DNA of 48,878 nt from Bacteroidota bacterium. Lineage in GTDB: Bacteria; Bacteroidota; Bacteroidia; UKL13-3. The notes under the pieces were generated by a model that had not been told where the DNA came from, made no database searches, and saw only the letters and a list, made by a program, of their open reading frames with translations. The DNA is taken from contig CANKQY010000010.1 in assembly GCA_947485745.1 (NCBI GenBank), forward strand, positions 1-48,878, read 5' to 3'. This document shows, piece by piece, positions 1 to 48,878 of this stretch. The first letter of the stretch is position 1. Every line of letters starts with the position of its first letter. A program made the translations under genes and the position numbers.

Positions 1-1197
1 AAAGCGTTCGTAGATAGATTTCTCTTCATCTCTGGCATTAATTGGGTTGGCAAATTTTTGTATGTCTTCCAAAGTAATGCGTGGCTGACCCAATATTACC
101 AAGCGTTCCACAATGTTTCTGAGTTCTCTGATATTGCCACTAAAATTGAGTTTCTTAAATTCTTCCAAGGCTTGAGGCAAGAATGTTTTTTTAGGCAAGC
201 CACCGTCTTCACAAACCTCTTTCACAAATTTTTCTGCTAATAATGGAATATCATCTCTTCTTTCGTTTAAAGAAGGAACATGAATTAAAATAACGCTTAA
301 ACGGTGGTATAAGTCCATTCTAAAAGTGCCCTTTTCAATTTCTTTGAGAAGGTTTTTGTTGGTAGCCGCAATCACACGCACATCTACATCAATGTCTTTT
401 TCGCCACCAACACGGGTAATTTTGTTTTCTTGCAATGCCCTTAAAACTTTTGCCTGAGCCGATAAACTCATGTCGCCCACCTCATCTAAGAAAATGGTGC
501 CTTGGTGTGCTTGCTCAAATTTGCCAATTCTTTGCTTAATGGCAGAGGTAAAAGCACCTTTTTCGTGCCCAAACAATTCGCTTTCTATTAACTCTGTTGG
601 GATGGCAGCACAATTCACTTCTATCAATGGATTTTTTCCACGTAAACTTTTTTCATGAACCCAGCGAGCTACCAATTCCTTACCTGTGCCATTTTCTCCA
701 GTTATCAGCACTCTTGCATCGGTAGGTGCAACTTTGTCGATAGTGTCCATGATATTTTTAATGGCAGGCGATTCTCCTATGATATCTCTTGTTTTAGAAG
801 CCTTCCTGCGCAATACCTTGGTTTCAATCACCAATTCCTTGCGGTCAATGGTGTTTCTTAAGGTTATGAGCAATTTATTCAAATCTGGCGGCTTCACAAT
901 AAAATCGAAGGCTCCTTTTTTGGTTGCTTCAACTGCCATTTCCACATTGCCATGTCCGGAAATCATAACAAAAGGCAAGTCTTCATCAATTTCTTTTGCC
1001 CTGGTTAAGACAGTTAAACCATCCATTTTGGGCATTTTTACATCGCACAAAACAGCGTCATATTCCTCATTTTCAATTTTTTGCAATCCCTCTTCGCCAT
1101 TAGCGGCCTCATCTACTTGGTAGCTTTCATATTCAAGAATTTCTCGAAGTGTGCTACGAATAGCTTTTTCATCATCAATAATCAATATTCTGGCCAT
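1..1197 (-). CDS. Sigma-54-dependent response regulator, NtrC family (C-terminus outside window)
   Basis: This is a two-component activator that would remodel sigma-54 RNA polymerase at target promoters. The start ATG is at 1197 and 399 codons are visible before the edge. The receiver domain spans about 1-120, with acidic pocket D8/D9 and phospho-acceptor D52 in DVKMPKMDG. The AAA+ domain spans about 138-370, with Walker A GENGTGKE (167-174) and Walker B FLDEVGDM (236-243). The sigma-54 contact loop reads GAFTSA (214-219) where the family usually has GAFTGA. Family members run to about 450 residues, so the Fis-type HTH should lie beyond position 1. No kinase gene is adjacent. The NtrY-like kinase at 30321 is a possible but unproven partner. 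The family assignment is certain; the regulon is unknown. Confidence 0.95.
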
Positions 1198-1506
1198 ATC
1201 TTTTTTTTAAGGAATTGTAAAAATGAGAATTTTTGCGTTGATTAAAAATATTGTTGATATTTAATTAAAATTATGGATAATACGCTTGCTCAAGCATCTG
1301 TTAAAAAAGGATAGATAAACAGCCTCAAGTTCATGGTTTTCAGTATATACATGGGGCTAATTCAATCAAACCTTTTAGGTTATTACACACAAAGAATTTA
1401 TTTTGTAAAAGTTCACAATCACCTTAAATACCCAAAAAAGACTAAAACGGATGGCCGGCAATGGGCATAAGTGTATGCCGTGAAAACAAGATGGGCAGAT
1501 TATATT
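1198..1506. other. Non-coding gap between the response regulator and folD
   Basis: This is about 300 bases with no convincing ORF on either strand. It holds a small hairpin at 1464-1479 (GGCATA, loop AGTG, TATGCC) with no U-run on either side, so it is not a clear intrinsic terminator for folD. No TAnnTTTG element stands at a useful distance from the regulator start on the minus strand. It presumably contains the regulator's promoter, but I cannot point to one. Confidence 0.5.
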
Positions 1507-2370
1507 TTATTTAAACAACTCAATTGCTTCCAAAGTATTGAGCAATAAACCCACTCTAGTCATTGGGCCAACACCACCGGGAACCGGCGTAATATAACTA
1601 GATTTTGGTGCTACACTTTCAAAATCTACATCGCCTTTTAACCTATAACCGCTTTTTGCTGTGGCATCTTCAACCCTTGTAATGCCTACATCTATAACAA
1701 CTGCGCCTTCTTTTACCATATCACCTTTTAGGAAACCTGGTTTGCCTATTGCGGCAATAACAATGTCTGCTTTTTGGGTATAGCTGGCAAGGTCAACCGT
1801 TTTACTGTGGCAAACAGTAACAGTACAATTTTTCTGCAACATCAATGCGCTCATTGGCTTGCCAACAATATCACTTCTACCAATTACCACACAGTATTTT
1901 CCTGTTGTTTCAATGTTGTAATGTTCCAATAATTTAATGATGCCAAAAGGAGTTGCTGGTAAAAATGTTTTAAGACCTATAAACATCATCCCTACATTCA
2001 TGGGATGAAATCCATCTACATCTTTTTTATAACTGATTGTTTCAGTGATGCGTTTTTCATTGATGTGCTTGGGCAATGGCAACTGCACTATCAAACCATC
2101 AATCTCAGGGTTATTGTTTATTTTAATTACTTCAGCAATTAATTCTTCTTCAGTAGTATTGGCATCAAAGCGCAAAACGGTAGAATCAAAACCAACTTCA
2201 TGACAATCTTTTTCTTTGGCTGCAACGTAAGTAATACTTGCGCCATCTCCGCCAACAAGGATTGCAGCTAAATGAGGTGCTTTCATGCCAGCAGCTCTCA
2301 TGGCCTCCACTTTAGCTTTTATTTCTAGTTTAATTTTTTGAGAAACCTCATTTCCGCTCAGTAGGTTCAT
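1507..2370 (-). CDS. folD: Bifunctional methylenetetrahydrofolate dehydrogenase/cyclohydrolase FolD
   Basis: A cytosolic enzyme that interconverts 5,10-methylene-, 5,10-methenyl- and 10-formyl-tetrahydrofolate with NADP, supplying one-carbon units for purines and formyl-Met-tRNA. The length of 287 aa is normal. The substrate-site pair Y48/K52 is present (Y-x3-K after the GGDGAS segment), as are VQLPLP (95-100), the dinucleotide-binding GRSDIVGKP (164-172) and the C-terminal signature PGGVGPMT (264-271). It lies 12 bp downstream of lepA on the same strand, which suggests cotranscription. There is no sign of truncation. Confidence 0.97.
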
Positions 2371-2382
2371 AATCTTTGATAT

Positions 2383-4170
2383 TTAATCCAATTTGAGAAC
2401 AGCCATAAACGCAGATTGTGGAATTTCTACTGAACCAACCTGGCGCATGCGTTTCTTTCCTTCTTTCTGCTTTTCCAATAACTTACGTTTACGAGAAATA
2501 TCTCCTCCATAACATTTTGCGGTTACATCTTTTCGCAAGGCCTTTATAGTTTCTCTTGCAATAACCTTGGCGCCAATACTCGCTTGAATAGGAATTTCAA
2601 ATTGGTGACGAGGAATTAACTCTCTTAACTTTTCACAAATGCGCTTGCCAAAATCATAAGCTCTATCTCTATGGATAATGGCCGATAAGGCATCCACATT
2701 GTCTTTGTTTAGTAAAATATCCAATTTCACCAAATCAGATTCTACATAACCAATAGGATGGTAATCAAAAGAAGCATACCCCTTAGAAATGGTTTTTAAT
2801 TTGTCGAAGAAATCAAAAACAACCTCTGCCAATGGCATGTCGAATACCATTTCTACCCTTGTAGTGGTCAGGTATTTTTGTTCTTTTAATATACCACGTT
2901 TGCCTAAACATAAGCCCATAATTGGTCCAACATAATCAACGTGGGTAATTATTTGTGCTTTGATAAACGGTTCTTCCACATGAGCGATGTAATTGGAATC
3001 TGGCAAATCACTTGGGTTATTTACCACATTCATTACTCCTTTGTTGTCGTAACAATGGTAACTTACATTGGGTACCGTTGTAATTACGGTCATTTTAAAC
3101 TCACGCTCTAGTCGCTCTTGGATAATCTCCATGTGGAGCATTCCTAGGAAACCGCAACGGAAACCAAAGCCAAGGGCAGCAGATGATTCGGGCTCAAATG
3201 TTAGAGAGGCATCGTTCAGTTGTAGCTTGTACATACTTTCTCTTAACTCTTCAAAATCTTCTGTATCTACTGGGTAAATGCCTGCAAATACCATCGGTTT
3301 TACTTCCTCAAATCCCTTGATATTTTCGGTAGTTGGCCTATCCACATGTGTAATGGTATCCCCAACTTTTACTTCACGTGCTTCTTTGATTCCAGAAATA
3401 ATATAACCTACATCGCCTGCAGATATTTGTGCGCGAGGCTCTGGGTTCAAACCTAAAATACCTACTTCATCTGCCAGGTATTCGCTGTTATTCGACATAA
3501 ACTTAACCTTATCGCCTTTCTTAATAACGCCATCAATTACCCTAAAATAGGCAATGATTCCTCTAAAAGAATTAAATACTGAATCGAAAATCAAAGCTTT
3601 CAAAGGGGCATTGATATCTCCTTTTGGAGCAGGTACTCTTTTTACAATGGCCTTTAAAATATCGCGTACTCCTTCACCTGTTTTTCCGCTTGCCCTTAAA
3701 ATATCTTCATAATCACATCCAATCAAATCTATAATCTGATCACTTACCTCTTCAGGCATTGAATGTGGAAGGTCAATTTTATTTAAAATGGGAATGATTT
3801 CCAAACCTTGGTCAATAGCCAAGTACAAATTAGAAATGGTTTGAGCTTGTATCCCTTGACTCGAATCTACAATCAATAAAGCACCATCGCAGGCTGCAAT
3901 AGAACGAGATACCTCATAGCTAAAATCCACGTGGCCTGGGGTATCAATGAGGTTCAGTTTGTACTTTTTACCATCTAACTCATAATCCATTTGAATGGCA
4001 TGACTCTTAATGGTAATGCCTCTCTCACGCTCTAAATCCATGTTATCAAGCAATTGGGCTTGCATTTCTCTTTGCGTAGTGGTATTGGTATATTCTAAAA
4101 GCCTATCTGCCAGAGTGCTCTTGCCGTGGTCAATGTGTGCTATGATACAAAAATTTCTAATATGGTCCAT
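2383..4170 (-). CDS. lepA: Elongation factor 4 (LepA), ribosome back-translocase GTPase
   Basis: A translational GTPase that acts on stalled or mistranslocated ribosomes. It is 595 aa, the normal family length. G1 is AHIDHGKST (11-19), G3 is DTPGHVDF and G4 is NKIDLP. The EF4-specific C-terminal domain is complete, with [20 protein letters not shown] near the end. It is the first gene of a probable lepA-folD unit and diverges from the lipoprotein at 4223 across 52 bp. On the minus strand a TATTTTCG element sits just before the start, resembling a Bacteroidota -7 box with a very short leader, but I see no matching upstream element. Confidence 0.98.
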
Positions 4171-4222
4171 TGGCGCGAAAATAAGTAAATTTGGCCTTAT
4201 TATTGTGTAAGTTTTTATACTT

Positions 4223-5617
4223 ATGAAACAATATGTTGTAATTTTACTAATTTTATTGGCTTCGTGCGTTAAACCTAGTTACTACCAAACGCAAACAACT
4301 TCATTGAATGCACTTTACGAAAATGATTTTGCAAAGAGTTTAGCCGAATTGGAAAAAAATGAATACCTCAAGAAGGACTTTAATGCAAATCTTTACCAAA
4401 TAGAAAAAGGACGATTGCTCTTTTTAATGGGAAAATATGAGGAGGCTTCTAAACTTTTAATTGAGGCCGAATTGAGCATGGAGGACTGGAAAACCTTTCA
4501 TTATCGCAGTTCAAAAGGGGAGAGTACTTACATCATGGATAAAAGGTATACCAAAGATGGAAGTCCGCTCCCTCCACTTCCAACAAGAACTGGAGATTAC
4601 TATGGGGAGAATTCTCCGGAGGTAAGAGGAAGCTATGGTGTAGTAAACACCGTAAACATTAAATCACCCCGGAATCTCAAATTTATGTGTAATGATTATG
4701 AACGACCATTAATCAATTTCTATGTGGGTTTATGTGGCATAAAATTGCGCGACGACAAGCCGTTTGTGGAGGCCAAAAGGTTAAATATTCTTATGCAAAA
4801 CCTCGATACCAGAAAGTTTCCTATGAATCCTGGTCCGGTTGGCTATGCTACTAATCCTTTTATACCCCTTTCGAGCGGTATTTTTTATGAGGCCATGGGC
4901 GACTATAACAATGCATTGATAGCCTATGAAAAAGCCCTTGTATGTTTTGAAGATTATTATTGTTACGCGAATTATGGCGTAAGAATGCCAACACAATTGT
5001 TGGTCGACGTGCTATCGCTGTCGAAAAAAATGGGCTTTCAGGACAGAGTTGAAATCTTCACTAAAAAATATCCTTGGGTTCAAGCTGAAAAAAGCACCAT
5101 TAATAGTACCGCCATATTAATTGTTGAAGAGGGTTATGCGCCTTTGAAAGACCAAGAAATTTACTGGATTTTTAATGGCAAAATTACCAATGAAAAACCC
5201 AAATGGACAAGTAGTGGAAGTCAATCAGTCAAGAACTCAAGGGTTATTGTTAAACCGCAAAATTACATGGCCGCAAATTCAATTGTTGGTTTGAACCAAA
5301 CTGAAATGAAAGGTTCTGTAATTATAAACATGGATTATGCCATGAACGAGGTAATGAAAGAGAGGTTTAATTTGGAAGGTCAGCAAACTAATACCCCTGG
5401 TAACAGTTCTGGATCTGCGAATAACTCTGTTAAAAATAGCGATACCCGCAATTGGCAAAATCTCCCTTCAAAAATTGCCTATTATCGAGTTCCGTTGAGC
5501 AACACCATCAATGAAATAAGCATTAGCTATTATAATATAAAAGGGGCAAAGAAAATGCAAAAAGCCTCAGTTTCAAAACAAGCTAAAACCCAAGTTTTGC
5601 ATTTTTTTCTTAATTGA
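4223..5617 (+). CDS. Lipoprotein with TPR-like N-terminal half, COG3014-like
   Basis: The N-terminus is a lipoprotein signal: K2, a hydrophobic run and lipobox LASC with C15 as the lipidated residue. The N-terminal half is helical and repeat-like ([38 protein letters not shown]), consistent with tetratricopeptide packing. After about residue 290 the segment [17 protein letters not shown] and the later [12 protein letters not shown] resemble, from memory, uncharacterised bacterial lipoproteins of COG3014. A low-complexity N/S/G linker sits near residues 395-410. The function is unknown. A downstream antiporter gene begins 29 bp after its stop. Confidence 0.75.
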
Positions 5618-5642
5618 GTTTCGCCTTTTCCTATTACTTTCG
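5614..5642 (+). promoter_or_regulatory. Bacteroidota-type promoter with near-leaderless spacing (antiporter)
   Basis: TTG at 5614-5616, an 18-bp gap, then TACTTTCG at 5635-5642. This matches the TTTG-N19-TAnnTTTG pattern closely, with C for T in the -7 box. The downstream ATG is at 5647, so a start site about 6 bp past the box would give an mRNA with essentially no leader. The element overlaps the stop codon of the lipoprotein gene. Confidence 0.45.
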
Positions 5643-5646
5643 CAAC

Positions 5647-6978
5647 ATGTTGTTAAGTATTTTAGTTCAAGCACCTCCCATTTGGGTAGTATTTCCATTT
5701 GTTTCTTTGTTGCTTATGATTGCAACTGGGCCTGTGCTATTTCCAAAAATTTGGCACCATTATTACAAGCAAATTAGTATTGGCTTAGGCTTGTTGGTTG
5801 GCTTGTATTACATCATTGTATTAAACGATTTGATCCTACCCGTTGAAACATTAGCCGAGTATCTTTCATTCATTAGCCTTCTCACTATCTTATACATTGC
5901 CAGTGGGGGCATATTCTTATTTGTAGACGTTGAATCAAAAGCATGGGTAAATATTGCCTTTCTTTTTTTAGCTGGTTTGCTAACCAATGTCATCGGAACA
6001 ACAGGTGCTTCTGTACTTTTTATTCGCCCTTTTATGCGCATCAATAGATATAGGTTAAAGCCCTACCACATTATTTTCTTTATCTTTATTGTATCAAATG
6101 TTGGCGGTTCGTTAACACCAATTGGCGATCCTCCATTGTTCATGGGTTTTTTAAAGGGTGTTCCTTTTTATTGGACCATGTTAAATCTTTGGGCTCCCTG
6201 GTTGTTAGCAATGGCCGGACTTTTAACAATCTTCTATTTTTTTGAAAAGAAAAATACTTCTTTAGATGATGTTGACAATAGCGCTACATACACCAATAAA
6301 ATTATTGTAAATGGCAAGCGCAATTTTTTTTGGCTGTTCCTTGGTATCTCTACCGTTTTTCTTGATCCAAATATCATTGATGGCTTGCCTCATATTGCTT
6401 ACCACGGAAAGAAATTGTCGTACCTGCGCGAGTTGATTCAACTATCTGCTTCTTTTTTATGTTACCGTTTTGCAGATAAAAAAGCCTTGCAAAGTAATAA
6501 GTTCGATTTTGATGCCATCAAAGAAGTTGCATTTTTATTCTTTGGAATCTTTTTGTGTATGATGCCTGCCTTGCAATCTTTGGAGGTTTTTGCCCATGCC
6601 CAAGGCAATTCATTGGTATTGTCGCCTAGTTTAATCTATTGGAGTAGCGGATTTTTTAGCAGCGTTTTGGATAATGCACCAACCTACCTCAATGTTTTTG
6701 CCCTTATTTTATCGAATGCCGATTTAAGCATTAACAGCGTGGCAGATGTTCAACAATTTATGAATAGTGAAGGTGTTAATTTACTCAAAGCCCTTTCAGT
6801 TGGATCTGTTTTCTTTGGCGCTATGACTTACATTGGTAATGGACCAAACTTTATGGTAAAAGCCATCGCAGAACAAACTGGAGTTAAAATGCCAAGCTTT
6901 GGGAAGTATATTTTTAAGTACAGCCTCCCAATCTTACTGCCTATTTTAATCCTAGTAGGATTGTTGTTTTTTTTATAA
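5647..6978 (+). CDS. Ion transporter, NhaD/ArsB/citrate-transporter family (likely Na+/H+ antiporter)
   Basis: A polytopic inner-membrane protein with roughly a dozen hydrophobic segments. The motifs GGSLTPIGDPPLFMGF and, near the C-terminus, AMTYIGNGPNFMVKAIA are the paired re-entrant-loop signatures of the ion transporter superfamily, and SSVLDNAPTYLNVF fits the NhaD subgroup. Sodium/proton exchange is inferred from family resemblance; anion substrates cannot be excluded. I chose ATG 5647 (443 aa). An in-frame TTG at 5614 overlaps the previous gene and lies inside the promoter-like element, and the hydrophobic N-terminus makes sense from 5647. Followed by a hairpin cassette. Confidence 0.85.
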   Translation: MLLSILVQAPPIWVVFPFVSLLLMIATGPVLFPKIWHHYYKQISIGLGLLVGLYYIIVLNDLILPVETLAEYLSFISLLTILYIASGGIFLFVDVESKAWVNIAFLFLAGLLTNVIGTTGASVLFIRPFMRINRYRLKPYHIIFFIFIVSNVGGSLTPIGDPPLFMGFLKGVPFYWTMLNLWAPWLLAMAGLLTIFYFFEKKNTSLDDVDNSATYTNKIIVNGKRNFFWLFLGISTVFLDPNIIDGLPHIAYHGKKLSYLRELIQLSASFLCYRFADKKALQSNKFDFDAIKEVAFLFFGIFLCMMPALQSLEVFAHAQGNSLVLSPSLIYWSSGFFSSVLDNAPTYLNVFALILSNADLSINSVADVQQFMNSEGVNLLKALSVGSVFFGAMTYIGNGPNFMVKAIAEQTGVKMPSFGKYIFKYSLPILLPILILVGLLFFL

Positions 6979-7030
6979 AGGATTTAAGGAAATTACTATT
7001 TATTTCCATTGAGGGATTTCTTCCAATAAA

Positions 7031-7120
7031 TTCAAGCCCTTCAGGCTTGGGGAATATTCGACTGCCTTGGTAACCCCGCATTTTATGCGGGGCTATTATT
7101 GTTCAAGCCCTTCATGCTTA
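7031..7120. repeat. REP-like cassette of three small hairpins
   Basis: The 13-mer TTCAAGCCCTTCA occurs at 7031-7043 and again at 7102-7114. Each copy starts a short hairpin (7033-7049 CAAGCC/GGCTTG; the second weaker, AAGC/GCTT). Between them lies a stronger hairpin, CCCCGCAT-TTT-ATGCGGGG (7074-7092). The arrangement sits between the convergent ends of the antiporter and the DUF2911 gene. The central stem could act as a transcription barrier, but no strong T-run follows it. Confidence 0.6.
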
Positions 7121-7169
7121 AAAAAAATTAATGAATGGACAAATAAAATTTGAACAATAAAAAACTTTT

Positions 7170-7724
7170 TTATTTCTTTTTAATCGGAACTTTTATCTCC
7201 GTTTTGTCCCAATGGAAAACCAATTGAAAGGTATTTGTTGTATCTTTTGGTTCAAATTTAATAGAAAATTGCTCCTCAAATGGTGCTTCATTGCTGCAAG
7301 GAACCTCGGTTCTAAAAACATCCTGCTCTGCATTGGCTTCTTGAGCACCCCATCTGTCCCATTCCTTGTTAATGCAAATGGTCCACAATGTTGCACCAGG
7401 ATACGCATACATTGAATATTTACCAGGGGCAAGTTCCTTATCGTTAAACATAATGCTTTGGTTGTTTTCAAAAGTAGTGGCCTCATTGGCACCTAAACGC
7501 CAATATTTACGGTATGGTTGTAATGCCTCGGCCTCTTCCTCGCCAAAAATAACCCTGCCTTTTGCAAAAGGCTTGCAATAATTAATGGTAATGGCTAAAT
7601 CGCCATCCTTTATTTGTGTAACGGCAGAAGGACTGTATTTTTTTGTATCCTTTTTGAACCAATTGAAGAAAATAATTAAACCTACAACAATTATTCCGGT
7701 GATGATGAGTATCTTTTTTAACAT
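7170..7724 (-). CDS. DUF2911 protein, membrane-anchored
   Basis: 184 aa with one N-terminal membrane segment (about 5-21) followed by a soluble domain, probably periplasmic. The segment PYRKYWRLGANEATT (70-84) is the hallmark of DUF2911, a family common in Bacteroidota with no established biochemical role. The rest is predicted beta-rich, with a conserved-looking FHWDKTEIKVPI end. The gene stands alone with its own promoter at 7744-7772 and an inverted repeat at 7731-7747 between promoter and start. Confidence 0.85.
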   Translation of the reverse strand: MLKKILIITGIIVVGLIIFFNWFKKDTKKYSPSAVTQIKDGDLAITINYCKPFAKGRVIFGEEEAEALQPYRKYWRLGANEATTFENNQSIMFNDKELAPGKYSMYAYPGATLWTICINKEWDRWGAQEANAEQDVFRTEVPCSNEAPFEEQFSIKFEPKDTTNTFQLVFHWDKTEIKVPIKKK

Positions 7725-7730
7725 TTGCTT

Positions 7731-7772
7731 TTTGATTACTAATCAAACATAATATTTATTTTTTATTTACAA
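7731..7772 (-). promoter_or_regulatory. Promoter and operator-like inverted repeat of the DUF2911 gene
   Basis: Read on the minus strand: TTG (7772-7770), an 18-bp gap, then TATGTTTG (7751-7744), a perfect TAnnTTTG box. Overlapping the box and the expected start site is the inverted repeat TTTGATT-ACT-AATCAAA (7731-7747), with two perfect 7-bp arms. Its position would let a dimeric regulator block initiation. The regulator is unknown. Confidence 0.55.
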
Positions 7773-7774
7773 TA

Positions 7775-8473
7775 TCATAATTTTTGTAGCTGTTCAATTT
7801 CATGCTCAGTTAATAGTCTGTAATTTCCTGGTTTCAATTTTAGTAATTCAATCGAACCAATGCTAATTCTTTTAAGTTCGGTAACATAATTTCCGAGGGC
7901 AAAACACATTCGCCTAATTTGCCTATTCAATCCTTGGGTTAACTCAATTTTAAAACTAGTCAGGTCTATCAATTCAATTTTACAAGGCAAGGTTTTTGTG
8001 CCAAGTATTTCAACACCTGCTTCCATCTTATCTTTAAAATCTGCGGCATAAGGTTTCTCAAGTTTTACCAAATACACTTTGGGTAATTTCCTTTCGGGCT
8101 GAATAATTTTATTGTATAAAAAGCCATCATTGGTCAGTAATAACAGTCCTTCCGAGGCCTTGTCTAACCTGCCAGCATAAAATAAATGGGCAGCTTCCTT
8201 GGGTAAAGCTTGAGCTAAATTATTTGCAATAGCTAAATTTAAAGTACATTCTATGCCCCTAGGTTTATAATAGGCCATGTACCTATATTCACTAGGATCT
8301 TGAACCATGGTTTTGCCATAACTTACCTTTTGATAAGGGCCAACCAAACAATTATCGGTAACTACTTTATCATCTAATAGGATCAAACCGCCAACCAAAG
8401 CGTTTTTTGCTTCTTGGTTGCTAATTTTTAATTTTTGAACCAAAAGATATTGCAATTTGTGCCGGTAATTCAT
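7775..8473 (-). CDS. Ribosomal RNA pseudouridine synthase, RsuA/RluB/E/F family
   Basis: Isomerises a specific uridine in rRNA. 232 aa with an N-terminal S4-like RNA-binding segment (about 1-60), then the catalytic domain with GRLDKASEGLLLLTNDG (101-117), where D104 is the catalytic aspartate. LNRQIRRMCFALG is the conserved C-terminal motif of the family. In the motif, KAS replaces the commoner ADT after the catalytic Asp. The target uridine cannot be assigned from sequence, so no symbol is given. Only 9 bp separate it from the upstream NdpA-like gene, so the two are probably cotranscribed. Confidence 0.9.
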   Translation of the reverse strand: MNYRHKLQYLLVQKLKISNQEAKNALVGGLILLDDKVVTDNCLVGPYQKVSYGKTMVQDPSEYRYMAYYKPRGIECTLNLAIANNLAQALPKEAAHLFYAGRLDKASEGLLLLTNDGFLYNKIIQPERKLPKVYLVKLEKPYAADFKDKMEAGVEILGTKTLPCKIELIDLTSFKIELTQGLNRQIRRMCFALGNYVTELKRISIGSIELLKLKPGNYRLLTEHEIEQLQKL

Positions 8474-8482
8474 GCTTGTTAA

Positions 8483-9532
8483 CTAGCTTTCTTCCGAATA
8501 ATATATTTTATAAAATTTCCTCCCATCTGCTTCAACCCCTTTTTCAATATTGTTCTTGTTTCCATGGATATAGATATGAAAATTTTTGTCGAGTTTAAGT
8601 ACACTTTTAAAAATGCGCGCTTGTTTTTTTACGGCTTGATCCGAAATTTCAAAGCCATCTTTTATTTCTATATCGTATTCTGTCTCTGCCTGTTTTTGGT
8701 AATCTTTAAAGGATGTAATCAAACCTTCATGGTCGCCAAATACGGTTTGTGAAAAATCCTTTTGACTAAACTTTTCATTGTCTTTAAAATAGGCAACCGA
8801 TTTATTCAACAAATCAATTTGGTCTGCTTTATCTACTTGATATTCTTCGGTTATTTGCTTGGTCACAAAATCTTTGGCCAAGGTTAAAAAGTTGCTTGTA
8901 AAATGGTAATTATCTGCACAAGGTTTTATTTTTAAATATTGGTCGCGCCAATACATTGCCTCCGCACTTTTATTTACCCTGTCAACTACACAAACTTTAA
9001 ATCCTTTTTCACTTTCCATATTTAGGATCAAACAGCCTTTGTCTAGCTTATCAATGGGAGTACCGCTATCGTAATTGATTTTAAAGCCACTTCCAGCCCT
9101 TTGCATTTTTATAAAGTGGTCTTTGGTTTCGGCTTTAAATAAACCAATGGCCTGAACCAAACTACCGTTGAATTGAAGGTCGTTGAATTGGGCTACATAG
9201 AAATCGCCCGATTTAATATTGGGATGTAGTGCAGTTTCAAATAGGTGTTTGGCCAAATGAATGCTCTGAATATGGAAACTATTTGGGTGCTCAAAACACT
9301 GATGCGCGTAATGATATACTGGATTCATTTCATGGTCGTCGTTACTAAAAGTAAGGTGAAAATACTCAGGCTGCCCAAAAGGTTTGAGAAAATATTGCAA
9401 GAGTAATTCTTCCAATTTTTCGTCCTTATCATCAATTTTTTCTTTCGAAAGTATCAATGATTCGCCATTGGTTTTGTTACCAATTTGGTGAACAGATACT
9501 TCGGCTAAAGTAACTAGTGAAAAATCTAACAT
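8483..9532 (-). CDS. Nucleoid-associated protein, NdpA/YejK family
   Basis: 349 aa, matching the 37-kDa nucleoid-associated family (PF04245). Supporting segments are the N-terminal VHQIGNKTNGESLILS, the central KSGDFYVAQFNDL and MESEKGFKVCVVDRVNKSAEAMYWRD. YejK of E. coli binds the nucleoid and nucleoid proteins; the exact role in this phylum is unknown. On the minus strand a TTATTTTTCG segment 20-30 bp before the start resembles the phylum -7 box with one extra base. First gene of a two-gene unit with the pseudouridine synthase. Confidence 0.85.
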   Translation of the reverse strand: MLDFSLVTLAEVSVHQIGNKTNGESLILSKEKIDDKDEKLEELLLQYFLKPFGQPEYFHLTFSNDDHEMNPVYHYAHQCFEHPNSFHIQSIHLAKHLFETALHPNIKSGDFYVAQFNDLQFNGSLVQAIGLFKAETKDHFIKMQRAGSGFKINYDSGTPIDKLDKGCLILNMESEKGFKVCVVDRVNKSAEAMYWRDQYLKIKPCADNYHFTSNFLTLAKDFVTKQITEEYQVDKADQIDLLNKSVAYFKDNEKFSQKDFSQTVFGDHEGLITSFKDYQKQAETEYDIEIKDGFEISDQAVKKQARIFKSVLKLDKNFHIYIHGNKNNIEKGVEADGRKFYKIYYSEES

Positions 9533-9630
9533 GACTATTTTTTTTGCGAAAAATAAGGATTAGATGAACCAATTTTTAAAATAGTTTTTGTTGAAGTGGT
9601 ATAATGCCCCAACTCCCCAACACTTAATAA

Positions 9631-9756
9631 AAATTCATAAAATGGAGAAAACTTAAAAATGATGGAGGAAATGAAACCGTGACCAACTGTCACGGTTTGA
9701 AAATGCTTGCCCAAGATGGAAAAATGCGTGTGACAGATGTTGCGGGGAAGATCTGA
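9631..9756 (+). pseudogene. Relic of a phage BRO-N/antirepressor-type gene
   Basis: One reading frame (first codon 9631, stop TGA 9754-9756) contains NETVTNCHGLKMLAQDGKM followed by RVTDVAGKI. From memory this matches the internal block of BRO-N family proteins (prophage antirepressors and DinD-like proteins), where it is normally followed by about 100 more residues starting ADTEQ-like. Here it stops after AGKI, and no start codon fits upstream. It looks like an internal shard of a lost prophage or toxin-like gene. The palindrome at 9674-9698 (10-bp arms AAACCGTGAC/GTCACGGTTT) is a by-product of the ETVTNCHGL codons. Confidence 0.55.
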
Positions 9757-9812
9757 TTAAATTCAAAAATCAATATCTGCAATTCTCTTGGGAATGATTA
9801 AATTGCGCACTT

Positions 9813-10127
9813 ATGCAAATGATAGAATTTACGCCTGAGGCAATTGAGGCCATCAAACAATATAAAAGTACCTTATTGATTCCTGAAGGATATTACCTGC
9901 GCATTGGGATCAGACAAAAAAACGCTCAGGACAAAGGCTTGCTGATTGGTTTTGATGAAAAAACCGAAAAAGACCGACTTGCCGTGGTGAGTGGGATGGA
10001 GGTGATTTATCATGCGGGGCAAATTTTCTTTTTTGCCGGAATGATTATTGATTACCAAGATTTAAATGGAAGAAAAGGATTTAAATTTCTTGAAAAAAGT
10101 AAAGTATTGCCTAGTTTAGTATCATGA
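9813..10127 (+). CDS. IscA/HesB-fold protein lacking all cysteines
   Basis: 104 aa that follow the A-type iron-sulfur carrier pattern: FTPEAIEAIKQY, then IPEGYYLRIGI, GLLIGFDEKTEKDR, a IIDYQDLNGRKGFKF segment and a short tail. The usual three cluster ligands are gone: the loop C becomes part of RQKNAQDKG, the C-terminal CGC is replaced by LEKSK, and the protein has no cysteine anywhere. It therefore cannot carry a cluster in the standard way. Start ATG 9813, with M3 as an alternative. Its stop overlaps the permease start (ATGA, 10124-10127), indicating translational coupling. Confidence 0.75.
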   Translation: MQMIEFTPEAIEAIKQYKSTLLIPEGYYLRIGIRQKNAQDKGLLIGFDEKTEKDRLAVVSGMEVIYHAGQIFFFAGMIIDYQDLNGRKGFKFLEKSKVLPSLVS

Positions 10128-11356
10128 CATTTACAGAAAACCTGAAAATTGCCCTGCACTCAATCAATGGAAATAGGTTGCGTGCCACCATAACTGCACT
10201 CATTATTTCTATTGGTATTATGGCATTGGTGGGCATTTTAACGGCTATTGATGGCATTAAAGCAGGTATCAATAACAGCTTTTCGAGCATGGGAGCCAAT
10301 ACTTTTAATATCAAAAACAGGTCGCAAGGCATCAAGTTTTCTGGTGGTTCAAAAGGCAATAAAAAATTCAAGGCCATTTCTAAATCAGAGGCCGATAAGT
10401 TTGTGGCTGAATTTAAATTTCCTTCTACAACTTCCTTATCTTTTAATGCAAGTTTTGCTAGTACCATAAAGTATAATGGTGTTAAAACTGATCCCAATAT
10501 AATGGTGATGGGCGGCGATGTGAATTACCTTAATGTGGCAGGCTATGAAATAGACCAAGGTCGAAATTTTTCTGAAAAGGAGGTTGTTTCTGCCAGTAGT
10601 ATAGTCTTAATTGGTTCAGATATTAAAACAAAATTGTTTCCTAATACTAGCCCTTTGGGCGAAAGTATTTATGTAGGAGGAGCCAAATATAGAGTTGTTG
10701 GAGCACTCAAAAGCAAAGGCTCAAGCATGGGCTTTGGTGGTGATAGGATTGTGATAGTGCCCATACAAAATGCCTATCAAACTTTTTCTATGCCCAATAT
10801 GAGCAGTGTGATTACAGTTGCTGTAAAAGATGTTGCCACCATTGATTTTGCAGTAGAAGAGGCTACCAGTGTGTTTAGGAAAATTAGAAAAATACCGGTT
10901 AGGGGAGAGGAGAATTTCAATGTTTATAAATCAGATAATGTGGCTAAAGAGTTAATTAGTAACTTAACTTATGTAACTGCAGCAGCTACCGTAATAGGTT
11001 TTATAACCTTATTAGGTGCTGCCATTGGTTTAATGAATATTATGTTGGTATCTGTCTCTGAACGAACCAGAGAAATAGGCATTAGAAAAGCCATTGGGGC
11101 TACTCAAAAAGCAATACGCAGGCAGTTTTTGTTTGAGGCGGTGGTGATTTGCCAAATTGGTGGAATTGGAGGAATTATTTTTGGCATTATTATAGGAAAC
11201 ATAGTTACAGGTTTGGTAGGGGTAGGGTTTATTATTCCTTGGTTATGGATGTTGAGTGGAATAACATTGTGCGTAATTGTTGGTTTGGTTAGTGGACTTT
11301 ATCCAGCTATTAAAGCCAGTAAATTAGACCCAATTGAGGCATTGAGGTTTGAATAA
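10124..11356 (+). CDS. ABC transporter permease, MacB/FtsX type
   Basis: An inner-membrane permease of 410 aa: one N-terminal TM (about 20-42), a large extracytoplasmic MacB-PCD-like domain, then three C-terminal TMs (about 275-400). The region ERTREIGIRKAIGATQKAIRR and the ending LYPAIKASKLDPIEALRFE are the classic signatures of MacB/LolC/FtsX permeases. In this family mechanical force from the cytoplasmic ATPase drives periplasmic export of lipoproteins, peptides or drugs. No ATPase gene is nearby, so its partner must lie elsewhere. Coupled to the cysteine-free IscA-like gene by a 4-bp overlap. Confidence 0.9.
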   Translation: MTFTENLKIALHSINGNRLRATITALIISIGIMALVGILTAIDGIKAGINNSFSSMGANTFNIKNRSQGIKFSGGSKGNKKFKAISKSEADKFVAEFKFPSTTSLSFNASFASTIKYNGVKTDPNIMVMGGDVNYLNVAGYEIDQGRNFSEKEVVSASSIVLIGSDIKTKLFPNTSPLGESIYVGGAKYRVVGALKSKGSSMGFGGDRIVIVPIQNAYQTFSMPNMSSVITVAVKDVATIDFAVEEATSVFRKIRKIPVRGEENFNVYKSDNVAKELISNLTYVTAAATVIGFITLLGAAIGLMNIMLVSVSERTREIGIRKAIGATQKAIRRQFLFEAVVICQIGGIGGIIFGIIIGNIVTGLVGVGFIIPWLWMLSGITLCVIVGLVSGLYPAIKASKLDPIEALRFE

Positions 11357-11360
11357 TTGA

Positions 11361-11654
11361 ATGATAATGGAGCAAAATTTAAAAGAAATTTCTCAAACTT
11401 ACATACAAGCATTGTGGATTGTTGCAGGTATCTTTTTTATTATTGCATTGGTGCGTCTATTCTTTGTATTAAAAACAAAAAGTGAACGCAATTGGATTTG
11501 GAAAGCTAAGGCAGATTGGTTGGTAATTTGCATGAAGTGTTTGTTTATTCTTAGTTTAATTCCATTCTTGGCCGATATTCCAGTTTGGTTTGTTACATTA
11601 GCTCAGTTTAGACCAGTGGCACCGTTTGGAGCTCAGAAGAAAATGAATTTTTAA
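11361..11654 (+). CDS. Small membrane protein of unknown function
   Basis: I do not recognise this 97-aa protein. It has two hydrophobic stretches (about 16-38 and 52-74) separated by a basic loop (KTKSERNWIWKAKADW), so a hairpin in the inner membrane with both ends on one side is likely. The start is 5 bp after the permease stop, with ATG 11361 or the in-frame ATG two codons later. Position suggests cotranscription with the permease and the following membrane gene. Confidence 0.6.
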   Translation: MIMEQNLKEISQTYIQALWIVAGIFFIIALVRLFFVLKTKSERNWIWKAKADWLVICMKCLFILSLIPFLADIPVWFVTLAQFRPVAPFGAQKKMNF

Positions 11655-11681
11655 TTAGAAACGACAAATTCACTCACTAAG

Positions 11682-12578
11682 ATGGAAGCAAAATTTCTCT
11701 GGCTCATTCTTCAAGAAATGGATAGTTTATTCCTAAGTATTGCTGTAATAAGCATCTTGTTTTTCTTTTTTTTTGTTAAGGTAAGGTTCCAAAAAAAAGC
11801 ATCGCTAAGAGCTTATGGAATTTTATTTTATGCCTTTGTTTTTTACGCAATTTCTGTCATGAGCTATGTTTTTTTAAATGCCATGGATAGTTTTTTTCGA
11901 TTAACAAACGACTTATACAGTAATTTTTGGTGGTTCTTTCCTTTTGGTTTTATGAGTGCTATCATAGGGGCATTTATTGGTTGGCTCATTTATTTTGCTG
12001 GCTCAAAAACAGCAGGTCAATTTGTGTTTAAATTAATGAATTTGAGTTTGCTGGTTATCGCTCCTTTTTTGCTCTATTCATTATTGGTTCAGCCCGTTCT
12101 TAAAACAATGGATATGGCCTTACAAACCATTGCTTCTGCAACTGTTAAAAGAGAGGTGAATGCAAAAGAATTTCAAGAAATAAACTTTCAGCCCAATGTT
12201 ATTTTTATAAAAGCTATGCCCGCTCAATTATTTGATTCATTAAAAATATCGGTTCAAAACGGCAATAAATTGCTTGTTGAAAATTTAAGAAATGGTTTTT
12301 CTTATTCGCACCAAATGCCAATTCAGTCTATTGAACAATTATACATAAATAATATTCCAAGCAACAAACAAATGGCCATATTGCTCCTCGCACCTGCTAT
12401 TCAGAGTCAATCGGTGTTGTCTGTAATTGATTCAATGGGCAACATGGTTTACCAAAAAAGTTTTTCAAATGCCGCAAATAGAATGAGTGTTAGTCAAAAT
12501 GGGCAGTATATTTTATTGCAGCGCGAAATTAGCTTAGATAGCTTGGAATTTTCTAGTTGCCTTATGCTAAAACCCTAG
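11682..12578 (+). CDS. Membrane protein of unknown function, four TM segments plus soluble C-terminal domain
   Basis: 298 aa, not recognised. Four hydrophobic segments lie at about 14-34, 45-65, 80-107 and 118-140, followed by a soluble domain of about 150 residues rich in predicted beta strands (INFQPNVIFIKAMP, QSVLSVIDSMGNMVYQ, QNGQYILLQREISL). It follows the 97-aa membrane gene by 27 bp and its stop abuts the convergent hemW stop with no gap. The role may relate to the upstream permease, but that is only positional inference. Confidence 0.6.
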   Translation: MEAKFLWLILQEMDSLFLSIAVISILFFFFFVKVRFQKKASLRAYGILFYAFVFYAISVMSYVFLNAMDSFFRLTNDLYSNFWWFFPFGFMSAIIGAFIGWLIYFAGSKTAGQFVFKLMNLSLLVIAPFLLYSLLVQPVLKTMDMALQTIASATVKREVNAKEFQEINFQPNVIFIKAMPAQLFDSLKISVQNGNKLLVENLRNGFSYSHQMPIQSIEQLYINNIPSNKQMAILLLAPAIQSQSVLSVIDSMGNMVYQKSFSNAANRMSVSQNGQYILLQREISLDSLEFSSCLMLKP

Positions 12579-13709
12579 TTAATCAATTATAAACGCAGCA
12601 GCTGCAATGCCATCTGCAAAAAATCTTCCTTTTTTACTTAGCGTAATGATATTGTTTTTATGCAAGGCTTGTTCACTTTTTAAATAGGGCGATAAATTGC
12701 TCAGAACCGAATCAACAAATACCAATCCAAATTTAGCCTCAATTACCTGCAAGTCTATTCCCCATTGGGTTCTAAGTCCTGTCATTAGGTATTCATTGAA
12801 CTGGTTATGAGTAGTTAATATTTCTTTTTCTAGAGGCAATTTGTTTTGATCCAAGGCCTTTATATAATGTTGGTTATTGGCAATGTTCCACATTCTCATT
12901 CCCGGAAAATAACTATGTGCAGCAGGACCAATTCCAAGGTATGGAACTCCATTCCAATAATTGGTATTGTGTATGGCATAATCTTTATTCTTGGCAAAAT
13001 TTGAAACCTCATAATGCTCAAAACCTGCTGCCTCCGTTTGATGGATTAAGGCATCAAATTGCATAGATGTTTCGCCCTCTTCAGGCATAAACAGTTGTTT
13101 TTTTTCTGTTCTACGGCCAAAAACAGTTTTAGGTTCAATGGTTAAACAGTAGCTAGAAATATGCGTAATAGCTAAAAGAATGGCTTTTTGTAAATTGTTT
13201 CCCCATGTTGCTATATCCATTCCAGGAATGCCATAAATTAAATCGATGCTTATTTTTTCTATGCCTATATCTTGTGCTTTTTTTACACATTTAATTGCCT
13301 CTTTGGCAGAATGCGCCCTGTTCATGAGTTTAAGATGTACCTCCTCAAAACTCTGTATACCCATGCTCAATCTATTGATAGGAGCGTGTTTGAGGTAGTT
13401 TAAAAAATCATTGTTTAGGTCGTCTGGGTTTGCTTCTATGGTAAATTCTTTGAGTTCAGATAGGTCGTAGTTGTCATAAATGGCTGCTATAAGCAAATCC
13501 ATTTCTTTAGCAGATAGGATACTTGGGGTGCCACCTCCCCAATAAACCGTTTCTATTTTTTGCCCATTTAATTCATCTTTCCTTAAAAATAATTCTTTCG
13601 CAATTGCCTTCACAACACTTTCTTTGTATATCAATAGCGTGCTGAAATGAAAATTGCAATAATAACAAGCCTGTTTGCAAAAAGGGATATGGATATAAAT
13701 TCCTGCCAT
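12579..13709 (-). CDS. hemW: HemW, radical SAM heme chaperone
   Basis: 376 aa from the chosen start. The Fe4S4-binding motif is C11-x3-C15-x2-C18 (PFCKQACYYCNF). There is no fourth cysteine after it, which separates HemW from true oxygen-independent coproporphyrinogen oxidase HemN. GGGTPS follows the usual spacing, and TIEANPDDL plus the HemN C-terminal domain (NEYLMTGLRTQWGID) are present. HemW binds heme and is thought to deliver it to respiratory enzymes. An upstream extension to 13820 is open, but the family N-terminus MAGIYIHIPFC begins at 13709 and the extension would overlap the divergent gene. Confidence 0.93.
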   Translation of the reverse strand: MAGIYIHIPFCKQACYYCNFHFSTLLIYKESVVKAIAKELFLRKDELNGQKIETVYWGGGTPSILSAKEMDLLIAAIYDNYDLSELKEFTIEANPDDLNNDFLNYLKHAPINRLSMGIQSFEEVHLKLMNRAHSAKEAIKCVKKAQDIGIEKISIDLIYGIPGMDIATWGNNLQKAILLAITHISSYCLTIEPKTVFGRRTEKKQLFMPEEGETSMQFDALIHQTEAAGFEHYEVSNFAKNKDYAIHNTNYWNGVPYLGIGPAAHSYFPGMRMWNIANNQHYIKALDQNKLPLEKEILTTHNQFNEYLMTGLRTQWGIDLQVIEAKFGLVFVDSVLSNLSPYLKSEQALHKNNIITLSKKGRFFADGIAAAAFIID

Positions 13710-13766
13710 AATGTATATGCAAATTACGTTTGCAATGTTTGAGTTTCCTAAACGTTTCTTTAATAA

Positions 13767-15539
13767 TTGAAAAAGGCATTTACCATATCTTTGTTTTGTA
13801 CACTCGCATTTATCTTGCAAGCGCAGCCATTATTTTTTATTAAATATAGGTTCGAACCAAAAAATAGTTCGTTAGAAAAGCAATTTGCAAAACCAATCAA
13901 GGCAGATTCTGCAACATTAAAAAAACAAATTTCACAGGTACTCATTCAATGCTACTCCAATTCATTTATGTTGGCAACGGCTAGCGAAAGAAGTTTAACT
14001 GCCGATACACTGCAGGTAACTATACTATTAGGTAAGGCTTATATATTAACACAACTAAAACAGGGTAATGTGCCAACAGAATGGTTGGGCGCCTCTGGAA
14101 TTAGGTTAATAAATCAAAAAAAACAGGCATTTAATGCAATCCAAATAAATATCGGTTTGAACCAACTATTAAGCTATGCAGAAAATAATGGTTACCCGTT
14201 TGCGAGTATCCAACTTGATTCAATAGAAATTGATACATTAGGAATAACTGCTTCTATTAATTTAGTAAAAAATGAACTTATTTATTTTGATAGCCTTGAT
14301 TTTGGTGGCACAGCAAAAGTAAAGAGGTCTTTTTTACAAAATTATTCCACTATTAAACCTGGCATGGTTTACCAAGAAGATTTGCTAACAAATTTAGATG
14401 CTAAGTTAAGTGAATTGTCTTATTTGCAGGTAGCAAGGCCGCTGGGCGTTTATTTCTATGGCAATAAAGCCAAGCCATATTTATATATTAACAATAGAAA
14501 TGCCTCAAGTTTTGATGGGGTAATTGGCTTTGCGCCCAATAGTAATTTAAATAATAAGTTGGTTATAACCGGTGACCTCAATCTTAAATTAATGAATTTA
14601 ATGGGAACCGGTAAAAACCTTGAATTAGCCTATAGGGGTTACTTAAACAATTCACAAGACCTTCAAATAAATTTTTTATGGCCTTATTTTTTAAACACAA
14701 AATTAGGAATAGATTATGCCTTTAAACTGGTTAAGTTTGATACCACTTGGCTCGAACTTGCAAATAATATAGGCTTACAATACAGGTTTGCAGGTAATAA
14801 TTATGTAAAGTTATATTACCAATCTCAAAATATCAGTTTGTTAACCGCCGATACTCAGTATGTAATTAATAACCAAAAATTACCCATAATAAATGATGTG
14901 AGAAATGATTTGTTGGGATTGGCTTTGCGTAAATCTACCTTGGATTATTTTTTCAATCCCACCAGAGGTATTTTGCTCGAAATTGAGGGAGGTGCAGGGG
15001 TAAAAAGAATTCTCAAAAACGATGCCATCAATGAAGTGGAATTAACCGGCAGTAATGGATCAAAATATAGCATTTATGATTCCATTAACCTTCAAAGTAT
15101 GCAGGTAAAATGCATGGGTAATTTGTCTGTGTTCAATAAACTATCCGCCCATTTGGTTCTACATACACAAGTAAAAGGAGCCATTATTGAGAATGAAAAT
15201 CTATTTTTGAACGAACTTTTCCGCATTGGTGGATTAAAATCACTCAAAGGTTTTGATGAACAGAGTATTTTTGCCAATAAGTTCTTAATTGGAAATGTTG
15301 AATTGAGGTATTTGTTTCAGCGAAATTCTGGCTTTTTGCTTTTTTGGAATGGAGCATGGTATAGAAATGAAGTGCTCAATCCCGTTGTAACAGATAGGCC
15401 ATGGGGCTTGGGTGCGGGCTTAAATTTAGAAACAGGCGCTGGAATTTTCTCGCTTTATTATGCCCTAGGAAAACAAAAAGGCAATCCTTTCGAATTTCAA
15501 AGAGCTAAAATACATTTTGGGTTGGTTAATTTTTTTTAG
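13767..15539 (+). CDS. BamA/TamA-like (Omp85 superfamily) outer-membrane barrel protein
   Basis: 590 aa starting at TTG 13767, chosen because MKKAFTISLFCTLAFILQAQ is a clean signal peptide and no later start preserves one. The N-terminal half is POTRA-like (NGYPFASIQLDSIEI, IKPGMVYQEDLL). The C-terminal half is a predicted barrel ending in aromatic NFF. The Omp85 lid motif normally written (V/I)RG(F/Y) appears as LKGF in IGGLKSLKGFDEQS, with K for the usual R. At about 65 kDa it is shorter than BamA, so an accessory Omp85 protein is more likely than the essential one. First of a run with DUF4271 and hemD. Confidence 0.8.
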   Translation: MKKAFTISLFCTLAFILQAQPLFFIKYRFEPKNSSLEKQFAKPIKADSATLKKQISQVLIQCYSNSFMLATASERSLTADTLQVTILLGKAYILTQLKQGNVPTEWLGASGIRLINQKKQAFNAIQINIGLNQLLSYAENNGYPFASIQLDSIEIDTLGITASINLVKNELIYFDSLDFGGTAKVKRSFLQNYSTIKPGMVYQEDLLTNLDAKLSELSYLQVARPLGVYFYGNKAKPYLYINNRNASSFDGVIGFAPNSNLNNKLVITGDLNLKLMNLMGTGKNLELAYRGYLNNSQDLQINFLWPYFLNTKLGIDYAFKLVKFDTTWLELANNIGLQYRFAGNNYVKLYYQSQNISLLTADTQYVINNQKLPIINDVRNDLLGLALRKSTLDYFFNPTRGILLEIEGGAGVKRILKNDAINEVELTGSNGSKYSIYDSINLQSMQVKCMGNLSVFNKLSAHLVLHTQVKGAIIENENLFLNELFRIGGLKSLKGFDEQSIFANKFLIGNVELRYLFQRNSGFLLFWNGAWYRNEVLNPVVTDRPWGLGAGLNLETGAGIFSLYYALGKQKGNPFEFQRAKIHFGLVNFF

Positions 15540-15548
15540 TTTAGCTTC

Positions 15549-16490
15549 ATGAATAAAAGGATATTCGGTTTATTAATAGTTGTTTTTGGGTTTTGGCAAT
15601 TGCATGCCCAAGACACAAATGCAGTTTTAAACGTGCCCGATTCCTTGGTTCAAACCATTGATAGTGTATACCTCAAAAAGCCCAAAGAGTTAAAGAACAT
15701 TTTAGATAGTTTGGCATCAAATGAAACCATGCGTCATTACTTTTTTTTAAATGAAAAAGTAGTTGGAAACGCTGTTTTTTCTAGTAATTTGGAGGAATCG
15801 AGAGACTTGCCACAATTAAAGGCAATTAGGTTGAGGACTGATAAAAATGAACCCTGGAAGTTTTGGATTTTAATTACTACCATATTGCTATTGGCATTAA
15901 CGAGGTCGATGAATGTGAAACGCTTCGATGAAATATTATTGCTGGCATTTGATATGCAAGCCGATTATACCAAATACTCTGATAAAACAGCAAATTATTT
16001 CTTAAGTAATTTGGGGTTATTTATCAATTTTATCCTTTCCTTATCTTTGTTTTTAACTACTTTATTACAAATAAATCACCAGGTGGAAACGGATAATTAT
16101 TACCTGTTTTTTTTTAAATTAATACTGGTTCTTTTGGCCGTTTATGCCGGGAAAATTTTGCTAAATATTGCCATCGGCTTTATTTTTAGAGTGAGGTCGC
16201 TTTCCATCACCACCTTATTTAATGCCATATTGGTAAACAACCTCTTGGGAGTAGGGCTTGTCTTTTTGAACCTATTTTTTGTTTTTGTGGCAAATGTGCA
16301 AATGGCCAATGTGTTTTCTGCTGTTATTTTGATTACAATACTGGTTGGAGTAGTTTACAGACAAATTAAAAACCTGATAATGACCGCACAAAACACCCAT
16401 ATTCAAATTATATACATATTTTTATATCTTTGCGCTTTGGAAATATTACCCTGGTTAGTATTGTTTAAGTTGTTTTTAAATAGCTGGTAG
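15549..16490 (+). CDS. DUF4271 membrane protein
   Basis: 313 aa. A signal-like N-terminus is followed by a periplasmic stretch of about 80 residues, then about six TM segments from residue 100 on (WILITTILLLALTRSM onward). The arrangement and the placement directly before hemD match DUF4271 proteins of Bacteroidota, whose function is unknown. The gene starts 9 bp after the barrel gene and ends 1 bp before the TTG start of hemD, so the three look like one transcription unit. Confidence 0.8.
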   Translation: MNKRIFGLLIVVFGFWQLHAQDTNAVLNVPDSLVQTIDSVYLKKPKELKNILDSLASNETMRHYFFLNEKVVGNAVFSSNLEESRDLPQLKAIRLRTDKNEPWKFWILITTILLLALTRSMNVKRFDEILLLAFDMQADYTKYSDKTANYFLSNLGLFINFILSLSLFLTTLLQINHQVETDNYYLFFFKLILVLLAVYAGKILLNIAIGFIFRVRSLSITTLFNAILVNNLLGVGLVFLNLFFVFVANVQMANVFSAVILITILVGVVYRQIKNLIMTAQNTHIQIIYIFLYLCALEILPWLVLFKLFLNSW

Positions 16491-16491
16491 A

Positions 16492-17250
16492 TTGAAAAAC
16501 GCAAAAATTAAAAGTATTCTAATCTCTCAACCAAGGCCTGAAAGTGTAAAGTCGCCATGGTTTGATTTGGAGAAAAAGTATAAGTTAAAAATGGACTTTA
16601 GGCCGTTTATTTTGGTTGAGCCAGTTGTTGGAAAGGAATTTAGGCAACAAAAAATAAACATACTAGATCACACAGCTATTATTTTAAACTCAAGAAATTC
16701 GGTTGATAATTTCTTCAGGATTTGTACTGATTTAAAAATTGAGGTGCCAATTGATTTGAAGTACTTTTGCGTAAATGAAAGTATTGCTAATTATTTGTCA
16801 AAATATATACAAGTAAGAAAAAGAAAAGTATTTGTTGGTAAGGGAACAGAAGTTGAGTTGTTTCCCTTATTCAAAAATCACCCAACAGAAAAATATTTGT
16901 TTCCATGCAGCGATTGGCGCAAGCAGGATATTGAGAAATTCATGAAAAAGAATAAGTTTCAATTCAAAGAAGCATTTTTTTATAAAATAAAATCAGCAGA
17001 TTTATCTGATTTAACCCATGTAAATTACGATATTATTGCTTTTTTTAGTCCTGCCGATATTAGGTCGCTTTACGAGAACTTTCCTGATTTTAAGCAGAAT
17101 GCTACCCTCATTGCAGGCTTTGGAGCAACAACCATAAAAGCTATGCTAGACGCGAGTTTGGTGGCAAATATACAAGCACCTACACCACAAACTCCCTCTA
17201 TGATTACTGCCGTAGATAAACACATAGAAGCCCACCACAAGGCTTTATAA
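16492..17250 (+). CDS. hemD: Uroporphyrinogen-III synthase
   Basis: A cytosolic enzyme that cyclises and inverts ring D of hydroxymethylbilane in tetrapyrrole synthesis. 252 aa with the two-lobed HemD pattern: ILISQPRPE near the N-terminus, DHTAIILNSRNSVDNFF, YDIIAFFSPADIRSL and the terminal FGATTIKAM...APTPQTPSMITAVDKHI segment. HemD is poorly conserved, so the call rests on the pattern as a whole and on the DUF4271 neighbour. The start is TTG at 16492 (MKNAKIKSI); no ATG fits. hemW nearby on the opposite strand also concerns heme. Confidence 0.85.
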   Translation: MKNAKIKSILISQPRPESVKSPWFDLEKKYKLKMDFRPFILVEPVVGKEFRQQKINILDHTAIILNSRNSVDNFFRICTDLKIEVPIDLKYFCVNESIANYLSKYIQVRKRKVFVGKGTEVELFPLFKNHPTEKYLFPCSDWRKQDIEKFMKKNKFQFKEAFFYKIKSADLSDLTHVNYDIIAFFSPADIRSLYENFPDFKQNATLIAGFGATTIKAMLDASLVANIQAPTPQTPSMITAVDKHIEAHHKAL

Positions 17251-17293
17251 AAGTGTATAGAAAGCAGTAATTTCATCATAATTTTCAACATTA

Positions 17294-17324
17294 TTCGTTT
17301 TGTTTTAAATATTTTATATATTCG
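17294..17324 (+). promoter_or_regulatory. Candidate promoter of porP
   Basis: TTCG (17294-17297), a 19-bp gap, TATATTCG (17317-17324). Spacing is exact, but both boxes carry C where T is consensus. It lies 40 bp before the porP start in a very AT-rich leader. No other promoter-like site stands in the 113-bp gap after hemD. Confidence 0.35.
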
Positions 17325-17363
17325 TAAATAAGTTTATATAGAAGTTAATTAAATTTAAATCGA

Positions 17364-18377
17364 ATGAGGATATTGTTTACTAGAGTATTTTTTCTGATTG
17401 CGATGCTTCCATTGGTAAGTAAAATCAATGCGCAGCAAGATCCGCACTACAGTCAGTTTATGTATAATAAATTGAATTTTAATGCAGGTTTTGCTGGGGC
17501 AACAGACGGTAAAATTTGCGCAACTTTAATTCATCGCACGCAATGGATGGGTTTTGGAGGCGGAACATATAACTCTGGTACAGGCTCTGTAGCAAGGGGA
17601 GATGCACCTGTGAATTTAGTTGGTTCAATCAATGCTGCAATAGGCAATAGATTTGGAATTGGGGCCACTTTTGCGAGTGATAAATTGGGTCAAGAAACAA
17701 TGACTATGCCTCGTTTAACATTGGCCTATCGCCATCCATTAGGAAATGCTGGTACTATTGCAGCAGGCATAGGAGTTGGGTTTATGCAGAGATCAATAGA
17801 TGGAACTAAATTAAGAGCTAATGATCCAAATGACCCTAAAATACCAACAGGTTTAGTAAGTGGTACTGCACCTGATATTGATTTTGGATTGTATTACACC
17901 AAAGATAATTTGGCAGGTGCCATAGATAATTTTTATGCTGGATTATCAGCTACTCATTTAAATCAAAATAAAATTGCTTACGACGTTCCAGCTGGTTCTA
18001 CAACTATTGATAGTAAAATTCACCTGTATTTTGTAACTGGAGGTGAGTTTCAATTAAACTCAGCCATGAAATTGCAGCCCAATATCCTACTGAAGAAAGA
18101 CCCAGCAAAAATTCAGGCAGATTTAAATTGCTTTTTAGTTTGGAATGAGAATATAAGAGGTGGTGTAACTTTCAGACCAATGGATGCAGCGGTATTATTG
18201 GTGGGTTATGAATTTCCTTTTGGTTTAAATGTTGGATATAGCTACGATATTACTACCTCAAAAATAATAAACTACAGTTCAGGATCTCATGAAATCATGT
18301 TGAGATACTGTTTTGGAGTATCTATCCCAAAGAAAGAAAAAGTAATTCGTTCACGTTTTACTCCTAGATTTATGTAA
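17364..18377 (+). CDS. porP: PorP/SprF family type IX secretion outer-membrane protein
   Basis: 337 aa. The signal peptide ends near NAQQ. The hallmark start of the mature protein, QDPHYSQFMYNKLNFNAGFAG, is visible, followed by glycine-rich amphipathic strands and a C-terminal barrel segment (YCFGVSI). PorP/SprF proteins link the secretion machinery or its adhesin substrates to the outer membrane; SprF of Flavobacterium is needed for SprB secretion. Located directly before gldKLMN, as in other Bacteroidota, but separated from gldK by 106 bp and a promoter, so it can be expressed on its own. Confidence 0.92.
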   Translation: MRILFTRVFFLIAMLPLVSKINAQQDPHYSQFMYNKLNFNAGFAGATDGKICATLIHRTQWMGFGGGTYNSGTGSVARGDAPVNLVGSINAAIGNRFGIGATFASDKLGQETMTMPRLTLAYRHPLGNAGTIAAGIGVGFMQRSIDGTKLRANDPNDPKIPTGLVSGTAPDIDFGLYYTKDNLAGAIDNFYAGLSATHLNQNKIAYDVPAGSTTIDSKIHLYFVTGGEFQLNSAMKLQPNILLKKDPAKIQADLNCFLVWNENIRGGVTFRPMDAAVLLVGYEFPFGLNVGYSYDITTSKIINYSSGSHEIMLRYCFGVSIPKKEKVIRSRFTPRFM

Positions 18378-18424
18378 TAATTACAATTAATTAACGTTTT
18401 ATTCACAAATTAATTTAACTTTAA

Positions 18425-18455
18425 CTTGTATTATTCCTTTGAATTAATAATTTTG
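18425..18455 (+). promoter_or_regulatory. Promoter of the gldKLMN operon
   Basis: CTTG (18425-18428), a 19-bp gap, TAATTTTG (18448-18455). The -7 box is a perfect TAnnTTTG and the -33 box lacks only the first T. Transcription would start near 18462, giving a leader of about 22 nt before the gldK ATG. Confidence 0.6.
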
Positions 18456-18483
18456 CCACATTGCAGTAATTAAAAGTTTACTT

Positions 18484-19779
18484 ATGATAAATAAATTAAA
18501 ATGGTTTTTCTCCTTGGCTATCGCTTCAATCCTTGCAGGTTGTGGGCTTAGTAGTGATAAGGGTGAATTAACAGGAGTGGGACTCAGAAGCGCATGGTTT
18601 CACCCACAGCCTTACGGTACTGTTTACATTCCTTCTGGTACCATTCACGTGGGAGCAAATGAGCAAGACATCCCTAATTCTATGATATCGCCTAACAAGC
18701 AAATCACTATCACGGCATTTTACATGGATGAAACTGAAATCACCAATAATGAATACCGTCAGTTTGTTGATGAGATTCAGGATTCAATTTTCCGTGAAAA
18801 ATTGGGTGATAAATTTTGGACACCATTGATTGATCCTGTTACTGAAGAAGAAACAGGCGAGCACGAAATCAATCGTAAATTGAGAATTGAGCCAGAAGAC
18901 ATGAAAAATGGTGAGGTGAATGATATGTATTATCAAGGAAACGAAATTTACTACAGAACCAAACAAGTAGATGTGCGTAAATTGAAATACAAATATGATT
19001 ACATTGATTTGCACGCTGCCGCTCAATTGCATAAGCAAGATGCTTATAAGAGAAACAGAGGAGATTTTAAAAAGGAAGAAATAGTAGAGATTTATCCTGA
19101 TACTCTGGTATTCATGCGTGATTTTACTTATGCTTATAATGAGCCTATTTCTACCATGTACTATTGGCATCCAAAATATGACGATTATCCAGTAGTTGGT
19201 GTAAATTGGAAACAAGCCCGTGCTTTTGCTCATTGGAGAACCATACACTTTAATTCATTCTATGCTGGTAATGAAGAAAATACAGTAACTGCTTTCCGTT
19301 TACCTACAGAATACGAGTGGGAATATGCAGCTAGAGCAGGAAGAGATCAAACCATGTATCCTTGGGGAGGTCCTTATGTTAGAAATGCAAAAGGATGTTC
19401 TCTAGCTAACTTCAAACCAGGTAGAGGTGATTATGGCGCCGATGGCGGTGTTTATCCAATCAGAGTTGCATCTTATTTTCCAAACGACTATGGTTTGTAT
19501 GATATGAGTGGAAATGTTGCTGAGTGGACTGTTACCGCACATGCTGAATCTGCTCATTTGTTTACACATGATTTAAACTCAGATTACCAATATGATGCTA
19601 GAGAGGAAGACAATGAAACATTGAAGCGTAAGGTAATTAGAGGAGGATCTTGGAAAGATATTGCAGCATTTATTCAAAATGGTACACGTACCTATGAATA
19701 CCAAGATAGCTGCAACTCATACACAGGATTTAGAACTGTTATGAGCTATGTAGGTCGCTCTATTAGAGATAAAAAATAA
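18484..19779 (+). CDS. gldK: Type IX secretion/gliding lipoprotein GldK (PorK)
   Basis: 431 aa. A lipoprotein signal ends in LAGC, with C20 as the lipid anchor. The rest is a formylglycine-generating-enzyme (SUMF1)-like domain: YIPSGTIHVGANEQD, MDETEITNNEYRQF, a LPTEYEWEYAARAG block, GLYDMSGNVAEWTV, RGGSWKD and TGFRTVMSY. In T9SS this fold is structural, not catalytic: PorK and PorN form the large periplasmic ring bound to the outer membrane. First gene of gldKLMN, 43 bp ahead of gldL. Confidence 0.96.
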   Translation: MINKLKWFFSLAIASILAGCGLSSDKGELTGVGLRSAWFHPQPYGTVYIPSGTIHVGANEQDIPNSMISPNKQITITAFYMDETEITNNEYRQFVDEIQDSIFREKLGDKFWTPLIDPVTEEETGEHEINRKLRIEPEDMKNGEVNDMYYQGNEIYYRTKQVDVRKLKYKYDYIDLHAAAQLHKQDAYKRNRGDFKKEEIVEIYPDTLVFMRDFTYAYNEPISTMYYWHPKYDDYPVVGVNWKQARAFAHWRTIHFNSFYAGNEENTVTAFRLPTEYEWEYAARAGRDQTMYPWGGPYVRNAKGCSLANFKPGRGDYGADGGVYPIRVASYFPNDYGLYDMSGNVAEWTVTAHAESAHLFTHDLNSDYQYDAREEDNETLKRKVIRGGSWKDIAAFIQNGTRTYEYQDSCNSYTGFRTVMSYVGRSIRDKK

Positions 19780-19822
19780 AAAATTAATCAAATCAAATAA
19801 CTAACACTAAAAATTTAATCAA

Positions 19823-20614
19823 ATGAAAAACAGTTTTTTAGAAAGTAAAGGCTTTAAGTCTTTCATGGCAAAAGCTTATGGTATTGGAGCTGCAGTTGTA
19901 ATTATTGGTGCACTTTTTAAAATTCTTCATTGGCCTGGTGCTGATGCCATGTTAATGGTGGGTTTGTTAACAGAAGCTGCTATTTTCTTTGTTTCTGCAT
20001 TTGAACCACCTCATCAAGAGCCAGATTGGACTTTGGTTTACCCAGAATTAGCGGGTTTAGAGCCTAAAGAAAAGAAATCAGCTAATAAAGGAACCATTAC
20101 TCAACAATTAGATAAGATGATGGAAGAAGCTAAAATTGGTCCAGACTTGATTAATAGTCTTGGTAATGGCATGCGCACATTAAGCGAAAACGTAGGTAAT
20201 TTAAAAGACCTATCCACCGCTGCAGTTGCAACAGATGCTTACACCAAAAATGTAACAGCTGCTGCAGAATCACTTACAGGTATCAATACTACTTATACCA
20301 AAGCAGTAAATGCAATGGAAGGATTAGTTAATGCATCTGAAGGTTCACGTGAGTATGCTGCGCAAATTGAAAAAATGACTAAGAACTTAGCTTCATTGAA
20401 CTCAATCTATGAATTAGAAATTTCTGAATCAAATAACCACTTGAAAGGTATCAATGAATTTGTTGGTGGATTATCCAAGGTAGTTAGTATTTTAAATGAT
20501 ACAAACGCAAATGCAGAACATTTCAGAGGTGAGATGGATAAATTAAACAAAAATCTATCTTCATTGAATGGCGTATACGGCAACATGCTTGCAGCAATGA
20601 ACGTTCGCAATTAA
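19823..20614 (+). CDS. gldL: Type IX secretion motor protein GldL (PorL)
   Basis: 263 aa. Two TM helices (about 17-34 and 42-60) are joined by the typical FKILHWPGADAM loop, followed by a long cytoplasmic helical tail. GldL forms a pentamer around a GldM dimer and couples proton flow to rotation. A glutamate in TM2 is the key ionisable residue in Flavobacterium, and E51 (GLLTEAAIF) sits in the matching place here. The C-terminal part (about 80-263) is a string of predicted coiled-coil segments. Confidence 0.96.
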   Translation: MKNSFLESKGFKSFMAKAYGIGAAVVIIGALFKILHWPGADAMLMVGLLTEAAIFFVSAFEPPHQEPDWTLVYPELAGLEPKEKKSANKGTITQQLDKMMEEAKIGPDLINSLGNGMRTLSENVGNLKDLSTAAVATDAYTKNVTAAAESLTGINTTYTKAVNAMEGLVNASEGSREYAAQIEKMTKNLASLNSIYELEISESNNHLKGINEFVGGLSKVVSILNDTNANAEHFRGEMDKLNKNLSSLNGVYGNMLAAMNVRN

Positions 20615-20651
20615 TTCGAAATTAACCTTTTTAACACGGAAATAGTAAAAC

Positions 20652-22184
20652 ATGAGTGGTGGTAAAGTAACAGTAAGGCAGAAGATGATCAACATGATGT
20701 ATTTGGTGTTAACAGCATTGTTAGCGCTAAACGTATCAGCTGAAATCTTGAAGTCCTTTCACATGGTGGAGATTAGCATGGATAGAGCAGGTGAAAATAT
20801 CGATAAAAAGAATGTAACTACCCTTGCAGCTATAGATAGATATCACAAAGATATTCCTACCGACCCTATGGGTACTTCAGCATTTAATAAGTCTATTGAA
20901 GCAAAGAAAATCGCCGATGAAGGTGTAAAGTATTTTGCTGAATTAAAAGAACAATTAATAGTTGCAGCAGGTGGTCGAAAAGATGGTAACCCTGAAGAAG
21001 AAGTAGCGCAAGCAAGTAATATAGAATTACATGCTAATTTAATGATCAATCAAAAGAAAGGTGAGGAAGTAAAAGCTAAAATTAATAAAATCAAAGCTGA
21101 TTTACTAGCTCTTATGCCTGCTGATAAAAAAGATTTGATCAAAAGTGATCTTCATACAGATGCACCTAAAAATTCTTCTCAAACTTGGGAATCGGAAATG
21201 TTTGAACATACACCTTTAGCCGCTGTTGTGGCTTTGATGTCGAAAACACAAAATGATATCAAGAATACAGAATCACAAATCCTAGATTATTTAAGAGGTT
21301 CATTGACTGAAAATGTAATGATTATTGATCAATTAACTCCTCAGATTATTCCTGTAAATGGTACTAACATTACCTTAGGTAATAAATACCAAGCTGAGAT
21401 TTTCTTGGCAGCTTCTAGTTCTAGATCTGAAGCTAATATTTCTGTGAATGGCAATCAGTTGAAGAATGAAAGTGGTATTGGTAAATACGAAGTAACTGCT
21501 AGCAAAGAAGGTGAAAACAAATTCAAAGCAGTAATTACTACAACCAATTCAAGTGGAAAAAAAGAAACTTATGAAAAAGAAGGTTCATTCTTTGCCTTGG
21601 CGCCATTAGCAGTTATTTCTGCAACAAAAATGAATGTTGTTTATATCGGTTTAGATAATCCAATTTCAGTTTCAGTACCAGGATTTGCGGCAAATAAAGT
21701 AGATGTTCGTTGCGATGGTGGTAAATTAAGTAAAGTTGGAAGTGGTGGCGAATACATGTTAACAGTTGATGGTTCTGTAAGAGAAGTAACCATTTCTGCT
21801 GGTGTTGAAGGCAAAACTATGGGTTTTGCTAAATACCGTGTTCGTCAAATCCCTAAACCTATGCCGCAATTGGGTTCAATTGAGCAATCAGGTTCGGTAT
21901 CGATGGGACAATTAAAATCATCGAATTTTGTTTTAACCGTATTAAAAGACTTTGCATTCGAAGGAGTTAAGTTCACACCAATTAGCTGGAACCTAGTATA
22001 TGCGCCTAAAAATGGTGGTGCTAGAGTTGAAAATGGTAATGGTGAAACTTTATCTGCTGGTGCAAAATCAATCTTAATGAATGCACGCCCAGGCGATCGT
22101 ATCATTTTGATGAACATAAAAGCTAAAGGTCCTGCTGGTGCAGTGCCAATTCCAGCCTCATTGGTATTAGAGGTTAGACAATAA
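20652..22184 (+). CDS. gldM: Type IX secretion motor protein GldM (PorM)
   Basis: 510 aa, the usual length. A short cytoplasmic N-terminus (MSGGKVTVRQKM) and a single TM helix (about 13-33, MINMMYLVLTALLALNVSAE) precede a long periplasmic part. That part comprises a helical domain (about 35-220) followed by three beta domains ending in LVLEVRQ. GldM spans the periplasm and transmits motion from GldL to the GldK/GldN ring. Starts 37 bp after gldL and ends 19 bp before gldN. Confidence 0.96.
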   Translation: MSGGKVTVRQKMINMMYLVLTALLALNVSAEILKSFHMVEISMDRAGENIDKKNVTTLAAIDRYHKDIPTDPMGTSAFNKSIEAKKIADEGVKYFAELKEQLIVAAGGRKDGNPEEEVAQASNIELHANLMINQKKGEEVKAKINKIKADLLALMPADKKDLIKSDLHTDAPKNSSQTWESEMFEHTPLAAVVALMSKTQNDIKNTESQILDYLRGSLTENVMIIDQLTPQIIPVNGTNITLGNKYQAEIFLAASSSRSEANISVNGNQLKNESGIGKYEVTASKEGENKFKAVITTTNSSGKKETYEKEGSFFALAPLAVISATKMNVVYIGLDNPISVSVPGFAANKVDVRCDGGKLSKVGSGGEYMLTVDGSVREVTISAGVEGKTMGFAKYRVRQIPKPMPQLGSIEQSGSVSMGQLKSSNFVLTVLKDFAFEGVKFTPISWNLVYAPKNGGARVENGNGETLSAGAKSILMNARPGDRIILMNIKAKGPAGAVPIPASLVLEVRQ

Positions 22185-22203
22185 TAATTAGAAACGCATA
22201 AAA

Positions 22204-23040
22204 ATGAAAAAACTATTAGGTATCATTGTTTTGTTATTGCTTTCCTACAGCAACTTTGCTCAAGGAGTGTATGATGATTTCATCTACAACAGACAAGCAG
22301 TAACTGAACGTAAAGTTGTGGCTTGGCCTTATTTGCGCGAAGCTGATGTGATGTACGCTAAACGTGTGGTACGTGTTGTTGACACCCGCGAAAAAGCAAA
22401 TCAACCAATGGCTTGGCCAAAAAATCCTTTGAGTATTATTTTGTATAATGCCGTACGAGATGGTAAATTAACGCCATATGAAAATGATTCATTGTCTACT
22501 CAAATGTCAATTGAAAAGTTTTTATCATTGGGTACAGATACAGAATACTTTGATGTACCTATTGATCCCAATGATCCTACTTTTACACGTTTAGATACTA
22601 TCGTAAATCCAATGTTGCCAGAATTGCGCATCATGAAATTTAGAATAGTGGAAGATTGGATATTTGATAAGAAGCATTCTCAAATGTTTGTGCGTATCAT
22701 CTCCATTTCTCCAAGATATAACATGCGTTTAGGTGGGGTAGATTTAGGTGAAGCAGATTTGTGTGTATTCAAATACCATTCGAATGATGGGTTAGATTTA
22801 CGCCATTATTTAATCAATTATGAGGTATTCAATCGCCAAAATGATGCGGCTCGTTTGACGTATGATGATTGGTTCGAGCAAAGATTATTTAGTAGCTATG
22901 TTGTTAAAGAAGCCAATCAACAAGATATGTACATTAAAGATTACGCAGAGTATAAGGATAATGGTGTTGCAGCCATTCTGGAAGGTGAGCGAATCAAAAA
23001 CGAATTGTTTGAAAAAGAACATGATCTTTGGGAATACTAG
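22204..23040 (+). CDS. gldN: Type IX secretion/gliding protein GldN (PorN)
   Basis: 278 aa with a signal peptide ending near NFAQG. The mature start VYDDFIYNRQAV and the motifs VAWPYLREADVMYAKRV and SIILYNAVRDGKLTPYEND are characteristic of GldN/PorN. It is periplasmic, binds GldK/PorK in the ring and contacts GldM. Last gene of the operon: a strong terminator follows its stop by 18 bp. Confidence 0.95.
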   Translation: MKKLLGIIVLLLLSYSNFAQGVYDDFIYNRQAVTERKVVAWPYLREADVMYAKRVVRVVDTREKANQPMAWPKNPLSIILYNAVRDGKLTPYENDSLSTQMSIEKFLSLGTDTEYFDVPIDPNDPTFTRLDTIVNPMLPELRIMKFRIVEDWIFDKKHSQMFVRIISISPRYNMRLGGVDLGEADLCVFKYHSNDGLDLRHYLINYEVFNRQNDAARLTYDDWFEQRLFSSYVVKEANQQDMYIKDYAEYKDNGVAAILEGERIKNELFEKEHDLWEY

Positions 23041-23057
23041 TATTTCCTAACTTATAG

Positions 23058-23092
23058 AAAAGGCCATTGCAATTTGCAGTGGCCTTTTTTTT
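23058..23092 (+). terminator. Intrinsic terminator of gldKLMN
   Basis: AAGGCCATTGC, loop AATTT, GCAGTGGCCTT: an 11-bp stem with one T-G wobble, followed by an uninterrupted run of eight T. Placed just after gldN. Confidence 0.9.
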
Positions 23093-23244
23093 GCTTAAAT
23101 GCACGTGTTTTTATATTTCATAAGTAAATATTCATTGTTTGAGATATTTTGAATATTTTTTGAATAATTGCTTCATTTTAATTTACTGATAATGAGTAAA
23201 TATAGGTATCTCCACAGATTATTTGCCATTAATTTGCCAATACA

Positions 23245-23275
23245 TTTGGATTTAAAGCGTCGAAACCTATCTTTG
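23245..23275 (+). promoter_or_regulatory. Consensus promoter of tRNA-Val
   Basis: TTTG (23245-23248), exactly 19 bp, TATCTTTG (23268-23275). A perfect TTTG-N19-TAnnTTTG promoter, 30 bp before the tRNA. Confidence 0.85.
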
Positions 23276-23305
23276 CACTCCCCTTACGAAAGTACTGGAA
23301 AGAAA

Positions 23306-23380
23306 GGAGGCATAGCTCAGCTGGTTCAGAGCATCTGCCTTACAAGCAGAGGGTCCGCGGTTCGAACCCGTGTGCCTCCA
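23306..23380 (+). tRNA. tRNA-Val (anticodon TAC)
   Basis: 75 nt with a full cloverleaf. Acceptor GGAGGCA pairs with TGCCTCC (23373-23379), discriminator A 23380. Anticodon stem TCTGC/GCAGA encloses loop CTTACAA with anticodon TAC at 23341-23343. T-arm GCGGTTCGAACCCGT. The 3' CCA is not encoded. It has its own promoter and terminator, so it is a single-gene unit. Confidence 0.97.
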
Positions 23381-23383
23381 CAA

Positions 23384-23412
23384 AAAAACCACTGAATTTC
23401 GGTGGTTTTTTT
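23384..23412 (+). terminator. Terminator after tRNA-Val
   Basis: ACCAC...GTGGT stem (extended by an A-run and matching T-run) around a short GAA/TTC centre, ending in seven T. Begins 4 bp after the tRNA. Confidence 0.85.
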
Positions 23413-23451
23413 ATGCATGAAATTTAAGAACAATACTATAGATTCAGATTC

Positions 23452-23518
23452 GACCCCTTCGGGGTCGCATGTTTATAGGGATATTGATTTGCTATAGACA
23501 TGTGACCCCGATGGGGTC
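23452..23518. repeat. Paired inverted REP-like element
   Basis: Two 27-bp arms (23452-23478 and 23492-23518) are inverted copies with 24 of 27 matches, separated by 13 bp. Each arm carries its own hairpin: GACCCC-TTC-GGGGTC at 23452-23466 and GACCCC-GAT-GGGGTC at 23504-23518. The two-hairpin inverted layout is that of a BIME-like repeat or a tiny non-coding mobile element. Confidence 0.7.
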
Positions 23519-23522
23519 AAAC

Positions 23523-23724
23523 ATTTAGCAGACCTAAATAAGTTTACAAATCAACAAACGAGGGCAGAAAAATGAATAGGAGGATTGAGCGTACTATTAG
23601 AAAAAAGTAAAGCGTAACACAGTTCTATTAGAGGCTTAGTCTCATTTGATATTTAATCCAGTTTCAGGAGAGTCCCCAGTTCTCTGGGTGCATAGAGATG
23701 CATGCCTAATTTATTATTAAACTA
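23523..23724. other. Gene-poor stretch, no gene seen
   Basis: No supported ORF. The only structures noted are a small hairpin CCCAG-TTCT-CTGGG (23675-23688) and the nearby GCAT-AGAG-ATGC. With the fragments to the right, it reads as decayed sequence between tRNA-Val and lhgO. Confidence 0.4.
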
Positions 23725-24021
23725 TTATAGTGTTTTGATCAATGTCTTGTCAATTTCATCGCGGAGTTTTGGCGCGGGGAAACTTTTCAATTGTGTCCAT
23801 TTGTTACTGTCAATAGAGTATCTCCAGAAATCATTTTTATATGAAGTTCCGTCATCCCCTCCAATTAGGTAGCCATATTTACCACATGAAAATCCACTCG
23901 CTGATCTTCTGGCTGAACCAGGGAAACTTGCTTTTTGAATTAATCCAGTTTGCGCAAAAATTGATTGCGAAATAAAACAAAAATATAAAATGCAAAATAA
24001 GTTTTTAATTAATGTATTCAT
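23725..24021 (-). pseudogene. Truncated kelch-repeat secreted protein
   Basis: 98 aa from ATG 24021. A clear signal peptide (MNTLIKNLFCILYFCFISQS, cut near FAQ) is followed by one kelch-type blade: SARRSASGFSCGKYGYLIGG, then YKNDFWRYSIDSNKWTQLKSF. In Bacteroidota such proteins normally repeat this 45-55-residue blade six or more times. Here the second blade derails after FPAP into an unrelated tail. It is most likely the 5' remnant of a larger cell-surface kelch gene. An upstream extension to 24111 would place 30 non-signal residues before the signal peptide, so I reject that start. Confidence 0.6.
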
Positions 24022-24554
24022 GGCTGGTAATCGCGGTGTATCTGACCATAAAATCTCGGAGCAAATTGACCACCCATATTGCTGGCAAAAATTGATCATA
24101 TTTTCTGGCAAAGAATAGCAGTTTATTGCTGATTGTTATTCAAAAATATTAATTATTTAATTAGTTTAATGATATTTTTTTCTTCCTTTAGGATTCTCCT
24201 GTATGGAGAGAGAGGCATTCGGACCCTCGGACCTGAAAAGATATAAATTCTCTTAGAGATAATCATTTGGTTTTGTGGTGCTTGTGATTTCTTGTTTTTC
24301 CGAGGGCGGGGTCCCTTGTTTGGGACCTTCTTTGCTTGAGATTGGGTTAAGGGCTTCTGTTTTATTTGTAATTTTGCACGGCTTCGCTTCGTGAGTAACA
24401 TAGCGAAACTTAGTGGATTAATTATGACTCTAAGGTAAGGTTTATTTTTTATAAGTCAATACCTATAATCCAACCCCAAAATTCCAATAAACCACGCCTC
24501 GGTTCAAACCGAATAAATTTAATTTTAGCGCCAATAGCTATTCAGATTTTCTTC
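24022..24554. other. Gene-poor stretch left of lhgO
   Basis: About 530 bases with no gene I can support. An 82-codon minus-strand frame (24153-24401) is basic, low in complexity and has no family resemblance. Notable contents are the tRNA-like 3' end at 24204-24232 and one GGTTCAAACC palindrome (24501-24510) embedded in CGGTTCAAACCG. Confidence 0.4.
24204..24232 (-). pseudogene. Possible tRNA-Ser 3'-end relic
   Basis: Read on the minus strand: GAGGG (24228-24224), loop TCCGAAT, GCCTC (24216-24212), then TCTCTCC (24211-24205) and A. This is the order T-arm, 3' acceptor strand, discriminator, with an acceptor typical of tRNA-Ser. The T-stem has 4 of 5 pairs and the loop has C for the invariant second T. 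No 5' half is found. It could be a leftover attachment site of an excised element, or chance. Confidence 0.3.
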
Positions 24555-24562
24555 TATCTTCG
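24555..24562 (+). promoter_or_regulatory. Candidate -7 box of lhgO
   Basis: TATCTTCG, one mismatch from TAnnTTTG, 18 bp before the lhgO ATG. No good -33 TTTG at 19 bp, so only a half-site is supported. Confidence 0.35.
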
Positions 24563-24580
24563 CAGCCTGATTTAAGTTTC

Positions 24581-25780
24581 ATGAAATACCAGTATGTGAT
24601 TATTGGTGGCGGAATAGTTGGCCTTGCCACTGCCTACCAAATGCTCAAACAAAAACCAGGTTTAAAGCTGGCTGTAATTGAAAAAGAAAATGCCGTTGCT
24701 GCCCACCAAACGGGTCATAATAGCGGGGTAATTCACAGTGGATTGTATTATAAGCCGGGTAGTTTAAAGGCCAAAAATTGTATTTTGGGCTATCAAATGC
24801 TCATTGAATTTTGCGATACTTACGGCATTCCTTATGAGTTGTGTGGCAAATTGGTGGTGGCTACTTCGCAAGATGAAATTGGCGAACTCAACAAATTATA
24901 CCAAAGGGGTCTAGAAAACGGTTTGAACCAAATAAAAATGATTAACCAGCAGGAGGCTTTAGAAATTGAGCCCCATTTGCGCGTGGTTGCTGGTATGCAG
25001 GTTCCTTATACTGGCATCATTGATTATACCGCCGTTTGCGAAAAATTGGCAGAATTGGTTCAAGAAATGGGTGGCGAAATTTATACTGGGCATAAGGTGG
25101 AGAACATTCACTTATCGCCTGCTACGGCTACCATTATTACCGCTCAACGTAATTTTGAAACCAATATGTATATCAATTGCGCTGGCTTATACAGTGATAA
25201 GGTTGCTGGCTTGACCCAAAAATCGATTGATACACGTATTATACCTTTTAGGGGCGAGTATTTTATGCTCAAGCCCGAAAAACGTTCGTTGGTGAAGCAT
25301 TTAATATACCCTGTGCCTGATCCTAATTTTCCATTCTTGGGCGTACACTTTACCCGCATGATTGATGGTGGCGTGGAGGCTGGTCCGAATGCCGTTTTTG
25401 CATTTAAGCGCGAAGGCTATAAAATGAGTGATGTGGATTTGCAAGAAATGTTTGAATCGATTGCTTGGCCTGGATTTAGAAAGGTAATGGTCAAATATTG
25501 GAAGACTGGTTTGGGGGAGTTTTACCGCTCGTTTTCAAAAGCAGCTTTTACAAAAGCCCTTCAAAAGTTGATTCCAGAAGTACAAGAAGATGATTTAATT
25601 CCTGCCGAAGCGGGGGTGAGGGCCCAGGCTTGCGATAAGTTTGGCGGTTTGATAGATGATTTTAAAATTATTGAGGAACAGCATGCCATTCATATTTTAA
25701 ATGCACCTTCGCCAGCTGCTACTTCTAGTTTAAGTATAGGATCAACCATAGCTGAAATGGCTTTAAAACAATATGTTTAG
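24581..25780 (+). CDS. lhgO: L-2-hydroxyglutarate oxidase/dehydrogenase LhgO
   Basis: An FAD enzyme that oxidises L-2-hydroxyglutarate to 2-oxoglutarate, a metabolite-repair or catabolic step feeding electrons to the respiratory chain. 399 aa. The FAD-binding GGGIVGLATAYQ lies near residue 8, with EKE at the second strand, then HQTGHNSGVIHSGLYYKPGS, a block diagnostic of LhgO/L2HGDH. RGEYFMLKPEKRSLVKHLIYP and the C-terminal LNAPSPAATSSLSIGSTIA complete the family pattern. It overlaps the following thioesterase gene by 8 bp, so the two are cotranslated. Confidence 0.93.
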   Translation: MKYQYVIIGGGIVGLATAYQMLKQKPGLKLAVIEKENAVAAHQTGHNSGVIHSGLYYKPGSLKAKNCILGYQMLIEFCDTYGIPYELCGKLVVATSQDEIGELNKLYQRGLENGLNQIKMINQQEALEIEPHLRVVAGMQVPYTGIIDYTAVCEKLAELVQEMGGEIYTGHKVENIHLSPATATIITAQRNFETNMYINCAGLYSDKVAGLTQKSIDTRIIPFRGEYFMLKPEKRSLVKHLIYPVPDPNFPFLGVHFTRMIDGGVEAGPNAVFAFKREGYKMSDVDLQEMFESIAWPGFRKVMVKYWKTGLGEFYRSFSKAAFTKALQKLIPEVQEDDLIPAEAGVRAQACDKFGGLIDDFKIIEEQHAIHILNAPSPAATSSLSIGSTIAEMALKQYV

Positions 25781-26183
25781 TTCAGAAACTAACATAAGAG
25801 TTAGGTATGCCGAAACCGACCAAATGGGTTATGTATATTATGGCAATTATGCTACCTATTATGAAGTAGCGAGGGTTGAGGCCTTAAGGTTAATAGGTTT
25901 GAGCTATAAATTGTTTGAGGACAATGGAGTCATGATGCCTGTATTGAACCTACACTGCAAATATCATAAGCCTGCAAAATACGATGATTTACTTACCATA
26001 AAAACCACTATTAAAGAATTGCCTTCCGTGCGCATTGAGTTTTTTTATGCGGTATACAATGAACTTGGTGTATTGTTAAATGAGGGCGAAACCACTTTGG
26101 TTTGCATAGATATGAAAACAGGCCGACCTTGCGGTAGTCCTAAAATATTAATTGAAAAAATAAGCGAATATTTTAAGCATTAA
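25773..26183 (+). CDS. Acyl-CoA thioesterase, YbgC/4-hydroxybenzoyl-CoA thioesterase family
   Basis: 136 aa with a single hotdog domain. RYAETDQMGYVYYGNYATYY carries catalytic D16 in the classic YbgC signature. The remainder (LTIKTTIKELPSVRIEFFY, GETTLVCIDMKTGRPC) fits the family. It hydrolyses short- or medium-chain acyl-CoA or acyl-ACP; the natural substrate is unknown. Placed between lhgO (8-bp overlap) and a YihY-type gene (17 bp). Confidence 0.9.
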   Translation: MFSSETNIRVRYAETDQMGYVYYGNYATYYEVARVEALRLIGLSYKLFEDNGVMMPVLNLHCKYHKPAKYDDLLTIKTTIKELPSVRIEFFYAVYNELGVLLNEGETTLVCIDMKTGRPCGSPKILIEKISEYFKH

Positions 26184-26200
26184 GCTTATTTTGTAGGGTT

Positions 26201-27187
26201 ATGAAAAGTCAAAAGATGCTCTTGGGAAAACCTTTTAGGTGGCTGTATAAAAAAACAGCGGCTATAAGTATGCCCGGAAACAAAGAGGTTTCTTTGTATG
26301 CAGTATTAGAATTTTTTATAAGAAATATTGGTAAAAGTGATATCAATACCAGGGCCTCGGCGCTTTCTTTTAATTTTTTCTTGGCCTTGTTTCCAACGGT
26401 AATTTTCTTTTTTACACTCATAGCTTATTTGCCACTCACCTATACGCCAGACGAAATTCTATCCATTATTTCTCAAGCAATGCCACCAAATGTATATGAA
26501 ACAATTAGAGAAACTTTGGATGACATTTTAAAGAATCAAAGAGGCAGCTTACTTTCTTTGGGCTTTATTTCTGCTATTTATTTTTCTTCGAATGGGTTTC
26601 ATAGTTTGATGGTATTATTAAATAAATATAGTCATGCAAAGGAGACTCGCCCTTTTTGGAAGCAAAGATTAGTGGCCATTGGCATGTCGTTTTTTACTAC
26701 CATTTTAATCATGCTTTCGGTGTTGATGTTAACCACCGGAACGTTGCTCATATCTTATTTAGAGAAAGTAAAATACTTCCCTAGCAAAACCATTCCAACT
26801 TTAATAGCAAGCTTTAATTTATTGGTAGTTGGTTTTATTGTTTTGGGAATTGTGGGTGCCATCTATTTTTATGCTCCTGCAAAAAAACGGTATTGGAATT
26901 TTTTTAGCACGGGGGCTATTTTTGCAACTTTGATTACCTTAATTACAACTTATGGGTTCTCCCAATACGTAAATCATTTTAACTCGTATAATAAGGTATA
27001 TGGCTCAATTGGGGTATTAATAGTTATTATGATGCTCATTTATATCAATACCTTTATTTTACTTTTAGGTTATGATTTAAATCTGGCTATTGAGTTGGCT
27101 TTGGATCAGGAAAAGCGAAACAAAGCAAAAAGATCAGGAGAAAACATAATTGTTTATCTTGAACCGAGAGAAGAATTGAAAGATTAA
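26201..27187 (+). CDS. YihY/BrkB (UPF0761) family inner-membrane protein
   Basis: 328 aa with about six TM segments. Family landmarks are the N-terminal INTRASALSFNFFLALFPTV, the central ISAIYFSSNGFHSLMVLLNK and GSIGVLIVIMMLIYINTFIL followed by LLGYDLNLAIE. The basic tail (EKRNKAKRSG) is probably cytoplasmic. The family was once misnamed ribonuclease BN; its transport role is unsettled. Part of the lhgO-to-NMT1-like run with 17- and 32-bp gaps. Confidence 0.88.
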   Translation: MKSQKMLLGKPFRWLYKKTAAISMPGNKEVSLYAVLEFFIRNIGKSDINTRASALSFNFFLALFPTVIFFFTLIAYLPLTYTPDEILSIISQAMPPNVYETIRETLDDILKNQRGSLLSLGFISAIYFSSNGFHSLMVLLNKYSHAKETRPFWKQRLVAIGMSFFTTILIMLSVLMLTTGTLLISYLEKVKYFPSKTIPTLIASFNLLVVGFIVLGIVGAIYFYAPAKKRYWNFFSTGAIFATLITLITTYGFSQYVNHFNSYNKVYGSIGVLIVIMMLIYINTFILLLGYDLNLAIELALDQEKRNKAKRSGENIIVYLEPREELKD

Positions 27188-27219
27188 TTTGGCCAATTTT
27201 TAATAATTAATAATACATT

Positions 27220-28140
27220 ATGGACGATTTGCTTGAACAAAAAAGCATGAAAAAACTGGTGAGGGTAGGTGGTGTTCCCGAACATTTTAACCTAGCTTGG
27301 CATTTGGCTTACGAGAATGGCCTTTTTTCAAAAGAGGGAATAGACATTCAGTGGCAAGATGTACCTGGTGGAACCGGTGCCATGTGCAAAGCTCTGCGTG
27401 ATGGTGATTTAGACATTGCCATTACCCTAACGGAGGGCATTGTGGCCGATATTATGGCAGGTAATCCTAGTAGAATTATTCAGTTTTATGTAAATTCACC
27501 TCTACGTTGGGGAATTTATACAGGCACCAATAATGGTATTACTTCGTTGGATCAAATAGACGGAAAGAAATACGCCATTAGCAGATTCCGCTCTGGCTCA
27601 CATTTGATGGCTTTTGTAAACGCTAGGTCTTTGGGTCAGACCATAAACCCTGAAACCGATTTTGTTTTGGTGGGCAATATGGATGGCGCCCGAAAAGCAT
27701 TAGCTGCTAATGAGGCCGATGTGTTTATGTGGGAAAAATATATGACCAAACCTTTGGTTGACAGGGGAGAATTTAGGTTTTTGGGAGAGTGCAAAACTCC
27801 TTGGCCTTGTTTTGCGGTAGTGGCTTCTAATAAGCTTATTGAGGAAGATCCATTGCTATTGAAAAAGGTTTTGGGGGTTGTAAATGAATCTTGCTATTCG
27901 CTTAAATTTAGAGAAAAAGAGGCTACCCAAATGGTGGCATGGCGCTACCAATTAAAATTAGCAGATGCCAAACAATGGTTTAGCGAATTGGAATATTCCT
28001 ATACCGAGGAAATTGATGAAATACAGATGATTTCTATTTTGAATGAGCTCAAATCATTGAATATTATTGATAGAATACCAAGTTTGGAAGAGGTATGTTA
28101 CGGTCCGAATTTACAAGTGAATTTGGATAATATTTATTGA
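27220..28140 (+). CDS. Solute-binding-protein-fold protein (NMT1/THI5-like) without a signal peptide
   Basis: 306 aa with the type-2 periplasmic-binding-protein fold of the NMT1/SsuA/ThiY group: FNLAWHLAYENGLFSKEGID, GGTGAMCKALRDGDLDIAIT, YAISRFRSGSHLMAF, and ADVFMWEKYMTKPLVDRGE. No signal peptide precedes the domain: the N-terminus is MDDLLEQKSMKKLVRVGG, and M10 is an alternative start. It is therefore predicted cytosolic, unlike normal ABC binding proteins, and no ABC permease or ATPase is adjacent. A similar cytosolic group exists in fungi (Candida albicans Ca3427). The ligand is unknown. Confidence 0.8.
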   Translation: MDDLLEQKSMKKLVRVGGVPEHFNLAWHLAYENGLFSKEGIDIQWQDVPGGTGAMCKALRDGDLDIAITLTEGIVADIMAGNPSRIIQFYVNSPLRWGIYTGTNNGITSLDQIDGKKYAISRFRSGSHLMAFVNARSLGQTINPETDFVLVGNMDGARKALAANEADVFMWEKYMTKPLVDRGEFRFLGECKTPWPCFAVVASNKLIEEDPLLLKKVLGVVNESCYSLKFREKEATQMVAWRYQLKLADAKQWFSELEYSYTEEIDEIQMISILNELKSLNIIDRIPSLEEVCYGPNLQVNLDNIY

Positions 28141-28163
28141 AACTCCCTTACTTTTCAAACAAA

Positions 28164-28195
28164 TTCGTGTATAAACACAAACTTGGCTATCTTTG
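28164..28195 (+). promoter_or_regulatory. Promoter of the queD-like gene
   Basis: TTCG (28164-28167), 20 bp, TATCTTTG (28188-28195). The -7 box is perfect, and the -33 box has one mismatch and one extra base of spacing. The box contains the in-frame TTG 28193, which argues against using it as a start codon. Confidence 0.55.
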
Positions 28196-28219
28196 CGGGC
28201 GATTTTTTTAACAAACTGC

Positions 28220-28645
28220 ATGGCAGAAAAACAGAAAATAGTATACATTACCAGAAGAGAACGATTTAATGCGGCGCATAAATTGTATAATAAAAATTGG
28301 ACTGAAGCGGAGAATGAAGCATTCTTTGGCAAATGTTCCAATAAATATTACCATGGTCATAATTTTGAGTTATTTGTAACCATCAAAGGTGTTGCCAACG
28401 TGGAAACGGGTATGGTAATGGATTTGAAGAAGTTGAAGCTTATCATCAAAGATTCGGTTACCGAAAAGTTGGATCATAAGAATCTCAATGAAGATGTTGA
28501 TTTCCTCAAGGACATGATGCCATCGATTGAAAATATTGTGGTTGCCATCTGGGAAATAATTGAGCCCCAGATTGAAAATGGCAAATTACACTGCATCAAA
28601 TTGATTGAAACCGAAAACAATTTCGTCGAATATTTCGGGGAATAG
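28220..28645 (+). CDS. queD: 6-pyruvoyl-tetrahydropterin synthase / QueD family enzyme
   Basis: 141 aa from ATG 28220. Zinc ligands are H20 (NAAHKL), H45 and H47 (YYHGHNF). C39 (GKCSN) is the catalytic cysteine. DHKNLNED and VETGMVMDLKKLK match the family. The product could be queuosine-pathway QueD (6-carboxy-tetrahydropterin) or a PTPS-type enzyme; the long loop between H20 and C39 looks more like PTPS, so the symbol is tentative. The start was moved from an upstream TTG because that codon lies in the promoter -7 box. A hairpin repeat array begins 4 bp after the stop. Confidence 0.85.
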   Translation: MAEKQKIVYITRRERFNAAHKLYNKNWTEAENEAFFGKCSNKYYHGHNFELFVTIKGVANVETGMVMDLKKLKLIIKDSVTEKLDHKNLNEDVDFLKDMMPSIENIVVAIWEIIEPQIENGKLHCIKLIETENNFVEYFGE

Positions 28646-28648
28646 TAG

Positions 28649-29287
28649 GGGCGAAAAATCTTTCGCCCTTTTGCGTTACCCGGATGTTTCTTAAATACGG
28701 TGGTTTACCGGCATGATTCGCTTCCTTAGGGAGAGGGCGAAAAATCTTTCGCCCTTTTGCGTTACCCGGATGTTTCTTAAATACGGTGGTTGACCGGCAT
28801 GATATGCTTCCTTAGGGAGAGGGCGAAAAATCTTTCGCCCTTTTGCGTTACCCGGATGTTTCTTAAATACGGCAGCGTACCGGCATGATTCGCTTCCTTA
28901 GGGAGAGGGCGAAAGATTTTTCGCCCTTACGCGTTACCCGGATGTTTCTTATATACGGCAGTGTACCGGCATGATTTGCTTCCTTAGGGAGAGGGCGAAA
29001 GATTTTTCGCCCTTACGTGCGGTTTACCGGCATGATTCGCTTCCTTAGGGAGAGGGCGAAAGATTTTTCGCCCTTACGTGCGGTTTACCGGCATGATTTG
29101 CTTCCTTAGGGAGAGGTCGAAAGATTTTTCGCCCTTACGTGAGGGTGGAAGGGAAATTTGCTTGGGAGGAAAGTTTTTCGCCCTTACGTGTGGTGTACCG
29201 GCATGATATGCTTCTTTAGGGAGAGGGCGTCCGCCAGCCAGCGGATTCGCCCTTACGTGCGGGTGGAGGGGAGATTTGCTTGGGAGA
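28649..29287. repeat. Tandem array of hairpin-bearing repeat units (about 640 bp)
   Basis: Four 86-bp units (28649, 28735, 28821, 28907) are followed by two 61-bp units (28993, 29054) that lack the GTTACCCGGATGTTTC part, then three more divergent units to 29287. Every full unit begins with the hairpin GGGCGAAA-n4-TTTCGCCC and ends with CTTCCTTAGGGAGA; most carry TACCGGCATGAT. In the last unit the hairpin loop is replaced by a nested palindrome, TCCGCCAGCCAGCGGA. No ORF is conserved across units (the frame over 29158-29340 is an accident). The array fills the gap between queD and hldD. Confidence 0.9.
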
Positions 29288-29294
29288 AAAATAT

Positions 29295-29326
29295 TTCGGC
29301 TAAGCGCGAAAATCTCCTTACTTTCG
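29295..29326 (+). promoter_or_regulatory. Candidate promoter of hldD
   Basis: TTCG (29295-29298), 20 bp, TACTTTCG (29319-29326). Both boxes have one C for T. It lies immediately after the repeat array, with a leader of about 10 nt to the hldD ATG. Confidence 0.4.
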
Positions 29327-29342
29327 TTTATTATTTATAATT

Positions 29343-30311
29343 ATGATTGTAATAACCGGAGCCGAGGGTTTTATTGGTAGCTGTTTGGTTGCATGTTTAA
29401 ATGCCGACAATTTTAACGACCTAATTTTGGTGGATGATTTTGGCGGTGTTGTTGGGAGAGAGAAAAATCTTATAGGCAAAAAATATACTGCAAAGGTAGA
29501 GCGTATGCAGTTTTTTGAATGGATGAGTAAGAATGCCCACGATGTTCAATTCGTATTTCATATAGGTGCTAGAACCGATACCAGTGAGAGGGATGAGGCT
29601 ATTTTTAAAGAGTTAAATGTAGATTTTAGCAAGGATTTATTTAAATATTGCACGCAAGAAGGTATTCCTCTGGTTTATGCTTCTAGCGCTGCTACATACG
29701 GTGAGGGAGAATTTGGGTACATAGATGATGAGGCCCAGCTGCCCAGTTTAAATCCGATGAATCCTTATGGCCGATCCAAAAATGATTTTGATAAATGGGT
29801 TTTGGAGCAAGAACAACAACCTTACTTTTGGGCCGGATTAAAGTTCTTCAATGTATATGGTCCGAATGAATACCACAAAGGCCGCATGGCAAGTGTTATC
29901 ATGCATGCATACCATCAAATAAAACAAAAGGGTGAGGTAAATTTATTTCAAAGTCATAAACCTGAGTTTAAAGATGGCGATCAAATGAGGGATTTTGTTT
30001 ATGTAAAGGACCTATGTAATGTATGTTTGTTTTTGATGCACCATCGTAAAAACAGTGGCATTTATAATTTAGGTTCAGGCAAAGCTAGGACATGGAACGA
30101 CCTAGCAACTGGCATATTTTCTGCATTGAAACTACCGGTAAAAATAAATTATATTCCCATTCCGACAGACATTAGGAATTCTTATCAATATTTTACGGAA
30201 GCCGACATGCAAAAAATTACCGCCATTGGGTATGTCCAGCCTTTTACAACTTTGGAGAATGGTATTCAAGATTACGTAAGCAATTACCTTGAATTAAATG
30301 CAATTTATTAA
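29343..30311 (+). CDS. hldD: ADP-L-glycero-D-manno-heptose 6-epimerase
   Basis: An extended short-chain dehydrogenase that makes the heptose precursor for lipopolysaccharide inner core. 322 aa. NAD(P)-binding GAEGFIG (6-12), ASSAATYGEGEFGY, catalytic YGRSK, and GLKFFNVYGPNEYHKGRMAS are the HldD/RfaD signature set, which separates it from other sugar epimerases. The kinase gene starts 9 bp after its stop, at TTG 30321. Confidence 0.93.
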   Translation: MIVITGAEGFIGSCLVACLNADNFNDLILVDDFGGVVGREKNLIGKKYTAKVERMQFFEWMSKNAHDVQFVFHIGARTDTSERDEAIFKELNVDFSKDLFKYCTQEGIPLVYASSAATYGEGEFGYIDDEAQLPSLNPMNPYGRSKNDFDKWVLEQEQQPYFWAGLKFFNVYGPNEYHKGRMASVIMHAYHQIKQKGEVNLFQSHKPEFKDGDQMRDFVYVKDLCNVCLFLMHHRKNSGIYNLGSGKARTWNDLATGIFSALKLPVKINYIPIPTDIRNSYQYFTEADMQKITAIGYVQPFTTLENGIQDYVSNYLELNAIY

Positions 30312-30320
30312 GCGAGCTTA

Positions 30321-33300
30321 TTGAAATCCCAAGTTAAATATATACTCTGGCTAGCAATTAGCTTAGTGCTTTTAACCTTGCTACTGGGCACAGAAATTGG
30401 CATACTCCAAAATACAGCCCAACAAGATCAGAATAACTATGGACAGATTCAACAGGTATTTATTGATAAAGAGGCCGAAAGCAAGGATATAATTTACCAA
30501 CTACTGCGGGATACGGCAACGGTTAATAGAAAATGGATGGACTTTGCAGATGTTGCAGCCAAGCAACACTTTATAGTTCATTTATTTAAGAATGATTCAT
30601 TGGTATTGTGGACAGACAATACAGTTAATTCTAGCAAATACCTGAGTGCCTTAAGGGATGGATTTGTTTATCTTAATACCAATAATGGTGCTTATTTGGT
30701 GTCGTTTTTGCAGAAAGGTTCCTATAAAATTGCCTTATTTTATCAGCTCAAAACCAATTATCAATTCCAGAATCAATACATACAAAACCACATTAACCCA
30801 GATTTAGGTTTTTTAGGTTCAGCCTTATTTACGCCATCTCCTATAAAAGACTTTCACGATTTATTTGATAGGAAAGGGAAATACATGTGTTCCATCCAGA
30901 TTTTTGGTGCTCCTAAAATAACTCCTTTTTGGCTGCAGCTGTTGATTTTGGCAAATATTATAATCTCGGCCTGGCTTTTTCATTTAGTATGCAGGTGGTT
31001 GATCCCAACCTATTTTTATTTAGGTAGCGCCTTGTTTTTGTTATTGACACAGGCAGCAAGGTGGTTGTTTTTGAAATATAAATTACCTGTATTTATTTAT
31101 GGCCAAAAATTGTTTAGTGCCGATATTTATGCCTCTTCCATTTACCATCCATCCTTAGGCGATTTTATAGTTTCGGTAAGTTTGCTGCTTTGGTTTTTAA
31201 TTTTAATTAGAGATAGTTCCTATAACAAAAGCAATAATAGAGTTGTATTATTTATACGCTTAGCCTTTTCTGCATGGCTAACCATGGTGCTTGCAGATGC
31301 AGCCTTCAATAGCATTAAAAGTTTGGTATTCGACTCTCAGATTTCGTTTGATATAAAAAATATTTATGCCATAAATAGCTACACTTTATTGGGTTTGTTA
31401 CTGGCATTTATGCTCTTATTAGCAGGTTATCAAATGACCTTGAGGTTGTATAAATTATTAATGGATAATAGATTGGGTTTTTATGAAAAGTTTTTGGTTG
31501 TTGGTTTGGTATTTTACTTTTTACATCCCTATTTGGTTTATTATTTATTTGAGAGAAACGATTCCTACTCATACGCTAGCAGCTTGTTGGTCTTAATTTT
31601 TCTAGTATATAAACATTTCATCCAAGGCATATTAAACAGGTTTCAACAATATTTTATTATTGTGGTAATGCTAAGCATTTTCACCTCTGTGGCTATTTAT
31701 TATTATAGCAATGTGGAGGAAGAAGAAAGTAGGTTTTTATATGCTGCCAAATTGGTCTCGCAAAATGATGTGAATGCCGAGTATTTTTTGGAAGACGTGG
31801 AGAAAAATATTGCTACAAATAAAATTATTAAAACCTATTATGTAAATCCGATTGCCCTAAAATCGCAATTAGTAAAAAAGCTACGACAGCTATATTTTTC
31901 AGGTTATTTGGGTAAATATGATATTTCTATTTATGATTTTGATTCAAGTTTTAATCACCACCAAGTAAGAAATATTTTTAGCTATTCACAGGTTGATTAT
32001 ATATACAAAAATTTAGGTTCAAAAACCATTAATAGAAACTTTCATTTTCTTAAAAACAATGCTTATTTAAAAGGGTATTTGGGCAAATTTATTATAAAAG
32101 ATAAAGGGAGAGTTTTGGGTTATTTTTTCATTCACTTGCAACCCAAACTATTGCAAGATGAAAATCGTTTTGATGAGTTGCTGATTGATGGTTTTAGAAA
32201 CAATTACAAACGAAACCATAATTACAGCTATTCCATATATAGAGATAGGCGATTAATAAGTCAGAGTGGTGATTTTGCCTACCGCACTACTTTTACTTGG
32301 AACAATATTGCTGGGAAAAGCGAAATATTTTTAGATGGCGGCTATAATCATTTATTGTTTAAAGAGAACGAACAATTATTTGTAGTAGTGAGCAGAAAAA
32401 ATGCTGCTTGGTATGAGCCTTTCGGTTTATTTTCATTGTCGTTTACCTTTTTTACTTTTATACTCATTGCTTTTATCTTAATGTATTTATTGTTTAACAA
32501 TGTTTGGATCAAGCAGAGTTGGCTAAATAAAAATGCAATTTGGATTTGGATTCACAAGCACGTAAACTTATTTTTAATTATAAAGGATACCGATTTAAGT
32601 TTAATTAGAACAAGGATACAGCTAGGTATAGTTTTCATTGTTTTTATTACGCTTGGAGTTACTGCTTACTTTACCATAAATTTTATTAGTAACCAGAATT
32701 TTATTAAGCAAAATGAGAAGCTAGTTAAGAAAATACGAAATGTAGTGAGCGCCATTGAAAATGAAAGTCAGGATATAAATTTTAGCAAGCGCCAAACAGA
32801 TGCAGAGGCCAGCATTAATCAAATTGCGGATTTTTACAATACAGACATCACTTTCTTTAGTCCACGAGGTGAGTTATTAACTTCAACCATTAAGAAGGTA
32901 TATGATGATGGTATTATAGCACCATTGATGAATGCCAAAGCCTTTTATCATTTAAATAATTTAAAGGAGTCGCAGTATTTGCAAAATGAAGAGATAGCTA
33001 CATTTCAATATACTGGGGCTTATGTACCAGTTTTTGATAAAAACAAGAGTTTGATTGGCTATGCACAATTGCCTAATTTTTATCAAAGCACCGATTTAAT
33101 CACCGAAATTTCATCCATCATTGTTGGCTTCATTAACTTGTATGCATTGATGTTTTTGGTTATTGGAATTATTGCATGGATTGTTTCTCGGAATATTTCT
33201 TATCCATTGATGCTCATTCAAAAGCAAATGGCTAAAACTACATTTGGGCAGAAAAATGAACCTATTTATTGGAATAGAAAAGATGAGATTGGTGAGTTGG

Positions 33301-34037
33301 TGAAGCAGTATAATTTAATGATTGATCAACTTGAGGAGAGTGCCGAAAAGTTAGCCAAAAGTGAACGTGAAGGAGCCTGGCGCGATATAGCAAAGCAAAT
33401 TGCACATGAAATAAAGAACCCACTTACTCCAATGAAATTGAGCGTGCAACATTTGGAAAGGGCATGGAATGATAAAAGTCCGAAATTGCCAGAAACCTTT
33501 GCAAGAGTTACCCGCACGCTCATTACGCAAATTGATACTTTAAGCGATTTGGCAACTGAGTTTAGCAGTTTTGCCAAAATGCCTACTCCCAAGTATGAAC
33601 CTATATATGTTGCGCAATTGGTGGACGAAATTGTACACCTACAGCAACAAGTTTTTGATGGTGAAATTATCTTTGAAAATAAAACAGCTATTGTACTTTG
33701 GTATGATGCCGGTTACTTAAATAGAACATTAACCAACCTCATTAAAAATGCTTGTCAGGCAATACCTGAGGATAGAAAAGGTAAAATAGAGGTGAGGGTA
33801 ATGGAGCTTGATGGCTTTATACAAATTGAAGTTCAAGACAATGGTTCTGGCATAGCAATGGCCGAACGGGAAAAGATATTTATGCCTTATTTTAGTACCA
33901 AGGTAATTGGTATGGGCTTAGGGTTGCCAATAGTAAAAGGCATGATTGAAAGTGGGGGCGGTAGTATTTCATTTGAATCGGAAGTAGGGGTAGGAACAAC
34001 TTTTATAGTAAGGCTTCCGTTAAGGCAGTTGGAATGA
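30321..34037 (+). CDS. Large membrane sensor histidine kinase, NtrY-like
   Basis: 1238 aa, unusually long. The N-terminal 450 residues hold a signal-anchor helix (8-25), an extracytoplasmic domain and a block of seven or so TM segments. A second extracytoplasmic region (about 460-700), two TM helices around 705 and 775, a further sensor domain and a TM near 935-955 follow. Then come HAMP, HisKA with EIKNPLTPMK and phospho-acceptor H1029, and an HATPase domain with NLIKNACQAIP, DNGSGI and GMGLGLPIVKG. No response regulator is adjacent; an NtrC-type partner such as the one at position 1 would fit the family. TTG start. The stop overlaps the next start (ATGA). Confidence 0.9.
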   Translation: MKSQVKYILWLAISLVLLTLLLGTEIGILQNTAQQDQNNYGQIQQVFIDKEAESKDIIYQLLRDTATVNRKWMDFADVAAKQHFIVHLFKNDSLVLWTDNTVNSSKYLSALRDGFVYLNTNNGAYLVSFLQKGSYKIALFYQLKTNYQFQNQYIQNHINPDLGFLGSALFTPSPIKDFHDLFDRKGKYMCSIQIFGAPKITPFWLQLLILANIIISAWLFHLVCRWLIPTYFYLGSALFLLLTQAARWLFLKYKLPVFIYGQKLFSADIYASSIYHPSLGDFIVSVSLLLWFLILIRDSSYNKSNNRVVLFIRLAFSAWLTMVLADAAFNSIKSLVFDSQISFDIKNIYAINSYTLLGLLLAFMLLLAGYQMTLRLYKLLMDNRLGFYEKFLVVGLVFYFLHPYLVYYLFERNDSYSYASSLLVLIFLVYKHFIQGILNRFQQYFIIVVMLSIFTSVAIYYYSNVEEEESRFLYAAKLVSQNDVNAEYFLEDVEKNIATNKIIKTYYVNPIALKSQLVKKLRQLYFSGYLGKYDISIYDFDSSFNHHQVRNIFSYSQVDYIYKNLGSKTINRNFHFLKNNAYLKGYLGKFIIKDKGRVLGYFFIHLQPKLLQDENRFDELLIDGFRNNYKRNHNYSYSIYRDRRLISQSGDFAYRTTFTWNNIAGKSEIFLDGGYNHLLFKENEQLFVVVSRKNAAWYEPFGLFSLSFTFFTFILIAFILMYLLFNNVWIKQSWLNKNAIWIWIHKHVNLFLIIKDTDLSLIRTRIQLGIVFIVFITLGVTAYFTINFISNQNFIKQNEKLVKKIRNVVSAIENESQDINFSKRQTDAEASINQIADFYNTDITFFSPRGELLTSTIKKVYDDGIIAPLMNAKAFYHLNNLKESQYLQNEEIATFQYTGAYVPVFDKNKSLIGYAQLPNFYQSTDLITEISSIIVGFINLYALMFLVIGIIAWIVSRNISYPLMLIQKQMAKTTFGQKNEPIYWNRKDEIGELVKQYNLMIDQLEESAEKLAKSEREGAWRDIAKQIAHEIKNPLTPMKLSVQHLERAWNDKSPKLPETFARVTRTLITQIDTLSDLATEFSSFAKMPTPKYEPIYVAQLVDEIVHLQQQVFDGEIIFENKTAIVLWYDAGYLNRTLTNLIKNACQAIPEDRKGKIEVRVMELDGFIQIEVQDNGSGIAMAEREKIFMPYFSTKVIGMGLGLPIVKGMIESGGGSISFESEVGVGTTFIVRLPLRQLE

Positions 34038-37000
34038 GATGCCATTTTTACCTAATAGTGATTCTTTGTTTTGCATTGAATGCTAACGCACAGCATCCAG
34101 CAAATAACAAAACTCAAACCTTCCTATTGGATAGAGATTCTATCTTAATAGATACAGCCATTTTGGTAAAAGGCTCTGTATTTATAGCCAATTATATTGA
34201 GGGAGTAAATTACAGAGTAAATTATTTACATCATACGCTCATCAATTTAAACATACCCAAAGGCAAAATTATTACCATACAATATGCTGCTGTTTACTAT
34301 TCGTTTTCTAAGGTATATCAAAATAAATCTCCTAATATTATTCAACCAGAATTTAAAGAATCTGTAAATCCATACAATTATGATTATAGCAAGCGTGGGT
34401 TTGATCCTATGCTAAAGAATGAGGGATTAACAACCAGTGGTAGCATCATGCGTGGATTAAGTTTGGGTAACGGACAGAACGCTGTTGTAAATGCCAATCT
34501 TAACCTTCAGCTAGCAGGAAGGTTAAACAATGACGTAGATATTTTAGCCACAATTAGTGATGAAAATAACCCCATTCAGCCAGAAGGAAATACCCAAGAA
34601 CTACAAGACTTTGACCAGGTTTATGTTCAATTTAGCAAGAATAAAAATAAATTGGTGGTTGGTGATTACTTAATGACAAGGCCCACTGATTCTTACTTTT
34701 TAAATTACAATAAAAAGTCGAGGGGCTTAATGACCCAAACTCAATTTGCCTTACCTAAAAAACAAAGTATGCAAGTTGCTGCTCAGGCTGCTTTATCAAG
34801 AGGCCGGTTTATTAGAAATATTATCAATGGTGCAGAAGGTAACCAAGGTCCGTACCGCCTTAGCGGTAACAATGGAGAAGTTTTTATTATAGTTATATCT
34901 GGAACCGAAGCTGTTTATTTAGATGGTGAAAAATTAATAAGGGGAGAGCAAAATGACTATACCGTTGATTACAATAGCGGTGAAATTGTTTTTATGGCAC
35001 GCAGGCTTATTACGCAGTATTCAAGAATCATTGTTGAGTTTCAATATTCGGATAGAAATTATGCAAGAACACTTTTTGGCGTAAATACCCGGTGGGATTC
35101 TGAAAAAACATCGGTTTACCTCAATTACTTTACCGAACAAGACAATAAAAATCAGCCCTTTCAACAAAGTTTAAATGATTCGGATAAATTGGTTTTGGCC
35201 AATGCAGGTGATGATTTGGCTCAGGCAAAATATTTAGGTGAAACCAAAGTAGTACCTTTTGATACCAAGAAAATTCTTTATAGGAAATTGGATACATTGG
35301 GTTTTATTGGGGTGTATGTGTATACCACAGATGCCTCACTTGATAGCGTTTTTTATGAGGTAAGGTTCTCTTACGTTGGGGTAAATAAAGGCAATTACAA
35401 ACAAGGTGCAAGTGGTGCAAATGGGCGGGTGTTTCTATGGGTTGCGCCCATTGCTGGAATTCCTCAAGGCGACTTCGAGCCTTATGTGCAATTAATAGCA
35501 CCTAATAAACTTCAATTGCTAAATATTGGGACGCAATTTAGGTTCAAACCGGAACACAATTTAACTATTGAATTGGGACGAAGTGTTTATGATAAAAATT
35601 TATATAGTGAATTAAATAAGAGCGATGATGCTGGTTATGCCATTAAAGTTGAATCTAAAAATAGTTTTACTATTAAACCGCAAATAGCAACTATTCAAAG
35701 CAATGTTAATTATGAGTATACCGACCAAAATTTTAGGTATATTGAAAGGTATAGAAATGTTGAATTTAACAGGATTTGGAACAGGCAGCTAAACAATAGT
35801 GCTGAACCAAATGCTGGTAAGTTAGAACATATTTTAAACTGGCGTATGTTATACAACCATAAAAAGAATGGCTCCATTTATTATCAATTGGGTTATTACA
35901 ATGAGGGTGCTGGAAGCTTTGTTGGGTATAGGAATTTGTTTGGATTAAACCTTTACAATACAAAAAATAAAGTATTGGGTACTTTTGAATATTTAAGTGG
36001 TAAACAAAAGGAATCTACTACTTTATTGGCTTATGGAAATGAAGTAAAGAATTTAAATTTTGTTTATACCCGGGTTGCAAAGAAGGTGAATGTTGGCACT
36101 AAAATATTGGTAGAGAATAGTGCCTTTCGCAATAAAGGAGATAGCTTGTTAACAGGTAGTTTTGGTTACCAGCAAATGGGTTTGTTTTTGCGAAGTAATG
36201 ATAGTACAAGGTTCTCTTATTTTACAGAGGTTAATGTTCGTTTAGATCAGTTAGCAAATGCTGCTGTATTTTATGACCATACTTTAGCCAAAGAGGCCAA
36301 AGCTGGTATTGGCTTATTGCAAAAGAATTTTAACAAATTAAATGTAGATGTTTCTTACAGAGATTTTAGGTTATTAGATTCTGCAATTAGTAATTTAAAA
36401 CCAGAGCAAACTTTATTGAGTAGGATAGAGTATGATTACAGTTTTTTTAAGCGGTTTGTTACAGCCAATACTTATGTTCAATTAGGGTCGGGTAATGAAC
36501 TTCGCAGAGACTTTCAATATGTGGAAGTAGCCGCAGGACTTGGTGTGTACGTTTGGAAAGATTTCAATGAAGATGGATTTCAACAGTTAAATGAATTTCA
36601 ATTGGCCTCATTCGCAGATAAGAATATTGCCAATTTCATTAAAGTTTTTTTACCCTCAACAAGCTTGATAAAAGTTAACAATACACAGTTTAGTCAAACC
36701 ATCAATATCAATACATTTTCGAATAGGAGGGCCATTGGTTGGAAGGCATTTTTTAATCGTTTTAGCGACCAAGCAGCCATGCGTATTGAAAGGAAAGTAT
36801 TGTTGAACCAAATCAATGTATTTGCCAATGCTGTTAATTTTCAATTGGCAGATAGTAGTTTAATTAGTTTAAATTCTTTGTTTAGGAATACCTTGTTTTT
36901 TAACCGCAATAACCCCAAATATGGTTTAGATTTCGGTTTGAACCAACAACAAACTAAAAGCCTACAGACCAATGGATTTGAAAGCAGAAATAAAATGGAA

Positions 37001-37516
37001 TATAGCCTTGGGGCAAGATTCAATTTAAGTGCAAATTGGTCGTTGGTAGCAGCAGTAAATCAAGGAAAAAAGGGGTTTAGTTCTGAGTATTTTAGTCAGA
37101 ATAATTACCAATATTCCTACCAAGAATTAAAGCCTAAACTAACGTATCAATTTCAACAGAAATGGCGAGTTGGCATTAATTACACCTATTCCGAATCTGT
37201 AAACCTCCCAGAATTAGGCGGAGATAAAAGTAAGGTGGATGAAATGGGCGCTGAACTAAGGTATTCATTTGTTAAAATAGGTGTAATTTCTTTTAAATAC
37301 AATTTGTACCAAGTTCAATTTAAAGGCAATGTAAGTAGTCCATTGGCTTATGATATGTTGCAGGGGTTGAGCACAGGAAATAACCAATTATGGGGCATCA
37401 ATTTTCAACAAAGAATAGGACAAAATTTACAAATTAATATGAGTTATGATGGCAGAAAGTCTGGCTTAGCGCCTATCATTCATACTGGTAAAATGGAGGC
37501 CAGGTATCTTTTTTAA
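34034..37516 (+). CDS. Very large outer-membrane beta-barrel protein of unknown role
   Basis: 1160 aa. Signal peptide to about ANAQ, a globular N-terminal part, then a beta-rich protein with many alternating amphipathic strands and a terminal aromatic (ARYLF), typical of outer-membrane barrels. The segments GLTTSGSIMRGLSLGN, LAGRLNNDVDILATISD and the block YLDGEKLIRGEQNDYTVDYN...GEIVFMARRLI resemble, from memory, large uncharacterised surface proteins of Bacteroidota that share short motifs with SprA-like proteins. It is much smaller than SprA. Start ATG 34034 overlaps the kinase stop by 4 bp, so synthesis is coupled to the kinase. Ends flush against the convergent stop at 37517. Confidence 0.8.
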   Translation: MRCHFYLIVILCFALNANAQHPANNKTQTFLLDRDSILIDTAILVKGSVFIANYIEGVNYRVNYLHHTLINLNIPKGKIITIQYAAVYYSFSKVYQNKSPNIIQPEFKESVNPYNYDYSKRGFDPMLKNEGLTTSGSIMRGLSLGNGQNAVVNANLNLQLAGRLNNDVDILATISDENNPIQPEGNTQELQDFDQVYVQFSKNKNKLVVGDYLMTRPTDSYFLNYNKKSRGLMTQTQFALPKKQSMQVAAQAALSRGRFIRNIINGAEGNQGPYRLSGNNGEVFIIVISGTEAVYLDGEKLIRGEQNDYTVDYNSGEIVFMARRLITQYSRIIVEFQYSDRNYARTLFGVNTRWDSEKTSVYLNYFTEQDNKNQPFQQSLNDSDKLVLANAGDDLAQAKYLGETKVVPFDTKKILYRKLDTLGFIGVYVYTTDASLDSVFYEVRFSYVGVNKGNYKQGASGANGRVFLWVAPIAGIPQGDFEPYVQLIAPNKLQLLNIGTQFRFKPEHNLTIELGRSVYDKNLYSELNKSDDAGYAIKVESKNSFTIKPQIATIQSNVNYEYTDQNFRYIERYRNVEFNRIWNRQLNNSAEPNAGKLEHILNWRMLYNHKKNGSIYYQLGYYNEGAGSFVGYRNLFGLNLYNTKNKVLGTFEYLSGKQKESTTLLAYGNEVKNLNFVYTRVAKKVNVGTKILVENSAFRNKGDSLLTGSFGYQQMGLFLRSNDSTRFSYFTEVNVRLDQLANAAVFYDHTLAKEAKAGIGLLQKNFNKLNVDVSYRDFRLLDSAISNLKPEQTLLSRIEYDYSFFKRFVTANTYVQLGSGNELRRDFQYVEVAAGLGVYVWKDFNEDGFQQLNEFQLASFADKNIANFIKVFLPSTSLIKVNNTQFSQTININTFSNRRAIGWKAFFNRFSDQAAMRIERKVLLNQINVFANAVNFQLADSSLISLNSLFRNTLFFNRNNPKYGLDFGLNQQQTKSLQTNGFESRNKMEYSLGARFNLSANWSLVAAVNQGKKGFSSEYFSQNNYQYSYQELKPKLTYQFQQKWRVGINYTYSESVNLPELGGDKSKVDEMGAELRYSFVKIGVISFKYNLYQVQFKGNVSSPLAYDMLQGLSTGNNQLWGINFQQRIGQNLQINMSYDGRKSGLAPIIHTGKMEARYLF

Positions 37517-38635
37517 CTAGTCTGGCTTTGGCGCAATATTTTCTGGTTTATCTTCTACTTTATCTTCTACTAATATGGTTTGTAATTCTTGGGTATCGGA
37601 TTTTAACCAAAACAGAAATAGCTTGTATCCTATAGAAAGAACAATAGCACCCGTAAACAAACCAATAAATCCAGAGAGAATAAATCCGCCAATAACACCT
37701 AAAAAAATAACAAGCATTGGCACATGAGCACCCTTTCCTAGTAAAATTGGTTTCAAGATATTATCAGAAATGGCAACCCCAATAAAGTAAATCGACCATA
37801 AAGATGCAAACAAGGTAGATTCTACATTAAATAGGTAAATGATGGTACCAATTAAAATAGGTCCCGGACCAATTTGAACGATAGCCAAAATTAAGCAGAG
37901 GAGTGTCCATATTGGTGCATAAGGTATACCAGCTAAAAACAAGCCAATTCCTGCTAAAATAGCCTGAATGATGGCAACTCCTAGAACACCTTTTACAACA
38001 CTTCTAATAGTTTGCACAATTAGCTCAATATAGTTATTTCCATCTTGGCCAATAAGGCGATTGAATACTTCTCCAGAAAATTTGTTTCTATCACCAATGG
38101 CTAAAAACACACCCGATAAGATGATGCAGAAAATAAATTGCAGTAAACTTACGCCTGTTCCAACAACGATGCCAATAATTGATTTAAATATTTCAATAAT
38201 TTTTGATTGGTTTTTAATAATCAATGCCTCTAGATTTTCATTTAAATGGCTAAAAAACTCATGAATTTTTTTACCAATTACAGGTAGATTTTGAATAAAC
38301 TCTGGCACCTCTGGCATCACAAAGCTACCTAACTCAAAATGTGATTTCCATTCTAAAATAATATCAATGGCTGAACCAAAGAATATAATGGATGGAACCA
38401 ATACAATTGATAGCATAAGCAATGTAATAATGATTGCTGCTATAGTTGGTTTCATTTTAAATCGAGTTTCAAAAAACTCCTGTATTGGGTTCAACGAAAC
38501 AGCCAAAATGATTCCCCAAAGAGCTGGCATGATGAATGGCAAAATGATTTCGAAGCAATAAAAAAGCACCGCAAATAATAGGATAAGCCTTATTATTATT
38601 TCACTCACATGTTTACTATCAATTTTATTTTCCAT
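37517..38635 (-). CDS. AI-2E family transporter (PF01594, YdiK/PerM type)
   Basis: 372 aa with about seven to eight TM segments. The family pattern is visible: an N-terminal pair of helices (ALWGIILAVSLNPIQEFFE), a central amphipathic region, GVLGVAIIQAILAGIGLFLAG, IPYAPIWTLLCLILAIVQIGP, and PILLGKGAHVPMLVIFLGVIGG. Substrates in this family range from quorum signals to ions and are unknown here. The acidic C-terminal tail (EDKVEDKPENIAPKPD) is probably cytoplasmic. Lies downstream of leuS, separated by the repeat cluster at 38652-38752. Confidence 0.85.
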   Translation of the reverse strand: MENKIDSKHVSEIIIRLILLFAVLFYCFEIILPFIMPALWGIILAVSLNPIQEFFETRFKMKPTIAAIIITLLMLSIVLVPSIIFFGSAIDIILEWKSHFELGSFVMPEVPEFIQNLPVIGKKIHEFFSHLNENLEALIIKNQSKIIEIFKSIIGIVVGTGVSLLQFIFCIILSGVFLAIGDRNKFSGEVFNRLIGQDGNNYIELIVQTIRSVVKGVLGVAIIQAILAGIGLFLAGIPYAPIWTLLCLILAIVQIGPGPILIGTIIYLFNVESTLFASLWSIYFIGVAISDNILKPILLGKGAHVPMLVIFLGVIGGFILSGFIGLFTGAIVLSIGYKLFLFWLKSDTQELQTILVEDKVEDKPENIAPKPD

Positions 38636-38651
38636 ATTTTATTAATTACCC

Positions 38652-38752
38652 CCCCTTCGACAGGCTCACCCCTTCGACAGGCTCACCCCTTCGACAGGCT
38701 CAGGGTGACGCTTTAGACCAACCCATTCGACAAGCTCAGGGTGACGCTTGAG
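38652..38752. repeat. Short direct-repeat cluster between leuS and the AI-2E gene
   Basis: CCCCTTCGACAGGCTCA occurs three times back to back (38652, 38669, 38686), each 17 bp. The third copy runs into GGGTGACGCTTTAGACCA. A fourth, diverged copy (ATTCGACAAGCTCA) is followed by the same GGGTGACGCTT with GAGACCA. A CTTCGACAGGCTCAGGGTGA-type sequence is, to my knowledge, a common interspersed repeat in Bacteroidota genomes. Here a partial unit has expanded in tandem. No gene lies in this 125-bp gap. Confidence 0.85.
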
Positions 38753-38760
38753 ACCAAGGA

Positions 38761-41661
38761 CTAAACTACCAAGTTAACAATCTTTCCCTTTACTACAATT
38801 ATTTTTTTAGGTGTTTTACCTTCTAGCCATTTCAATATAAGTTCGTCGGCAAGCACAGTAGATTCAATTACACTTGTGTCTATATTTAAAGGAAACGCTA
38901 TGTTGGTTCTGTGCTTTCCATTGATAGAAATAGGGTAAGAAAATGAATCTTCTACCAAATATTCGGGAACAAAAACCGGATAATTGGTAAATGTGATGCT
39001 TTCCTTTTGTCCTAATTGTAACCATAATTCTTCAGTAATATGCGGTGCATAAGGTGAAAGTATGATGGCGAGGTCTCTAAGCACTTCCAGCTTATTACAT
39101 TTTAATTCGGTGAGTTCGTTTACACAAATCATAAATGTACTTACAGAGGTATTAAACGAGAATCCTTCAATATCATCTGCAACTTTTTTGATGGTTTTAT
39201 GCAGGCTTTTTAATTCTTGTTTATTTGGTGCCTCTAAGCTAATATTTAATTTTCCTTCAGCGTCAAAAAATAAGCGCCAAAGTTTCCTTAAAAAACGTTG
39301 AACACCTTCAATTCCTTGGGTGTTCCAAGGCTTGCTTTGCTCCAATGGACCTAAAAACATTTCGTACATTCGTAAGGTATCCGCTCCGTATTGGTCGATG
39401 ATAAAATCTGGTGTAACCACATTCCATTTCGACTTCGACATTTTTTCTACCTCCCAAGTGCAATGGTATTTTCCATCTTCTAAGGCAAAAATGGCATCAG
39501 CAAAATCGGTTCGCCATGTTTTAAAATTTGCTAAATTGAGCACATCATTTTCTACCAAATTTACATCTACATTGAGCTTTACTACATTGATCTTGGTAAA
39601 ATCTAATCCAATTTGTCTATTGTTTTGTTTGTTAAATTGTTCAAATAAAATGGGAATATTTTTGATGTTTTCATTTGAATCAATATAGTTTTTGGAAGCA
39701 AAGAAACTTAATTCCTTATTTTTACCTTTGAAGCAATCAACCCTAGACACAAAATTACTTCTTCCCTGTATCATCCCTTGATTAATCAGCTTTTTAGCCG
39801 GTTCATTCATGGGTATTAAACCCAAGTCGAATAAAAACTTTGTCCAAAACCTTACATATAATAAATGTCCTGTTGCGTGTTCACTGCCTCCTAAGTATAA
39901 ATCTACTTGTTGCCAATAATTAGCCTTATCCTTAGCCAACATCATGGTTGAATTTGTAGGATCCATATACCTTAAAAAATACCAACTGCTACCAGCCCAG
40001 CCTGGCATGGTAGAAAGTTCGTAATCGTACTCACCTTTGTATTTCCAATTGTTTGCCCTGCCTAATGGAGGTTCTCCGGTTTCGGTAGGTAAAAATTTAT
40101 CAATTTCAGGCAAAACAACAGGCAAGTCTTTTTCATCTACCGGATATGGAATGCCATCTTTATAATAAATAGGAATAGGTTCACCCCAATACCTTTGCCT
40201 GCCAAAAATGGCATCTCTTAACCTAAAATTCGTTTTACCTTTACCTATGCCCCTGCTTTCTATTTCTTGAATGGCTTTTTTAATAGCCTTTTTTACTCCC
40301 AAACCATCAAGAAAACTTGAATTAACACAGTTTCCCTCTTTGGCATCGAACGAACTTTCTAAATAATTATGGTTGGTACCGCCATCAATTACCTGAAGAA
40401 TAGGAAGCTTAAAATGTAAGGCAAAACTATGGTCTCTGGCATCGTGCGCAGGTACGCCCATCACGGCACCAGTGCCATATCCCCCAAGCACATAATCTGC
40501 TACCCAAATAGGAACTTCTTGTCCTGTAAAAGGATGAAGTGCATAAGCTCCAGTAAATTCTCCACTCACCTTTTTTACATCCGATTGGCGGTCTCTTTCA
40601 CTTCTATTTTTTGCGGCTTCAACATAGGCCATAACGTCATCAATTCTCTCAGGCGTAACTAACTGTTCTAGCATTTCATGCTCTGGAGCAATGGCCAAAA
40701 AGCTCACCCCAAAAATGGTATCTGGTCTGGTAGTAAAAACCTCTATATTGAATGGCTGATCTTGGATGCTAAATAAGATACTGGCACCTTGCGATTTGCC
40801 AATCCAATTTCTTTGCGATTCTTTTAAACTTTCGGTCCAATCAAGGCTATCTAAATCTTGTAATAACCGCTCGGAGTAAGCCGTAATTCTCAAACTCCAT
40901 TGGTTCATTAGTTTTCTTTCAACAGGGTAGCCACCTCTTTCACTTACCCCATCTTTCACTTCATCGTTACTTAAAACAGTGCCCATAGCAGGACACCAAT
41001 TTACGTATGCTTCGCTCAAATAGGCTAACCTAAATCCAAGTAGTATTTTTTGGCGGTTGGCCTCATTAAATTTTTTCCATTGTACAGAAGTAAATGCAGG
41101 GTAATCAAATTCCATTCCTCCCGTTAAAATATGGTCATCGCTGCCCTTGAATCCCTCTGTTTCCAATAAATCTATTAAGGTTTGAATAGGTTCAGCTTTA
41201 TTGGTTTTTGGATTATACCAACTATTAAACAATTGAATAAAAATCCACTGGGTCCATTTATAGTAATTAGGGTCAGAGGTTCTTACTTCTCTGCTCCAAT
41301 CATAACTGAAGCCAATTTTATCTAATTGCTCCCTGTATCTTTTTATATTTTGTTCGGTAGTAATTGCGGGGTGCTGACCAGTTTGTATGGCATATTGTTC
41401 GGCTGGTAAACCAAAGGCATCATAACCCATTGGATGCAGTACATTAAAACCCTTTAAACGCTTGTATCTACTGTAAATATCACTTGCTATATAGCCCAAT
41501 GGATGCCCAACATGTAAGCCCGCACCACTGGGGTAAGGGAACATATCAAGTACATAATACTTGGGTTTTTGATTGCTTTCTTTAACCTCGTATATTTTGT
41601 GATCTGCCCAATATTTTTGCCACCTGGCTTCAATTTCTTTGTGGTTGTATTCTTTGCTCAT
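38761..41661 (-). CDS. leuS: Leucyl-tRNA synthetase
   Basis: Charges tRNA-Leu with leucine. 966 aa. The HIGH-type motif is HVGH (50-53) in PYPSGAGLHVGHPLGY, the class I signature KMSKS is at 740-744, and the CP1 editing domain carries TTRPDTIFGVSF and GTGAVMGVPAHDARD. Before KMSKS there is an insert (about 655-730, NFVSRVDCFKGKNKELSFFA onward) of the kind seen in Bacteroidota LeuS. On the minus strand a TATTTTCG box stands about 40 bp before the start, without a clear partner box. Confidence 0.98.
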   Translation of the reverse strand: MSKEYNHKEIEARWQKYWADHKIYEVKESNQKPKYYVLDMFPYPSGAGLHVGHPLGYIASDIYSRYKRLKGFNVLHPMGYDAFGLPAEQYAIQTGQHPAITTEQNIKRYREQLDKIGFSYDWSREVRTSDPNYYKWTQWIFIQLFNSWYNPKTNKAEPIQTLIDLLETEGFKGSDDHILTGGMEFDYPAFTSVQWKKFNEANRQKILLGFRLAYLSEAYVNWCPAMGTVLSNDEVKDGVSERGGYPVERKLMNQWSLRITAYSERLLQDLDSLDWTESLKESQRNWIGKSQGASILFSIQDQPFNIEVFTTRPDTIFGVSFLAIAPEHEMLEQLVTPERIDDVMAYVEAAKNRSERDRQSDVKKVSGEFTGAYALHPFTGQEVPIWVADYVLGGYGTGAVMGVPAHDARDHSFALHFKLPILQVIDGGTNHNYLESSFDAKEGNCVNSSFLDGLGVKKAIKKAIQEIESRGIGKGKTNFRLRDAIFGRQRYWGEPIPIYYKDGIPYPVDEKDLPVVLPEIDKFLPTETGEPPLGRANNWKYKGEYDYELSTMPGWAGSSWYFLRYMDPTNSTMMLAKDKANYWQQVDLYLGGSEHATGHLLYVRFWTKFLFDLGLIPMNEPAKKLINQGMIQGRSNFVSRVDCFKGKNKELSFFASKNYIDSNENIKNIPILFEQFNKQNNRQIGLDFTKINVVKLNVDVNLVENDVLNLANFKTWRTDFADAIFALEDGKYHCTWEVEKMSKSKWNVVTPDFIIDQYGADTLRMYEMFLGPLEQSKPWNTQGIEGVQRFLRKLWRLFFDAEGKLNISLEAPNKQELKSLHKTIKKVADDIEGFSFNTSVSTFMICVNELTELKCNKLEVLRDLAIILSPYAPHITEELWLQLGQKESITFTNYPVFVPEYLVEDSFSYPISINGKHRTNIAFPLNIDTSVIESTVLADELILKWLEGKTPKKIIVVKGKIVNLVV

Positions 41662-41793
41662 TCCTTGTAAAATCTCTTCATTGGTATAGTAGTGGTCGAA
41701 AATAAACTATTTTTCAAACTCTAACTACCTTATATTATAGTCCTCAAAATTAGACGTAACCTGAGGCTTTTCCAAAGATGTGACTTAATAAAA

Positions 41794-41824
41794 CTTGCTG
41801 CAGAACTTTTCATTTTTATTTTTG
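41794..41824 (+). promoter_or_regulatory. Promoter of ftsX
   Basis: CTTG (41794-41797), exactly 19 bp, TATTTTTG (41817-41824). The -7 box is perfect. A start site near 41830 would leave the in-frame GTG at 41826 untranscribed, which decides against that start for ftsX. Confidence 0.55.
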
Positions 41825-41846
41825 TGTGCTAAAGCAAAGAAATTCA

Positions 41847-42710
41847 GTGAGTGAACCTATTAAACGTAAAAAAAAATTTAGTTACATCTCTTCGGTACTA
41901 AGTATTTCAATGGTTTTATTGATGTTGGGGCTATTTGGTTTTCTGGTAATTGGTGGAAAACACATGGAAACTTACTTAAAAGAAAACATGGTAGTAAATG
42001 TTTTTTTGCAACCCACTATCAGTGAAGTAGAGGTTGCGCAAATTCAGCAACAAATTCAACAACAACCCTTTTTAAAAAACCTGATTTATATTTCCAAAGA
42101 GCAAGCTGCTACTGATTTTAGCAATGAGTTGGGGCAAGATTTTGTTAATTTCTTAGGCTATAATCCTCTCATGGGCTCCTTTCAGGTAAAGGTTAAAGAA
42201 AATTTTAACCAAGCCAATGAATTGATTAAAGTAGAATCTTTTTTAAAAGGATTGAGCAAGGTAAGCGAGGTTAATTACCAGCGAAGTGCGTTTGATATGG
42301 CACAAAAGAATTTAAGAATTATAAGCTTGATATTATTCGGTTTAGCAACCGTTTTTGGAATGATTGCCGTAGTGCTCATACACAACACCGTTAAACTAAA
42401 TTTATATGCCCAACGTTTTTTAATCAAAAGCATGCAATTGGTAGGTGCCACAAATTGGTTTATTACCAAGCCTTTTATTTTGCAATCTATCAAAAATGGT
42501 TTTTATGGCTGGCTCATTACCCTTTTTTTATTATTCGGTTTGAACCAATTAATACCCAATTGGATTCCAGAATGGGCAGAATTTAGCCACAGCAGCATGT
42601 TGCTTTATATGGATGTAGTATTATTGTTGATAGGCTTAATCATTAGTATTACCAGCAGTTTCTTGAGCACACGAAAATACCTTTTTGCACGTTTAGAAGA
42701 TTTATATTGA
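41847..42710 (+). CDS. ftsX: Cell-division ABC permease FtsX
   Basis: 287 aa from GTG 41847. One N-terminal TM (SVLSISMVLLMLGLFGFLVI), an extracytoplasmic domain (MVVNVFLQPTISEVEVAQIQ, YISKEQAATDFS, NPLMGSFQVKV), then three C-terminal TMs with HNTVKLNLYAQRFLIKSMQL, VGATNWFITKPF and a final SSFLSTRKYLF. With the ATPase FtsE it controls peptidoglycan hydrolases at the division site; ftsE is not in the window. Another in-frame GTG at 41826 overlaps the promoter and is less likely. First of the conserved run ftsX-DUF3098-uppP-truB. Confidence 0.92.
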   Translation: MSEPIKRKKKFSYISSVLSISMVLLMLGLFGFLVIGGKHMETYLKENMVVNVFLQPTISEVEVAQIQQQIQQQPFLKNLIYISKEQAATDFSNELGQDFVNFLGYNPLMGSFQVKVKENFNQANELIKVESFLKGLSKVSEVNYQRSAFDMAQKNLRIISLILFGLATVFGMIAVVLIHNTVKLNLYAQRFLIKSMQLVGATNWFITKPFILQSIKNGFYGWLITLFLLFGLNQLIPNWIPEWAEFSHSSMLLYMDVVLLLIGLIISITSSFLSTRKYLFARLEDLY

Positions 42711-42788
42711 GGGTGAGCCCAAATTAAAGTTGAAAAGGAGTGGGCAAAAATGATTGGATAATTAACAGATAAATATAATATTGCAGCC

Positions 42789-43019
42789 ATGAGTAAAGAA
42801 AAAATCAAAAAAGTAGAGAACGCAGAAAAGGAATTTGCATTTGGTAAAGAGAACTATACCTTAATGATTGCCGGTCTTGTAGTAATCTTTATTGGCTTTG
42901 TGTTGATGTATGGCACCGAAGATATTTTCGATTTTCGCAAGGTTACCCTAGCGCCAATTGTGGTTTTATTGGGCTTTGTTATTGAAATTTTCGCCATCAT
43001 TCGCAGGCCTAAAGACTAA
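42789..43019 (+). CDS. DUF3098 small membrane protein
   Basis: 76 aa. A charged N-terminus ([20 protein letters not shown]) precedes two TM helices (about 26-43 and 53-69) linked by [14 protein letters not shown]. This matches DUF3098, found in Bacteroidota between ftsX and uppP. The function is unknown; context points to cell-envelope or division work. uppP follows after 26 bp. Confidence 0.85.
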
Positions 43020-43045
43020 TCACTAGGTTCGAACCAACAATATTT

Positions 43046-43828
43046 ATGGATTTTTTTCAAGCTATAATTCTCGCAATTGTTGAGGGAATTACTGAATATT
43101 TGCCTGTTTCCTCAACAGGTCACATGATCATTGCTTCCTCAATGATGGGTATAGCTACAAATGATTTTGTAAAAATGTTTACCGTCGCCATTCAGTTTGG
43201 CGCAATTTTATCTGTGATTGTTTTGTATTGGAAGCGGTTTTTTCAAACCCTTGATTTCTATTTTAAATTAGCCGTAGCCTTTTTACCCGCCGCTGTGCTT
43301 GGTTTTTTATTGAATGATTTCATTGATTCATTGCTCGAAAATGTGGTAGTGGTTGCCATTACTTTACTGTTGGGTGGCATTGTTCTCCTTTTTGTCGACA
43401 AATGGTTCAAGCAAAAAGAGGAGGATGAGGTTACCTATCGAAAAGCTTTAACCATAGGTTTTTTTCAAGTAATAGCAATGATTCCCGGTGTTTCGCGCTC
43501 TGCAGCAACCATTATTGGCGGTTTGAGCCAAAAAATGAGTAGAAAAGCCGCCGCAGAATTCTCCTTTTTTTTGGCAGTGCCTACCATGTTTGCAGCAACC
43601 GTTTATAAAATGTTAAAGTTTCACAAAGAGGTAGGTTTTACCAGTGATAACCTGCCTTTGTTGTTAATAGGAAATGTGGTTGCATTTATGGTTGCCTTAA
43701 TCGCCATTAAAGGCTTCATCAGCTACCTTACAAAAAATGGTTTCAAGTTTTTTGGTTGGTATAGAATTGTGGTTGGTACCATTATTTTAGTATTGTATTT
43801 TATGGGTTATAACCTACAAATGGTCTAA
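43046..43828 (+). CDS. uppP: Undecaprenyl-diphosphatase UppP (BacA)
   Basis: An inner-membrane enzyme that dephosphorylates undecaprenyl diphosphate to recycle the carrier lipid for peptidoglycan and O-antigen. 260 aa. Catalytic motifs are [14 protein letters not shown] (13-26) and [10 protein letters not shown] (147-156, R151). About eight TM segments. The palindrome GGTTCGAACC lies in its 26-bp upstream gap (43026-43035). truB follows 3 bp after the stop. Confidence 0.96.
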
Positions 43829-43831
43829 TTT

Positions 43832-44578
43832 GTGTTTGTGACAGATTTACTCAATTTAGAAAAGGGCAGTGTGCTTAGGGTTTATAAACCTTATAAATGG
43901 ACTAGCTTCGACGTTACCAAGAAAATTCAACGCTTTGTTATTCGCAAAATTAAGCGAAACCAAAGTAACAAACTGCTGCCTAAAATAAAGGTAAAGGTTG
44001 GTCATGCAGGTACCTTAGATCCATTGGCAACCGGACTACTCATTGTTTGTATTGGAAAAGAAACAAAGAACATTGAGAAATACATGGGCATGCCTAAAAT
44101 TTATACTGGTGAGTTTTTTTTGGGCGCAACGAGGCCCAGTATGGATAAAGAAACAGAGATTGACCAAGTTTTTTCCATTGATAAAATTAACCCTCAAATG
44201 ATTGAAGCAGCAGCTCAATCGCTTGTAGGCGAATTAGACCAAATACCACCCTTGTTTTCTGCCATTAAGAAGGATGGGGTAAGAGCATATCAAATGGCCA
44301 GAGCGGGTTCAACTGTTGAGTTGCCATCACGTAAAGTAAGGGTAGATAAATTTACCATAACACATATTCATTTACCCTATATAGGCTTTGAAATAGCATG
44401 TAGCAAAGGAACCTATATCAGGTCGTTGGCCAGAGATTTTGGAAAGGCATTAAACAATGGTGCTTATTTAGAAAGTTTGTGCCGCACAAAAATTGGAGAT
44501 TTTAGTATAGACGAGGCCATAACCATTGATGAAATGGCCGAAATATTCGGAGAAACATTGGTGTTTAAAGAAAATTGA
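43832..44578 (+). CDS. truB: tRNA pseudouridine-55 synthase TruB
   Basis: Makes pseudouridine 55 in the T-loop of tRNAs. 248 aa. VGHAGTLDPLATGLL contains catalytic D63; KPYKWTSFDVTKKI and GTYIRSLARDFGKAL are the other family motifs. The start is GTG 43832, with GTG 43838 as an alternative; no ATG fits. The protein lacks an obvious PUA domain, so it is the short form. Last gene of the ftsX-uppP run; tRNA-Lys and the mobile element follow. Confidence 0.95.
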   Translation: MFVTDLLNLEKGSVLRVYKPYKWTSFDVTKKIQRFVIRKIKRNQSNKLLPKIKVKVGHAGTLDPLATGLLIVCIGKETKNIEKYMGMPKIYTGEFFLGATRPSMDKETEIDQVFSIDKINPQMIEAAAQSLVGELDQIPPLFSAIKKDGVRAYQMARAGSTVELPSRKVRVDKFTITHIHLPYIGFEIACSKGTYIRSLARDFGKALNNGAYLESLCRTKIGDFSIDEAITIDEMAEIFGETLVFKEN

Positions 44579-44640
44579 GATATTTATTTCTATTGGTTTT
44601 CAAGCAGGTAATACAATAGAATAGAATATTTGAGAAAAGA

Positions 44641-44671
44641 TTTGTTCTATAAACAGGAAATTATATCTTTG
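44641..44671 (+). promoter_or_regulatory. Consensus promoter of tRNA-Lys
   Basis: TTTG (44641-44644), exactly 19 bp, TATCTTTG (44664-44671). Identical boxes and spacing to the tRNA-Val promoter. 29 bp to the tRNA. Confidence 0.85.
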
Positions 44672-44700
44672 CACCCCGTTACAGTTACAAACTATAACAC

Positions 44701-44773
44701 GATTCTATAGCTCAGTTGGTAGAGCATTACACTTTTAATGTAGGGGTCCTGGGTTCGAGTCCCAGTGGGATCA
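44701..44773 (+). tRNA. tRNA-Lys (anticodon TTT)
   Basis: 73 nt. Acceptor GATTCTA pairs with TGGGATC (44766-44772) with two T-G wobbles, discriminator A 44773. The anticodon loop CTTTTAA has TTT at 44734-44736. T-arm CTGGGTTCGAGTCCCAG. CCA is not encoded. The adjacent recombinase gene suggests that its 3' end is the attachment site of the element that follows. Confidence 0.97.
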
Positions 44774-44798
44774 CAAGAAAAAACTCGGTTTTAATTTT

Positions 44799-44832
44799 AA
44801 ACCCTCAGAATCAACATTCTGAGGGTTTTTTT
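44799..44832 (+). terminator. Strong terminator between tRNA-Lys and the integrase
   Basis: AAACCCTCAGAAT, loop CAAC, ATTCTGAGGGTTT followed by T: a 13-bp perfect stem and a run of seven T. It ends tRNA transcription and shields the recombinase gene from read-through. Confidence 0.92.
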
Positions 44833-44873
44833 ATTTCGCAACTTTTCGGGTTTTTTCGCTTTGGAACGGTATT

Positions 44874-44916
44874 TGTTTTCCAAATGTTTACCAAACTAAA
44901 AAAATGTTTTCCAAAT
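44874..44916 (+). promoter_or_regulatory. Three 12-bp repeats in front of the integrase gene
   Basis: TGTTTTCCAAAT (44874-44885), TGTTTACCAAAC (44885-44896) and TGTTTTCCAAAT (44905-44916, overlapping the int start codon). An inverted partial match TTTGGAA lies at 44860-44866. Clustered short repeats between a tRNA attachment site and the int start are the usual place for arm-type recombinase or excisionase sites, or for autoregulation of int. Confidence 0.5.
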
Positions 44917-46102
44917 GAAAATAACTTACCGATTCTATCTGAGAGAGCTTGAAAATACTGATGTTAAAGCTCCTATCTACATGCGTATCACTGTGAATCG
45001 CAAAACGACCAATCGTGCCATTGGATATGAATTGTTTGCCAAAGAGTGGGATGAGAGTAAAGAACGGGCAAAATTCAATCATGCCGTAAATACCAGAATC
45101 AATCAATTAGAGCAAAAACTCACAGATTTACAATTTGCTTGGGAGAAAGATCCACAAATTCTTACTGCAAGTGAAATTGCCGATCTTCTTTTTAAAGAAA
45201 AGGAAGTTTCTAGTAATCTGCTAGAGTTTTTTGAAAATCGAATGGAATCTGAAAATGCGAGAGGTGTTTTATCACATGGAACATATAAGCATTATAAATC
45301 CTGTTTAAAAAGTATTGAAGCGTTTATTCTTTTACAATTCAAGAAAAAGGATATGCCATTGGATAAAGTTGATTTAAGGTTTATTGAGGAATTTGATACC
45401 TATTTAGTGAAGCGTGAATTAGTTAGAAATACAATTAATAGCAATTATCACAAAAAGTTGAAAACAACGCTCTCAGGGGCTTTAAAACAGAATCTGATAG
45501 AAAAGAATCCTTATCAGAATTTCAAATTAAAGCAAGTGACAACAAAGAGAGACTTTTTGACAGAAGAAGAACTTTTAAAGTTGCAAAGATTCAATTTCAA
45601 ATCAAATCCGAGTTTAGATAAAGTTAGAGACTTGTTTGTTTTTAGTTGTTATACAGGATTGCGATTTTCAGATGCTCAGGATTTGAAGTCTACTGATGTT
45701 CAAGTATCAGATGTTAATTATTTTATTTATAGGAAGCAAAATAAAACCAGTGAAGTGGTTCGAATTCCATTGAATGATATTGCAGTTCAAATTCTTGAAA
45801 AATATGATAATGAAGAACGAAAAATTACAAATAGGCTATTGCCACAAATCAGTAATCAAAAATTAAATTCCTATATCAAAACAGTAGGCGATTTAATCGG
45901 AATAAATAAAGTCTTAACTCACCACGTTGCAAGGCATACTTGTGCGACAATTTTACTGAATAAGGGTGTGAGTTTATCTGCAGTTCAATATATTTTAGGA
46001 CATGAAAATATTCGAACGACTCAGATTTATGCTAAAATCCTTATTTCCACAGTGACTTCAGAAGTATTAAACGCATTCAATCAAGTAAATCATGGAAAAT
46101 AA
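44915..46102 (+). CDS. Tyrosine recombinase/integrase
   Basis: 395 aa. An N-terminal Arm-DNA-binding-like domain (1-85, YRFYLRELENTDVKAPIYMR), a core-binding SAM-like domain (about 98-195), and a catalytic domain with R250 (TGLRFSD), K in the beta hairpin (YRKQNK), H337-x2-R340 (HHVARHTCAT), H363 (LGHENI) and nucleophile Y372 (TTQIYAKI). All catalytic residues are present, so the enzyme is probably active. It matches the integrases of Bacteroidota elements. Start ATG 44915, inside the third upstream repeat. Its end overlaps the next gene by 11 bp. Confidence 0.96.
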   Translation: MKITYRFYLRELENTDVKAPIYMRITVNRKTTNRAIGYELFAKEWDESKERAKFNHAVNTRINQLEQKLTDLQFAWEKDPQILTASEIADLLFKEKEVSSNLLEFFENRMESENARGVLSHGTYKHYKSCLKSIEAFILLQFKKKDMPLDKVDLRFIEEFDTYLVKRELVRNTINSNYHKKLKTTLSGALKQNLIEKNPYQNFKLKQVTTKRDFLTEEELLKLQRFNFKSNPSLDKVRDLFVFSCYTGLRFSDAQDLKSTDVQVSDVNYFIYRKQNKTSEVVRIPLNDIAVQILEKYDNEERKITNRLLPQISNQKLNSYIKTVGDLIGINKVLTHHVARHTCATILLNKGVSLSAVQYILGHENIRTTQIYAKILISTVTSEVLNAFNQVNHGK

Positions 46103-46703
46103 AGAGAACGAACAAATATTAACTGACGTTGAAAAGGCGTTCCAAAGAGTTTTAGATTCGAAAAGACTATCTTTAGAGGAAATTATAGTTTTGATTCAAT
46201 ATGGTGTTACCACTGGCATTGTATTCATTAACCAAATACTTCAAACAATAGAGGAAAGAGGCGAAAAAGCGGCAAGTAAGAAATTTTCAGGTGATCAAAT
46301 TGATATTCTTATTAATTCCATCAATTCTGAATTTTATTATAGAACTGGACATTTTTATGCAAATGGTTCTGGGTTGCTAATTCCTTTAGAATTAAGTTTG
46401 GCTCACATGAAAGTAATTCGATTGATTCATGAATTGGATTCAGAAATGCTATATGGCAAGTTTGAATTAGGTACTGAAATAAATCAACGTGAATTAGCAT
46501 ATTTGTTTTCAGCATTGGCAAATGGGGATATTTTTCATTCAAGTGCGGATCTATTAGCATTTTCAATTGCAGAAGTTACAAACTACTCTGAACAGTCAAT
46601 TCGAAGGGTTATTTTGGATTTCAAAAAAACAAATGGTGGGATAGAAAATGAGGAGAAGAAAAAAATATTGAAAAAAATTGAAAAGTTATTTGATTCATTC
46701 TGA
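46092..46703 (+). CDS. Unknown element-encoded helical protein, RteC-like tail
   Basis: 203 aa, not confidently recognised. It is charged and mostly helical, with no TM or signal. The C-terminal third (EINQRELAYLFSALANGDIF, then ADLLAFSIAEVTNYSEQSIR) looks like a small winged or HTH-type unit and has a general resemblance to the C-terminus of RteC-type regulators of Bacteroidota conjugative elements. That is a weak analogy. Start ATG 46092 lies within the last codons of the integrase, so the two are translationally coupled, suggesting a role in recombination or its control. Confidence 0.55.
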   Translation: MENKENEQILTDVEKAFQRVLDSKRLSLEEIIVLIQYGVTTGIVFINQILQTIEERGEKAASKKFSGDQIDILINSINSEFYYRTGHFYANGSGLLIPLELSLAHMKVIRLIHELDSEMLYGKFELGTEINQRELAYLFSALANGDIFHSSADLLAFSIAEVTNYSEQSIRRVILDFKKTNGGIENEEKKKILKKIEKLFDSF

Positions 46704-46724
46704 GCGTTTTGCAATGGAAAATCA

Positions 46725-46750
46725 AAATTCACTTCACGTGAAGTGAATTT
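46725..46750. promoter_or_regulatory. Perfect 26-bp palindrome upstream of the HTH gene
   Basis: AAATTCACTTCAC joined to its exact complement GTGAAGTGAATTT with no spacer (13-bp arms). A further half-copy, GTGAAGT, follows at 46764-46770. It lies 22 bp after the preceding stop and 35 bp before the HTH start. It reads as an operator for a dimeric or tetrameric regulator; with no T-run it is a poor terminator. Confidence 0.7.
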
Positions 46751-46784
46751 CTAAAATTTTCGAGTGAAGTTGTTTTGCATCACT

Positions 46785-47078
46785 ATGATAAAAAATAACA
46801 ATTCACAGGAACCAACCAATCTCGTTGTGGTTCCAGCACAATTGGTTGATGAGATCAAACAATTGTTAAACGATTTAAAATTACAAAAATCTTCTCAGAC
46901 AGAGTCTGTAGCGATGCTAGGGGAATTTATCTCCGAAAAAGATGCCCGCAAACTTCTTGATAGAAAAACAACATGGTTCTATGAGCAACGAAGGTCTGGT
47001 CTACTGCCGTATTCAAAGGTTGGGAGCAAGGTTTATTACAAAAGAAATGATTTATATAATTTAATGAAAAATAATTAA
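46785..47078 (+). CDS. Excisionase-like helix-turn-helix protein
   Basis: 97 aa from ATG 46785. The C-terminal half is a MerR/excisionase-type winged HTH of the HTH_17 kind: SEKDARKLLDRKTTWFYEQR, then SKVGSKVYYKRNDLYNLM. The N-terminal part (VVVPAQLVDEIKQLLNDLK) is a short helix as in many Bacteroidota element-encoded DNA-binding proteins. A GTG start at 46764 is possible but lies in the half-palindrome. Likely roles are recombination directionality or control of the replication gene 2 bp downstream. Confidence 0.8.
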   Translation: MIKNNNSQEPTNLVVVPAQLVDEIKQLLNDLKLQKSSQTESVAMLGEFISEKDARKLLDRKTTWFYEQRRSGLLPYSKVGSKVYYKRNDLYNLMKNN

Positions 47079-47080
47079 CT

Positions 47081-48878
47081 ATGGAAAGTTCATTAGTGCA
47101 AATTGTTTCATTTTATAAAAGTAAAGAAAGTAAAACTTCATTAGAAATATTGATTGAAGAAATAATTGAGACAATAAAATCTGGCAAGGGTATAAAAGAA
47201 AAGATTGAGCAGTTAAGATCAGAAAATGATAAGACACAAAAGGAAAAAATAAAGGGATCCCTGCCTATGGTCACATTTTCTGGGCTTTTTGGGAAGAGTA
47301 GAAAGTCAAAAGATTTATTGAAATATTCTAAAGTCATTTGTCTTGATATTGATAAATTAGAAGATGTTAAATCCACTAAGTTAATATTAGAATCAGATGC
47401 ATACACATTTGCTGCATTTATAAGTCCATCTGGTAATGGATTAAAAATTTTAGTTCAAATTGATGGAAATGAAAACGGCCATTTAAAATTCTTTAATGGA
47501 CTAAATAGCTATTACAAGGATAAATATAACATAGAAATTGACAAAGCATGTAAGGATGTATCAAGAGGCGCTTTTTTAAGTTATGATCCAAATATTTATA
47601 TTAATAAAAATTCGAAAGCATGGGGTTTAAAGGATGTTTATACTAGTAAAGATTCGAAAGCATGGGGTTTAAAGGATGTTGTTTTCAATAAATTAGGAAA
47701 TATAAATTTCTTTATATCACGAATGATTAAATTTGAAGAAAACAATAGAAATAATTATGTATTTGAATTTGGCAGTATATGTAGATTTGAAAAAATTGAT
47801 TTACATGATTGCCTTAAATATTCTATAAATAAATTTAATGAGGATGGATTTAATTCAGATGAAATTGAAAAAACTATTCAAAGTGCATATGGAACAGAAT
47901 ATATTACCGAAATTACCCAACAATACATACTAGAAAAAAAATTAAGCTCTTGGGATATGGCTGAGCGATTTATTATCCAAAAGTATGAGATTCGATATAA
48001 TACCATTTCAAACAAAGCGGAATACAAAATATTAAACAGTACTGAAAACTTTATTGATATAAACGAAGATTCCATTTTTAGGGACATGCAAAAAAATAAT
48101 GTTTCTTTTTCTTTAAATAAGTTGAGAAGCCTACTTGCTAGCGATTTTATTCCAAAATATGATCCGTTCTCTGCATATTTTAAAGGTATTGATCTAATAG
48201 AATTTGATAATACTTTTGATTACATTGACCATTTAGCATCATTTGTGAAGACCGATGATAATCTTTGGTTTCGTTCTCAATTTAAAAAAATGATGGTCAG
48301 AAGTGTAGCCTGTTCTTTAGATTTAAATATTTTCAACAAACAAGTATTTATATTAGTACACTCTATGCAGAACAGCGGAAAATCAACTTTTTGCAGATTT
48401 CTTTGCCCGCCAAAGTTAAATGATTATTTCACCGAAAATATAAGCACAGACAAGGACAGTTTAATTGCGTTAGCAACTAATTTTATAGTAAATATGGATG
48501 AGCTAGCTACTCTTAATCGTGCAGAAATAAACACACTTAAAAGTATGATTAGCAGAAGCAATGTAAATATCAGATTGCCATATGGCAGAAGGCAGGTAAA
48601 CCTTCCAAGACGAGCAAATTTTGTTGGTTCAACAAATAAGGATGAATTCTTAACGGATGAAACTGGATCTGTTAGATGGTTATGCTTTGAATTAGTTGAT
48701 AGAATTGATTTCTCCTATAAAGAAAAGGTCAATATTGATTTAGTCTGGAAGCAAGCATATAAACTATATAAAAACGGGTTTGAATATGAATTATCTCAGG
48801 ATGAAATTGAGTTTAATCACCAAAGAAACAAAAAATATGAAAGTACAATGCTTGAACATGACATAATACAGGAATATT
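47081..48878 (+). CDS. Primase-helicase of the BT4734-like/VirE family (C-terminus outside window)
   Basis: 599 codons are visible from ATG 47081. The N-terminal domain resembles BT4734-like/VirE-N: KGSLPMVTFSGLF, VICLDIDKL with the acidic pair D-x-D, FISPSGNGLKILVQI, and DVSRGAFLSYDP. After a linker, the C-terminal domain is a VirE-type P-loop ATPase: Walker A HSMQNSGKSTF (first Gly replaced by Ser), Walker B FIVNMDELA, NVNIRLPYGRRQV, and ANFVGSTNKDEFLTDETGSV. Such proteins probably start replication of mobile elements. An in-frame 42-bp duplication lies at 47597-47680. Start 2 bp after the HTH stop. Confidence 0.88.
   Translation, partial: MESSLVQIVSFYKSKESKTSLEILIEEIIETIKSGKGIKEKIEQLRSENDKTQKEKIKGSLPMVTFSGLFGKSRKSKDLLKYSKVICLDIDKLEDVKSTKLILESDAYTFAAFISPSGNGLKILVQIDGNENGHLKFFNGLNSYYKDKYNIEIDKACKDVSRGAFLSYDPNIYINKNSKAWGLKDVYTSKDSKAWGLKDVVFNKLGNINFFISRMIKFEENNRNNYVFEFGSICRFEKIDLHDCLKYSINKFNEDGFNSDEIEKTIQSAYGTEYITEITQQYILEKKLSSWDMAERFIIQKYEIRYNTISNKAEYKILNSTENFIDINEDSIFRDMQKNNVSFSLNKLRSLLASDFIPKYDPFSAYFKGIDLIEFDNTFDYIDHLASFVKTDDNLWFRSQFKKMMVRSVACSLDLNIFNKQVFILVHSMQNSGKSTFCRFLCPPKLNDYFTENISTDKDSLIALATNFIVNMDELATLNRAEINTLKSMISRSNVNIRLPYGRRQVNLPRRANFVGSTNKDEFLTDETGSVRWLCFELVDRIDFSYKEKVNIDLVWKQAYKLYKNGFEYELSQDEIEFNHQRNKKYESTMLEHDIIQEY
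47597..47680 (+). repeat. In-frame 42-bp tandem duplication inside the primase-helicase gene
   Basis: Units 47597-47638 and 47639-47680 match at 39 of 42 positions; the last 29 bases of each are identical up to a perfect core. The protein gains two copies of (Y)xxKxSKAWGLKDV. The duplication sits in the linker after the primase-like domain. Confidence 0.9.

Follow-up and report, generated by a model that had tools for sequence, protein, structure and literature searches.

A tandem hairpin array between queD and hldD of a Bacteroidota bacterium as a probable REP cluster of a RAYT system

The gap between a queD-like and an hldD-like gene of a Bacteroidota bacterium is filled by short hairpins repeated in tandem, and in this study we asked what these hairpins are, how they came to lie there and whether they serve the genes on either side. 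The window, i.e. the whole stretch of DNA that was analysed, comprises 48,878 nucleotides (contig CANKQY010000010.1 of assembly GCA_947485745.1). The evidence presented here makes it highly probable that the array is a locally amplified cluster of REPs belonging to a RAYT/REP system (REPtron, REPIN), with RAYT subclass 2.4 (group 4) as the closest described class.

Ten hairpin sites occupy the gap (Table 1): six have the exact form GGGCGAAA-N4-TTTCGCCC, one carries a single stem mismatch, two are worn and one has a long loop. The exact hairpins start at 28649, 28735, 28821, 28907, 28993 and 29054, that is, at successive distances of 86, 86, 86, 86 and 61 nt, and a further 61 nt leads to the mismatched hairpin at 29115. 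Tandem Repeats Finder recovers both periods, 86 (4.3 copies, score 606) and 61 (4.6 copies, score 350). The first-pass annotation had described a tandem array of 86- and 61-bp hairpin units differing by 25 bp; both the array and the 25-nt difference between unit types are real, and the right edge lies at a worn remnant near 29301, beyond the 29287 at which that annotation had ended. The REP unit consists of a 5' GTAG tag directly followed by GGGCGAAA-AATC-TTTCGCCC, a stem with the loop AATC, and when folded as single-stranded DNA the first hairpin of the array reaches -9.1 kcal/mol (z -5.0). A CRISPR would have identical repeats with unique spacers; here the spacers copy one another, in agreement with the earlier judgement that the array is not a CRISPR. 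An Rfam scan of the window at gathering scores returned two tRNAs only. To the right of the array, the 41-nt leader of hldD, from array end to ATG, is identical between the source genome and its sister species (G011), and a stretch of it, TCTCCTTACTTTCGTT, is also present in three relatives that lack the array (L026-L028). Elsewhere in the window, a second tandem repeat (38652-38757) is built of copies of CCCCTTCGACAGGCTCA and ACCCATTCGACAAGCTCAGGGTGACG.

Table 1. Features of the queD-hldD region, in coordinates of the window.
Feature	Position	Strand	Details
queD-like gene (6-pyruvoyl tetrahydropterin synthase family)	28220..28645	+	ORF; PF01242 E 7e-33; stop TAG 28643-28645
REP 1	28645..28668	+	GTAG tag 28645-28648 (G in common with queD stop codon) + GGGCGAAAAATCTTTCGCCC
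REP 2	28735..28754	+	forward polarity, AATC loop, decayed tag (GAGA / TTTT)
REP 3	28821..28840	+	forward polarity, decayed tag
REP 4	28907..28930	-	reverse polarity, GATT loop, right-hand tag TTAC (= GTAA)
REP 5	28993..29016	-	reverse polarity, TTAC tag
REP 6	29054..29077	-	reverse polarity, TTAC tag
REP 7	29115..29138	-	single stem mismatch (GGTCGAAA), TTAC tag
REP 8	29164..29187	-	left arm worn, right arm and TTAC tag intact, 2 mismatches
REP 9	29225..29256	-	long-loop GGGCG-TCCGCCAGCCAGCGGA-TTCGCCC; hairpin 29225-29252, inner palindrome 29230-29245, TTAC tag
REP 10	29282..29301	not assigned	worn remnant, worn counterpart in G011
Four 86-bp units	28649..28992		20-nt hairpin + 66-nt linker related to REPIN spacer elsewhere
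Two 61-bp units	28993..29114		without 25 bp of linker
hldD leader	29302..29342	+	directly upstream of hldD
hldD-like gene (NAD-dependent epimerase family)	29343..30311	+	ATG 29343

The loop GATT is the reverse complement of the loop AATC. A change from one to the other therefore means that the hairpin was inverted, and not that the loop changed independently under a kept stem, so the proposal that such loop changes betray selection or copying on structure does not hold. The tag follows the same polarity. Among 65 exact-core hairpins from the fetched loci of the source genome and the sister species (contig-end duplicates included, tag taken as GTAN), a tag confined to the 5' side accompanies 18 forward loops and two reverse loops, and one confined to the 3' side accompanies 25 reverse loops and no forward loop. 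Of the 45 hairpins with a one-sided tag, 43 thus have it on the side that matches their loop polarity, as in the one-ended tag of GTAG REPs; the other 20 have a symmetric loop, tags on both sides or none. Because loop polarity tracks the tag side, units 1-3 and 4-7 of the window are the same REP in opposite orientations, set in otherwise parallel units. Such a flip can be seen between species at the C1 locus of the source genome and its counterpart on C93 of the sister, where the third hairpin is inverted and the flanks are little changed. In other genomes, searched with a pattern that placed no constraint on the loop and with one-sided defined as lacking CTA on the 3' side, 89 one-sided tags comprised 27 with AATC and 3 with GATT, and TAG was preceded by G in 181 of 191 matches. 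Polarity was weaker in viral contigs (23 AATC versus 12 GATT; n = 47).

The hairpin also lies at other loci of the source genome. A scan of its assembly (G000; 2.75 Mb, 139 contigs) with the pattern GGGCGAAA-N2..30-TTCGCCC yielded 49 matches compared to none for a reversed-pattern control, which excludes chance. Five or six of these matches are duplicates arising from contig overlaps, leaving approximately 43-44 distinct exact hairpins; once the overlapping contig ends C5/C75, C6/C17 and C12/C52 are merged, each pair being a single locus, 12 distinct array loci result. They sit between mechanically called ORFs, and the hairpins are in this sense dispersed, extragenic and multi-copy, as GTAG REPs are, at a modest copy number; more than 100 REPs per genome are called usual in the abstract of PMC2817692. 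The long-loop form stands alone at two further sites, C41 and C74, and the second palindrome that had been noticed nested in the loop of the last window unit is this recurring long-loop form of the REP. One locus, assembled twice at the starts of C12 and C52 (L047, L053), differs in unit number across the overlap, consistent either with a unit number that varies in the population or with a difference in assembly, and unit numbers in this short-contig assembly may be imperfect.

At several loci the hairpins are arranged as inverted pairs. Pairs spaced by 78-79 nt with a related spacer occur at C1, C12b, C28 (repeatedly), C79 and C111, as well as in the sister species; the C1 pair is 70-83% identical to the other copies, and three of the copies each form a single long hairpin when folded (z -7.4, -8.2 and -9.5). 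The genome therefore holds dispersed inverted REP pairs with a spacer, the arrangement that defines a REPIN. The window linker (66 nt; C10:28821-28930) is 73% like the C1 REPIN, but a pair of window units folds as two separate hairpins instead of one long REPIN hairpin, the order is three forward and then four reverse hairpins, and several tags have decayed. What lies in the window is probably a degraded tandem derivative of REPINs and not a set of clean ones.

A REP family of this kind calls for a RAYT (REP-associated tyrosine transposase), and a gene that we infer to be the cognate one is encoded in the source genome: a 184-aa ORF at C12:15848-16402, directly upstream of cluster C12b. It contains the motifs NHVH and YIMNNP, with W followed by H, and matches the NCBIfam profile REP_Tyr_transpos (NF047646) at E 2.6e-13 and 50 bits, below the 80-bit cut-off, and Pfam Y1_Tnp at 24.8 bits against a cut-off of 23; its similarity to the E. 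coli TnpA-REP structure (4ER8) is weak (E 0.12). The first REP is tagged GTAA, and the stop codon TAA of the gene falls within this tag; the 350 nt 5' of the gene contain no REP core. The sister species has an 80% identical orthologue, with WQ, DHVH and YIMDNP, whose stop TGA lies in a GTGA tag with a REP immediately 3'. Between the two species the RAYT gene has a dN/dS of 0.34, compared to 0.06 for queD and the compared part of hldD, which suggests that it is under purifying selection, weaker than that on the neighbours of the array. A genome scan with PF01797 (E 0.001) had listed no member in the source genome; the reading of the hairpins as orphan REPs that followed from it was overturned by the RAYT ORF beside the C12 cluster and its profile matches. 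The first-pass annotation had raised a REP-type array as one possibility and had named a RAYT gene as the thing to look for; that possibility is supported by dispersed tagged hairpins and by a RAYT gene that has REPs directly 3' of it in both species.

Both genomes contain further genes of this type. A second RAYT of the source genome (L310, C81:1026-1538), 33% identical to the first, adjoins another palindrome, AAACGCGATTCATCGCGTTT, which is present there in three copies with GTAA-type tags and is absent from the window. The second RAYT of the sister species (L309, C38:305-772) is accompanied by palindromes of the form GGACA(R)GTCGCGAC(Y)TGTCC; the sister's equivalent of the C28 array, whose left flank had no match in the source genome, is about 1.4 kb away. 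A Y1 transposase on C151 of the sister (L075) was rejected as a candidate, the stretch read around it having no GGGCGAAA hairpin.

The finding of a RAYT gene bears on whether mobile elements need be invoked at all. Tandem periods of 86 and 61, and a unit number that differs between species and even between the overlapping contigs C12 and C52, are what neutral local duplication unrelated to mobile elements would produce. Such a process does not account for a hairpin and REPIN-like pairs dispersed to other loci, for a polar tag, or for a position directly 3' of a RAYT gene, and we regard it as very improbable as the whole explanation. In the RAYT/REP reading, by comparison, the RAYT protein, an HUH single-strand nuclease (C12:15848-16402), would recognise the 5' tag (GTAG or GTAR) together with the GGGCGAAA hairpin in single-stranded DNA and would have carried REPs, in many cases paired in inverted orientation as REPINs of approximately 107 bp, into intergenic sites, frequently beside stop codons.

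Comparison with relatives would place this movement in time. In the sister species, whose flanks of the queD-hldD locus are 92-94% identical to those of the source genome, the gap viewed from the queD side contains four hairpins (one mismatched) spaced by 86, 59 and 59 nt, as well as one worn. Of the 12 array loci, 10 hold REPs in this species too: nine have orthologous arrays with common flanks, at C28 on the right flank only, and at the tenth, metG on C19, a long-loop REP directly follows the stop codon. The remaining two, C75b and C79, had no counterpart among the fetched stretches of the sister genome, which is 81% complete. With REPs already at these 10 loci, no recent transposition was seen. 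An orthologous array in a separately assembled species, together with related arrays elsewhere, also answers the concern that the array might be an assembly artefact.

Beyond this species pair, a loose form of the hairpin pattern occurs in four of 19 genomes of the genus, and the 20-nt form was matched in the source genome (49) and the sister species (16) and was absent from the other 17 genus genomes searched; within the whole class, 16 of 395 genomes, the source genome included, carry the strict pattern. All five other genomes in which queD and hldD are adjacent (L025, L026, L027, L028 and L030) have a repeat-free gap, and at four further matched loci queD is not followed by hldD. Across 41 genomes compared, similarity continues past the end of queD only in the source genome and its sister, and the gene to the left of the C1 array ends without a hairpin in 11 relatives (90 bases viewed). 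REP movement would accordingly date to the ancestor of the source and sister species, most copies having since stayed put, and unit number and hairpin orientation would have been altered later and locally by recombination or slippage between palindromes. The suggestion that the array grew in two phases is supported in part by the spacings of 86, 59 and 59 in the sister; judging from these spacings, the 86-bp unit has probably either multiplied in the source lineage or contracted in the sister.

Where the REPs sit also raises the question of function. At eight of the 12 loci (mechanical ORFs, contigs merged) the distance between a hairpin and the stop codon of an adjoining ORF is 0-3 nt; in the window, REP 1 touches the stop codon of queD, and about 40 bp separate the end of the array from hldD. 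These positions, and the strength of the stems, would suit a role in RNA, in which hairpins at the 3' end of the queD mRNA terminate transcription or protect the transcript and thereby insulate hldD. We consider such a role unlikely. A simple consensus scan for terminator-like sites (a G+C-rich stem followed by a T run) found none, compared to a mean of 1.9 in shuffled sequence, which speaks against the earlier idea of a transcription barrier; five relatives do without the array; and stem decay is tolerated in REPs 7, 8 and 10. Contact with stop codons, moreover, is a property described for GTAG REPs, whose ends often supply the stop codon TAG according to the passages of PMC3733652 on these repeats, and needs no function.

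E. coli REP clusters bind gyrase, IHF and Pol I. The hairpins could by analogy be BIME-type protein-binding sites selected for chromosome structure, and binding sites for several proteins are mentioned in the abstract of PMC2817692. The 20-nt hairpin is, however, present in only two genomes of the genus, and this alternative has very little probability in our judgement. None of the roles raised in the first-pass annotation (transcription barrier, gyrase or IHF site, RNA-stabilising element) gained support from this analysis. We argue instead that the array is a tolerated mobile cluster, because several stems have decayed and because it is absent in relatives. Its consequence for gene function at the queD-hldD locus is probably small.

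The stop-codon contacts may instead reflect target choice. In metG of the source genome, a REP lies exactly where relatives end in GTAR: 11 of 16 genus relatives end in GTAR without a REP in the bases viewed (11 of 17 if the sister species, which ends in GTGA, is included). That relatives have GTAR but no REP suggests, as a working hypothesis from one locus, that the tetranucleotide predates the insertion.

The hairpin and its RAYT extend well beyond this genus. In the named genome collection the tagged hairpin was found in at least 120 stretches, which belong to many phyla as judged by record titles. When 40 of these hairpin-bearing genomes were chosen and searched with the RAYT of the source genome, 31 gave a match. 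Among the 10 best-scoring RAYTs outside the source and sister genomes, in five the exact hairpin sits within or next to the gene (L311, L312, L316, L324 and L329), in four there is a near variant (L283, L313, L314 and L315) and in one another palindrome (L287); other palindromes predominate among RAYTs of lower similarity, although the exact hairpin recurs at L317 and L325. In a tree of 50 rows, from which 10 of 60 sequences had been dropped for being shorter than 140 aa (four of these with a hairpin in the locus), all nine rows with GGGCGAAA-N4-TTTCGCCC fall in one 15-row branch (support 90/86), which also contains two near-variant rows and four without the hairpin. The hairpin label requires three changes on this tree, and 31 of 500 shuffles were equally clustered. 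Since 23 of the 50 rows come from genomes chosen for having the hairpin, the tree supports a pairing of RAYT and REP without proving it, and indicates that REP sequence tends to follow RAYT branch. The evidence goes against a broader link to any Y1 transposase: the GGGCGAA core was found at one (L220) of the 30 best PF01797 loci in the same 40 genomes, and at none of nine from relatives.

Tagged stems also lie within RAYT genes. They occur in 28 of 58 RAYT genes (L281-L340), compared to seven of 140 other ORFs and none of 290 codon shuffles, and 31 of 37 such stems are positioned 8-49 codons past the HUH motif. REPs inside RAYT genes have already been described for subclass 2.4, and we therefore claim no novelty for them. 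Separately, 44 stretches of IMG/VR contigs contain the tagged hairpin (L237-L280), in multiple copies on several of the contigs; these contigs could be vectors or miscalled bacterial DNA.

Taking the tree, the metG site and the flipped hairpins together, we tentatively offer a wider possibility, though one we would not favour over its negation: that a single RAYT branch has kept its specificity for GTAG and GGGCGAAA in numerous phyla and moves together with its REP, that insertion would occur 3' of an existing GTAR, making stop codons of the form xxG-TAR natural targets, and that hairpins might subsequently flip in place, the loop turning toward the side that keeps its tag. The constancy of one hairpin across phyla and the in-place flips may be new; a literature text search for the literal string GTAGGGGCG gave, among the matches listed, unrelated titles. 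The link, across a broad span of bacteria, between a RAYT branch and a single hairpin sequence makes a RAYT-REP recognition code testable, and the sister-species pair, together with relatives whose sites are empty, provides a clean case for the birth, turnover and decay of a REP cluster.

Among known systems, the GTAG REPs of Di Nocera et al. (2013, PMC3733652) are, as far as their description there extends, alike in the 20-nt hairpin with an 8-bp stem, the GTAG at one end, head-head dimers, tandem groups that include flanking DNA, sites downstream of genes and tag-derived stop codons. The tag of the present family is GTAN in many copies, not strictly GTAG, and this comparison is one of descriptions rather than of consensus sequences. 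In the lists given in parts of that paper, GTAG repeats are assigned to Proteobacteria, Cyanobacteria, Chloroflexi and PVC, and Bacteroidetes are named only for CGTC repeats. As reportedly described by Bertels and Rainey in 2011, REPINs are inverted REP pairs with a spacer, the whole pair folding into a single long hairpin. Other loci of the source genome share this architecture and fold, with a spacer here of approximately 58-66 nt, and the window array differs from it, probably as a decayed tandem derivative. RAYT subclass 2.4, or group 4, is characterised in sections of Quentin et al. (2018, PMC6006769) by the motifs NH[IFV]H, WQ and YIxNNP, and by REPs inside RAYT genes, which are predominant though not universal, with long or double-foot REPs described as well. 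The present system resembles that account in its HUH and YIMNNP-type motifs, in three G-C pairs at the base of the stem, in double-foot forms in other genomes and in REPs within the RAYT genes of its tree neighbours. The fit of the motifs is partial, W being followed by H in the source genome and the sister having DHVH and YIMDNP, and neither species has a REP inside its RAYT gene, the REP starting directly at the stop codon instead. On these sequence grounds, the system would be placed in subclass 2.4 or in a close relative of it.
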